Origin: a bacterium HR30
GTDB taxonomy: Bacteria > Desulfobacterota > Binatia > HRBIN30
DNA length: 43,633 nucleotides
Direction: 5' to 3'
Assembly: GCA_002898795.1 (NCBI GenBank)
Contig: BEIG01000016.1
Span: 1-43,633, forward strand
The notes below the pieces were generated by a model. It saw only the letters and a program-made list of their open reading frames with translations. It did not search any database and was not told where the DNA came from. Below, piece after piece: positions 1 through 43,633 of the stretch. The translations under genes were made by a program, and so were the position numbers. Each line of letters opens with the position of its first letter. Position 1 is the stretch's first letter.

Positions 1-547
1 AATGGAATATGGCGGGGGAATAGATGCCGACTCCCGCGTTGTTCCAACAAGTGGTGGAGGTTCCCGGCGGAGGTTTTTCTATGATGCGCTGCACCCGCCC
101 GCTGTCGTCAAAGTAGACTGCAGCGCCAGCGGAAGGGTCGGCCATTTCGTTGACTAAGATCCACGCGGCTGCTGGCCGTGCAGCAAATGCCTCGGCAAGA
201 GCACGGTAATTTTGCGGCGAAATCAGAACGTCGCCCCAGGACAAGAGGAACGGCTCATCGACAAGGTGCTGCACCAAAAGGAGAGCCTCCGCCGTTCCCC
301 GTGGCTCCCTTTGCCAGACGTAGCGTAAATCCATTCCGAGTCGGGCCCCATTACCGAGTGCGGCGACAATCTGCTCGCCCAGGTAACCTACCACTAGGAT
401 GGCACGATCGATGCCCGCCCCGCGGATGCCGCGAAGGATATGCTCCACAATGGGTTTTGCCCGAACGAGCAGCAACGGCTTCGGGCAATGTTTCGTCAGG
501 TCACCTAAACGCTTCCCTCTCCCAGCGGCCAAGATGACGGCAGTCAC
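1..547 (-). CDS. Sugar-phosphate nucleotidyltransferase (NTP_transferase), 3'-truncated by window edge
   Basis: Read on the minus strand, an open frame runs from a GTG at 547 off the left edge (about 182 codons visible). The start reads VTAVILAAGRGKRL and continues through a PKPLL segment, which is the nucleotide-binding signature of glucose-1-phosphate thymidylyl-/mannose-1-phosphate guanylyl-type transferases (G-x-G-x-R followed by PK). Further on, WGDVLI near residue 108 matches the metal/sugar-binding Asp region, and NNAGVGIY matches the sugar-binding strand. By family knowledge it activates a sugar-1-phosphate with NTP in the cytoplasm, for polysaccharide or glycan synthesis. Which sugar or nucleotide cannot be told. 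There is no ATG upstream before an in-frame TGA, and no clear Shine-Dalgarno, so the GTG start is a best guess. The membrane glycosyltransferase at 1743-3452 on the same strand would fit a surface-glycan role, but this is only context. Confidence 0.85.
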   Translation of the reverse strand, partial: MTAVILAAGRGKRLGDLTKHCPKPLLLVRAKPIVEHILRGIRGAGIDRAILVVGYLGEQIVAALGNGARLGMDLRYVWQREPRGTAEALLLVQHLVDEPFLLSWGDVLISPQNYRALAEAFAARPAAAWILVNEMADPSAGAAVYFDDSGRVQRIIEKPPPGTSTTCWNNAGVGIYSPAIFH

Positions 548-633
548 GGCAGGGTGTTTATGCTGGCCGTACCTGCACCACAAGCTGCTGCGGCTTCAGA
601 AAGTTTCAGCCCAGGGATGGGCTTGGACACAGG

Positions 634-1566
634 CTAACCGTGGGGACCAGGCCGGCGAGCTGGTCGCGGTGGGCGAGTCGGCCGCGGAGGACGCGGTGCT
701 CGTGGGGGCCGCGGATTGATGACCGGCGGTGGAGTTGCGGTTGGTGTAGGCCGGATGCCCGTTGCAGTAGGTGTGGACGGGGGTGGTTGTGGGCACGCTG
801 GGTCGGTGGGGATTGGGAAGTTACCCGTGCGCGGCGGAACCGTGACCGCAACAATGCCGGCATTGGAGGCATAGTCCTCGCGTTCTTCGAGTAACAGGTC
901 GTCAGGATCCGCCACGTTGACCAGATAGTATTGCCCAGGGGGGACACCACCGTCAGTGCGGCAGATGTCTAACTCGATATACTGCTCCGGGTAAAAATCG
1001 TCGTAAACGTCGGCCCATCCTGGAGAGATCCCCTGAATCCCCTCTTGCACGCCGCAGTTGGCGAAGACCTGGCGTGTTCCGTCGAAGAAACCGCGGACTG
1101 GTTCGATATCGGTCAGGCAGAACGAAATCTTGCTCGCTCGCGCCACGATAGGTCCAGTGTAAGGATCGTCCTTGCGGAGCAAGTACTCGGCAAAATCGTT
1201 CACGTGGAAGTGATTGTGACTTTTGTGGAACTCGAAGCTACCAGCGTCTTTTGTGCATGTTGTTCCGTCACTCAGCCGCACGATTTGGGTGGCCTTGGTC
1301 ACTGGACCAAAGGGGGTGTTAACGGTTTTACCCTCGACAATCAGAGGGCCTTTCCCCACGTTCGCTATTTTGGTGGTGAAATACAGTCGCCGCGCACCTT
1401 GGCGCTCTACTACACGTGCGCGGGTTGGGGTCAGCGCTTGAAGATCCGGCTTCAATAAACGGGGGTCGTTCGGATCACACGGCTCTGCCACGGCGCGTTG
1501 AAACACCGGGAGAAGCAAAGTTACGAAAATGAGTAGAATTACTAGCAGCCTTTGCTCGTGTACCAC
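634..1566 (-). CDS. Secreted lysyl-oxidase-like copper protein
   Basis: 310 aa. Residues 1-27 form a signal peptide (hydrophobic LLVILLIFVTLLLP, then a likely AVA cleavage site). The core matches the lysyl oxidase catalytic domain. HNHFH gives H117, H119 and H121, matching the three Cu(II) ligands of the animal CHQHYH motif. SKISFCLTD gives K146, matching the Lys, and QGISPGWADVY gives Y188, matching the Tyr, that crosslink into lysyl tyrosylquinone in animal enzymes. PPGQYYL matches the following strand. All residues needed for a copper/quinone amine oxidase are therefore visible. The last ~50 residues are a low-complexity Pro/Thr then Pro/Arg tail (PTPTATPP, then RPPRP repeats), probably a cell-wall or surface-facing extension. 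The family oxidises primary amines, typically peptidyl lysine, to aldehydes with release of H2O2. The substrate here is unknown. It is followed by the nucleotidyltransferase, with an 86-bp gap. Confidence 0.85.
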   Translation of the reverse strand: MVHEQRLLVILLIFVTLLLPVFQRAVAEPCDPNDPRLLKPDLQALTPTRARVVERQGARRLYFTTKIANVGKGPLIVEGKTVNTPFGPVTKATQIVRLSDGTTCTKDAGSFEFHKSHNHFHVNDFAEYLLRKDDPYTGPIVARASKISFCLTDIEPVRGFFDGTRQVFANCGVQEGIQGISPGWADVYDDFYPEQYIELDICRTDGGVPPGQYYLVNVADPDDLLLEEREDYASNAGIVAVTVPPRTGNFPIPTDPACPQPPPSTPTATGIRPTPTATPPPVINPRPPRAPRPPRPTRPPRPARRPGPHG

Positions 1567-1742
1567 GCCTGTTGTCCCTCCCTAAGCTCGTCCGAAGAAA
1601 AACGCAGTTGCCGCATACCCCGAGGCGCAATGACTTGGCAAGGGGTATTTTGCGGAAAAGGGCGGGATGCAGCTCAAGGCTAATTGTGCGGAAGGAAGCT
1701 CTGCTCCCTTGTGGCGTGACGAAGGTGGATCCGTATCCGCGC

Positions 1743-3452
1743 CTAGTTCCATTGCTCAGTCGAATGCTTCGTCCCTGTGGCTTTCCGGATGGTTTCCACA
1801 ATCTGAGTGCGGAGGGCCTGCCTTTCTGTGAGCGAAGAATTTTCAATCCATTCATCGATCCACTGGGGTTTGAGGCCGTGGCGGACACAAAATTCTCGCG
1901 CCAACTGGCGCAAATCCTGCGAGTAGGATGCGAAGGTAAGGCCGTCCAAGTACGCATGGGCTGCTCCGACTAGGTCGCCGATCTGCTCTCTGGCCAAGGC
2001 TAGGTGGGACCATGCCAAGTCGTCTTCGCGAGTCGCGGCAACTGCTCGCTCCAGAAGGCGGATCGCGACCTGCAGTTCACCCGCAAGACGCTCTGCAACC
2101 CCGGCGTTCGTGAGCAGGGCAGGAACGAAGTACTTCCGCACCTGGAAGGGATTGGCAAATGCAAGCCAGAGGGCAACCGCGACACTTGCCGTAAGTGCCA
2201 GGGGGTGCTGGCGCAGGTGCCTGCGGACACCGTTAGCCGTTAGTGCGGCAAGAAAGTGTCCTGCCGAGACCAAAAGAAGCGGCGCGAGCGGCAAGCGAAA
2301 GCGTCCGTTGGTGAAGAATACGCTACAGGTAACAAGCGTGCAGGCGGCAACGATCACCAAGGGAATGAAATCTCCCTTCCAACATTGCCGCCCGAAACCT
2401 GTGGCAAAACCTGCGGCGGCCAGGCACAGTACGACTCCAAAAGAAAGGGGAAATAACGGGAGACGAAACAGCCAACTGTGGCTTTGCTGCCAGGCAACGT
2501 CACCCGTGTTTGGGAGCTCGCGGTCTACCAGGGTCCAACGAAACTTCTTCCACAGAAGCCGCAGCGCTTCGCCCGGGTACTCTCGCCAGAACGCGAAGGC
2601 TTGGCCCAGGAACCAACGTTCGAGTTTTACCGGGTCGTTGCCCGAAGCTGCGCGGGCACGCTCTAGGGCGGCGCGTAATGGTACGGGCGGGAACGGATCG
2701 ACTCCATCGGCATGGGGATTATTCCCTAGCCACAGGTTGAGACCGAAGCCCGTCGTATAGGGCACGATCCTGCCAGCAGCAGCGCTCACAACCGTTGTGG
2801 CAATGAGCCACCCGAGAATGACCCAGGTTGCAAGTTGCCGGGCAGGCAAGCGCAAGCCGCCAAAGAAAACCCAGGTTACGTAAGCGACAAACGGAAGCAA
2901 GAACTCTGTCCGGAAGAGGGTGGCCGCGAGCCACAGCACACCGGCCACGTGCCAGTGTTTTCGGGACCCTGCGAACGCGGCGAGGCCAAGCAAGAGGAGC
3001 GACGCGGTGGCTGGGAGAATTTCCCCCGTGAAAAAGATGAGTGGTCCATACATCGCCGCGAGAAGACCCGTTGCCCACGCAACCCCGATCGGTACACCCC
3101 TTTGCGCGGCGAGAGCAGCGAGGAGTGTACAGCCGATGGCGTCGAGAACTGCCTGAGCAACCCGCACGGACGAGGGGTCGGCCCCGAAAAGCCTGTATAC
3201 GGCAGCTACGAAGTAAGCGTAAGCGGGTGGTTGGTCGAATGGAGGGACCGGGGGGTTACCATCGAGGATTGCTCGAGCCCAAGTGTGGTACCGCAGTGCA
3301 TTTGTTTGGAGGACAAGCGCGCTCGGGCTGTTCTGGATCGAGTGCAAGTACACAAGCCGCAGACACAAGGCGATGGTAAATACAGCACTCAGTGCTACCC
3401 ACGTTGCGCTCCTCTTCTTGGCTGCCCCAGTTTGACTCCGGCGCTTCGCCAT
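1743..3452 (-). CDS. GT39-like multi-span membrane glycosyltransferase with C-terminal TPR-like segment
   Basis: 569 aa from the ATG at 3452 (MAKRR). The frame stays open to a TTG at 3734, but that 94-residue extension is Pro/Ser-rich, abuts the divergent panE start and looks non-coding. The N-terminus has a membrane helix (residues ~14-34), then a lumenal loop with YHTWARAILDG and FDQPPAYAYFVAAVYRLFG. This layout is typical of dolichyl/polyprenyl-phosphate-sugar glycosyltransferases of the PMT/ArnT superfamily (GT39). Roughly ten further hydrophobic helices follow. The last ~120 residues are soluble and contain a TPR-like helix pair (AWSHLALAREQIGDLVGAAHAYLDGL region). It should transfer a lipid-linked sugar to protein or lipid on the outer face of the inner membrane; donor and acceptor are unknown. 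No Shine-Dalgarno decides the start. Confidence 0.75.
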   Translation of the reverse strand: MAKRRSQTGAAKKRSATWVALSAVFTIALCLRLVYLHSIQNSPSALVLQTNALRYHTWARAILDGNPPVPPFDQPPAYAYFVAAVYRLFGADPSSVRVAQAVLDAIGCTLLAALAAQRGVPIGVAWATGLLAAMYGPLIFFTGEILPATASLLLLGLAAFAGSRKHWHVAGVLWLAATLFRTEFLLPFVAYVTWVFFGGLRLPARQLATWVILGWLIATTVVSAAAGRIVPYTTGFGLNLWLGNNPHADGVDPFPPVPLRAALERARAASGNDPVKLERWFLGQAFAFWREYPGEALRLLWKKFRWTLVDRELPNTGDVAWQQSHSWLFRLPLFPLSFGVVLCLAAAGFATGFGRQCWKGDFIPLVIVAACTLVTCSVFFTNGRFRLPLAPLLLVSAGHFLAALTANGVRRHLRQHPLALTASVAVALWLAFANPFQVRKYFVPALLTNAGVAERLAGELQVAIRLLERAVAATREDDLAWSHLALAREQIGDLVGAAHAYLDGLTFASYSQDLRQLAREFCVRHGLKPQWIDEWIENSSLTERQALRTQIVETIRKATGTKHSTEQWN

Positions 3453-3734
3453 GGGCGCGGGTGTGTAATGGTCGGGGGCAATTCCTACAACGGGCCCAGC
3501 AGCGCAGAGGCAAAGTGCCAGGAAGCGGAAGGCAGGAAACGGTCTGGCACGCGAAAGGGCAAGGAAATTAGGTCCCGTATGGCTGCGGCTGGCGTTGAAT
3601 CGTGACGGCGCCGGTATGCGGGCGTCTTGCGTAAGGTCGATGCGGGGACAGGGGTGCTTGCCATTGGAGAAGAGTCGCGCCGAAACAGACGTTGGTGCTG
3701 ACAAGACGGGTGGAGGTTTGTTAATCGGGACCAA

Positions 3735-4700
3735 ATGGCTCGTATCTTAGTGGCCGGAGCCGGAGCAATCGGTTCGGTCTTTGGAGGGCTTCTAGCCCAC
3801 TCGGGCCACGACGTAACGTTATTGGGTCGGGCAGCGCACATGCAGGCGGTCAAGCGCCGGGGGCTGGTCGTCGACGGCATTTGGGGCCGGTATCATTGCT
3901 GGAAGCTCGAGGCAGTCACTGCTCCGGTGGACTGCGGGACGAGTTTTGACGCAGTTTTGGTGACCGTGAAGAGTTACGACACGCCTGTAATCGCAGAGGT
4001 GGCGGCGCAGAAAGTTTGTGCCGATGGGCAGGTGATTTCGCTGCAAAACGGTCTTGGCAACCTCGAGGTGCTCGCCCGGCACATCGATCCCCGAAGGCTT
4101 TTTGGAGGTCGCGTGATCTTCGGTGCGAGGATGGTGGAGCCAGGAGCGGTAGAAGTGACCGTGTGCGCTGAGCCCGTCCGGATCGGGCCGTACGTTCCCG
4201 CCGAGCAAAAGTCGAAGGCTGCGGCGCAGCAATGGGCATCGATCTTTACCGAAGCGGGGATCCGAACTGAGGTTTGTGATTCGATTGAGGCAGAGCTTTG
4301 GGCCAAGGCTTTCTATAACGCTGCGCTGAATCCTCTTGGGGCGCTTCTCGGGTGCAACTACGGGTGGTTGGCAGAAAATCTTGACACGCGTGCGATCATG
4401 AATGGGGTGATCGAAGAGGCGTTTGCCGTAGCCGTGGCGGAAAAGGTTCCCTTGCGGTGGGCGAGCGCAGAGGCGTACCGGGCTGAGTTTTATTCCTCAC
4501 TCGTGCCCCGTACCGCAGCGCATCGCTCTTCGATGCTTCAAGATCTCGAACAGGGCAAGCGAACAGAAGTGGACGCAATCAACGGCGAGGTGTGGCGGCG
4601 CGGAGAGCGGCACGGCGTACCAACACCGCTCAATGCCTTGCTAACCCGTTTGATTCGCGCAGCCACGGCACGGTCGCAAAAGCGGGTGGGAGGACCTTAA
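3735..4700 (+). CDS. panE: 2-dehydropantoate 2-reductase (ketopantoate reductase)
   Basis: 321 aa, normal family length. The Rossmann loop VAGAGAIGSVFGG (residues 6-18) binds NADPH. ELWAKAFYNAALNPLGAL holds the catalytic Lys (K191) and Asn (N195). SSMLQDLEQGKRTEVDAINGEV carries the conserved Ser pair and Glu (E278), equivalent to E. coli K176, N180 and E256. It reduces ketopantoate to pantoate in the vitamin B5/CoA pathway in the cytosol. Relatives that reduce other 2-oxoacids exist, so the exact substrate is inferred. The ATG at 3735 is the first in-frame start. The stop is 4 nt before the downstream M67 peptidase start, so the two are probably cotranscribed. The gene is divergent from the GT39-like gene. 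Confidence 0.9.
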   Translation: MARILVAGAGAIGSVFGGLLAHSGHDVTLLGRAAHMQAVKRRGLVVDGIWGRYHCWKLEAVTAPVDCGTSFDAVLVTVKSYDTPVIAEVAAQKVCADGQVISLQNGLGNLEVLARHIDPRRLFGGRVIFGARMVEPGAVEVTVCAEPVRIGPYVPAEQKSKAAAQQWASIFTEAGIRTEVCDSIEAELWAKAFYNAALNPLGALLGCNYGWLAENLDTRAIMNGVIEEAFAVAVAEKVPLRWASAEAYRAEFYSSLVPRTAAHRSSMLQDLEQGKRTEVDAINGEVWRRGERHGVPTPLNALLTRLIRAATARSQKRVGGP

Positions 4701-4704
4701 GACA

Positions 4705-5172
4705 ATGGTCACGTTAACCGACGCTGTCTGGCAGGAAATCGTTGCACATGCGGAAGCAACCTATCCGGAGGAATGCTGCGGTGTCGTGATCGCGCGTTCC
4801 GGCAAGGAGGAAGCCATCCGGATCACGAACATCCAAAACCTGCTGCACGCCCGCGACCCTGAGACCTTTCCGCGGACAGCACGTACCGCTTACAGTATGC
4901 GATACGAGGAGGTGGCCCCGCTACTGGAAGAAGCTTACCGCGGAACGGTGAAGCTGGTGGCCTTTTATCATTCCCACCCAGAGCACGACGCGTACTTTTC
5001 GGCGGAGGATCGTGCGGCGGCCGCAGGGTGGCTCGACGACCCCAACTATGCGGCTGCAGCTCAGGTGGTTGTTTCTGTGCGCGACGGACGCGTGGTGGAC
5101 GCAAAAGCGTTCCTTTGGAACGCGGAGCACAGTGACTTTGAACCCGTTCCTTTGGTGGTGGGGCAGAGTTAG
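4705..5172 (+). CDS. JAMM/MPN+ metallopeptidase, M67 family (Mec/CysO-peptidase-like)
   Basis: 155 aa. A complete JAMM zinc site is visible: Glu in PEECCGVV (E22/E23), then H89-S-H91, seven residues, S99 and D102. This is the exact E...HxHx7SxxD spacing of bacterial M67 enzymes. Characterised relatives clip residues from the C-terminus of ubiquitin-like sulfur carriers (for example Mycobacterium Mec on CysO) or remove ubiquitin-like modifiers. It is probably cytosolic, as there is no signal peptide. It follows panE by 4 nt on the same strand. No ThiS/MoaD-like carrier or E1-like ThiF/MoeB gene lies in this window, so a partner must be elsewhere. The fold and metal site are certain; the substrate is not. 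Confidence 0.88.
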   Translation: MVTLTDAVWQEIVAHAEATYPEECCGVVIARSGKEEAIRITNIQNLLHARDPETFPRTARTAYSMRYEEVAPLLEEAYRGTVKLVAFYHSHPEHDAYFSAEDRAAAAGWLDDPNYAAAAQVVVSVRDGRVVDAKAFLWNAEHSDFEPVPLVVGQS

Positions 5173-5278
5173 GGTTGGAATGCACGCGTAGCTGCGCAAA
5201 GGAGATAAGGCCCCACGCCGCTGCGAGGATGCGGGTTCGCGGAGCCCTCGCTTATCGCGCGCATCGTCTTGACAAACA

Positions 5279-5288
5279 AACGTTCGTT
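5279..5288. promoter_or_regulatory. AACG-N2-CGTT palindrome next to a TTGACA box (possible operator)
   Basis: AACG tt CGTT at 5279-5288 is a perfect 4-bp inverted repeat (nearly extended as CAAACG/CGTTGG). It lies 17 bp upstream of the acyl-CoA dehydrogenase ATG and just after a perfect TTGACA at 5269-5274. The -10 position 17 bp later is only AATCAA, so the promoter is weak by eye. Compact palindromes of this shape are typical of TetR-family operators at acyl-CoA genes, but no such regulator is in the window. Short palindromes arise by chance, so this is a suggestion only. Confidence 0.3.
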
Positions 5289-5305
5289 GGGAATCAAACG
5301 AGTCA

Positions 5306-6490
5306 ATGGATTTTTCCTTCTCTTCAGAGGAGTTGGCGTTCGCTTCCGAGGCGCGCAGTTGGTTGGAGAAAAACCTACCCACGGCCTGGCGCAAGGAGCA
5401 CATGTGGACTCGGGCGGACGACCCGCTGTGGGTGGAGATTGCGCGCGACTGGCAGCGCTTGCTCTACGAAGGTGGGTGGGCGGCCATTAGTTGGCCGCGG
5501 GAGTTGGGTGGCCGGGGCGCCACGGTTGTCGAGCGCTGGCTGTTCGAGCAGGAACTGGATCGAGCGGGGGCACCCCGGCCCATTGCCAGCAGCGGTGCGG
5601 TAGATCTCATCGGCACAGCGATCTTGCGCCACGGCACGGAGAAGCAAAAGCAACGGTTTTTAAAGCCGTTGCTCTCGGGCGAGGAACTCTGGTGCCAAGG
5701 TTTTTCCGAGCCTGGTGCTGGGTCGGACCTCGCCTCCCTGCGTACACGGGCGGAACGAGACGGAGATGTGTTCGTCGTGAACGGGCAGAAGGTGTGGACG
5801 AGTCATGCGGACATTGCCGACTGGTGCTTTTTGCTTTGCCGGACCGAGTTCGACCAGCCGCGCCACCGCGGGCTGAGCTTGCTCCTCGTCGATATGCGGA
5901 CTCCGGGGATTAGCGTGCGGCCGCTGCGGCAAATGACTGGCGAGGCAGAATTTTGCGAGGTGTTTTTCTCCGACGTGCGGGTGCCAGCCGATCTTCTGGT
6001 GGGCAGACCAGGAAGCGGCTGGGAGATTGCCATGGGCATTTTGGCGCACGAGCGCGGCCCGGTGTGGACGTTCACGTTCCAGCGGAAAATTCGGAGGAGT
6101 TTGCGTCACGCCTTAGGCATCGCGCGGCGTCGGGCCATGCTGGGGGATTCGTTGACTCGTCAGCAGCTTGCACAAGCTTGGATGGAGGTGAAGCTCTTGG
6201 AGCTGATGGGATATCGGAGCCTCACGAGGCTCAAGAAAACGGGTCAGCCTGGTGCCGAAAGCTCCTTGGAGAAGGTTCTCGGCAGTGAGACCGATCAGCG
6301 CTTACAGGAGGTTACCATGAGGCTTTTGGATGCCCTGGGGCTTGGGTCCGCACCTGGGTGGGAAGAGCCCTGGCAGCGGACAACGCACGATTACCTTTAT
6401 GCGCGAAGCGAAACCATCATGGGCGGCACCTCGGAAATTCAACGAAACCTGATCGCGCAGCGAATTCTCGGTTTGCCGCGTGGTTCTTGA
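5306..6490 (+). CDS. Acyl-CoA dehydrogenase family protein
   Basis: 394 aa, full length. The N-terminal helical domain (MDFSFSSEELAF) is followed by the beta-domain signature WCQGFSEPGAGSDLASL (residues 129-145), which contacts FAD and substrate. The C-terminal domain ends in IMGGTSEIQRNLIAQRILG. It should introduce an alpha-beta double bond into an acyl-CoA, reducing FAD and passing electrons to ETF. In MCAD-type enzymes the catalytic Glu precedes the G-T of this last motif (Y-E-G-T); here it is Gly (M372-G373-G374-T375). Such IMGGT members are common in bacteria. By family knowledge the base may come from another position, or from a partner subunit as in steroid-degrading FadE heteromers. 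The downstream acyl-CoA ligase starts 25 nt past the stop, which suggests an operon that activates and then desaturates a carboxylic acid. The substrate is unknown. Confidence 0.9.
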   Translation: MDFSFSSEELAFASEARSWLEKNLPTAWRKEHMWTRADDPLWVEIARDWQRLLYEGGWAAISWPRELGGRGATVVERWLFEQELDRAGAPRPIASSGAVDLIGTAILRHGTEKQKQRFLKPLLSGEELWCQGFSEPGAGSDLASLRTRAERDGDVFVVNGQKVWTSHADIADWCFLLCRTEFDQPRHRGLSLLLVDMRTPGISVRPLRQMTGEAEFCEVFFSDVRVPADLLVGRPGSGWEIAMGILAHERGPVWTFTFQRKIRRSLRHALGIARRRAMLGDSLTRQQLAQAWMEVKLLELMGYRSLTRLKKTGQPGAESSLEKVLGSETDQRLQEVTMRLLDALGLGSAPGWEEPWQRTTHDYLYARSETIMGGTSEIQRNLIAQRILGLPRGS

Positions 6491-6515
6491 CCACATCGAG
6501 TTGGAGGCGGGAACA

Positions 6516-8066
6516 GTGTCGGAATATGGCTTTTGGCAGTTGGCACAACGACGACCGGAACGATTGGTACTTGTGGAGCCGAATGAAAAACGTTGGAGCG
6601 CTGGGGAACTACTCGCTCGCGCCAATCGCATGGTTCACGGCCTGCGCAAAGAGGGCATGGAAAAAGGCGATTGCGTGGCTGCGGTCTTACCGAATAGCGC
6701 AGACATGATTGCGGCGTACCTGGCCGCCGGGCAAGCAGGTTGGTATCTGGTGCCCATTAACACGCACCTGACGAGTTCGGAGATCGCCTACATTTTGCAA
6801 GATTGCGAGGCAAAAATCTTCCTCGCCTCCGAGCGCTTTGCGGCTGCCTGCCAGAGCGCAGCCGAAGAAGCCGGACTCCAAAAGCACCGGTGTTTCGCCC
6901 GCGGCACCATTCCGGGTTTTCGCTCGATCGAGGAGCTCGAAGAGGGGCAGCCTGACTCACTGCCGGATAACCGCACGGCCGGACAAGTCATGAATTACAC
7001 GAGCGGCACGACCGGTAAGCCGAAGGGTGTGCGAAGGCCCCTCTCGCCGTACGACCCGGACACCGTATTTTCGATGTACGCCTGGTTCCTGGCCATGTTT
7101 GGAATCCAGGCGGAAAACGACAATGTGCATCTCACTGGCTCGCCTCTGTACCACACCGCTGTGCTTCTGTTCGCCGGCGCGTCGCTGCATTTTGGGCACG
7201 CCGTTGTGCTGATGGACAAATGGACGCCCGAGGGCTGTTTGGAGATCGTCCAACGCTATCGGACCACTACGACGCACATGGTGCCCACGCAGTTCCATCG
7301 TCTGTTGGCACTTCCTGAGGAGGTGAAACGGAAATACGATGTGTCCTCGTGGCGGCACGTCATTCATGCGGCTGCTCCGTGCCCGGTCGAAGTAAAGCGC
7401 CGGATGTTGGAGTGGTGGGGACCGGTGATTTACGAATACTACGCGGCAAGTGAAGGAGGCGGTACCATCGTTACGCCAGAGGAATGGCTCCGATATCCCG
7501 GTACGGTAGGGCGGCCTTGGCCAGGTGCGGAGATCCGTATCCTGGACGACGAAGGGCGCGATTGTCCGCCGGGCGTTCCGGGCACGGTGTATATGAAGCT
7601 CGGACAAGCAGACTTCGAGTACCACAAAGACAAAGCGAAGACGGAAGCCAATCGGCGGGAGGGGTTCTTCACGGTCGGCGACGTCGGGTATTTGAACGAG
7701 GACGGTTACCTGTTCCTCTGCGACCGCAAAATTGACATGATCATTTCCGGGGGTGCAAACATTTACCCCGCGGAAGTCGAGGCGGTTTTATTGACACACC
7801 CCAAGGTGGCAGACGCAGCCGTGTTCGGTATCCCCAATGAGGATTGGGGCGAAGAAGTGAAGGCTGTCATCGAGCCCGCGGCGAACGTAACGCCGGGGCC
7901 CGAGCTGGCAGAGGAAATCTTAGCCTTTTGCCGACAGCGGCTGGCGAGTTACAAGTGCCCGCGGAGCATCGATTTCATCGCGGAAATGCCTCGCGATCCC
8001 AACGGAAAGCTTTACAAGCGCAAGTTGCGCGATCCGTACTGGGCAGGCCGGGACCGAAAAATCTAA
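6516..8066 (+). CDS. Acyl-CoA synthetase (AMP-forming, ANL superfamily)
   Basis: 516 aa from a GTG at 6516. GGAGG at 6503-6507 sits 8 nt upstream, which is why this start is preferred over the in-frame GTG at 6480 that overlaps the preceding stop. The P-loop motif [11 protein letters not shown] (about residues 161-171) binds ATP. YEYYAASEGGG matches the acyl-pocket/AMP motif A5. FTVGDVGYLNEDGYLFLCDRKID is the hinge region, and NGKLYKRKLR carries the C-terminal catalytic Lys (about K498). It makes acyl-AMP and then acyl-CoA from a free acid, ATP and CoA. Together with the acyl-CoA dehydrogenase just upstream it forms a two-gene acid-degradation unit. Chain length and ring content of the acid cannot be told; FadD-, 4-coumarate- and bile-acid-type ligases all share these motifs. 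Confidence 0.9.
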   Translation: MSEYGFWQLAQRRPERLVLVEPNEKRWSAGELLARANRMVHGLRKEGMEKGDCVAAVLPNSADMIAAYLAAGQAGWYLVPINTHLTSSEIAYILQDCEAKIFLASERFAAACQSAAEEAGLQKHRCFARGTIPGFRSIEELEEGQPDSLPDNRTAGQVMNYTSGTTGKPKGVRRPLSPYDPDTVFSMYAWFLAMFGIQAENDNVHLTGSPLYHTAVLLFAGASLHFGHAVVLMDKWTPEGCLEIVQRYRTTTTHMVPTQFHRLLALPEEVKRKYDVSSWRHVIHAAAPCPVEVKRRMLEWWGPVIYEYYAASEGGGTIVTPEEWLRYPGTVGRPWPGAEIRILDDEGRDCPPGVPGTVYMKLGQADFEYHKDKAKTEANRREGFFTVGDVGYLNEDGYLFLCDRKIDMIISGGANIYPAEVEAVLLTHPKVADAAVFGIPNEDWGEEVKAVIEPAANVTPGPELAEEILAFCRQRLASYKCPRSIDFIAEMPRDPNGKLYKRKLRDPYWAGRDRKI

Positions 8067-8069
8067 GAT

Positions 8070-8096
8070 GGCCGAACACCCGGCCTGCCGCTTTTT
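8070..8096 (+). terminator. Weak hairpin plus T-run between convergent genes
   Basis: GGCCG (8070-8074) pairs with CGGCC (8081-8085) and a run of five T occurs at 8092-8096. The position, 4 nt after the ligase stop and before the end of the convergent small gene, fits a terminator. The six bases between stem and T-run make it a poor rho-independent match. Confidence 0.25.
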
Positions 8097-8106
8097 GAGA
8101 CCACCG

Positions 8107-8463
8107 CTACCTGCCCCGCGGGAAAATCCGAATCTTTGCCGGCTCAGTTGGCACAGCAAGCCGAATGGAGAAAACGTCGAAGTAGCGAAAAGGGTAGAGG
8201 AAGGCCGTGTGAATGGCTAACACGCGTCCCCGTTCGTCGTAGGCGGCTGCGACCAGTTCAACAGCCTCAGGGTAGGTATCATCTTCCATAGCGTGCAACT
8301 CGCCGTTGATGGTCAGCTTGAGCTCATCCGCCTCCACACCCAAGTAAGCCAAGAGACCATCGATCCGTACCCCCAAATCGTCCTCTACGGTTTCGATCCG
8401 TTCGATCCGATCCGAAATATCCCACGAGTCGCCGGTCACTAAGGCTGCCCTCTCTTGTTCCAA
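8107..8463 (-). CDS. Small FxLYD-like hypothetical protein
   Basis: Up to 118 aa. The C-terminal half (VELVAAAYDERGRVLAIHT, a bulky aromatic stretch, then VFSIRLAVPTEPAKIRIFPR) has the strand pattern of FxLYD/immunoglobulin-like domains: a partner-less A-x-Y-D-x-x-G-x-V strand followed by the F-S-I and K-I-R-I-F-P edge strands. The N-terminal half is acidic. No catalytic motif and no signal peptide is seen, so it is probably a small cytosolic beta-protein of unknown role. The frame begins after an in-frame TGA with no ATG. A TTG at 8463 is the longest start. A GTG at 8439 has a GAGAGG-like ribosome site about 9 nt upstream and may be the true one. It stands alone, convergent with the ligase. 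Confidence 0.6.
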   Translation of the reverse strand: MEQERAALVTGDSWDISDRIERIETVEDDLGVRIDGLLAYLGVEADELKLTINGELHAMEDDTYPEAVELVAAAYDERGRVLAIHTAFLYPFRYFDVFSIRLAVPTEPAKIRIFPRGR

Positions 8464-8929
8464 CGCCCACGGTACTTCCCTGTGTCCATTGGGCCCTCCG
8501 TCTCATCGCACTTGGAGGAATTCGAGGCAACGGCGCGAGTTCGGGGCGACGCCGCGGATTGCTTTGGCTCCGGCTTCTTCATGGTACCGATCGAGTCGAA
8601 AACCGTTGAAGCACGAGGCTGGCTCGAGAAACTCTAGGCCTCGCTCAGCCGGCCAGCGAGAAGGAGTACCCTTCGGTTGGGCTACCTAAATCCGAGGGGA
8701 ACCACGGTAACGCGACCGGATTTGGCTCACCACCTCACTACCTCGGTGCCTCGCCGTTGATCCGGAAAAGTCAGCGCCCTGTAGCAAGCAGTAAGTCTTG
8801 GGAAGTTGGGCGCCTTGCTTGGACAGAGGGCACGGCCGCCGGGAGGTGGCTGACAAGAGTTTCTTGAAAACGCGCCAAGCGGCGCCGGCTGAAGCGGGAG
8901 GCACGCTCGGCCCACAGGTGCACGTAGAA
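8464..8929. other. Gene-poor spacer between small hypothetical gene and tRNA-Arg(ACG)
   Basis: No frame here has a recognisable domain, a good start with ribosome site, or consistent codon use. Short frames on both strands (up to ~120 codons) run through the tRNA or into neighbours and are treated as chance. No repeat or strong promoter was noticed. Confidence 0.5.
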
Positions 8930-9003
8930 CGCGCCCTGGCCGATTCGAACGGCCGACCCCAAGATTCGTAGTCTTGTGCTCTATCCAGCTGAGCTAAGGG
9001 CGC
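8930..9003 (-). tRNA. tRNA-Arg(ACG)
   Basis: On the minus strand the sequence folds as a complete cloverleaf. The acceptor arm GCGCCCT pairs with AGGGCGC, with discriminator G. The D-arm is AGCTCAGCTGGATAGAGC. The anticodon stem CAAGA/TCTTG closes loop CTACGAA (anticodon ACG), and GTTCGAATC forms the T-loop region. CCA is not encoded. A34 is normally edited to inosine by TadA, so that it reads CGU, CGC and CGA. It is an isolated gene. Confidence 0.95.
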
Positions 9004-9108
9004 GTGGGATTCAGCCGAAACGGGCCGCTTCGTAACATCGGCGCGGCGCACCTGCAACCCAAAGCGCCCGACAGCCAGCCTTCGAGGAGAGTCAAGCTCC
9101 TCAAAACG

Positions 9109-9705
9109 TCACCCGCCGGCAGGACTCTGCACTCCGGTGCGCCAAAGCTGCGGGAGAACATGACGGAAGTATTCCAAACCGGACCACACACCAACCGCCA
9201 GGGCCAGCCAAAAGAAGTACATACCGACAGAGAAGAAATCGATGCCGAAGAACGGGTAATGCAAAAGCAACCCGTGCAGCGCGACCATTTGAAGCGCCAT
9301 TTTGTACTTACCGAGGGTTTCCGCCTCGATCACGACTCCATGGGCTAAGGCAAGTGCCCGCAAACCTGTGACTGCGATCTCTCGAGAGATGACCACCGCC
9401 ACCGCCCAGCCCGGAACCTGCGGTTCGCGTTCCATCGCGACTAACATGACCAGAACCGCAGCTACGATGAGCTTGTCCGCCAGCGGATCGAGCAGCTTCC
9501 CCAATGTGGTGGCGAGGCCGTAGCGCCGTGCCAGGTAACCGTCCAAAAAGTCAGACAGCGACGCGAGAAAAAACGTGGCGGTTGCGGCCAAGGCGGCTTC
9601 GGGCCCTGGGTCGGTAAGAAAGGCAACGACGACCGGAATCAAAAAGATCCGTAGGACAGTAAAGAAGTTGGGCCAGTTCGCCAATTCCTTCCACAACGGT
9701 GCCAC
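9109..9705 (-). CDS. pgsA: CDP-diacylglycerol--glycerol-3-phosphate 3-phosphatidyltransferase
   Basis: 198 aa, usual size, starting at a GTG. The CDP-alcohol phosphatidyltransferase signature D-G-x2-A-R-x8-G-x3-D-x3-D is complete (DGYLARR, then LGKLLDPLADK). The N-terminal NWPNFFTVLRIFLIPVVV is the typical first helix of PgsA, and four to five further hydrophobic helices follow. It makes phosphatidylglycerophosphate from CDP-diacylglycerol and glycerol-3-phosphate in the inner membrane, the committed step to phosphatidylglycerol and cardiolipin. It lies 8 nt downstream of the lytic transglycosylase on the same strand, so the two are probably cotranscribed. Related phosphatidyltransferases (PssA, Pis) have the same motif, but the N-terminal helix favours PgsA. 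Confidence 0.92.
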   Translation of the reverse strand: MAPLWKELANWPNFFTVLRIFLIPVVVAFLTDPGPEAALAATATFFLASLSDFLDGYLARRYGLATTLGKLLDPLADKLIVAAVLVMLVAMEREPQVPGWAVAVVISREIAVTGLRALALAHGVVIEAETLGKYKMALQMVALHGLLLHYPFFGIDFFSVGMYFFWLALAVGVWSGLEYFRHVLPQLWRTGVQSPAGG

Positions 9706-9713
9706 TCCCGCGC

Positions 9714-10346
9714 TCAGTTCCGCTGAGCGTAACGGTCACGGAGGTACCGGTCGCGAAAGTTCAGGACGCGGGCAACGTACTCCCACGTTTCGGGATACGG
9801 CGGAATGCCACCGTGGCGCTCTACCGCCGCCTCGCCAGCGTTGTACGCTGCTAAAGCGAGCCGGAGATTGCCACTAAAGCGGTCGAGAAGGTACCGCAGG
9901 TGGCGGACACCTCCATCGACATTTTCGCGCGGGTCAAACACACGGATAACACCATGGCGACGGGCCGTTGACGGCATCAGTTGCATGAGGCCGAGGGCCC
10001 CTTTGGGCGAAACTGCATCGGGGACGAAATCTGACTCTGCCCGGATTACTGCCTTTACCAAGGCCACGTCCACCTGATGCCGTTCCGCAGCGTCGCGAAC
10101 GATTGCCTCGTAAGCCTTGTACCGGTTGGGGTCGGCGTAGCGGCGACCCCAACTTGTCCACCGCACAGCGCGCCAGGAATCCTTTTCGGATCGATAAAAG
10201 CGGTACTTTGGCTCAGCAGGGGCGTTGGAAAAATGCAGCACGCCGCGCGAGTCACGATACACATAAATGTCGGCGGCCGCTCGGCCGGCCAGAACCAACC
10301 AAGCCGTTAGCAGGCAACATGACCACCTCGCACACAGTCCCTGCAT
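9714..10346 (-). CDS. Periplasmic lytic transglycosylase with DUF4124 domain
   Basis: 210 aa from the ATG at 10346 (MQGLCARW). The frame extends upstream to 10436, but that would put ~30 polar residues before the signal peptide. Residues ~8-25 form a signal peptide. DIYVYRDSRGVLHFSNAP (from ~26) is a DUF4124 module, a small beta domain common in envelope proteins. VKAVIRAESDF carries the catalytic Glu (E104) of the SLT/Slt70 family, followed by PKGALGLMQLMP and LALAAYNAGEAAV, all diagnostic. It cleaves peptidoglycan glycan strands to 1,6-anhydro ends in the periplasm, for wall remodelling or insertion of envelope machines. The C-terminus (WEYVARVLNFRDRYL) is normal for the family. Confidence 0.9.
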   Translation of the reverse strand: MQGLCARWSCCLLTAWLVLAGRAAADIYVYRDSRGVLHFSNAPAEPKYRFYRSEKDSWRAVRWTSWGRRYADPNRYKAYEAIVRDAAERHQVDVALVKAVIRAESDFVPDAVSPKGALGLMQLMPSTARRHGVIRVFDPRENVDGGVRHLRYLLDRFSGNLRLALAAYNAGEAAVERHGGIPPYPETWEYVARVLNFRDRYLRDRYAQRN

Positions 10347-11246
10347 GGCCGCCACACTACTTGCAGCTTCATTCCTGGTCAACCGAAATATGCAGTAGAG
10401 TTCATTTGCTGGACCGCGCGTTTTCTTTTGCATCACCCGGTGGAGGGACCTTGAGACTCATGCGTTGCGAATGATTTGCAGTCTGCTCCGGGTCGCGGCG
10501 TTGGGCGGCAAAAGCGCAGGCGCTTGCATCGTTGTGCCCAGCTAAAATGCCCGGCCAACCGGCGCTTGGCTGAAGAAACACCACGCAAATGTGGGCGGAG
10601 CGAGCCCGGTTCGTATCCTCCTCACGTAGCCTGCCGTGGTGCACTGCTCCGCGTACCTCAACGATCGGGTTCTCTCCAGGAGGACTACAGATAAAGGCAA
10701 ATATCAGGAGTTCGCAAAGGGGCTACGCTCATCAAGAGGATCATTGGCGACATGGCTGCGTCACTGTGCTGCTTCGGCAGCGCGTACCAGTGCTCGTATT
10801 GGATCTCTTCGTGGCTAACACGCGGGCGGTGGGGCAAACGCTCGAGCCCCAAGATTGGCAACACGGCTGGTACCTGGCGGAGTAGGGGCGGCGGCACGGC
10901 TGATGTAAGGCTCGGCGCTCTTGACCTCGCGCGCCCGACAAGGATTCGCAAAGGCGAATGGGTGCGCTCTGCATCGAGGCGACAAAAAAGAAGAGGGAGC
11001 GGCGGTGGAAGCGTAATCTCTGGCTGAAGGTGTTTTGCGTTCACGCTGTGCCTTGTCCAACAAAGCCGGTTTCCGGTGCGGCGACGCGTTGAGCGGCGCA
11101 CTATGAGTCCGTGCGCGACAAGGCGGCGTGCAAGTGCCGAGGCGTACCGCTGAGGACGACATGCCCGAAGTGGCCAGTCTTTGCGCCTGCGATGCCACTC
11201 ATTGACCGCAGTCGCAACCATCCCCTAATAGGAGTTTTCGAGTTTC
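10347..11246. other. ~900-bp gene-poor region; possible small ORF at 10589-10885 (+)
   Basis: No recognised gene is seen between the transglycosylase and the glycosidase. The best candidate is a 98-codon plus-strand frame (10589-10885). Its last ~45 codons (ending WQHGWYLAE) use G/C at most third positions like neighbouring genes, but no domain is recognised. An AGGAGG-like site at 10678-10683 is followed by ATA rather than a start codon. A 178-codon minus-strand frame overlaps the same bases and is Pro/Arg-rich, probably chance. ATTCGC and GCGAAT around AAAG (about 10943-10958) make a 6-bp perfect inverted repeat without a T-run. The region could hold a decayed gene or a regulatory leader. 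Confidence 0.35.
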
Positions 11247-13670
11247 TTGCCGATGGGTTCGACAACGCGTTACATCTGCATTCACGGTCACTTCTACCAA
11301 CCCCCGCGCGAGAACCCTTGGCTCGAAGCCATTGAAGTGCAAGACTCGGCCGCTCCCTACCACGACTGGAACGAGCGGGTAACTGCAGAGTGTTACGAGC
11401 CCAACGTCTCTGCGCGAGTGCTCGACCCGCGCGGGAGAATTACCACGCTCAGGAACAATTACAGCGCCATCAGTTTCAACTTCGGACCGACCTTGCTCGC
11501 TTGGCTCGAGCGGGAGCACCCGGAACTATACGCCGAGGTCTTGCGGGCCGACGCTGAAGGGAAAGAGCGTTACGGCTGCGGTAACGCGATGGCTCAGGTG
11601 TATGGACATGCGATCTTGCCGTTGGCCTCTCCCAGAGACCAAGTGACACAAGTGCGTTGGGGCATCGAGGATTTTGTGTACCGCTTTGGCCGGGCCCCGG
11701 AGGGAATGTGGTTGCCTGAGACCGCGGTGGATGACCATGCACTTGCCGTGCTGGCCGATCACAAGATCCGTTACACCATTTTGGCCCCCCATCAGGCTAG
11801 GCGAGTTTCGTATGGAGGCGGGCCCTGGCAAGATATTCATGGAGAAGGGATCGATCCGTCGCGTCCGTACCGATGCGAACTCGGCCATGGCCGCTCCATC
11901 GTCGTTTTCTTTTACGACGGCCCACTGGCGCGGGGCATTGCCTTCGAGGGCTGGTTGCGGGATGGGCGCGCGCTTGCAGCCAAATTGGTGACCCGCGCCC
12001 TGTCGGTCCAAGAAAACGGGCTAGTGCACGTTGCCACCGATGGGGAGACGTACGGGCACCATCACCGCTTCGGAGAGATGGCGTTGGCAGCGGCGTTGGA
12101 AGCTCTAGAGCAAGACGAGCGCATCAGTTTGACCAACTACGGAGCCTATTTGCGCCACGTTGAAGTGCCAGATCGGGTGGAAGTCCGACCGTTTACGTCC
12201 TGGAGTTGTGTGCACGGGGTCGAGCGATGGCGTGCCGGATGCTCGTGCCATGCAGGACACGCTTCCTGGCAACACGAATGGAGAGGCCCGCTGCGAGAAA
12301 CGCTAGACTGGCTCAAGGGGGAGCTTGACAACCTCTTCGAACGGGAAGGAGGTCGGTATCTGACCGACCCGTGGGAGGCGCGCAACGCGTACATCCGGGT
12401 CCTGTTGCGCGATACCGACGAGGAACGAGAGTCGTTTCTGGCGCAACACGCGCGGCGCACGCTGCAGCGAGAAGAGCGTGTGCAAGTTTGGAAGCTGCTG
12501 GAAATGCAGCGGCACGCGTTGCTCATGTTCACGAGCTGCGGGTGGTTCTTCGACGATCCCAGCGGTCTCGAAACGACGCAAGTTCTCACGTACGCGGCCC
12601 GCGCGATGCAACTGGCGGAGCATTTCGGTTGCTCCTTGTTCGAAACCTTTTTGCAACGGTTGCGTCCCATGCGCAGCAACCTGCCCCAGTATCGGGATGG
12701 TGCGGATGTGTTCGAACGTCTGGTGCGCCCCCGCATGAGCGATCAGCGGCGTGTGGTCGCTCACTACGCGATGAACGCATTATTTGACCCGCCTCCGGCT
12801 GTTCAGAAGATGTACGCCTACCGCTTCGTTTCTCAGGAACGGGTGTTCGACACCGGCGGTACCCCATCGTTCTCGGCGGGAAAGGTGGAATTGTACGAGC
12901 GAGCAACAGAAGAATCGAGCCTCTTGGATTACGCCGCTGTGCACCTCGGTGGTCATGATTTTTTCTGTGTTGTCGACCATGCGCAACCAAGCCGCGACTC
13001 GACTTGGCTGCGACACATGCTGCAGACTTTTCGGACCCAGCCCATCGTCCAGTTGCTGCGGGAGCTCGAGCAGAAGTTCCCGTCCGGCCATTTCACGTTG
13101 GCTGATGTGTTCGTGGCCGAACGGCGGCGGATCCTGCATCAGATAACCAGCGAAGTGCTCGCGCGGGCAAGTCGGCTCTACGAACGGATCGTGAGGGATA
13201 ACCGACGACTGATCGAATTCCTCGTGCACAATGAGCTGGAACTTCCCGAGGAATTGCGGATTGCCATGCGTTTTGTTGTCCGGCGAAATTGGGAAACGCG
13301 CGTCCAAGAGTTTGCTGCTGGCACGGCGGAACTGGATGAACTGGTAGCCGTGGCAGACAACGCCGCTCGGTGGGCGTTGGACGTGGATAAAGAGGTCGCT
13401 GCTCAGGTGCTGGGGCGAGCCTTGGCCGATGCGGTTGCTTGCATCGGAAGTGCGCAGGGAGAAAAGTGTTACCGCCGCGCTCGGGCGATCCTCGAAGCTG
13501 GGCAACGTTTGGAACTGGCTGTAGAGCTCAGGTGGGCGCAAAATTTATTTTTTCGGTTGATCCATAACCACGATGCTGCAGCCGCAGCAATCTCACGGTC
13601 TGCGCTGCAGGAACTAGGGGAAGCTTTAGGCTTTGCGATGGACGTATGGCGCAACGACGGCGAGGGTTAG
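11247..13670 (+). CDS. GH57-family glycoside hydrolase with DUF3536 domain
   Basis: About 807 aa. The N-terminal GH57 barrel begins at YICIHGHFYQPPRENPW (motif 1, HxHxxQP-like). GMWLPETAVD (E158) matches the GH57 nucleophile motif, and HVATDGETYGHHH (D265) matches the general-acid motif. The last ~300 residues form the DUF3536 region found attached to this subfamily. There is no signal peptide, so it acts in the cytosol, presumably on alpha-glucans such as glycogen. No member I know fixes the exact linkage or product. The TTG at 11247 has an AGGAG 12 nt upstream (11230-11234); the ATG at 11253 is an alternative start giving two residues less. It is followed by acs. The sugar genes gap, pgm and glk are within 9 kb, which suggests glucan mobilisation. 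Confidence 0.85.
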   Translation: MPMGSTTRYICIHGHFYQPPRENPWLEAIEVQDSAAPYHDWNERVTAECYEPNVSARVLDPRGRITTLRNNYSAISFNFGPTLLAWLEREHPELYAEVLRADAEGKERYGCGNAMAQVYGHAILPLASPRDQVTQVRWGIEDFVYRFGRAPEGMWLPETAVDDHALAVLADHKIRYTILAPHQARRVSYGGGPWQDIHGEGIDPSRPYRCELGHGRSIVVFFYDGPLARGIAFEGWLRDGRALAAKLVTRALSVQENGLVHVATDGETYGHHHRFGEMALAAALEALEQDERISLTNYGAYLRHVEVPDRVEVRPFTSWSCVHGVERWRAGCSCHAGHASWQHEWRGPLRETLDWLKGELDNLFEREGGRYLTDPWEARNAYIRVLLRDTDEERESFLAQHARRTLQREERVQVWKLLEMQRHALLMFTSCGWFFDDPSGLETTQVLTYAARAMQLAEHFGCSLFETFLQRLRPMRSNLPQYRDGADVFERLVRPRMSDQRRVVAHYAMNALFDPPPAVQKMYAYRFVSQERVFDTGGTPSFSAGKVELYERATEESSLLDYAAVHLGGHDFFCVVDHAQPSRDSTWLRHMLQTFRTQPIVQLLRELEQKFPSGHFTLADVFVAERRRILHQITSEVLARASRLYERIVRDNRRLIEFLVHNELELPEELRIAMRFVVRRNWETRVQEFAAGTAELDELVAVADNAARWALDVDKEVAAQVLGRALADAVACIGSAQGEKCYRRARAILEAGQRLELAVELRWAQNLFFRLIHNHDAAAAAISRSALQELGEALGFAMDVWRNDGEG

Positions 13671-13773
13671 CTTGACGTCGGTTTTCCGCTACGGCATCAA
13701 GAGCTGCTCTCGGACCGTAGGACGGGGCTGAGGGGAACGTGGAGCGTAATGTTTTTGGCGAGAGGTGAGTACC

Positions 13774-15723
13774 ATGGCAGGCGACGTGGAACTTGAATCG
13801 GTTTTACGAGAACAGCGGTTATTTCACCCGCCCGCGGAGTTTAGCGCGCGGGCTAATCTAACTCGCGCAGAATACGAAGCCCGAATGCGCCAGGCGCAGC
13901 AAGACCCCGAGGGCTTTTGGGCGGATATCGCCACGGAACTCGAGTGGTTTGCTCGGTGGGAGAAAGTACTCGAGTGGAAGGCCCCGTTTGCCAAATGGTT
14001 CGTCGGCGGAAGAACGAACCTGGCGTACAACTGCCTGGATCGGCACCTCAAAACGTGGCGTCGCAATAAAGCAGCGATCATTTGGGAAGGTGAACAGGGG
14101 GAGAGCCGGGTGCTCACCTACCACGATCTCTTTCGCGAGGTGTGCCGCTTCGCCAACGCGTTGAAGCTCTTGGGCGTTGGCCGTGGTGATCGGGTCGGAA
14201 TTTACCTGCCCATGGTACCCGAGGCGGCCATCGCAATGCTGGCGTGTGCGCGGATCGGTGCAGTCCACAGCGTTGTGTTCGGAGGCTTCAGCGCCGATGC
14301 GTTACGGAGTCGGCTGGTGGATGCGCAAGCCAAGGTATTGGTTACCGCCGACGGCGGCTATCGGCGCGGCGGGATTGTGCCCCTAAAAGCAAACGCCGAC
14401 GAAGCTTTGCGCGACGCGCCGTCCGTGGAAAACGTTGTTGTTCTGCGTCGAACGGGAGAAACCGTCGCCATGAAAGGAGGCCGCGATCGATGGTGGCAAG
14501 AGCTGGTAGAAAAAGTTCCCGACGAGTGCCCGGCTGAGCCACTGGATGCTGAGCATCCGCTGTTCATTCTCTACACGAGTGGCACGACGGGCAAACCGAA
14601 AGGGGTCGTGCACACAACTGGTGGGTACATGGTGCACACGTACATCACGGCAAAGTGGGTGTTCGACCTGAAGGATGAAGACACGTACTGGTGTACGGCA
14701 GACGTCGGTTGGGTTACGGGTCATAGCTACGTCGTATACGGAATCCTCGCCAACGGGGCCACAACCGTGATGTACGAGGGAGCACCGAACTACCCCGAGC
14801 CTGATCGCTTTTGGCGCATCGTGGATAAGTACGGCGTGACGATTTTCTACACTGCGCCTACGGCGATTCGGAGTTTCATGAAGTGGGGACGCGAATGGCC
14901 CCGGAAACATCGCTTGTCGAGCCTCCGTTTACTCGGAACCGTAGGCGAGCCGATCAACCCTGAGGCCTGGGTCTGGTACCATGAGGAAATCGGTAAGGGG
15001 CGATGCCCGATCGTGGACACATGGTGGCAAACGGAGACTGGCGGCATCTTGATCACTCCCTTGCCTGGGGTCACACCGACGAAACCCGGATCAGCGACGT
15101 TGCCTTTCCCGGGAATCGTCGCCGATGTGGTTACCAAGGAAGGCGCCTCGGTAGATGCGGATCGGGGCGGGTACCTAGTGATTCGCCAACCTTGGCCTGG
15201 GATGCTGCGAACGATCTACGGTGATCCCGATCGCTACGTGCAACAGTACTGGAGCCAAATCCCGGGTTGTTACTTCACCGGCGACGGCGCTCGGCGCGAC
15301 GCAGACGGTTACTTTTGGATCATGGGCCGAATCGACGACGTCGTGAACGTCGCCGGCCACCGCCTAGGCACAATGGAGGTAGAAAGTGCCCTGGTGAGCC
15401 ACCCGGCGGTAGCAGAGGCAGCGGTGGTGGGGAGGCCGGACGAGATTAAGGGGCAGGCAATCGTGGCGTTCGTGACTTTAGAGTCCGGCCACAAACCCAC
15501 GGAAGAATTGAAGCTCGAGCTGCGGGATCATGTAGCGAAGGAAATAGGTGCTTTTGCACGGCCAGAAGAAATTCGCTTTGCCGACGCACTACCGAAGACC
15601 CGCTCTGGAAAGATCATGCGCCGGTTGCTCCGAGAGATCGCGGCCGGCGCGGAAACTCTCGGTGATACCACGACTTTGGAAGACTTTAGTGTGTTGGCCC
15701 GACTGCGGGAGGAGGAAGAATGA
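13774..15723 (+). CDS. acs: Acetyl-CoA synthetase (AMP-forming)
   Basis: 649 aa, matching the ~650-residue family. The ATG at 13774 follows GAGAGGTGAG directly, a good ribosome site; an in-frame GTG at 13765 would lie inside that site. The N-terminal ACAS domain includes [31 protein letters not shown] (267-280) binds [11 protein letters not shown] (Trp417) is the acetate-restricting Trp pocket of Acs, separating it from propionyl and longer ligases. [10 protein letters not shown] has K613, equivalent to the acetylation-regulated K609 of E. coli, so control by protein acetylation is plausible. It converts acetate, ATP and CoA to acetyl-CoA, AMP and PPi in the cytosol. It sits 103 bp after the GH57 gene and 58 bp before cysS. 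Confidence 0.95.
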
Positions 15724-15730
15724 AAGGGTT

Positions 15731-15751
15731 AACCGACCGCAGCGGTTTTTT
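15731..15751 (+). terminator. Short hairpin with six-T run after acs
   Basis: AACCG (15731-15735) pairs with CGGTT (15743-15747), overlapping the start of a six-T run (15746-15751), only 8 nt past the acs stop. It has the form of a weak rho-independent terminator and could uncouple acs from cysS. The stem is only 5 bp, so confidence is low. Confidence 0.35.
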
Positions 15752-15781
15752 GCTCGCCAGTTTTGCTTCGTAGGTACAGCC

Positions 15782-17194
15782 TTGGCTCTTCGCGTACACA
15801 ACACCCTGACAGGGAAGATAGAAGCGTTTGTTCCGTTGCATCCCCCGAAAGTTGGAATGTATGTGTGCGGTGTCACCGTGTACGACCGTTCCCACGTGGG
15901 ACATGCGCGGGCGCTGGTGACCTTCGACGTGGTTTTCCGGTACTTACGGTGGTGCGGCTACGAGGTGACCTTCGTCCGCAATTTCACCGACGTGGACGAC
16001 AAGATTATCGCCCGGGCCCAGCAAGCAGGGATTTCTACAGCGGAGCTCGTAGCGGCGAATCTTACAGCCTTTGACGAGGACGTACGGGCGCTGGGATGCC
16101 TGCGACCGACCAAGGAGCCGCGTGCCACGGAGCACATCCCGGAAATGGTTGCGCTGATCCAAAAGCTGATCGACCGCGGGCTTGCTTATGTCGCCGATGG
16201 TGACGTGTATTTTTGCGTGGAAAAATTTCCGAGTTACGGCAAGCTCTCCAAGCGGCGCTTGGAAGATATGATTGCCGGTGCTCGCGTCGATGTGGACGAA
16301 CGAAAGCGCCACCCCATGGACTTTGCCTTGTGGAAGGCAAGCAAACCTGGAGAGCCGACCTGGCCGAGCCCGTGGGGTCCAGGGCGTCCAGGCTGGCACA
16401 TCGAATGTTCTGCCATGGCTACGAAGTACTTAGGGCAGCCATTTGACATCCATGGAGGAGGCGCGGATCTGATCTTCCCCCATCACGAGAATGAAATTGC
16501 ACAGTCCGAAGGGGCGCATGGGTGCGAGTTTGCCCGCTATTGGCTGCATAACGGGCTGGTCACGATTGGCGCTGAGAAAATGTCAAAATCGTTGGGCAAC
16601 TTCATGACGGTGGCGGAAGCGGCTGCTCGGTCTGGGGGAGAAGCAGTGCGGTTGTTCGTTTTGGGTACCCACTATCGCAGCCCTCTAGACTTTGCGCCGG
16701 AGCGACTCGATGACGCTGCCCGAGCGCTGGGCCGGATATACGACACCTTGGCTCGTGCGGATGATGCCGGTGCGGATCCGACAGCGCCGCCCGATGCTGT
16801 GCGCATCCAGGAATTTCGGGAGGCGATGGATGACGACTTCAATACGGCACGCGCGCTAGCCGTGCTGTTCGATACCATTCGCGACCTCAACCGGGCGATG
16901 GACGAGAAGCAGACGACGAACTTGGGCCCATTGCGAGCCACTGTACGGGAACTCAGTACCGTGCTGGGAATCGGCGGGAACGACCCCCACGTGGTTCTGG
17001 AAGAGGAGAAGCAGCGGCATCTTCGTTCGCAGGGGCTGAGCCCAGAATACGTCGCGAACAAACTAGCGGAGAGAACGGAGGCGCGGCGTCGAAGAGATTT
17101 CGCCACAGCGGATCGGATTCGCCAAGAGCTTCGGGAACGGGGGATCGCAGTTGAAGACACCCCGCAAGGCACCGTTTGGAAAGTCGCTCGTTGA
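15782..17194 (+). CDS. cysS: Cysteinyl-tRNA synthetase
   Basis: 470 aa from a TTG at 15782. The longer frame reaches back into acs, and homology starts only at ALRVHNTLTGKIE. No ATG or GTG lies between, and TAGGT sits 7 nt upstream of the TTG. MYVCGVTVYDRSHVGHAR (26-43) holds the first zinc Cys (C29) and the HIGH motif (SHVGH). GWHIECSAM and IHGGGADLIFPHHENE supply the remaining zinc ligands, and EKMSKSLGNF (K266-S270) is the KMSKS loop. The C-terminal DALR domain and the tail ending GTVWKVAR are present. It charges tRNA-Cys in the cytosol and is essential. It follows acs on the same strand, possibly after a weak terminator. Confidence 0.95.
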   Translation: MALRVHNTLTGKIEAFVPLHPPKVGMYVCGVTVYDRSHVGHARALVTFDVVFRYLRWCGYEVTFVRNFTDVDDKIIARAQQAGISTAELVAANLTAFDEDVRALGCLRPTKEPRATEHIPEMVALIQKLIDRGLAYVADGDVYFCVEKFPSYGKLSKRRLEDMIAGARVDVDERKRHPMDFALWKASKPGEPTWPSPWGPGRPGWHIECSAMATKYLGQPFDIHGGGADLIFPHHENEIAQSEGAHGCEFARYWLHNGLVTIGAEKMSKSLGNFMTVAEAAARSGGEAVRLFVLGTHYRSPLDFAPERLDDAARALGRIYDTLARADDAGADPTAPPDAVRIQEFREAMDDDFNTARALAVLFDTIRDLNRAMDEKQTTNLGPLRATVRELSTVLGIGGNDPHVVLEEEKQRHLRSQGLSPEYVANKLAERTEARRRRDFATADRIRQELRERGIAVEDTPQGTVWKVAR

Positions 17195-17727
17195 ACCGGT
17201 GTATCCAGCCAATCCCTCTCCAGCCGGCAGCAGCGGCAGCAACGAGGCTTGAGCAAAGTCGCGTAAAAACGCCGTCGTGGTGCACGTTGCCCTTGCCCGC
17301 TTGGACGTAACCGCACGTCAGGCGGGTGTTGCGGGGAACAAGCATGTTACGGCCATTCCCGTTTTTCGTGGAGGGCCGCGCTGAGACGGTCAGAGAAATT
17401 CGCTCGGTCGACGCGCAACGGGAAGCAGCGGTTTTGGGGACAGGGCACGCAGGAGACGATGGCTCGCCAGAGAGCGAGACAGTCCCGAGGAAACAGAGGT
17501 TCTGCCCGTGTGCCGGTGCAGCCGCATCCGGCTTGCTCCGTATTCCTCGTGCCGGGAAAGCAATAGCGGCGCCCTAGGAGGTGTGCCGTGTCTGGCAACT
17601 GCAAGCAGCGCAGTTCCGCGTAGGAGCGGCGTTAGGAACACGTGGAGGTCGCATCCCAGACTTGGCCGTGAGACCCGTGGCAGTTCAACCTGCGAACGCA
17701 CGATCGTAACTTGCGCGTCGGAGAGAG
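17195..17727. other. Gene-poor spacer between cysS and tRNA-Arg(TCG)
   Basis: No frame has a recognised domain or a convincing start in these ~530 bp. Short frames on both strands overlap each other and lack consistent codon use. Small inverted repeats occur (for example CTCGC...GCGAG near 17463-17478) without a T-run. No promoter or repeat family was recognised. Confidence 0.5.
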
Positions 17728-19728
<2,001 letters not shown>

Positions 19729-19904
19729 GACCGAATTCCCGAGTCTTCTGCTACCAAAGGGAGGAAGCTCGAGCCAGAGAATGAAGAGAAGGAAATAGCG
19801 GTGCGGCTGCGTACCCAAGGATTCAGCGGTGGCGGACAAGGGGCACTGAGCGCGGCACGCAGCAGACCCTCGGCCGTTGCACCGAACGAGTGTAGGAGGT
19901 TGGC

Positions 19905-21548
19905 ATGGAGACGCAAAGGAAAGTGCCCGGACAACTTCTTCCAGCAAGCGAGCTGGTCGATGTGGGGCGCTTGGTGAGTGCTTACTTCACGGAAACGCCA
20001 GACCCTTCGGACCCAGCCCAACGGGTTAGCTTTGGGACTTCAGGACATCGGGGAAGCTCGCTCCGGTGTAGTTTCAACGATGCACATATTGCTGCGATTG
20101 CCCAAGCCGTTTGCGATTACCGCCGGGCCTGCAAGATTGACGGTCCACTGTTTCTCGGTCGGGATACGCACGCCCTTTCCTTGCCCGCATGGATCACGGC
20201 GCTCGAGGTTTTGATCGCAAACGATGTCGAGGTGGTCGTGGATGCGGAAGACGGGTACACGCCAACGCCCGTCATTTCTCACGCTATTTTGCGGCACAAT
20301 CAGGGCCAGGATCGTCGCCGTGCTGACGGCATCGTAATTACGCCGTCTCACAATCCCCCAGAGGATGGCGGATTTAAGTACAACCAGACTCACGGCGGAC
20401 CTGCTGACTCTGAGGCCACTCGCTGGATCGAGCGGCGCGCCAACGCTCTTCTGGAATCCCCCCGGGAGATTCGCCGGATTCCCTGGAAGCGCGCCAAGAA
20501 CGCGCCCACACTTCACCGCCACGACTACGTTGGCGCCTACGTGCGCACTTTGACAGAAGTTGTGGACGTTGCAGCAATTGGCCAGCAACAACTGAGGATC
20601 GGGGCCGACCCACTTGGAGGCGCGTCGGTGGCCTACTGGCCGCGGATTGCAGAAGTGTACCAGCTACGTTTGGCTGTCGTAAACGATCAGGTTGACCCCA
20701 CGTTTCGCTTTATGCCGGCAGACTGGGATGGTCGAATCCGTATGGATTGTTCCTCGCCGTATGCCATGCGTAAGCTCGTTGACCTCAGGGAGCGCTTTGA
20801 CATTGCCTTTGGCAACGATACGGATGCAGATCGGCACGGGGTCGTCACGCGACAAGGAGGTCTTTTAAATCCAAACCACTACCTGACCGTGGCGGTTTGG
20901 TACTTGCTGCAACAGCGCCCGCGTTGGCCAGAAGCGGGCCGGATAGGGAAGACTGTCGTGACGACTCATCTCATCGACCGAATCGCGGCATCCTTTCAGC
21001 GGCAGGTCTTCGATACACCGGTCGGCTTCAAGTGGTTTGTCGAAGGTCTTTGCACGGGCTCGATCTTATTCGCAGGGGAAGAAAGTGCGGGTGCGACGCT
21101 GCTGACGCGCGAGGGGCGTGTGTGGACCACGGACAAAGATGGCATAGCTCTGAACTTGCTCGCTGCGGAGATCCTTGCCGTACTGGGCTCGGACCCGAGC
21201 GAGATATATCGCCAACTGACGCAGAAACACGGCGAGCCGGCCTACGAGCGAATCGATGCACCGGCCACGAGGGAGCAGAAGAACGCTCTATCGCGCCTCC
21301 GGCCGGCCGACGTGAAATTGGTGGATCTTGCTGGCTCGCCGGTGGTCGCTGTTCTGGACACGGCTCCTGGCAACGGTGCGCCCATTGGTGGCATCAAGGT
21401 TGTCGCAGAGGACGCTTGGTTTGCGGCGCGGCCCTCTGGTACGGAGGACGTTTATAAGCTTTATGCCGAAAGTTTTCGCGGCAAGGAACACTTGCGCGAG
21501 GTTCAGGCTGTTGCCCAAGCATTCCTGCAGAAGGTTCTTTCTACGTAA
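19905..21548 (+). CDS. pgm: Phosphoglucomutase (alpha-D-glucose phosphate-specific)
   Basis: 547 aa, matching the E. coli Pgm type. AGGAGGT at 19894-19900 precedes the [15 protein letters not shown] (42-52) is the phosphate/start loop. [16 protein letters not shown] contains the phosphoserine S148. [11 protein letters not shown] is the Mg-binding loop, and [12 protein letters not shown] is the sugar-binding loop. The C-terminal [17 protein letters not shown] binds the second phosphate. It interconverts glucose-1-phosphate and glucose-6-phosphate, linking glycogen or NDP-sugar synthesis to glycolysis. glk follows after 24 nt, so the two are likely cotranscribed, feeding and draining the same glucose-6-phosphate pool. 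Confidence 0.96.
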
Positions 21549-21572
21549 TGGCTCAAACGCCGAGGGGCTTCG

Positions 21573-22544
21573 GTGATTCTAGCTGTTGACATCGGTGGTA
21601 CCCGCACCAGGCTGGCCTGGTTCGAGCCGCAGCGCCTCCGTTACCCACGGCATCTGCGGCAATACATGACCACGGAGATTCGGACGTTACTGCAACTACT
21701 CCACGACTACTCGAAAGAAGTCGGCCTTTGGCCCTCTGCTGTGGCGATCGGCGTTGCCGGCCCTGTGGTTGGAGGCCGCAGTTTCACCGTCAATCTTCCT
21801 TGGGTTGTTGACGCACAGGAGCTCAGGGACTGCTTCCGGATCCCCCACGTGGCCGTGCTCAACGATCTCGAGGCCGCAGCGTATGGAATTGCCCTCCTGG
21901 AGGAGCACGACTGCTGCAGCCTCCAGGCTGGGGTGCCAGGGGCTCGAGGAAATCAGGCGGTGCTGGCGGCGGGCACTGGCCTTGGCGAAGCCGGGCTTTA
22001 CTGGGATGGCTCGACACATCACCCCTTTGCCACGGAGGGCGGCCACGCGACCTTTTCGCCCTCGAACGAAACAGAAGATGCGCTCTCGGTATGGCTGCGA
22101 GCGGAGTTTGGACACGTGAGTTGGGAGCGAGTGCTATCGGGCCCAGGGCTGGTCAATATTTACCGCTTTTTGCAGCGGCAAAACCGGCTGCCGGGCAGTG
22201 GCAAACAAGAATCTCCGCACGACACGGCTCCCTCCCCGGAGGCTATTGCCGCAGCCGCACAGAAGGGCGATGCCGCTTGCCAGGCCGCTCTTCAGATGTT
22301 CTGTCGCCTTTACGGGGCGGAGGCCGCCAATCTCGCCCTTAAGCTGATGGCAACCGGTGGGGTTTTCATAGCCGGCAGTATTGCCGTACAGAACCTCGAT
22401 TTTTTCAAACGAGGCGAGTTTATCTCGGCGTTCCGGAACAAAGGGCGAATGCGTCCACTGCTCGAGGCCATTCCGGTACGAGTTGTCCTCGTCGAGGAGC
22501 TGGTACTGCTGGGAGCGGCGCGTTACGCGTCACTGGTTCCGTAA
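21573..22544 (+). CDS. glk: Glucokinase (ROK-unrelated bacterial Glk type)
   Basis: 323 aa, the length of E. coli-type Glk. It starts at a GTG with a GAGGGG ribosome site about 9 nt upstream. ILAVDIGGTRTRLAW is the ATP phosphate-1 motif. AVLNDLEAAAYG holds the catalytic Asp, AAGTGLGEAGL is the phosphate-2 motif, and FATEGGHATFSP is the E-G-G-H sugar motif. ATGGVFIAGSIA near 270 matches the adenosine region. It phosphorylates glucose with ATP to glucose-6-phosphate in the cytosol. It is the second gene after pgm. Its stop lies 15 bp from the end of the convergent reductase. Confidence 0.93.
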   Translation: MILAVDIGGTRTRLAWFEPQRLRYPRHLRQYMTTEIRTLLQLLHDYSKEVGLWPSAVAIGVAGPVVGGRSFTVNLPWVVDAQELRDCFRIPHVAVLNDLEAAAYGIALLEEHDCCSLQAGVPGARGNQAVLAAGTGLGEAGLYWDGSTHHPFATEGGHATFSPSNETEDALSVWLRAEFGHVSWERVLSGPGLVNIYRFLQRQNRLPGSGKQESPHDTAPSPEAIAAAAQKGDAACQAALQMFCRLYGAEAANLALKLMATGGVFIAGSIAVQNLDFFKRGEFISAFRNKGRMRPLLEAIPVRVVLVEELVLLGAARYASLVP

Positions 22545-22559
22545 ACCCAGGCCGGCTGC

Positions 22560-24215
22560 TCAGGGCACGATGCCGGCACGGCGCAAAGCCAGGTAAGTGG
22601 TGTACCCTCCAGAGAGATTTGCGGCCTGAAAACCATGGTGCCGAAGGAAACGGGCCGCAAAGTACGCGCGTTGCCCCACACCACAATAGACATAGACGCT
22701 GCGATCCCGAGGTAACTCCCTGTAGCGGGTGCGGAGTTGGGAAAGGGGAATCGAAACGGCGTTAGGGATGTGCCCGGCTGCAAACTCGTCTGGTTCTCGA
22801 ACGTCGAGGAGCAACGCGCTGCTACGGTCGAGCGTGGCCCAATCCGCCAGTTCCACGTCTCCGTGCAACACGTTTTGGGCGATCATGCCAGCAAGGTTCA
22901 CGGGGTCCTTGGCTGCCCCGTATTGTGGGGCGTAGCAAAGCTCTGCCTCGGCCAGGTCATCTACTGTGCCTCCGAACTGAATTGCCGTGGCCAGTACGTC
23001 GATGCGTTTGTCAACGCCTTCTTGACCTACAGCCTGAGCTCCAAGCACCTTCCCATCGTCGAGCGAAAACAGCAGTTTCAGATGAATGGGTTTCGCCCCA
23101 GGGAAATACCCTGCATGGTGCCCGGGATGCAAATAAATCGCCGCGAAGTTGCTTGCCCCAATTCGGCGGAGCCCCTTTTCGGTGGCCCCGGTACAGGCGA
23201 CGGTGAGCCCAAAGACGCCAACGATTGCAGTCCCTTGCACGCCGCGAAACTTGCTCGGCCTGCCTGCAATAGAATCGGCCGCAATCCGGCCTTGGCGGTT
23301 AGCTGGCCCCGCAAGGGGCAAAATCGTTTCCTGTCCTGTCACGACATCTTGCGTCTCGACGGCGTCGCCCACGGCCCAAATGTAAGGGTCAGAGGTCCGC
23401 ATCTGGGAATCGACAAGGATGCCGCCTCGCGGACCGATCGCCAACCCCGCGTCGCGGGCCAGATGTACCTCGGGTTTCACCCCCAAAGCTAAAATGACCA
23501 GTCCGGCCACGTGCCGATGGCCCTTTTCCGTGACAACGCAGAGTCCCGCGTCGTGCGGTTCGATGTGGTCGAGCCCGTCGCCCACGTGTACCTCCACCCC
23601 ATGCGCCTCCAGGTGCTCGACTACCCACGAAGACATCTCCGGGTCGAGCGGGGGCAGGATGTGATCGAGCTTTTCCAGCAAACACACTTGCAGGCCCCGC
23701 TGGACAAGGTTTTCGACCATCTCCAAACCGATAAGGCCTCCTCCGACGACGACAGCCTTGACTGGTCTCTTCTGCTCGATCCAAGAGCGAATCGCCCGCG
23801 AGTCGGGAATGCTGCGGACGGAGAACACTCCGGGGAGATCCACACCAGCACAGGGAGGCCGAACTGGCGATGCGCCAGGGGCCAAAACCAACACGTCGTA
23901 TCGCTCTGTACGCAAGGCCCCTGTCTCTAGGTCGCACACGGTTAAGGTGCGGTCGGCTCTGTGGATCGCGCGCACCTCGGTCATCGTTTGGACGTCGATG
24001 TTGAATCTTTGCTGGAAGAGCTCCCGGCTAGCAACCAAAAGCTGCCGTTCGTCTGCGATCACATTGCCTACGTAGTAAGGGAGGCCACAGTTGGCGAACG
24101 AGACGTAGGGGCCACGATCAAAAACGACAATCTCGCAGCTCTCATCCAGGCGGCGCAGCCGCGCCGCACACGAAGCGCCACCGGCCACACCTCCAACGAT
24201 GAGCACTCGCCTCAT
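22560..24215 (-). CDS. CoA-disulfide reductase-like flavoprotein fused to a C-terminal rhodanese domain
   Basis: 551 aa. VLIVGGVAGGASCAARLRR binds FAD. SFANCGLPYYVG puts the single redox Cys at C43, exactly as in Staphylococcus CoA-disulfide reductase. VVVGGGLIGLEMVENL is the NAD(P)H loop, and WAVGDAVETQDVVTG is the second FAD motif. The last ~90 residues are a rhodanese domain (LLDVREPDEFAAGHIPNAVSIP) with active Cys C511 in YVYCGVGQR. By family knowledge, CoADR-RHD enzymes reduce CoA disulfide, CoA or protein persulfides, or polysulfide with NAD(P)H; the fusion favours persulfide or sulfane-sulfur handling. It is cytosolic and the last gene of a minus-strand run after the glycine-zipper lipoprotein (18-bp gap). 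Confidence 0.9.
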   Translation of the reverse strand: MRRVLIVGGVAGGASCAARLRRLDESCEIVVFDRGPYVSFANCGLPYYVGNVIADERQLLVASRELFQQRFNIDVQTMTEVRAIHRADRTLTVCDLETGALRTERYDVLVLAPGASPVRPPCAGVDLPGVFSVRSIPDSRAIRSWIEQKRPVKAVVVGGGLIGLEMVENLVQRGLQVCLLEKLDHILPPLDPEMSSWVVEHLEAHGVEVHVGDGLDHIEPHDAGLCVVTEKGHRHVAGLVILALGVKPEVHLARDAGLAIGPRGGILVDSQMRTSDPYIWAVGDAVETQDVVTGQETILPLAGPANRQGRIAADSIAGRPSKFRGVQGTAIVGVFGLTVACTGATEKGLRRIGASNFAAIYLHPGHHAGYFPGAKPIHLKLLFSLDDGKVLGAQAVGQEGVDKRIDVLATAIQFGGTVDDLAEAELCYAPQYGAAKDPVNLAGMIAQNVLHGDVELADWATLDRSSALLLDVREPDEFAAGHIPNAVSIPLSQLRTRYRELPRDRSVYVYCGVGQRAYFAARFLRHHGFQAANLSGGYTTYLALRRAGIVP

Positions 24216-24233
24216 GTTCGACCTTCCCTTTTG

Positions 24234-24677
24234 TTAGCGCCAGCCGATGGGCTCGTAGCCTTTCTCGCGGAGACAACGCTCCACGAAGTTGGCAAATACC
24301 GGGTCGGTCGCCCTCGGCTCAAACGGATGCAAGATGCTCGAAAGGAAACCGCCGGTAGCACCAGTTGCCGCACCCACCGCCGCTCCCCGGCCCGGATCGC
24401 CCCCACCCACAGCACTACCGACAGCGCCGACGGCAGCGCCGGCAGCGGCCCCGGTCGCGGTGCTGCGCACGACTTGCCGCGCCTTGGCCTCAGCGGCTGG
24501 ACCACTTCGGACAAAGACGCGAGCCCGGGCGACGCAATCTTCGATGTCTTGGCGTGCTTTGTCCTCTCCCACACGGAGGTAGCGGTCGTTGGGATAGAGA
24601 ACAGGGCGGGGACTAGCGCAGGAGACGGCCGCGGCGGCTAAGGCGATCGCGGTCATGAAGTTGCTCAAACGGGGCAT
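24234..24677 (-). CDS. Glycine-zipper lipoprotein
   Basis: 147 aa. A hydrophobic signal (MTAIALAAAAVSC) ends in a lipobox-like AVSC, with the acylated Cys at about C20, suggesting a lipid-anchored envelope protein; the -3 residue is Ala rather than Leu. The centre (GAAAGAAVGAVGSAVGGG and GAAVGAATGATGG) is a Gly/Ala every-fourth-residue zipper, typical of membrane-inserting or OmpA-associated small proteins. The tail FVERCLREKGYEPIGW is the conserved C-terminal motif of this group. The function of such proteins is mostly unknown; envelope stability is a guess. It lies between an unknown protein (10-bp gap) and the reductase. Confidence 0.8.
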   Translation of the reverse strand: MPRLSNFMTAIALAAAAVSCASPRPVLYPNDRYLRVGEDKARQDIEDCVARARVFVRSGPAAEAKARQVVRSTATGAAAGAAVGAVGSAVGGGDPGRGAAVGAATGATGGFLSSILHPFEPRATDPVFANFVERCLREKGYEPIGWR

Positions 24678-24687
24678 CGTTCACGAT

Positions 24688-25191
24688 CTATCCTTTGCGT
24701 TTCACACCAAGCAGGGGAGCCGAGCCGAGGGGTGAACTCGCCGGGCCACCCCCAACGCTTCGCTCGAAGATTTCCCGCAGCACGCATTCCACCTGCTCCC
24801 GTAACGTTCCTCTTCGCGTGCCAAAGTGAGAGCGGGTGGCCAACGCTACTTCACGACCGACAATGTCGGCCATGACCAACTCAGAGAGGAAGTGGCAAAT
24901 CGAGGATTGGATTTGCTGTCGCCGGAGCCGCTGCCGTGCTTGTCGTTCCTCGGCAGAAATTCCTGGCTCGTAGGGATCCGGCAACTGCCCGGCGAGCTGG
25001 GCACGTAACACGCGGCGCAAACGCAACTCCCAAGCCGGAGACAACTCCACGACAAATTCCCCGGACCTTTTGCCTGGCCTTACTCGGATTCCGCAGTCCC
25101 GTGCCATCTTGCGCAGTGAGACCGGTAGCAACAGCAGTTGCCTTTGTCTACGCGCTAGCCGCTCACGGCAAACGGATCGGCGACCTGGCAT
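24688..25191 (-). CDS. Hypothetical basic protein
   Basis: Up to 167 aa, not recognised. It is rich in Arg and Gln, with helical segments (ELRLRRVLRAQLAGQL and a long EERQARQRLRRQQIQSSI stretch) and a more hydrophobic helix SSICHFLSELVMADIV. There is no signal peptide, metal site or nucleotide motif. The ATG at 25191 has GGAG four bases upstream, slightly close. An alternative ATG at 25107 (MARDCGIRVR) would remove a basic 28-residue lead that looks less coding. It lies 10 bp upstream of the lipoprotein on the same strand, so it is possibly cotranscribed. Confidence 0.55.
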   Translation of the reverse strand: MPGRRSVCRERLARRQRQLLLLPVSLRKMARDCGIRVRPGKRSGEFVVELSPAWELRLRRVLRAQLAGQLPDPYEPGISAEERQARQRLRRQQIQSSICHFLSELVMADIVGREVALATRSHFGTRRGTLREQVECVLREIFERSVGGGPASSPLGSAPLLGVKRKG

Positions 25192-25395
25192 TCTCCATAG
25201 CGCCTGCGACCAAGCTGATCCGAGTAGGCCGCCAGAGCGGGGACAAAAATTGTCAGGCCCGTCAACTTTGCTTCATGGCGCGGGCTCCCTCTCCGGAGAA
25301 AAAGGTCAAAACGTGCCCGGGTGAGCCGAAGAAAAACGGTTGCTTCATGCGAAGCTTCGCGGTACGAGCTTTGCTCAAACCGAAGACTGCATTCT

Positions 25396-25779
25396 ATGCG
25401 TTACGCGGCTTCGCAGAGGGCTTTTACACTCATCGAGCTCTTAACAGTGGTGGCAATCGTGGGCGTATTAGCGGCCATCGCGATACCGCAGTTCATGCTT
25501 TATCGGCAACACGCCTTCGACGGCCTCGCGCAGGGTGACCTACGAAACGCGGTGACCGCCGAGGAAGCTTACTTTTCCGCAAACGGCACCTACATCAGTT
25601 GTACGTCTGCAGCGGATTGCCAGTCCAAGCTGCATGGGTACACGAAGTCCGACACTGGGGTGCGGTTGGCCATTAATGCGACCACAACCAAGTTCGTGGG
25701 AACAGCCCAGCACGTTCAAGGGAGCGGCGGAGTGTGGAAGTTCGAGAGCGAGGGAGGCCGCTTTATTTTCGAAGAGTGA
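25396..25779 (+). CDS. Type IV pilin-like protein (prepilin, class III signal)
   Basis: 127 aa from the ATG at 25396. The start MRYAASQRA|FTLIELLTVVAIVG is a prepilin leader and N-methylation helix with Glu at +5. The residue before the cut is Ala instead of the usual Gly. A ~20-residue hydrophobic helix is followed by RNAVTAEEAYFSANGTYI, the normal alpha-spine to beta transition of pilins and pseudopilins. One Cys pair (CTSAADC) could form a loop. By family knowledge it is cleaved by PilD-type peptidase and assembled into a pilus or secretion pseudopilus in the inner membrane/periplasm. No pil assembly gene is nearby, so it is an orphan. Longer in-frame starts exist upstream but would spoil the leader. 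Confidence 0.85.
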   Translation: MRYAASQRAFTLIELLTVVAIVGVLAAIAIPQFMLYRQHAFDGLAQGDLRNAVTAEEAYFSANGTYISCTSAADCQSKLHGYTKSDTGVRLAINATTTKFVGTAQHVQGSGGVWKFESEGGRFIFEE

Positions 25780-25847
25780 CTCAGCGGCACGGTGATGCCC
25801 GGAGCTCTGCGCCGAGCCCTTCGTCTCTAAGGTCTTAGTTTTGGTTT

Positions 25848-26501
25848 TCACCCTGTTTGGGCCGCGCCTCGGAGCTGCGCCAGCACTGTAGCGGAATCAG
25901 TTACCGTGGCGATGAGCGGCATGATGTTCTCGATGGAGAATCGGTGCCATTCTTCGGGGTAGCTTGCGCAGCAGTCTTCCAGAACCACCACCTCGAAGCC
26001 ACGGTTGACAGAGCCCCGCACGAGCCCTTCGACAGCGAGGTTAGTGGACACGCCGCCCACCAGCAGCACCGACTTTCCCAGACGCCGCAGCACAGGGTAC
26101 AACTGCGTTCCGTAAGACCCATCGATGCCGACGCAGCGCTCCAGCACAAAATCAGAGGGCAGGGGAGCGAGCGCCTCGTGCACTTGCACTCCCCAAGTTC
26201 CTTCCACGAGCAAGGGCCGGCGTCCTGCAATGCGGTGCAGTCGAGTTTGGGGCCGAGGCATGTTGGGCTTGTTCGCCACGTTGATGTAAAAGACCGGGAT
26301 TCCTGCTGCCCGGCAAGCCTGAAGGACTTCACGGAGCCGGGGCACTACTCCGCGGCGGGCCACGGCCTCGGACAAAACACCACTCAGTCCTTTTTTTCCG
26401 ATGTTCGATTCATGCACGATGTCGTTTTGCATCTCTACGATGCACAGCGCAGAGCGTGCCGCATCGAGGGTCCACGTACCTTGGTCAACGTCGTGAGTCA
26501 T
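25848..26501 (-). CDS. Isochorismatase-fold hydrolase homologue with an altered catalytic triad
   Basis: 217 aa from the ATG at 26501; the frame extends upstream within the neighbouring gene, without homology. The fold is clear: ALCIVEMQND at the first strand, VFYINVANKPN, then LLVGGVSTNLAVEGLVR near 147-162. In active cysteine hydrolases the residues are Asp (in VDxQND), Lys and Cys (GVxTxxC). Here the first is Glu (E23), the Lys position seems to be Arg (R122), and the Cys position is Ala (A156). Cys-lacking isochorismatases are known, but loss of all three is unusual. The ATG overlaps the CaiB stop (ATGA), so the two are translationally coupled. It is likely cytosolic. Its reaction is unknown; it may act as a binding or non-catalytic partner. 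Confidence 0.8.
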   Translation of the reverse strand: MTHDVDQGTWTLDAARSALCIVEMQNDIVHESNIGKKGLSGVLSEAVARRGVVPRLREVLQACRAAGIPVFYINVANKPNMPRPQTRLHRIAGRRPLLVEGTWGVQVHEALAPLPSDFVLERCVGIDGSYGTQLYPVLRRLGKSVLLVGGVSTNLAVEGLVRGSVNRGFEVVVLEDCCASYPEEWHRFSIENIMPLIATVTDSATVLAQLRGAAQTG

Positions 26502-27724
26502 CGGAACACTCCGGCCGCAAGAAGTTCCTCGTACTCCCCTGCACTCATTCTCAGCAGCTCGCGACAAACGTATTCTGTGTGTTCCCCCAAGCAAGGTGCG
26601 GGACGGAACTGCCGTTCGGCAACGCCCGAAAAGCGCATGGCGTTGGTTTCGCATAAATGGCGGCCAATGACTGGATGGTCGACCTCGCGAAAATGGCCAC
26701 GCCACGCCAGTTGCGGATCTTCCAACAGCTCGGCAAAGTTCCAAACCACGGCTGCGTCGAGGCCTGCCTGAACCAGGCGCTCCGCTAGTTCCTGAGCCCG
26801 GAACGTCATAGTCCAGCGTTCCAGGCAGGCTTCCAGCTCGCCCACGTGGGCAAGGCGCCCTTCCACCGTGTCGAAGCGCGGATCCTTTGCCCAATCAGGA
26901 TCGCCCATGACCGCTCGCAAAGTCCGCCAATCCTCATCGTCATGGACCGCTAGCGCAATCCAGCGATCGGTGTCATCACCTTCCGGGGCACAACGAAAAA
27001 CCCCATGTGGCGCCGCATCGCGCGAACGATTTCCGCAGCGTTCCAGCACTTGGCCTCGGGTGGTAAAGGTTAAAATGTTCTCGCTGAGGCATACGATACC
27101 CGCTTCGACTTGGGAGAGGTCGATGTACTGTCCTTTTCCGGTACGCTCCCGATACAGCAACGCCGAGGCCACTAAGAGAGCGACAAAACGCGGGGAGAGG
27201 GAGTCCGTAATCGTTCCATACGGGCCAAGCGGTTCCCGATCAGGCCAACCCGTAAGATGGTTAAAACCCGCGAGCGCGGATCCTTGGCCACCGAAACCTG
27301 GGTAGTTGCGGTCCGGCCCGGTTTGGCCATTGAGACAGGTACTGACCATAACGAGGCTTGGTTTGCGCGCGGCCAGCGAATCGTAATCGAGCCCCCACTT
27401 CGCCATCGTTCCAGGGGCAAAGTTCTCTGCCAGTACATCGCACCAGTCGACGAGTCGCAGCGCAACCTCTCGTGCTTGCGGGTGCGACATGTCGAGTGCG
27501 ACGCCAAGCTTATTGACGTTCACCATGGCAAACATGTGGCTGCCGTCAAACCCTGCCGGATCGCCTGGAGTGTATCGTAAAAGCCGAATGAAATCGGGCC
27601 GCACCCGCGATTCGACCCGAACCACAGTGGCTCCGTGGTCGGCGAAATAACGGGTACCGAGCGGCCCCGCAGCGCCGCCGCCAAACTCGAGAATCTTGAC
27701 GTTCTCAAAAAGGTGACCTGTCAT
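26498..27724 (-). CDS. CaiB/BaiF family (class III) CoA-transferase
   Basis: 408 aa, normal size. KILEFGGGAAGPLGTRYFADHGATVVRVE is the family N-terminus (CoA-binding). GPYGTITDSLSPRF includes the Asp (D174) equivalent to Asp169 of formyl-CoA transferase, which forms the acyl-aspartyl intermediate. TGKGQYIDLSQVEAG follows. It swaps CoA between an acyl-CoA and a free acid in the cytosol; a racemase relative (AMACR) shares the fold. It overlaps the isochorismatase-fold gene by 4 nt and lies 6 nt after a second CaiB gene, so the three form one minus-strand operon. Paired CaiB subunits can make heteromeric transferases such as succinyl-CoA:benzylsuccinate or mesaconyl enzymes; the substrate here is unknown. 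Confidence 0.9.
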   Translation of the reverse strand: MTGHLFENVKILEFGGGAAGPLGTRYFADHGATVVRVESRVRPDFIRLLRYTPGDPAGFDGSHMFAMVNVNKLGVALDMSHPQAREVALRLVDWCDVLAENFAPGTMAKWGLDYDSLAARKPSLVMVSTCLNGQTGPDRNYPGFGGQGSALAGFNHLTGWPDREPLGPYGTITDSLSPRFVALLVASALLYRERTGKGQYIDLSQVEAGIVCLSENILTFTTRGQVLERCGNRSRDAAPHGVFRCAPEGDDTDRWIALAVHDDEDWRTLRAVMGDPDWAKDPRFDTVEGRLAHVGELEACLERWTMTFRAQELAERLVQAGLDAAVVWNFAELLEDPQLAWRGHFREVDHPVIGRHLCETNAMRFSGVAERQFRPAPCLGEHTEYVCRELLRMSAGEYEELLAAGVFR

Positions 27725-27730
27725 GGGTTT

Positions 27731-28939
27731 CTACGTGCGGTCTCGCGTGGCGGACAGAGAGCGCAAGACGAGCTCGTTATGCTCGCCGATGCGCGGGGCC
27801 GGACGCCGAATGCATGCCGCACCGAGGCTAGTCAGCGCAAAGTATGCCGGATACCGCAAGACCAAGCCCCGGCCCGGGTCTTCGATGTCCACGAAGAAGC
27901 CTCGTGCTGCGAGCTGTCTCGAGGCGAGAATTTCTCTGGCGGTCAAAGCCGGGGCGAGGAGCAGGTTTCGCTCGCAGGCAACCTGAAACAATTCGTCCAT
28001 CGTCTTGGTTCGAAAGAAGGCACCCAACGCGTCTTGGATGGCGTCGACCTCTTCCTGCGAAATGGTATTGTGATTGTAATTTTTCCAGTCGCGTTCCAAT
28101 GCAGGCGCAGCCATTCCGCACTCGCGGATGTAATCGACCAGCGCTTGTATGCCAGGGTTGCGAGCTGGCCCGCCCCGCAAGGCAAACGAGATCCAACCAT
28201 CCTTGCAGGGCCACAGCTCGCGAAAGAAGGCCTTGGCTCCACGAAACCCTCCGCCGACCCGCTTTCCGGTAAAACCGGTGAACGGATACTGAGTTGGCAC
28301 CGTCATGTTGGGTATCGTCAGGCACTCCTGTAACGAAACGTCCACGGTCTGAGCCATGCCGAGTGTCGAGCGTCCCCACAAGGCGAACACCGTTGCCACC
28401 GCCAGCTCAATCCCTCCGTGAAAGTGCGTGACTGGCAGGCAGCAACGTACGGGTGGCCGATCGGGATTGCCGGTCGGGTACAAGTTGCCACCCAACGCGA
28501 GCACGGTAAGGTCAGATCCCCGACGCTCTGCATAGGGTCCCGTGGTTCCAAATGGGCTCAACCGACAGATGACAATTCCAGCGTTCGCTTTGCGCAGTTC
28601 GACTTCGTCAAGGGCATGAGCAAGTGGTCCGACGCATGCGCCAGCGCCAGCGGTTTCTAAAATGGCATCGGCTGTCCCGATGAGCTCGAGGAACGTGGCT
28701 CGATCTTTCGAATCTGCAAGATCGAGGGTCACGCTGAGTTTGCTTGTGTTCAGGGCGAGCCACGGGACGGACAACTCTGGGTCGGGGGTGTCACCAATGA
28801 ACGGGCCACGGCGGCGCCCAGGGTCACCTTGTGGCGGCTCGATCTTGATGACCTCAGCACCCAGTTCTGCCAGCAGCTTGCCTGCGAGGTAGCCCGGCTC
28901 CTCGGTACAGTCGAGAATCCGGAATCCAGCCAAGTTCAT
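27731..28939 (-). CDS. CaiB/BaiF family CoA-transferase homologue lacking the usual catalytic Asp
   Basis: 402 aa from the ATG at 28939 (MNLAGFRILD). Extra in-frame starts upstream reach 28990 but add non-conserved residues. FRILDCTEEPGYLAGKLLAELGAEVIKIE and the CoA-transferase fold are clear, as is the motif segment ending GMAQTVDVSLQE. At the place of the catalytic Asp this protein has His (PVTHFHGGIEL, H172 by alignment through the following ALW-R strand). That suggests a non-catalytic or altered subunit. It is the first gene of the three-gene unit, 6 nt upstream of the Asp-containing CaiB protein. A heteromer of one active and one inactive CaiB chain is a plausible reading. Confidence 0.85.
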   Translation of the reverse strand: MNLAGFRILDCTEEPGYLAGKLLAELGAEVIKIEPPQGDPGRRRGPFIGDTPDPELSVPWLALNTSKLSVTLDLADSKDRATFLELIGTADAILETAGAGACVGPLAHALDEVELRKANAGIVICRLSPFGTTGPYAERRGSDLTVLALGGNLYPTGNPDRPPVRCCLPVTHFHGGIELAVATVFALWGRSTLGMAQTVDVSLQECLTIPNMTVPTQYPFTGFTGKRVGGGFRGAKAFFRELWPCKDGWISFALRGGPARNPGIQALVDYIRECGMAAPALERDWKNYNHNTISQEEVDAIQDALGAFFRTKTMDELFQVACERNLLLAPALTAREILASRQLAARGFFVDIEDPGRGLVLRYPAYFALTSLGAACIRRPAPRIGEHNELVLRSLSATRDRT

Positions 28940-29045
28940 GTTTCCGGCGAGCTGCACACTTTGCCCCATACCAACGGGGCGGACAGTCAATCAAGCAAGG
29001 CGGTGCCGATAGTGCAGTCTCTTTGTCCATGGTATCAAACGTTCG

Positions 29046-30623
29046 ATGCTGAAAGCAGAAAATATTGGCGATTTGTTGCGAGAAGCGGCAAAGCGCGACC
29101 CTGGAGCTACCGCGTTTCGCTACCGGAGCGAAACCGTCACGTATGGAGATTGGTCAGCCTGGGCAGACCGACTGGCCGGCTTCTATTGGTCGCAAGGGTT
29201 GAGGCCTGGGGATGTTGTCGCTTTGCTTCTGCCCTCCACGCCGTTTTACCTAGTTGCGTACCTCGGTGCCGCACGGGTGGGACTGGTGACCGCCGGCATC
29301 AACCTTCGCTATCGCCGGCGAGAGATTCTGGCGATTCTCGGGCGTAGCCAAGCCCGGCTTCTGCTGGCAGCACGGCGTGGCCACGAGGGGATGGACTTCC
29401 AAGCTCTCGTCGAAGCAGAACGGAGCAACCTTCCAAACTTAGAACGTTGCTATTGGTTCGACGAGCCAGAATTCATCGACACTCGGGGGTTGATCGAGCG
29501 GCTGTGCCAAGGGGCGGAGGCTGCTCCAGCGCTGGCGGTCGACGGAGATCAACCAGTGGCGATTGTTTTCACCAGCGGCACAACGGGCGCTCCCAAAGGG
29601 GCTTGTTACCTTCACCGCAACCTACTGGCGTTGGCGGAAATCGAGAATCGGCGGTACGAGGCTGGCCTAGAACCTGTGCGGAAGCACCTCGCGGCTGGGG
29701 TGTCGTTCGCGCACCTCGGGACAATGGCGCGCATTGGAGTGCAAATCAGCCAGATGAGCATGTCCATTATTCACGACCGTTTCGATCCAAGCCTCGTCCT
29801 GGCTATGATTGCAGGAGAAAGGCTCCCGCACCTTGGTGCTTTTCCCACGCAGATGATCGCGTTACTGGATCACCCTCAACGCAGCCAATTCGATCTTAGC
29901 TCTTTGCGGAGCGTACTGTTGGGAGGTGCCCCCGTTGCCCCCGAGCTGATTCAGCGGGTCCAGCGAGAGTTGGGCGCGACGGTGAGTGTTCGGTATTCCT
30001 CGACCGAGATCGGCATCGCCACGGCTTCTCTCCCAAGCGACCCGCCACAAATGCTTTGTGAGACGGTCGGCAAGCCCACGCCCGGCGTGGAGTTGCGGAT
30101 CGTGGACGGAAACAACCTACCGCTGCCTGCCGGCGAGGTGGGAGAAGTGGTTGTCCGGTCCCCTGCCACCATGGTGGGTTATTGGAACGACCTGGAAGCA
30201 ACTCGCCGAACGATCGACCAGGAAGGTTGGGTGCATACCGGGGACCTAGGGTTTTTAGATGAGGCCGGGTACCTGCACTTACGTGGTCGCATGAGCGAGA
30301 TGTACATCCGTGGCGGATTCAACGTGTATCCCATGGAGGTAGAAAATCTTCTGCTTCACCACCCAAAGGTGGCGCGGGCGGCGGTGGTTGCTGTTCCGGA
30401 CTCTCGACTGGGGGAGATTGGTTGGGCCTTCGTCGTGCCGAAACACCGTGACGACCCGCCCACACTAGAGGAGCTGCGCCGGTTCATCGGGCGTGAACTT
30501 GCGAGCTTCAAGCGGCCGGATGGTCTGACAATCCTTGACGACATGCCCCAGACCGCGATGTTCAAGCCCGACAAGCGAGCCCTGCGAGAGCTCTGGCAGC
30601 AACGTCGAGCCTCGGAGAGGTAA
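29046..30623 (+). CDS. Acyl-CoA ligase (AMP-forming, ANL superfamily)
   Basis: 525 aa. FTSGTTGAPKGACYLHRN (about residue 178 on) is the ATP loop. VRYSSTEIGIA is the acyl/AMP-binding motif, and WVHTGDLGFLDEAGYLHLRGRMSEMYIRGG is the hinge. The C-terminal catalytic Lys lies in PQTAMFKPDKRALREL; the residue before it is Phe rather than Gly, which is unusual but retains the Lys. It activates a free acid to its CoA ester. It is divergent from the CaiB operon (about 100-bp gap), which could use its product as CoA donor or acceptor, and it precedes the DedA gene by 27 nt. The substrate is unknown. It differs from the ligase at 6516 in most motifs, so it is not a recent duplicate. Confidence 0.88.
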   Translation: MLKAENIGDLLREAAKRDPGATAFRYRSETVTYGDWSAWADRLAGFYWSQGLRPGDVVALLLPSTPFYLVAYLGAARVGLVTAGINLRYRRREILAILGRSQARLLLAARRGHEGMDFQALVEAERSNLPNLERCYWFDEPEFIDTRGLIERLCQGAEAAPALAVDGDQPVAIVFTSGTTGAPKGACYLHRNLLALAEIENRRYEAGLEPVRKHLAAGVSFAHLGTMARIGVQISQMSMSIIHDRFDPSLVLAMIAGERLPHLGAFPTQMIALLDHPQRSQFDLSSLRSVLLGGAPVAPELIQRVQRELGATVSVRYSSTEIGIATASLPSDPPQMLCETVGKPTPGVELRIVDGNNLPLPAGEVGEVVVRSPATMVGYWNDLEATRRTIDQEGWVHTGDLGFLDEAGYLHLRGRMSEMYIRGGFNVYPMEVENLLLHHPKVARAAVVAVPDSRLGEIGWAFVVPKHRDDPPTLEELRRFIGRELASFKRPDGLTILDDMPQTAMFKPDKRALRELWQQRRASER

Positions 30624-30650
30624 TCCGCCCCGTGGTCTCGGGGAAAGCCG

Positions 30651-31226
30651 ATGCAAGTCGACACGTTCCTGGCAAAGTACGGTTTGCTTGCAGCGTACAC
30701 GGGTAGCGTTTTCGAAGGCGATACGGTGATGTTGATTGCGGGAGGACTCTCACGCTACGGCCTGCTTTCGTGGGTTGGTGTCTGGGCCGCGGGAATAGCG
30801 GGAGCAGCCACAGCTGATATCGCATGTTACTGGCTTGGTCGGCTAGGGCAGCGATCGTCCGTAGCGGGGCGCTTCAGGAAATTGGCTCGTGCTATCGACA
30901 AATATGGACTCTGGGAAATCCCCCTAGCCCGCTTGGTTCCAGGGACGCGCGTAGCCAGCATGGTGTTTTGGGGCTCCAGGGGACTACACTTCAACACATT
31001 TCTCCTACTGGACTTGCTCGGGTGTACCTTGTGGGCTGGCTTGTTCGCGGGCTGTGGCTGGTTTCTGGCCGTTCAAGTGGAGACACTGCTACCCGCATTG
31101 CATCGCTTCGAACACCGGCTGATGACGCTCGCCATCGTTGCCGCTACGAGCTTAGTCGTGGCGCGATATGTTCTCCGCCGGCGCCGGCGCCTCGGCAGCC
31201 CAACGGCTAGCCGACTACAAGGCTGA
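30651..31226 (+). CDS. DedA/VTT-family membrane protein
   Basis: 191 aa. AYTGSVFEGDTVMLIAGGLSRYG matches the first DedA motif (E-x-D and the re-entrant loop). PLARLVPGTRVASMVFWGSRG matches the F/LxR...PG.R motif. There are about five hydrophobic stretches, and the C-terminus is basic (VLRRRRRL). The family comprises inner-membrane proteins related to undecaprenyl-phosphate or phosphatidylethanolamine flippases and to proton-driven transport. The exact job here is not known. The ATG follows a GGGGAAAG-like site. It lies 27 nt behind the acyl-CoA ligase, probably cotranscribed. Confidence 0.88.
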   Translation: MQVDTFLAKYGLLAAYTGSVFEGDTVMLIAGGLSRYGLLSWVGVWAAGIAGAATADIACYWLGRLGQRSSVAGRFRKLARAIDKYGLWEIPLARLVPGTRVASMVFWGSRGLHFNTFLLLDLLGCTLWAGLFAGCGWFLAVQVETLLPALHRFEHRLMTLAIVAATSLVVARYVLRRRRRLGSPTASRLQG

Positions 31227-31605
31227 GCGATTTAGTGGAGAAAGGTGATGCAGCCAAACGCTTGAAACAAGATCCGGAAAGCTTAGCGGCTCGGTTCGTT
31301 GCACCGACAGCGGAAGCGCCTTGGTCATCGGTAGGTAGCACTAAAAGCACACTGTTAGGCTGCTTTCGGGGCTCAGGTTGGTGCATCAGTCCTTCGGAAC
31401 ACTGAACTTGCAATCCGAACGGACCGCGCGGTTTTCGCTCGTATACCCCAGGGTGTCCAGTCAGTTGCGAGCACCGCATTTTTCCTGCGCGTGGTTTCAC
31501 TTAGGTCGCAACCCCACCGGGGACGCGCGAGGGCGTAGCTAGCGCGCTTCACTGGTACATGGTCACTAAGGATCTTATGTGCGCTACCCACGTCGCCCGC
31601 GTATC
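31227..31605. other. Gene-poor spacer between DedA gene and repeat array
   Basis: No frame shows a recognised domain. Some stretches look compositionally like coding but are broken by stops in all frames. No repeat unit or tRNA is recognisable until the GTAG hairpin array begins at 31606. Confidence 0.5.
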
Positions 31606-31917
31606 GTAGGGGCGGACGGCAGTCCGCCCGCGGTCCCGCGAGCACCTACGTTCCCACCTCAACCCGAACCCCACCCATGCAGTAGGGGCGCATGGCGATG
31701 CACCCGTGTCGCCGTCACCGCCCTCGTCGCCGTGTGCCACAGGGGCACTGCTGCCCCGATGTAGGAACGCACGGCAGTGTACCCGTAGTGCCACGAGCGT
31801 CCACGTTGCCGTTTTAACCCGAACCCCACCGCCACGCGGTAGGGGCGCATGGCAATGCGCCCTTGTCTCCATCACCACCCGAGTTTTCGTATGTGCCACG
31901 TGCACCGTGACACGATG
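31606..31917. repeat. REP/BIME-like tandem array: four ~78-bp units, each GTAG + hairpin
   Basis: Units start at 31606, 31682, 31761 and 31839 (spacing 76, 79 and 78 bp). Each opens with GTAG and a palindrome with 8-bp arms around GGCA or GGCG. Unit 1 has arms GGGCGGAC/GTCCGCCC (31610-31629). Unit 2 has GGGCGCAT/ATGCACCC (31686-31705). Unit 3 is eroded (31764-31784). Unit 4 has perfect GGGCGCAT/ATGCGCCC (31843-31862). Units 1 and 3 share one spacer (CGAGC, ACGTT, then AACCCGAACCCCACC). Units 2 and 4 share another (a CACC-rich stretch, then TGTGCCAC), giving a ~155-bp higher order. A further hairpin, GGGGCA/TGCCCC, is at 31742-31757. A 5' GTAG head plus a hairpin is the hallmark of REP sequences moved by RAYT transposases. 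No RAYT gene is in the window. Confidence 0.75.
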
Positions 31918-31933
31918 GGAAACTAGGGTGTAA

Positions 31934-32005
31934 TGGTCCCAAGGGGATTCGAACCCCTGTTACCGACGTGAGAGGCCGGCGTCCTAACCGCTAGACGATG
32001 GGACC
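31934..32005 (-). tRNA. tRNA-Glu(CTC)
   Basis: On the minus strand: acceptor GGTCCCA pairs with TGGGACC, discriminator A, D-arm GTCTAGCGGTTAGGAC, anticodon stem CCGGC/GTCGG with loop CTCTCAC (anticodon CTC, reading GAG), T-arm GGGGTTCGAATCCCC. CCA is not encoded. It is the last gene of the gltX - tRNA-Gln - tRNA-Glu run, and the hairpin array begins 17 bp beyond its 3' end. Confidence 0.95.
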
Positions 32006-32060
32006 GATCATGAACGACAACGCGGCCGAGCGACAGGCCGCCGCCCGGCCGCCTGCTGAG

Positions 32061-32133
32061 CTGAGGAGGTAGGACTCGAACCTACAATCGCCTGATCCAG
32101 AGTCAGGTGGCTTGCCAATTAGCCGACTCCTCA
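32061..32133 (-). tRNA. tRNA-Gln(CTG)
   Basis: On the minus strand: acceptor TGAGGAG pairs with CTCCTCA, discriminator G, D-arm GGCTAATTGGCAAGCC, anticodon stem CCTGA/TCAGG with loop CTCTGGA (anticodon CTG), T-arm TAGGTTCGAGTCCTA. CCA is not encoded. It lies 43 bp past the gltX stop and 55 bp before tRNA-Glu, in the same direction, so one transcript could carry all three. The anticodon reads CAG. Confidence 0.95.
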
Positions 32134-32176
32134 ACAAACTCAGCGAGCCTTCAATTAAGCGGAGAGCCGCTGCGAG

Positions 32177-33613
32177 TCAAGTTGTGGCCGACGCGCCCGA
32201 AGACCCGAGTTGCTTGGCTAGCGTCAATGCCCGATCCAACCGGTTCAACGTCTGGGCTTTGCCGAGCACATCGAGCACCTCGAAGATGCCTGGGCTTACG
32301 GTGCCGCCTGTGACCGCAACCCGCACCGGCTGTGCGATCTTGCCGAGACCCAGACCAAACTCGTTCAAAACCCGTTCGAACGCTGCCTGAATCGTTTCGC
32401 CACACCAGTTTTCTTCCGCAGCAAGGAGTTCCCTTAGGCGTTCCAGGGCGGGAATTACGTCTGGTTTGAGGAAATGCTTTCGGATTAGCTCCGGAGGAAT
32501 CTCGATGGCGTCGGTAAGGTAAAAGCGCCCGAGTTCGACGAGCTCAACAAGCGTTTTCGCGCGCTCCTGCAGCGTAGCCACCATTTTTGCAAGCCACGCT
32601 TCGTCCCCCGGCAAATTGTACCCTTTGGCAGCAATGAACGGCTTCACGGCGAGTGCCAACTCGTGCGACGGTGTGCTCTTCATGTAATGGAAGTTCACCC
32701 ACTCCAGCTTCTCTGCGTTGTAGACCCCCGCCGACTTTCCGACATGCTCCAGGGAAAATTTTTCGATCAACTCCTGCCGGGTAAAAATTTCCTGATCCCC
32801 ATGCGACCAGCCGAGGCGCGCCAGATAGTTCACCAGAGCGTCGGGAAGGTAGCCCATATCTCGATAGGCCAAAACGGAAGTGGCACCGTGGCGCTTGCTG
32901 AGCCGGGTCCGGTCCGGGCCCAAAATTTGGGGTAGATGAGCGAAGGCCGGAAGGGGATAGTCGAGCGCGCGGTAGATGAGAATTTGCTTCGGCGTGTTTG
33001 CAAGATGATCGTCCCCACGAATCACGTGGCTAATCCGCATGAGGGCGTCATCGACCACGACACAAAGATTATACGTGGGGCTTCCGTCGGAGCGAACGAT
33101 GATCAGGTCGTCCAGCTCAGAGTTTTCGAACACCACGTGGCCCTTGACCAAGTCCTCCACAATCGTCACGCCTTCGAGTGGCGCTTTGAAACGAACAGCG
33201 TACGGTTGGTTTGGATGTTCCACAGTGCGCTGCCGGCAAGTCCGGTCGTACATGGGCTTGCGGCCAGCCTTTAATGCTTGCTCCCGCTTGGCCTCGAGTT
33301 CCTCTTGGCTGCAATAGCAACGGTATGCGTGGCCCGACGCAAGCAAACGTTCGGCGTGCTCCAGATAAAGGGCAAGGCGCTCACTTTGGTAGTACGGCCC
33401 CTCGTCCCACTCGAGCTTGAGCCAGAGCATGGCGTCTAAAATTGCCTGGATCGATTCCGGTGTGGACCGCTCGCGGTCGGTGTCCTCGATGCGAAGGACA
33501 AACTGCCCACCGTGATGTCGCGCAAACAAGTAGTTGAAAAGCGCTGTGCGGGCTCCTCCTAGGTGAAGGTAACCGGTGGGGCTTGGTGCGAACCGGGTGC
33601 GAACCGTACTCAT
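32177..33613 (-). CDS. gltX: Glutamyl-tRNA synthetase
   Basis: 478 aa, normal bacterial length. TRFAPSPTGYLHLGGARTALFN contains the HIGH-type motif (HLGG). RIEDTDRERS is the glutamate-binding segment, and RLSKRHGATSV is the KMSKS-type loop (L-S-K-R). The C-terminal helical anticodon-binding half is complete. It attaches Glu to tRNA-Glu in the cytosol. Many bacteria lacking GlnRS use a non-discriminating GltX that also charges tRNA-Gln before GatCAB amidation; sequence alone cannot settle which type this is. Having tRNA-Gln and tRNA-Glu directly downstream is consistent with either coordinated supply or dual charging. The start ATG is at 33613. Confidence 0.96.
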   Translation of the reverse strand: MSTVRTRFAPSPTGYLHLGGARTALFNYLFARHHGGQFVLRIEDTDRERSTPESIQAILDAMLWLKLEWDEGPYYQSERLALYLEHAERLLASGHAYRCYCSQEELEAKREQALKAGRKPMYDRTCRQRTVEHPNQPYAVRFKAPLEGVTIVEDLVKGHVVFENSELDDLIIVRSDGSPTYNLCVVVDDALMRISHVIRGDDHLANTPKQILIYRALDYPLPAFAHLPQILGPDRTRLSKRHGATSVLAYRDMGYLPDALVNYLARLGWSHGDQEIFTRQELIEKFSLEHVGKSAGVYNAEKLEWVNFHYMKSTPSHELALAVKPFIAAKGYNLPGDEAWLAKMVATLQERAKTLVELVELGRFYLTDAIEIPPELIRKHFLKPDVIPALERLRELLAAEENWCGETIQAAFERVLNEFGLGLGKIAQPVRVAVTGGTVSPGIFEVLDVLGKAQTLNRLDRALTLAKQLGSSGASATT

Positions 33614-33738
33614 AGAACCGGCCCGCGCCTAACAGCGAGGCTTACAGGTGTCAACGCAACACCCGCGCTGATTGGTGAAAGGCCACTGGTTGGAGCAGGC
33701 GGAAGGCCCATGCGGAAACCAGTGCACGCGAAGCCACC

Positions 33739-34536
33739 TCAGTCCACACCCTCCACCGTCAAGCCGCGCTCTCGCAAAGCCGCGGCGAGAAGCAGTCGAT
33801 AGCGCTCGTAAGTGGGTTCTTGAGCGAGCCACCACTCGTCTTCTGCACGCTCGGCGATGCCGATCGCGGCAACTCCCCGCAGCCGCGCTGCGTAAATGCG
33901 AAATGTACCCGGTTCGCTTTTATGGCTAAGCACAGCGGCTGGCAGGACTGGGCCGTCGAAGACGAACCAAACCGGGCTCGCTAGATCCTCGGGCCTCGCA
34001 CTTGCCCAGAGGTAGGGAAAGTCGGCAAGCCAAGGAGGGCCCGGTTCCCCTTGGGGCACCAGGCCTTCGCTTGCGATCGTAGCGATGCGTTCCGCCACTT
34101 GGGACGGGGTCAGAAAGGGCGCCGTACCGGGCCTGCGGCGTTGCTGTTCAAGATCGAACGGAACCAACAACCGCGGGGGTCGGGCCGCGGGTTCGAGATC
34201 GCTGAATAGGGTGGGGAGAATACGCTCGAGATCCCGGAATCGTTCTTCGTGCAACGCAGCAAGGGCCTCACGGTAACGGGATGTAGAGCGAACCTCTTGG
34301 GTGCGGTGGCGGATTTGTTCCTGGAGCTGTTGTAGTTGCTGCGCGAAAGCTGAAATGGCAGGCTCGTCGGCGCGGCGACGCTGAGCGTATCGTAGGTGCC
34401 GGCTAAGCTCGTCCAATTGCCGAGTTAGTTCTCCCTCGATCCAGTCCCGCAATGGTGCCAGCATGCGGGCTTCGTCCGCCAACCGACTCACGTCGGCGTG
34501 CGCTTGTTGTAAGCCCAGTAACGTATCAGCGTCCAT
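33739..34536 (-). CDS. Hypothetical coiled-coil protein
   Basis: 265 aa from the ATG at 34536 (MDADTLLGLQQ). The frame reaches 34596 with a Cys/Gly/His-rich lead that looks non-coding. Residues ~10-110 are strongly helical with Arg, Gln and Leu heptads (for example AFAQQLQQLQEQIRHRTQEV), a likely coiled coil. The rest is mixed alpha/beta with Pro/Arg linkers (PPRLLVPFDLEQQRRRPG) and aromatic strands (PVWFVFDGPVLPAAVLSHKS). There is no signal peptide, membrane helix or catalytic motif, and I do not recognise the family. It sits between gltX (125-bp gap) and the divergent hisC, and codon use matches its neighbours. Confidence 0.65.
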   Translation of the reverse strand: MDADTLLGLQQAHADVSRLADEARMLAPLRDWIEGELTRQLDELSRHLRYAQRRRADEPAISAFAQQLQQLQEQIRHRTQEVRSTSRYREALAALHEERFRDLERILPTLFSDLEPAARPPRLLVPFDLEQQRRRPGTAPFLTPSQVAERIATIASEGLVPQGEPGPPWLADFPYLWASARPEDLASPVWFVFDGPVLPAAVLSHKSEPGTFRIYAARLRGVAAIGIAERAEDEWWLAQEPTYERYRLLLAAALRERGLTVEGVD

Positions 34537-34641
34537 TGCTGGAGAAGTGTAGGGCAAACCCCCTCCGTGGCAAAGGCAGCCGTGGGCAAAGGGCACTTGG
34601 TTCCATTGCGAGCCAATAACGCTTTGCTAGCTGGTGCTGGC

Positions 34642-35697
34642 ATGAACCTCCCCTGGATTCGGAGCGTTGTCCGCGCCATGCGCCCGTACGTGCCGGGGGA
34701 GCAACCGCAAGAGCTAGGTTTCATCAAGCTCAACACGAACGAGAACCCATACCCTCCATCGCCCCGAGTGATCGAGGCCATTCGGAATGCAGCGAACGAA
34801 AGCCTGCGCCTTTACCCTGACCCCACGGCGCGTTCGGTGAGAGAGGCAGCAGGGCAAAGGTACGGCGTGGACCCAGACCAGGTCTTAGTCGGGAATGGAT
34901 CGGATGAGTTGCTGGCGTTGATCGTACGTGCTTGCGTCGATCCCGACGATCCCGTTGCCTACCCGTATCCTACCTACAGCCTGTACGATACGTTGGTCGA
35001 AATCCAAAACGGGCGGCCGCAGCGGATTCCCTATTCAAGGGACTTCGTCTTTCCTGCGGAAGAGCTGAAAAGGGTTCAACCGAAGCTGGTGTTCGTCTGC
35101 CACCCGAACTCGCCTTCCGGTACGCCTGTTAGCGTGGATCGGATCAAAGGGCTGGCCGTTGACTTGCCGGAGACGTTGGTCGTGGTTGACGAAGCGTATG
35201 TGGACTTCGCCAATGAGAGTGCGCTCGGGCTGGTGCAGACGCTTCCGAACGTGATCGTGCTCCGCACGTTGTCGAAGTCTTTTTCCCTGGCTGGGCTCCG
35301 GATTGGACTAGCGTTCGCGGCGGCCAACACGATTAGAGAGTTGGCGAAGGTGAAAGACTCCTACAACGTCGATCGGCTCAGCCTGGCTGGGGCGCGGGCG
35401 GCCTTAGAAGACTACGAGTGGATGCAACAACACGTCCAACGAATTCGGGCTACGCGCCATCGGTTGGTGGGAGAGCTGAGAGAACTCGGCTTCGAGGTGC
35501 CCCCGAGCGAGGCCAACTTTGTGCTGGCTCGCCGGCCTGGCCAACGTTTGGAAGGGCTTTACCAAGCCCTCAAGCAGCAGCGCATCCTGGTGCGTTACTT
35601 CGACACCCCAGAGCTGTACGATGCGTTGCGGATTACCGTGGGAACGGACGACGAAATCGACACGTTGCTTGGTGCCTTGAGGACAATGCGAGCCTAG
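34642..35697 (+). CDS. hisC: Histidinol-phosphate aminotransferase (PLP, class I/II)
   Basis: 351 aa from the ATG at 34642 (MNLPWIRSVVRAM). A GTG at 34567 would add 25 residues without homology. KLNTNENPYPPSP is the N-terminal HisC signature, VGNGSDELL contacts PLP phosphate, and HPNSPSGT and VVDEAYVDF hold the pyridine-binding Asn and Asp. TLSKSFSLAGLRIG has the PLP Lys (K212). The C-terminal LRITVGTDDE has the substrate Arg. It transfers an amino group from glutamate to imidazole-acetol phosphate in histidine synthesis; some members also use aromatic amino acids. No other his gene is nearby. Its TAG stop overlaps the DUF4340 stop within one CTAG. Confidence 0.94.
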   Translation: MNLPWIRSVVRAMRPYVPGEQPQELGFIKLNTNENPYPPSPRVIEAIRNAANESLRLYPDPTARSVREAAGQRYGVDPDQVLVGNGSDELLALIVRACVDPDDPVAYPYPTYSLYDTLVEIQNGRPQRIPYSRDFVFPAEELKRVQPKLVFVCHPNSPSGTPVSVDRIKGLAVDLPETLVVVDEAYVDFANESALGLVQTLPNVIVLRTLSKSFSLAGLRIGLAFAAANTIRELAKVKDSYNVDRLSLAGARAALEDYEWMQQHVQRIRATRHRLVGELRELGFEVPPSEANFVLARRPGQRLEGLYQALKQQRILVRYFDTPELYDALRITVGTDDEIDTLLGALRTMRA

Positions 35698-37136
35698 TCC
35701 AGCGGCTCGTCCTCCAGGGACTCGTCCGTCTCGTCCACAGCGCCCACGTCCTCTTCTGGTGTCGGGGTAGGGCCGCCAGGCGTGGGAGTGGGTTTCTCGA
35801 TGAAGTCCTGCGACGACTTGTTCAAACGAGTGACCAAGTAGTCCCGAACTTTGAAAACCGTTGGGCTTTTCGAGCCGACAGCAAAATACTCCTTCGATCC
35901 TTGTTCCGTGGTCACCATCCCGATACGCATCGACCCGATTTCCTGCTGTTCGGGACCCAACAGCCGAACCGTCAGCAGCGGCTTGTCGAGCCCATAGGCG
36001 GCAAGGTCGGTGGGTTCGTCGGCTGCGATCTCGTAACCACGCAGGTCGTGGATGTCTTGCAGCCACTGGCGGATCAAGCTGGTGGCCGGCTTGCCCTCGA
36101 CCCCCTCGACAGCCCACTGGTCCTTTTCCTTGGCGACTAAACGGAAGTTCGTGCCGTCGCCGCGGCCAATTTCCACTGTGCGTACTTGATCGGCGTCGTA
36201 AGCGAGAACGAGCTTGTCGCGAAAGTCCGTGAGGTTTTTATTCAAATCGCGCCACACCCAGTCGCTCACCGTGTAGATCGTGGGTACGCCGCTAGTTTGT
36301 ACGTAAATTTCGCTCTTCTTCTCGGGGTTTTCACCACCGATCAGCACATGTTTCTCCGCTTGGTCTTTGCCCAAAAAGAGTACGACGCGAAGCCTTGGCG
36401 CGTCGAGGCCGTAAGGCGAAAGATCGGTGGGATTATCGTTGGGGAAATCGATCGCCCGCATCGTGCGCAAGGTGGACAGGAAAGAGCGCACGGTGGGCCC
36501 GTCTGCAGGATAGTTCCCCGGTTGCTCAATGACCCACTGGCCGTCCTTTCGCGACAGACTGATCGTGCCGTCGCTGCGGACCAAAGAAAAGCGTTGTACG
36601 TCTTCGTCGGTGAAGTTGAGAATCGCCTTGTCCCGTACGTCTTTCACCTGTTTATCCAGCCCGGCTCGGAAGGCAGAGGTGGTCAGGCGTACCTTCTTGT
36701 CGTCGAGCCGTTGGATGTATGCGGAAAAACCGACCGGCGTGTTTTTCCCTACGGCCACTGCTGGGAGTTCACGGTCCTTGAGTTTCAATTCGAGGGTGAC
36801 AAAGGGCGGATCGAGGCCAAACTGCTTGAGGTCCGTGGCTTCTTCGATCTCCCGTTTCACCTCGCACTCCGCGATGGTGTTCAGGAGGTTTTTCACTGTA
36901 ATCTCATCGGCAGGGGCTTCGAGGGGTTCCACCAAACGCCAAACCTCCCCGGTTTTTCGCAGGAGGATGTTCCGATCTTGGAACCGGAGGCGGACCTCAA
37001 CGATCTCATCAGGCTTGATCGCAAAGAGCTTTTTGGCCTCAGCTTCTTTTTGCTGCCGGGGGAACTCCATCCAATACAGGTAAGCACCGAGCCCGGCCAA
37101 AATGAGCAACAGCACTAGAGTGGTGCGGAAGCGCAT
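35694..37136 (-). CDS. DUF4340 protein with three tandem modules (Gld-like ABC accessory)
   Basis: 480 aa. An N-terminal signal-anchor (TTLVLLLILAGLGAYLYW, residues 5-22) puts the rest in the periplasm. The body has three repeats marked by F/Y-G-L-D at residues 106-109, 242-245 and 381-384 (spacing 136 and 139), each followed by a beta strand (for example RLRVVLFLG or LLTVRLLG) and an IY/AYI/YF strand. By family knowledge DUF4340 proteins accompany GldF/GldG-type ABC systems; their function is unsettled. The tail is acidic and Pro/Thr-rich (PTPTPE...DVGAVDE), likely disordered. It is the last gene of the ATPase-permease-GldG-DUF4340 operon, 30 bp after GldG. The stop overlaps the convergent hisC stop. 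Confidence 0.88.
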   Translation of the reverse strand: MRFRTTLVLLLILAGLGAYLYWMEFPRQQKEAEAKKLFAIKPDEIVEVRLRFQDRNILLRKTGEVWRLVEPLEAPADEITVKNLLNTIAECEVKREIEEATDLKQFGLDPPFVTLELKLKDRELPAVAVGKNTPVGFSAYIQRLDDKKVRLTTSAFRAGLDKQVKDVRDKAILNFTDEDVQRFSLVRSDGTISLSRKDGQWVIEQPGNYPADGPTVRSFLSTLRTMRAIDFPNDNPTDLSPYGLDAPRLRVVLFLGKDQAEKHVLIGGENPEKKSEIYVQTSGVPTIYTVSDWVWRDLNKNLTDFRDKLVLAYDADQVRTVEIGRGDGTNFRLVAKEKDQWAVEGVEGKPATSLIRQWLQDIHDLRGYEIAADEPTDLAAYGLDKPLLTVRLLGPEQQEIGSMRIGMVTTEQGSKEYFAVGSKSPTVFKVRDYLVTRLNKSSQDFIEKPTPTPGGPTPTPEEDVGAVDETDESLEDEPLD

Positions 37137-37166
37137 GACCCTCTGCCTCGCGATACGTGGCCGCTG

Positions 37167-38720
37167 CTACTCGCGGCGCCACCACACAGCAATTCCAGCA
37201 ATCAGGATGAGTTGCGGAATGAGCAGGACGGTAAGGTAGAAAGTCATTAAGCTTTGTTCAGGAGTAAACTGAATCCTTGATGCGCGGATCCCTCGTGGTC
37301 GGATGGAAACAAGATCGCTTTCGCCCACGAGCCACCCGACGGCGTTCAGGAGAAGGTCGCGGTTGTAGAACGTACCGTCGAGCTCGCGATTCGATGCAAA
37401 CTCAATGCTGCCGAACACGACGATTCGGGTCGACCCCTCCTGCTCCCGGCCCATTTGTTTGAGATTGGCATCGACCGCTGCAGCAACGGGAACGGGGCCC
37501 TTGAGATCTGCGTTGCCGTCCAGTGCGGCTTCGCCTCGTTGGAACACGCCGTCCAAGTCGGTTTCACCCCAGCTCGAAGGGCTGGTCTTCACCAGTTCCA
37601 CCACCGTCAAGCCGGACTTTCCCGCTGCATCGGCTTTGACCGAACGGGTCATGGGGAAAATCGTGCGCTGTTTGAAATCGCGCGTGATTTCATGAATGCC
37701 GTACGTGTTAGCCAGCGGCGTCAAACCAAGGGCAGGACCTTGGAACAGCCGCACCACTTGATCGACAACCACGTCGTTGCCCAGCTTAATGCCCCACTTT
37801 GCGAGCAATGGCGCAAATTCAGCACCAGTCCGGGGAGGAATCAGAGCGAGAAGACGGCCGCCGCGGTCCAGGTACGACTCGATCGCTTGGATTTCGTGCT
37901 CGAGAAAGGGGCGTTGTGGGCCAGCAACCACAACCACCGAGCAGTCATCCGCGACCTTTGGCTCGGAAGCAAGAAGGACTTTTTTCACCTCGTAGTTTTC
38001 GTTCGTCAAAGCCGAGCGAAAGCTGGCCAGGCCCTTGGGGCTCTGCAGATCGTCGAGGTCCGGTTCACCATGGCCCTCGATGACGCAGACAACCTTGCGG
38101 GTTTTGCGCGTCACCTTGATAATCGCGTTCGTGAGATTCTCCTCATTGGGTTGCGTCACCAACGTACTCTCGTTGCCGTACTCGACCCTCACGGTGTTGT
38201 ACGTGCGGATCTGGTACTTCTCGGCCAACTCGGGCTGCTTATCCGGATCGATCAACTCGTACGAAACTTTAGACGAGTATCGGGCGTAGTTACCGAGTAG
38301 ATCCCGCAGCTCGGGATTGATGCCTCCTTCTACGAAGGCGAGCATTTTGAGCTCGTTCTCCAGATTCTTGACGACGTTGATCGACTGATCGGACAGGCTG
38401 TAAACTTTTTGTTCCGTAAGGTCGAAACGCTTGCTGTGGCGTGCCCCAAGATAATTCAGCACAATGAGGACGCCCAGGAACGCAAGCGAACCCACGATCA
38501 CGTTCGCACCGTACCTCGTGGAGCGCTCGCTGACCACATTACGAACTTGCTCCAATCCCGCGCTGAGATACGCGATGAGGCAAAACACACCAACGACGCC
38601 GTTCGCGGCAATGTACACGACGTCGATCATGGTCCGGCCGCCAGTGAAGGCTCCGGCGATCACAGCGAACAAAAGGAAAACGAGCCCTAAGAGCCCCAGC
38701 AGCGACTGGTTTCGGCGCAC
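37167..38720 (-). CDS. GldG-family ABC auxiliary protein
   Basis: 517 aa. Three N-terminal membrane segments (LLGLLGLVFLLFAVIAGAF, VVYIAANGVVGVFCLIAYL, VGSLAFLGVLIVLNYLGA) and one C-terminal segment (LTVLLIPQLILIAGIAVWW) frame a large extracytoplasmic domain. The domain begins FDLTEQKVYSLSDQSINVVKN, the opening typical of GldG/ABC_transp_aux, and includes VVVVAGPQRPFLEHEIQAIESYLDRGGRLL. By family knowledge it pairs with GldF-type permeases, first described in gliding Bacteroidetes but widespread in non-gliders, where the role is open. It lies 3 bp behind the permease, so tight coupling is expected. Confidence 0.88.
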   Translation of the reverse strand: MRRNQSLLGLLGLVFLLFAVIAGAFTGGRTMIDVVYIAANGVVGVFCLIAYLSAGLEQVRNVVSERSTRYGANVIVGSLAFLGVLIVLNYLGARHSKRFDLTEQKVYSLSDQSINVVKNLENELKMLAFVEGGINPELRDLLGNYARYSSKVSYELIDPDKQPELAEKYQIRTYNTVRVEYGNESTLVTQPNEENLTNAIIKVTRKTRKVVCVIEGHGEPDLDDLQSPKGLASFRSALTNENYEVKKVLLASEPKVADDCSVVVVAGPQRPFLEHEIQAIESYLDRGGRLLALIPPRTGAEFAPLLAKWGIKLGNDVVVDQVVRLFQGPALGLTPLANTYGIHEITRDFKQRTIFPMTRSVKADAAGKSGLTVVELVKTSPSSWGETDLDGVFQRGEAALDGNADLKGPVPVAAAVDANLKQMGREQEGSTRIVVFGSIEFASNRELDGTFYNRDLLLNAVGWLVGESDLVSIRPRGIRASRIQFTPEQSLMTFYLTVLLIPQLILIAGIAVWWRRE

Positions 38721-38723
38721 GGC

Positions 38724-39497
38724 TTACCTCCAGCGTACCGATTCTACTGAGCGATGGGTTAGGTAAAGGGCGAGCGTGATCACACTGCCGAAGTAAATCA
38801 GATCCTTTGTCTCGATGACGCCTTTCACCATTTCCGAGAAGTGTTCAGTGAGCGACAGATACCGAAGCACCGCCGCTAGAGTAGGCCCTGCAGTTTCCGC
38901 TGGCCAAGAAATCACGTACAACAGCAGAAGAACGATCAGACAACTGACCGCTGCCACGATTTGATTGTCGGTAAACGATGACGTGAGCAAACCCACGGTC
39001 GCAAAGGCCACGGCAAGGAGAAACAACCCGAGATAGCCGGCGGCGATGATTCCTGGCTCTGGGTTACCGTAAATCAAGAGGATCGCCGGGTAAACGGCGG
39101 TGAGGCTGAGCATAATGATGAGAAAGGCGACAACGCCGAGAAATTTCCCAATCACAATTTCCGCGATGGAGAGCGGGGAGGTTAGAAGCAGTTCGTAGGT
39201 CCCAGCACGTTTTTCCTCGGCAAAGGAGCGCATGGTGATGACCGGAACCAAGATGATGAGAACGACCGAAAGGTTCCCCAGAAGCGGCGCGACGACGAGT
39301 TCGTTCAGGTTCAGTCGCATTTGCACTTCGGGGTTGCGGAAGCTCATGTAGATCTGCACCAGGAAGTTGAAGCGATTGAGCAGGTTGAAGAAGAACCATC
39401 CCCCGAGCAGCATGAAGCCGGTCAGCACGACGTAAGCGATCGGAGACACGAACGCCGACCGCAGCTCCTTGCCCGCAATGGTCAGAGCGTTTTTCAT
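38724..39497 (-). CDS. ABC-2-type permease (GldF-like)
   Basis: 257 aa with about six hydrophobic segments. AGKELRSAFVSPIAYVVLTGFMLLGG is the standard N-terminus of this ABC-2 subgroup. FAEEKRAGTYELLLTSPLSIAEIVIGKFL is the conserved cytoplasmic loop (EEKR.GT.ELL) between helices that contacts the ATPase. It should form the membrane channel or pump with the ATPase whose gene overlaps it by 4 nt (ATGA at 39494-39497). The substrate is unknown; the GldG and DUF4340 partners downstream suggest an envelope-linked role rather than simple drug export. Confidence 0.9.
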   Translation of the reverse strand: MKNALTIAGKELRSAFVSPIAYVVLTGFMLLGGWFFFNLLNRFNFLVQIYMSFRNPEVQMRLNLNELVVAPLLGNLSVVLIILVPVITMRSFAEEKRAGTYELLLTSPLSIAEIVIGKFLGVVAFLIIMLSLTAVYPAILLIYGNPEPGIIAAGYLGLFLLAVAFATVGLLTSSFTDNQIVAAVSCLIVLLLLYVISWPAETAGPTLAAVLRYLSLTEHFSEMVKGVIETKDLIYFGSVITLALYLTHRSVESVRWR

Positions 39498-40237
39498 GCT
39501 GTGCCCTCCGTTGCACCAGACGGCACCGCTGTATCCTGGCTGATATACCGCAAAAATACTTGCTCTAGCGTGGTGTCCCGCGTGAGGTTCTCCAACATGT
39601 CTTCTACGACGATCCGGCCCTGATTGATGATCACCACTTTGTCACAAAGCTGCGAAACCTCAGGTAAGATGTGGGTGGACAAGATCACGGTGCGGTCGGC
39701 AGCCAGCTCCTTGATCAACGTGCGAATATCGATGATCTGTCGCGGGTCCAGCCCGATGGTAGGTTCGTCCAGCACCAGGACGGACGGGCTATGAATCATT
39801 GCCTGGGCCAGTCCGACCCGTTGTCGGTACCCCTTCGAAAGATGGCCGATCACGCGGTGAGGAACGTCTTCCAAGCCACACGAGCGCAATACCCGGTCGA
39901 CCGCGTCGTTGAGCTCCGCTTTGGGAATGCCACGAATGCGGCCGACGAAACGGAGGTAAGCGAGAACGGTCATGTCGTTGTACAAAGGCGGCGACTCCGG
40001 CAGGTAGCCAATGCGGCGCCGGCACTCGTACGAGTCTTCGAAAATGTCGTAACCGGCGATCTTCACCGTGCCCGAAGTAGCGGGCATGAAACCAGTGATG
40101 ATCCGCATCGTGGTCGTCTTGCCTGCTCCGTTCGGGCCGAGAAACCCCAAAATCTGGCCTTTCTCGGCCGTGAAACTGATGTTGGAAACGGCCGTCAGTT
40201 CGCCGTAGCGCTTGGTGAGGTTTCGTACTTCGATCAT
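39494..40237 (-). CDS. ABC transporter ATP-binding protein (GldA-like)
   Basis: 247 aa. The Walker A loop GPNGAGKTTTM lies at 34-44. The Q-loop region is YLPESPPLYNDMTVLAYLRF, the signature is HLSKGYRQRVGLAQ, Walker B is VLVLDEPTIGLD, and the H-loop is ILSTHILPEVSQLCDKVVII. The QIIDIRTLI and TTLEQVFL segments fit the GldA-like subgroup. It hydrolyses ATP on the cytoplasmic face to drive the permease. It is the first gene of the four-gene minus-strand operon and overlaps the permease start by 4 nt. A 377-bp non-coding stretch lies upstream, where the promoter should be. Confidence 0.93.
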   Translation of the reverse strand: MIEVRNLTKRYGELTAVSNISFTAEKGQILGFLGPNGAGKTTTMRIITGFMPATSGTVKIAGYDIFEDSYECRRRIGYLPESPPLYNDMTVLAYLRFVGRIRGIPKAELNDAVDRVLRSCGLEDVPHRVIGHLSKGYRQRVGLAQAMIHSPSVLVLDEPTIGLDPRQIIDIRTLIKELAADRTVILSTHILPEVSQLCDKVVIINQGRIVVEDMLENLTRDTTLEQVFLRYISQDTAVPSGATEGTA

Positions 40238-40614
40238 CAGCGACGCCCCGTTGACGAAAAACTAGCCGAAGAATTCAAGCGCAATGCCGCTTCAGTGCGG
40301 CGCATCCGATTAGCCAGCAGGGCTCTGGTTGTCAATGAATGAGCGACGGCGACGCCGGCCGGCGGAGGGTTCTCTAGTTTGTCTGCCCGGCACGAAAATG
40401 ACCTCTGCACTCGTGGCACGAGAGGGTTACAGTTACCGAAATGCACCAGGATCAACTTGTGTGCGCCGCAGGGTACTAGCCGACGAAGGCTACCAACTCG
40501 CGGGCAGAACGACGCTACGGTTGCGACGAGAGTGATCGTCGATAAGGCCAGCCGGCTTGACGACGGACAATTGGGCTTTTGTTCTCACCACTTTATGGCA
40601 GCAAGCCAGCAAGC
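40238..40614. other. Non-coding spacer upstream of the Gld-like operon
   Basis: Between the ABC ATPase start and the MATE gene end, no frame with a recognised domain is seen. It should contain the ABC operon promoter (minus strand), but I found no box pair good enough to name. No hairpin with a T-run, and no repeat matching the 31.6-kb array, was noticed. Confidence 0.5.
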
Positions 40615-42006
40615 CTAAACGGAGATTGCTTGCCAACGGTCGCTGTGGAAGCGCCACGCCTTCAGTGCCGCACGGGCGATGTAATCTCCTACGAGCGAAA
40701 GCCAAAGCCATTGTAACTCCAGGTGAAACACCTGAGCCACCAGGTAGGCGCAGCCCAGTCGGCAACCGTAAAAGCCGACGAAAACCGCCACCAACGGAAA
40801 ACGCGTGTCGCCTGCACCACGTAAGGCACCACCGAGGGTGAAGTCGATAGCCATAAAAGGCTGGGAAAGCCCGAGCGCCCAGATGAACAGCACGGTGTCC
40901 TGGATGACCGCAGGGTCGTCCACGAACGCCGAGGCAATCGGCCGCGCCAAGGCGATGATGGCCAAGCCGCATGCTGACATGAGGTACACCGCCAGCCGGT
41001 TCGACTCCCAACCGGAGCGGCGCGCAAGGTGCGGCTGTTTCGCCCCGAGATTCTGCCCCACTAGGGCCGCCGCTGCTGCTGCAAAGCCGTAGCCCGGAAG
41101 GAAGGAGAGAGCGAGGATTCTTACCCCAATGAAGTAAGCGGCGACGGCGCTCGTACCGTAGCGGGCCGCGAACACTAGGTAGAGAAAGAAGCCCACCTGC
41201 ATGAGCAGTTGTTCCGTTGCGGCCGGGTAGCCAATGCGCAGCACACGCCGAATGAGGGGAAAGTCCAGCCTAAAGTGGTCCGGCTCCAGCCGCAGGGTTA
41301 GCCGACCTCGAAACAACAACGCCAAACCGAAGATCGTTCCGATGGTAAAGGCGATGACCGTGGCCAGTGCAGAACCCCTTACTCCCAAAGCAGGCAGCCC
41401 AAACGCTCCGAAAATCAAGACATAGTTGCCCACGACATTCACCGCGTTTACCAACGCACCAACCCAAAGGGGCGTGCGTGTGTCTCCGGCTGCTCGCAGC
41501 GCCGACCCGATGACGAACAATGCTGCCGACTGAGGAATCGACAGCATCACGAGGCGAGTGAACCAAGCGCCAAGCTCGCGCACTTGCGGCTCGACACCGA
41601 ACCAGCCCACAACCGTTTCGGCAAACACAATGACGGGGGCGATGCACACGCAGGAAAGAACAAAGGCGGCTATGAGCGATTGCGCGACCACGCGTTCGGC
41701 AAAATCTCGCTGGCCGGCCCCGATGGACCGTGCCACGAGTGCTAAGGTGCCGGTTCCGACCGCGGTCATGGCGATGCTGACGCTATTGAGGATTTGCGCT
41801 CCCACTCCCACCGCAGCGACAGCGTTGGCCCCAAGGCGCCCCACCATCAGGGTGTCGACCAGCCCCACCAGCGACTCCAGAAGCAGAGTTACGATCACCG
41901 GCCAGGCAAGCTGCCAAATTGCCTGCACTAACTCCTGACGGCTGATGGTAGCCTTACGGGTTCCGACTGCAGGAACGGAAAGAGACGAAGCAGAGTCGCC
42001 ATCCAT
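40615..42006 (-). CDS. MATE-family efflux transporter
   Basis: 463 aa, with about twelve hydrophobic helices in two similar halves, the MATE layout. QAIWQLAWPVIVTLLLESLVGLVDTLMVGRLGANAVAAVG is the N-terminal family start, with the conserved Asp in the first helix. AAAAALVGQNLGAKQP opens the second half and is the typical MATE Q-N-L-G-A motif. It likely exports cationic drugs or metabolites in exchange for Na+ or H+ across the inner membrane; the substrate is not predictable. It is the last gene of a minus-strand run after the gamma-glutamylcyclotransferase (37-bp gap). The C-terminus is short and normal. Confidence 0.92.
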   Translation of the reverse strand: MDGDSASSLSVPAVGTRKATISRQELVQAIWQLAWPVIVTLLLESLVGLVDTLMVGRLGANAVAAVGVGAQILNSVSIAMTAVGTGTLALVARSIGAGQRDFAERVVAQSLIAAFVLSCVCIAPVIVFAETVVGWFGVEPQVRELGAWFTRLVMLSIPQSAALFVIGSALRAAGDTRTPLWVGALVNAVNVVGNYVLIFGAFGLPALGVRGSALATVIAFTIGTIFGLALLFRGRLTLRLEPDHFRLDFPLIRRVLRIGYPAATEQLLMQVGFFLYLVFAARYGTSAVAAYFIGVRILALSFLPGYGFAAAAAALVGQNLGAKQPHLARRSGWESNRLAVYLMSACGLAIIALARPIASAFVDDPAVIQDTVLFIWALGLSQPFMAIDFTLGGALRGAGDTRFPLVAVFVGFYGCRLGCAYLVAQVFHLELQWLWLSLVGDYIARAALKAWRFHSDRWQAISV

Positions 42007-42043
42007 GGGAGCTTTCCCACGTCAGCGAAGAAGCGAGCGTGAG

Positions 42044-42406
42044 TCAAGGTCGCGTGCTGCTGTTTGGCTCGCAGTAGGGAAGCGCGTCGCCGCGCGCCAC
42101 ATACACGTAGGCGTCTTCAATCCCATGTCGCGTCTTTACCCGCGCCCGAACGCGGGCGTAAAGTACGCCCTCGCACTCGTAGCGATCGAGTGCAGCCAAA
42201 GCCGCAGAGTCGACATTGCGCAATAAGAGCCCTCGAACGCGATGGCCCGGGGCAGGAACGACAAACGGATAAGTGTGGGGTAACTGCCGGCGTTCATGGT
42301 CGAGCAACCATGCCTCTTCGGTGTCGAAGGACCGACCCGTCAGCTCCTTCACCAGTGCCGGATCCCGAAGCGTTCCGTAAACAAATAGGTTCTGGGGCTT
42401 CGTCAT
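42044..42406 (-). CDS. Gamma-glutamylcyclotransferase-like (AIG2/GGCT fold)
   Basis: 120 aa. FVYGTLRDP (Y10-R14) is the BtrG/GGCT loop that binds the gamma-glutamyl group. ALDRYECEGVLYARVRARV holds the catalytic Glu (E77 or E79) and the conserved Y-x-R strand. VRGLLLRNVD is the adjacent strand. By family knowledge it releases 5-oxoproline from gamma-glutamyl amines or glutathione derivatives in the cytosol; the exact substrate varies widely. Its ATG overlaps the stop of the MBL-fold hydrolase (ATGA, 42403-42406), so the two are coupled. Both could act on glutathione-like thiols, but that is inference. Confidence 0.85.
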   Translation of the reverse strand: MTKPQNLFVYGTLRDPALVKELTGRSFDTEEAWLLDHERRQLPHTYPFVVPAPGHRVRGLLLRNVDSAALAALDRYECEGVLYARVRARVKTRHGIEDAYVYVARGDALPYCEPNSSTRP

Positions 42407-43092
42407 GCGTAACCCATAAAGCGAAGGAAGTCATCGAGTCGCTGAAAACGTAAATACAAGTTCGTTCGTTTTTCCCGGCCGATCGTGGAAGTCGGCTCGC
42501 TTGCGTAGTTGTGCCCTGGGTAGAGAACCGTGTCGTCTGGCAGCCGAGCGAGCTTGTTCACCAAGCTATCGTACATTTGCGCCGGGTCGCTTCCGGGCAA
42601 ATCCACCCGCCCGCAGCTTCCAATGAACAGAGTGTCCCCAGAAATCAAGCGATTCTCCACCAGGAAGCACTGCGAGCCGGGGGTGTGCCCAGGGGTATGG
42701 AGAAAACGGATTGGAACATCACCTACCTGCAAGCTGTCGCCACTCTCCGTTGCCACGACGTCGCTTCGGGAGAGCCCCGCAATGCGGAGGGCGTAATCGA
42801 CTTCTGTCTTATGAAGGTAAACCTTCAGAGGGAAATTGCGCTCGAGCAGTTGCGCCGCACCCGCAATATGGTGGCCGAACAAGTTGCCGCCGAGATGGTC
42901 CGGATGAAAGTGCGTGACCAGTATCGCCACTGGCTTGAGGTCCTCCGCTTCGAGGGTGGTAACGATCGCGTCGATATCCCAGGCAGGATCGACCAAGGCC
43001 ACTTCGCGGCTGTGGCGATCGCCGACCACGTAGATGAAGTTCTCCATCGGACCAAGCTGCAGTTGCTTTAAGTAAAGAGCGCTCGCTGCCAC
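42403..43092 (-). CDS. MBL-fold hydrolase (glyoxalase II-like)
   Basis: 229 aa from a GTG at 43092. AAGGAG seven bases upstream (minus strand, 43100-43105) decides this start; the open frame to 43305 overlaps the upstream PduO gene. THFHPDHLGG gives H61, H63, D65 and H66 of the two-metal site. HTPGHTPGS, the bridging Asp in ISGDTLF, and YPGHNY complete the site. Such proteins include hydroxyacylglutathione hydrolase, persulfide dioxygenase and lactonase-like enzymes; the arrangement favours glyoxalase II or a general thioesterase. It is cytosolic. It lies 2 nt after the PduO stop and overlaps the GGCT gene by 4 nt. Confidence 0.9.
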   Translation of the reverse strand: MAASALYLKQLQLGPMENFIYVVGDRHSREVALVDPAWDIDAIVTTLEAEDLKPVAILVTHFHPDHLGGNLFGHHIAGAAQLLERNFPLKVYLHKTEVDYALRIAGLSRSDVVATESGDSLQVGDVPIRFLHTPGHTPGSQCFLVENRLISGDTLFIGSCGRVDLPGSDPAQMYDSLVNKLARLPDDTVLYPGHNYASEPTSTIGREKRTNLYLRFQRLDDFLRFMGYA

Positions 43093-43094
43093 GT

Positions 43095-43633
43095 TCAATC
43101 TCCTTGCCGCTTCTTCCCGCCAGGGCGACGCTGATGGCTCTGCAGACCGCGCTCCCAGAGAAATTCCGCTTCGCCAGTCTGTTTGGCCACCCAGCGCGCG
43201 AGAACAAAGAGGAAATCGCTGAGCCGATTGAGATACCGTAACGGCCACGGACCGATGTCCTCTTCGCGACTCAACCGCAATACCAAACGCTCCGCTCGCC
43301 GGCACACAGTGCGTGCTTGATGCAGAAACGCACTCACCTTTCCACCACCCGGTAAGATGAAAGATCGTAGTGGCTCCAAATCCTTCTGGAGCTTGTCCAA
43401 GGCCTTTTCCAAAGCCTCAGCTTCGCGTTGTCCCACCCGGAACATGTGCTCGTGGTGTGCTTCTGGAGGTGTGGCTAGCTCTCCGCCAAGATCGAATAGC
43501 TCGTTTTGCAAGTGCCGGAGGAATTCGTCCACTTGGTTGCGTACAGACTCTGGCTTCGTTTCCTGGTTGAACGCGCGAGCAATACCGAGCACAGCGTTCA
43601 GCTCGTCGAGGGTGCCGTATGCCTCGATGCGGG
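43095..43633 (-). CDS. Cob(I)alamin adenosyltransferase, PduO type, 5'-truncated by window edge
   Basis: About 179 residues are visible; the N-terminus, including the TRTGDxGxT ATP motif, lies beyond the right edge. The visible part starts RIEAYGTLDELNAVLGIA, the conserved PduO/MMAB segment. It continues with a helical bundle and FILPGGGKVSAFLHQARTVCRRAERLVLRLS, where the R-R-A-E-R residues bind ATP and corrin. It ends with YLNRLSDFLFVLARW, also conserved. It moves the adenosyl group of ATP onto cob(I)alamin, making adenosylcobalamin for mutases and dehydratases. No B12-dependent mutase is in view, so the user enzyme is elsewhere. The C-terminus is basic and ends 2 nt before the MBL-fold gene start. 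Confidence 0.92.
   Translation of the reverse strand, partial: RIEAYGTLDELNAVLGIARAFNQETKPESVRNQVDEFLRHLQNELFDLGGELATPPEAHHEHMFRVGQREAEALEKALDKLQKDLEPLRSFILPGGGKVSAFLHQARTVCRRAERLVLRLSREEDIGPWPLRYLNRLSDFLFVLARWVAKQTGEAEFLWERGLQSHQRRPGGKKRQGD

Follow-up and report, generated by a model that had tools for sequence, protein, structure and literature searches.

The array of four hairpins that lies beside a tRNA-Glu gene in the stretch of DNA analyzed here (43,633 nucleotides; referred to as the window) is a cluster of GTAG-type REPs. REPs are short GTAG-footed hairpins that are recognized in single-stranded form by HUH/Y1 tyrosine transposases (RAYT, TnpA_REP). The explanation that we regard as highly probable is a lineage-specific family of such REPs, which was dispersed by a RAYT, most likely of subclass 2.4, and was then locally copied head-to-tail. 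Compared by description with the GTAG super-family (Di Nocera et al. 2013, PMC3733652), it represents a new family within a known class: that source gives the same GTAG foot, genome-wide copies, and clusters, a stem of 6-13 bp (8 bp here), and GTAG as the stop codon of a neighboring gene (the C115 RAYT here, see below). A preliminary description had read the array as “BIME-like” REPs of the GTAG/RAYT kind with a tie to tRNA-Glu. The assignment to the GTAG/RAYT kind was supported by genome-wide copies, by RAYT genes, and by covariation at the innermost stem pair, while the other two parts of this interpretation were not sustained.

Four GTAG-headed units of ~78 bp, all on the + strand, followed one another in steps of 76, 79, and 78 bp (Table 1), as previously proposed. 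The arms paired at 8/8 positions in units 1 and 4 and at 7/8 in unit 2. Folding as DNA agreed with this pairing: the MFE values of units 1 and 4 were -10.9 and -10.6 kcal/mol, respectively (0/200 shuffles as stable), that of unit 2 was weaker at -4.8 kcal/mol (29/200), and that of unit 3 was -1.4 kcal/mol (134/200), confirming that unit 3 is eroded and unit 4 perfect. The entire 312-nt array as a single folded strand was unremarkable (z -1.67; 6/100 shuffles as stable). The proposed alternation of two spacer types was also reproduced, giving a higher-order repeat of ~155 bp (A-B-A-B) in which spacer 1 corresponded to spacer 3 and spacer 2 to spacer 4 (z values in Table 1); the z values of the remaining pairs were -0.2 (1-2), -0.3 (1-4), 2.7 (2-3), and 1.5 (3-4). 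The small additional hairpin of the first B spacer was broken by gaps when both B spacers were aligned. Unit 1, its spacer, and the start of unit 2 together showed an 81% match to G000:C120:10353-10467. A strict scan of the 43.6-kb window for GTAG plus a palindrome returned units 1 and 4 and a weaker site at 12767, and 10 simulated windows gave 0-1 site each. The array was not reported by Tandem Repeats Finder at a score of 40.

Table 1. Features of the array and its surroundings (positions in the window).
Feature	Position	Strand	Remarks
REP unit 1	31606..31629	+	GTAG foot, perfect 8-bp stem, GGCA loop, arms GGGCGGAC/GTCCGCCC
Spacer type A, copy 1	31630..31681	+	70% identity to spacer 3, z 5.9
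REP unit 2	31682..31705	+	GTAG foot, stem with 1 mismatch, GGCG loop
Spacer type B, copy 1	31706..31760	+	67% identity to spacer 4, z 5.9
Extra small hairpin GGGGCA/TGCCCC in the first B spacer	31740..31757	+	MFE -6.7, 5/200 shuffles as stable
REP unit 3, eroded	31761..31784	+	4 mismatches to the family consensus; begins GTAG
Spacer type A, copy 2	31785..31838	+	Spacer alignment
REP unit 4, exact family member GTAGGGGCGCATGGCAATGCGCCC	31839..31862	+	Perfect 8-bp stem, GGCA loop
Spacer type B, copy 2, end of the array	31863..31917	+	Spacer alignment
tRNA-Glu(CTC)	31934..32005	-	Context; found in both congeners without the array
Lineage-specific stretch, ~0.7 kb, blurred edges	31255..31930	.	Missing at the syntenic place in both congeners

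A whole-genome search, as suggested in the preliminary description, placed these units in a large dispersed family. The consensus GTAGGGGCGCAYGGCVRTGCGCCC gave 117 strand hits (48 on + and 69 on -) at ≤2 mismatches in the 3.73-Mb assembly, whereas the reversed control gave 0 under the same threshold. Of these hits, 111 fell inside 35 stretches (158,979 bases in total, including the window) selected for having hits. These stretches contained 127 distinct sites at ≤5 mismatches, 105 of which were within 2 mismatches and 86 exact; simulated sequence of equal size yielded 1 hit at ≤5 mismatches over three runs together. A GTAG foot was present at 110/127 sites, including all 4 units of the window, and a perfect 8-bp stem at 99/127. 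The pairs at the stem base (5/24, 6/23, and 7/22) were G-C in 122, 115, and 123 of the 127 sites, respectively, the three consecutive G-C pairs that characterize subclass 2.4. Since the assembly consists of 211 contigs, several of which end in REP clusters, the true number of copies is at least as high as that counted, and the assembly may lack the active RAYT. Clusters were seen within a few hundred bases of the ends of contigs C12, C18, C38, C55, C120, C145, C149, and C157, and these positions suggest that REP repeats break the assembly. Exact strand hits numbered 87 in this genome, 12 in the sister species (G002), and 0 in the other congener (G001); among the other 55 genomes, three had 2, 2, and 4. 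The exact 24-mer was also found in at least 80 named loci belonging, by title, to many phyla, which include Chloroflexota, cyanobacteria, Armatimonadetes, Myxococcales, and Bacteroidetes among the matches listed.

The arms of the hairpin covary at the innermost stem pair, because this pair was C-G at 72 and T-A at 44 of the 127 sites, against 11 at which it was broken (Fisher p 1e-22 for the 126 sites with C/T and G/A, a value uncorrected for descent). Two old sub-lineages or hairpin-templated correction may give the same pattern. The compensating arm change that had been pointed out in unit 1 (C-G to G-C) occurred at 1/127 sites, namely in unit 1 alone; recurrent covariation was seen at the innermost pair.

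RAYT genes, the other object of the suggested search, were present in the genome: Y1_Tnp matches were located on C93, C115, C46, and C28. The C93 gene scored 98.7 against a cut-off of 80 for the NCBIfam REP-associated tyrosine transposase, and its protein matched PDB 4er8 (TnpA_REP; 4.7e-7). Five other proteins, three from this genome and one each from loci L101 and L090 (see below), matched the same NCBIfam family with scores under the cut-off. A profile built from these five (referred to as A1) gave 7 matches at 5 places in this genome (C28, C115, C46, C2, and C75), some of them broken, had matches in 18 of 58 genomes (this one included), and reached PDB 4er8 at 3.4e-4; a comparison of the C115 protein alone with PDB sequences found nothing. 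Neither a genome devoid of further copies and RAYT genes nor arms without covariation was found, the two outcomes by which the preliminary description was to be judged.

The C93 RAYT had an exact family REP ~0.3 kb on its 3' side and a 4-mismatch member ~0.65 kb on its 5' side. The C115 RAYT was followed by a 3-mismatch member, the GTAG of which supplied its stop codon. The A1-type genes on C28, C115, and C46 carried other REP types inside (GCAGACC, CGGGTTT, and CACGGCAT), and none of the RAYTs of this genome had exact family members close by on either flank at once. Several further repeats were seen near these genes. Upstream of the C93 RAYT (L009, ~770-1210), the repeat GGAGTGCGAAAGCCATGCTTTCGCGGGCATCGCGTCAGCGATGCC occurred ~3 times by eye, and some of the ~300-bp REP-ended elements described below carried it at their center. 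A second REP family, GTAGGGGCAGACC..GTCTGCCCC, formed dense arrays at G000:C54:20031-21107 (L147) and C28:2427-3327 (L017), partly in exact 64-bp steps and mixed with an inverted GGCGCACC type, and was also present within the linker of the C28 RAYT. At G000:C2:1433-3290 (L143), seven GCGACCC-type palindromes, at least 3 of them double-foot (GTAG..CTAC), lay around and in a RAYT gene that is divided between two reading frames.

The link between this REP and RAYTs was closer in other genomes. An A1-type RAYT in the sister species (G002, C24:3305-3854) contained an exact REP in the part that separates its HUH region from its Tyr region, and was flanked on both sides by 2-mismatch members. This gene is the most telling REP-RAYT link; since it is broken into two frames, its activity is doubtful. 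In L101, from a KSB1 bacterium, exact copies likewise preceded a C115-like RAYT gene and lay within it. In L090, from Myroides, another such gene had three exact copies upstream, all in direct order, with a masked stretch intervening. These were the 2 loci with C115 RAYT matches, searched for with the C115 type alone, out of the 80 among the exact 24-mer matches listed. In L090 (Myroides sp. 1354; 2872-3640), the region upstream of the RAYT consisted of a ~178-bp direct-order repeat with the 24-mer, partly N, which also held smaller degenerate hairpins. No match to the C93 RAYT was detected in G002 at E≤0.001. Because G002 nevertheless has REPs (12 exact copies), the C93 RAYT is weakened as the sole cognate. 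The family is accordingly found in association with RAYTs, as expected of GTAG-type REPs, with a putative cognate in its own genome. We infer from these sequences that a RAYT moved the family, most likely one of subclass 2.4.

Assignment of the RAYTs to a subclass was based on the linker between the HUH and Tyr regions. At least one in-frame palindrome (arm ≥8) was present in 16 of 18 open linkers of A1-type RAYTs, compared with a codon-shuffle expectation of 0.64 of 18; the 240 bp just before held such palindromes in 0/18. These 18 linkers, drawn from 30 loci of which 12 unparsed ones were left out, are not independent: two of them (L200 and L218) had served as search seeds, and another two (L207 and L209) hardly differ from each other. 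Excluded from this count were L101 and L090, both chosen earlier for their nearness to the REP. The REP of the array itself was found in a RAYT linker only in L101 (in frame) and in G002 (the broken gene). According to PMC6006769, in-frame linker palindromes are a mark of TnpA_REP subclass 2.4, which, as quoted there, equals RAYT group 4. Since that source already reports REPs in the linkers of this subclass, they were not retained as a novelty. With the RAYTs assigned by motifs, the REP family of the array probably belongs to a subclass 2.4 system. It differs from what is described in PMC6006769 in its host, presumably Candidatus Binatota, and in that the own-genome cognate RAYT is a presumptive one.

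Within the 35 hit-selected stretches, neighboring sites ≤700 bp apart (84 pairs) were in direct order in 63 cases, against 13 pairs with the GTAGs outside and 8 with the GTAGs inside. The spacing was 75-82 bp for 35 of the 63 direct-order neighbors, and these 35 units consisted of the REP and a common tail consensus of ~54 bp. A tail on the 3' side of isolated copies exceeded the 99th percentile of shuffles in 23/39, and something tail-like was also found upstream in 14/39. Eight elements of 286-303 bp had a unit at either end with GTAG outside. By the definitions in PMC2817692 and PMC3116915 (Bertels and Rainey 2011), a BIME consists of REPs in alternating orientations, and a REPIN of two REPs in inverted orientation, an arrangement that accounted for 93% of the doublets in the latter study. 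The array resembles BIMEs in being a REP cluster with conserved inter-REP sequence, and REPINs in being RAYT-linked, with ordered tandem clusters including flanks also described there. However, all four units of the array run in one direction, and inverted pairs made up just 21 of the 84 neighbor pairs, against 63 direct ones. Since orientation defines both BIMEs and REPINs and direct order prevails here, membership in either was ruled out, and the label “BIME-like” was withdrawn. The direct-order arrangement is somewhat unusual, but not new in kind.

Spacers were more alike within clusters (identity 0.76; 17 pairs) than between them (0.57; 578 pairs; shuffled, 0.45), and because some clusters had common blocks of 300-700 bp, exceeding the unit, recombination also spreads units. 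These two observations, together with the other REP types borne by the own A1-type RAYTs on C28, C115, and C46, would suit an origin by tandem duplication and recombination (slippage, unequal crossing-over, and segmental duplication) without any transposition, the RAYTs being bystanders. We consider this unlikely. Such an origin does not readily account for solitary copies scattered over many contigs (a single site in 14 of 48 clusters), and the GTAG foot common to the family and to RAYT substrates, as well as the exact copies in or beside the RAYT genes of G002, L101, and L090, argue against it. The ends of HSPs point weakly in the same direction: 0.62 of 2 lay in or near REPs, versus 0.28 of 2 at random, in matches that were REP-seeded. 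A different mode of amplification, also improbable in our estimation, would make the one-directional REP and tail of ~78 nt the amplifying entity itself: cleavage by a RAYT at one REP and at the next would free a single-strand circle of one period, which would insert beside another REP. If so, arrays would grow by exact periods and units would pass between arrays.

The surroundings of the array differed from those in both congeners. The array forms the right half of the ~0.7-kb lineage-specific stretch, the left half of which (31200-31604) gave no hit at any other place when the genus's three genomes were searched. The interval between the point where the ligase match stops and the tRNA was 1334 bp here versus 661 bp in G002 (673 bp shorter), and 1348 bp here versus 657 bp in G001 (691 bp shorter). 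Comparison of these two congeners suggests, as the simpler reading, that the array was gained here rather than lost twice. The VTT-domain gene beside tRNA-Glu (30651-31226 in the window) looked degraded by alignment in G002 (L168, G002:C10). The proximity to the 3' end of the tRNA had been correctly noted, but it is the end, not the start, of the array that lies 16 bp away. Because G001 and G002 both retain the tRNA-Glu/tRNA-Gln gene pair at this locus but lack the array, this neighborhood looks incidental. Hairpins situated 16 bp and more beyond the 3' end of a tRNA could be imagined as a functional element of that locus (processing, 3' end stability, or termination) kept by selection, and roles of REPs in termination and mRNA stabilization are hypothesized in PMC3733652. 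Such a function is very improbable: besides the tRNA pair without the array in both congeners, on which it was dropped, there are an eroded unit 3 and ~100 copies elsewhere in the genome. Moreover, the only terminator-like site between 31226 and 32180 lay outside the array, with no excess over shuffles. An Rfam search of 30500-33000 gave both tRNAs above the gathering score and otherwise sub-threshold matches over tRNA-Glu. The regular spacing of palindromic units might speak for a CRISPR-like array, or for another kind in which every spacer is unique. This reading has a negligible probability and was ruled out by the conserved spacers, since a consensus common to several loci was looked for and found and the repeat proper covers 24 bp of a 78-bp homologous unit.

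In the preferred explanation, dispersal by a RAYT followed by local copying, a RAYT most likely of subclass 2.4 (RAYT group 4) would have spread the family through the genome, the landed unit being the 24-bp REP with its conserved tail of ~54 bp. Local copying would then have turned landed units into arrays in head-to-tail order, and larger exchanges would have been superimposed on this; slippage or unequal exchange may account for this local growth. In the window, an A-B pair would have formed first and then been duplicated. No host function need be assumed for the array.

A search of open-licence papers found none on repeats or transposition in Binatota. The array is genuine, though ordinary in most respects, and by itself leaves the general picture of REPs unchanged. 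Its contribution is a REP family from what is presumably Candidatus Binatota, expanded in one species (87 exact hits versus 12 and 0 in its congeners) and sitting alongside RAYT genes that carry in-frame REPs. Since direct-order units outnumber inverted pairs in this family, it offers a natural comparison for the question of what the replicating unit of REPs is.
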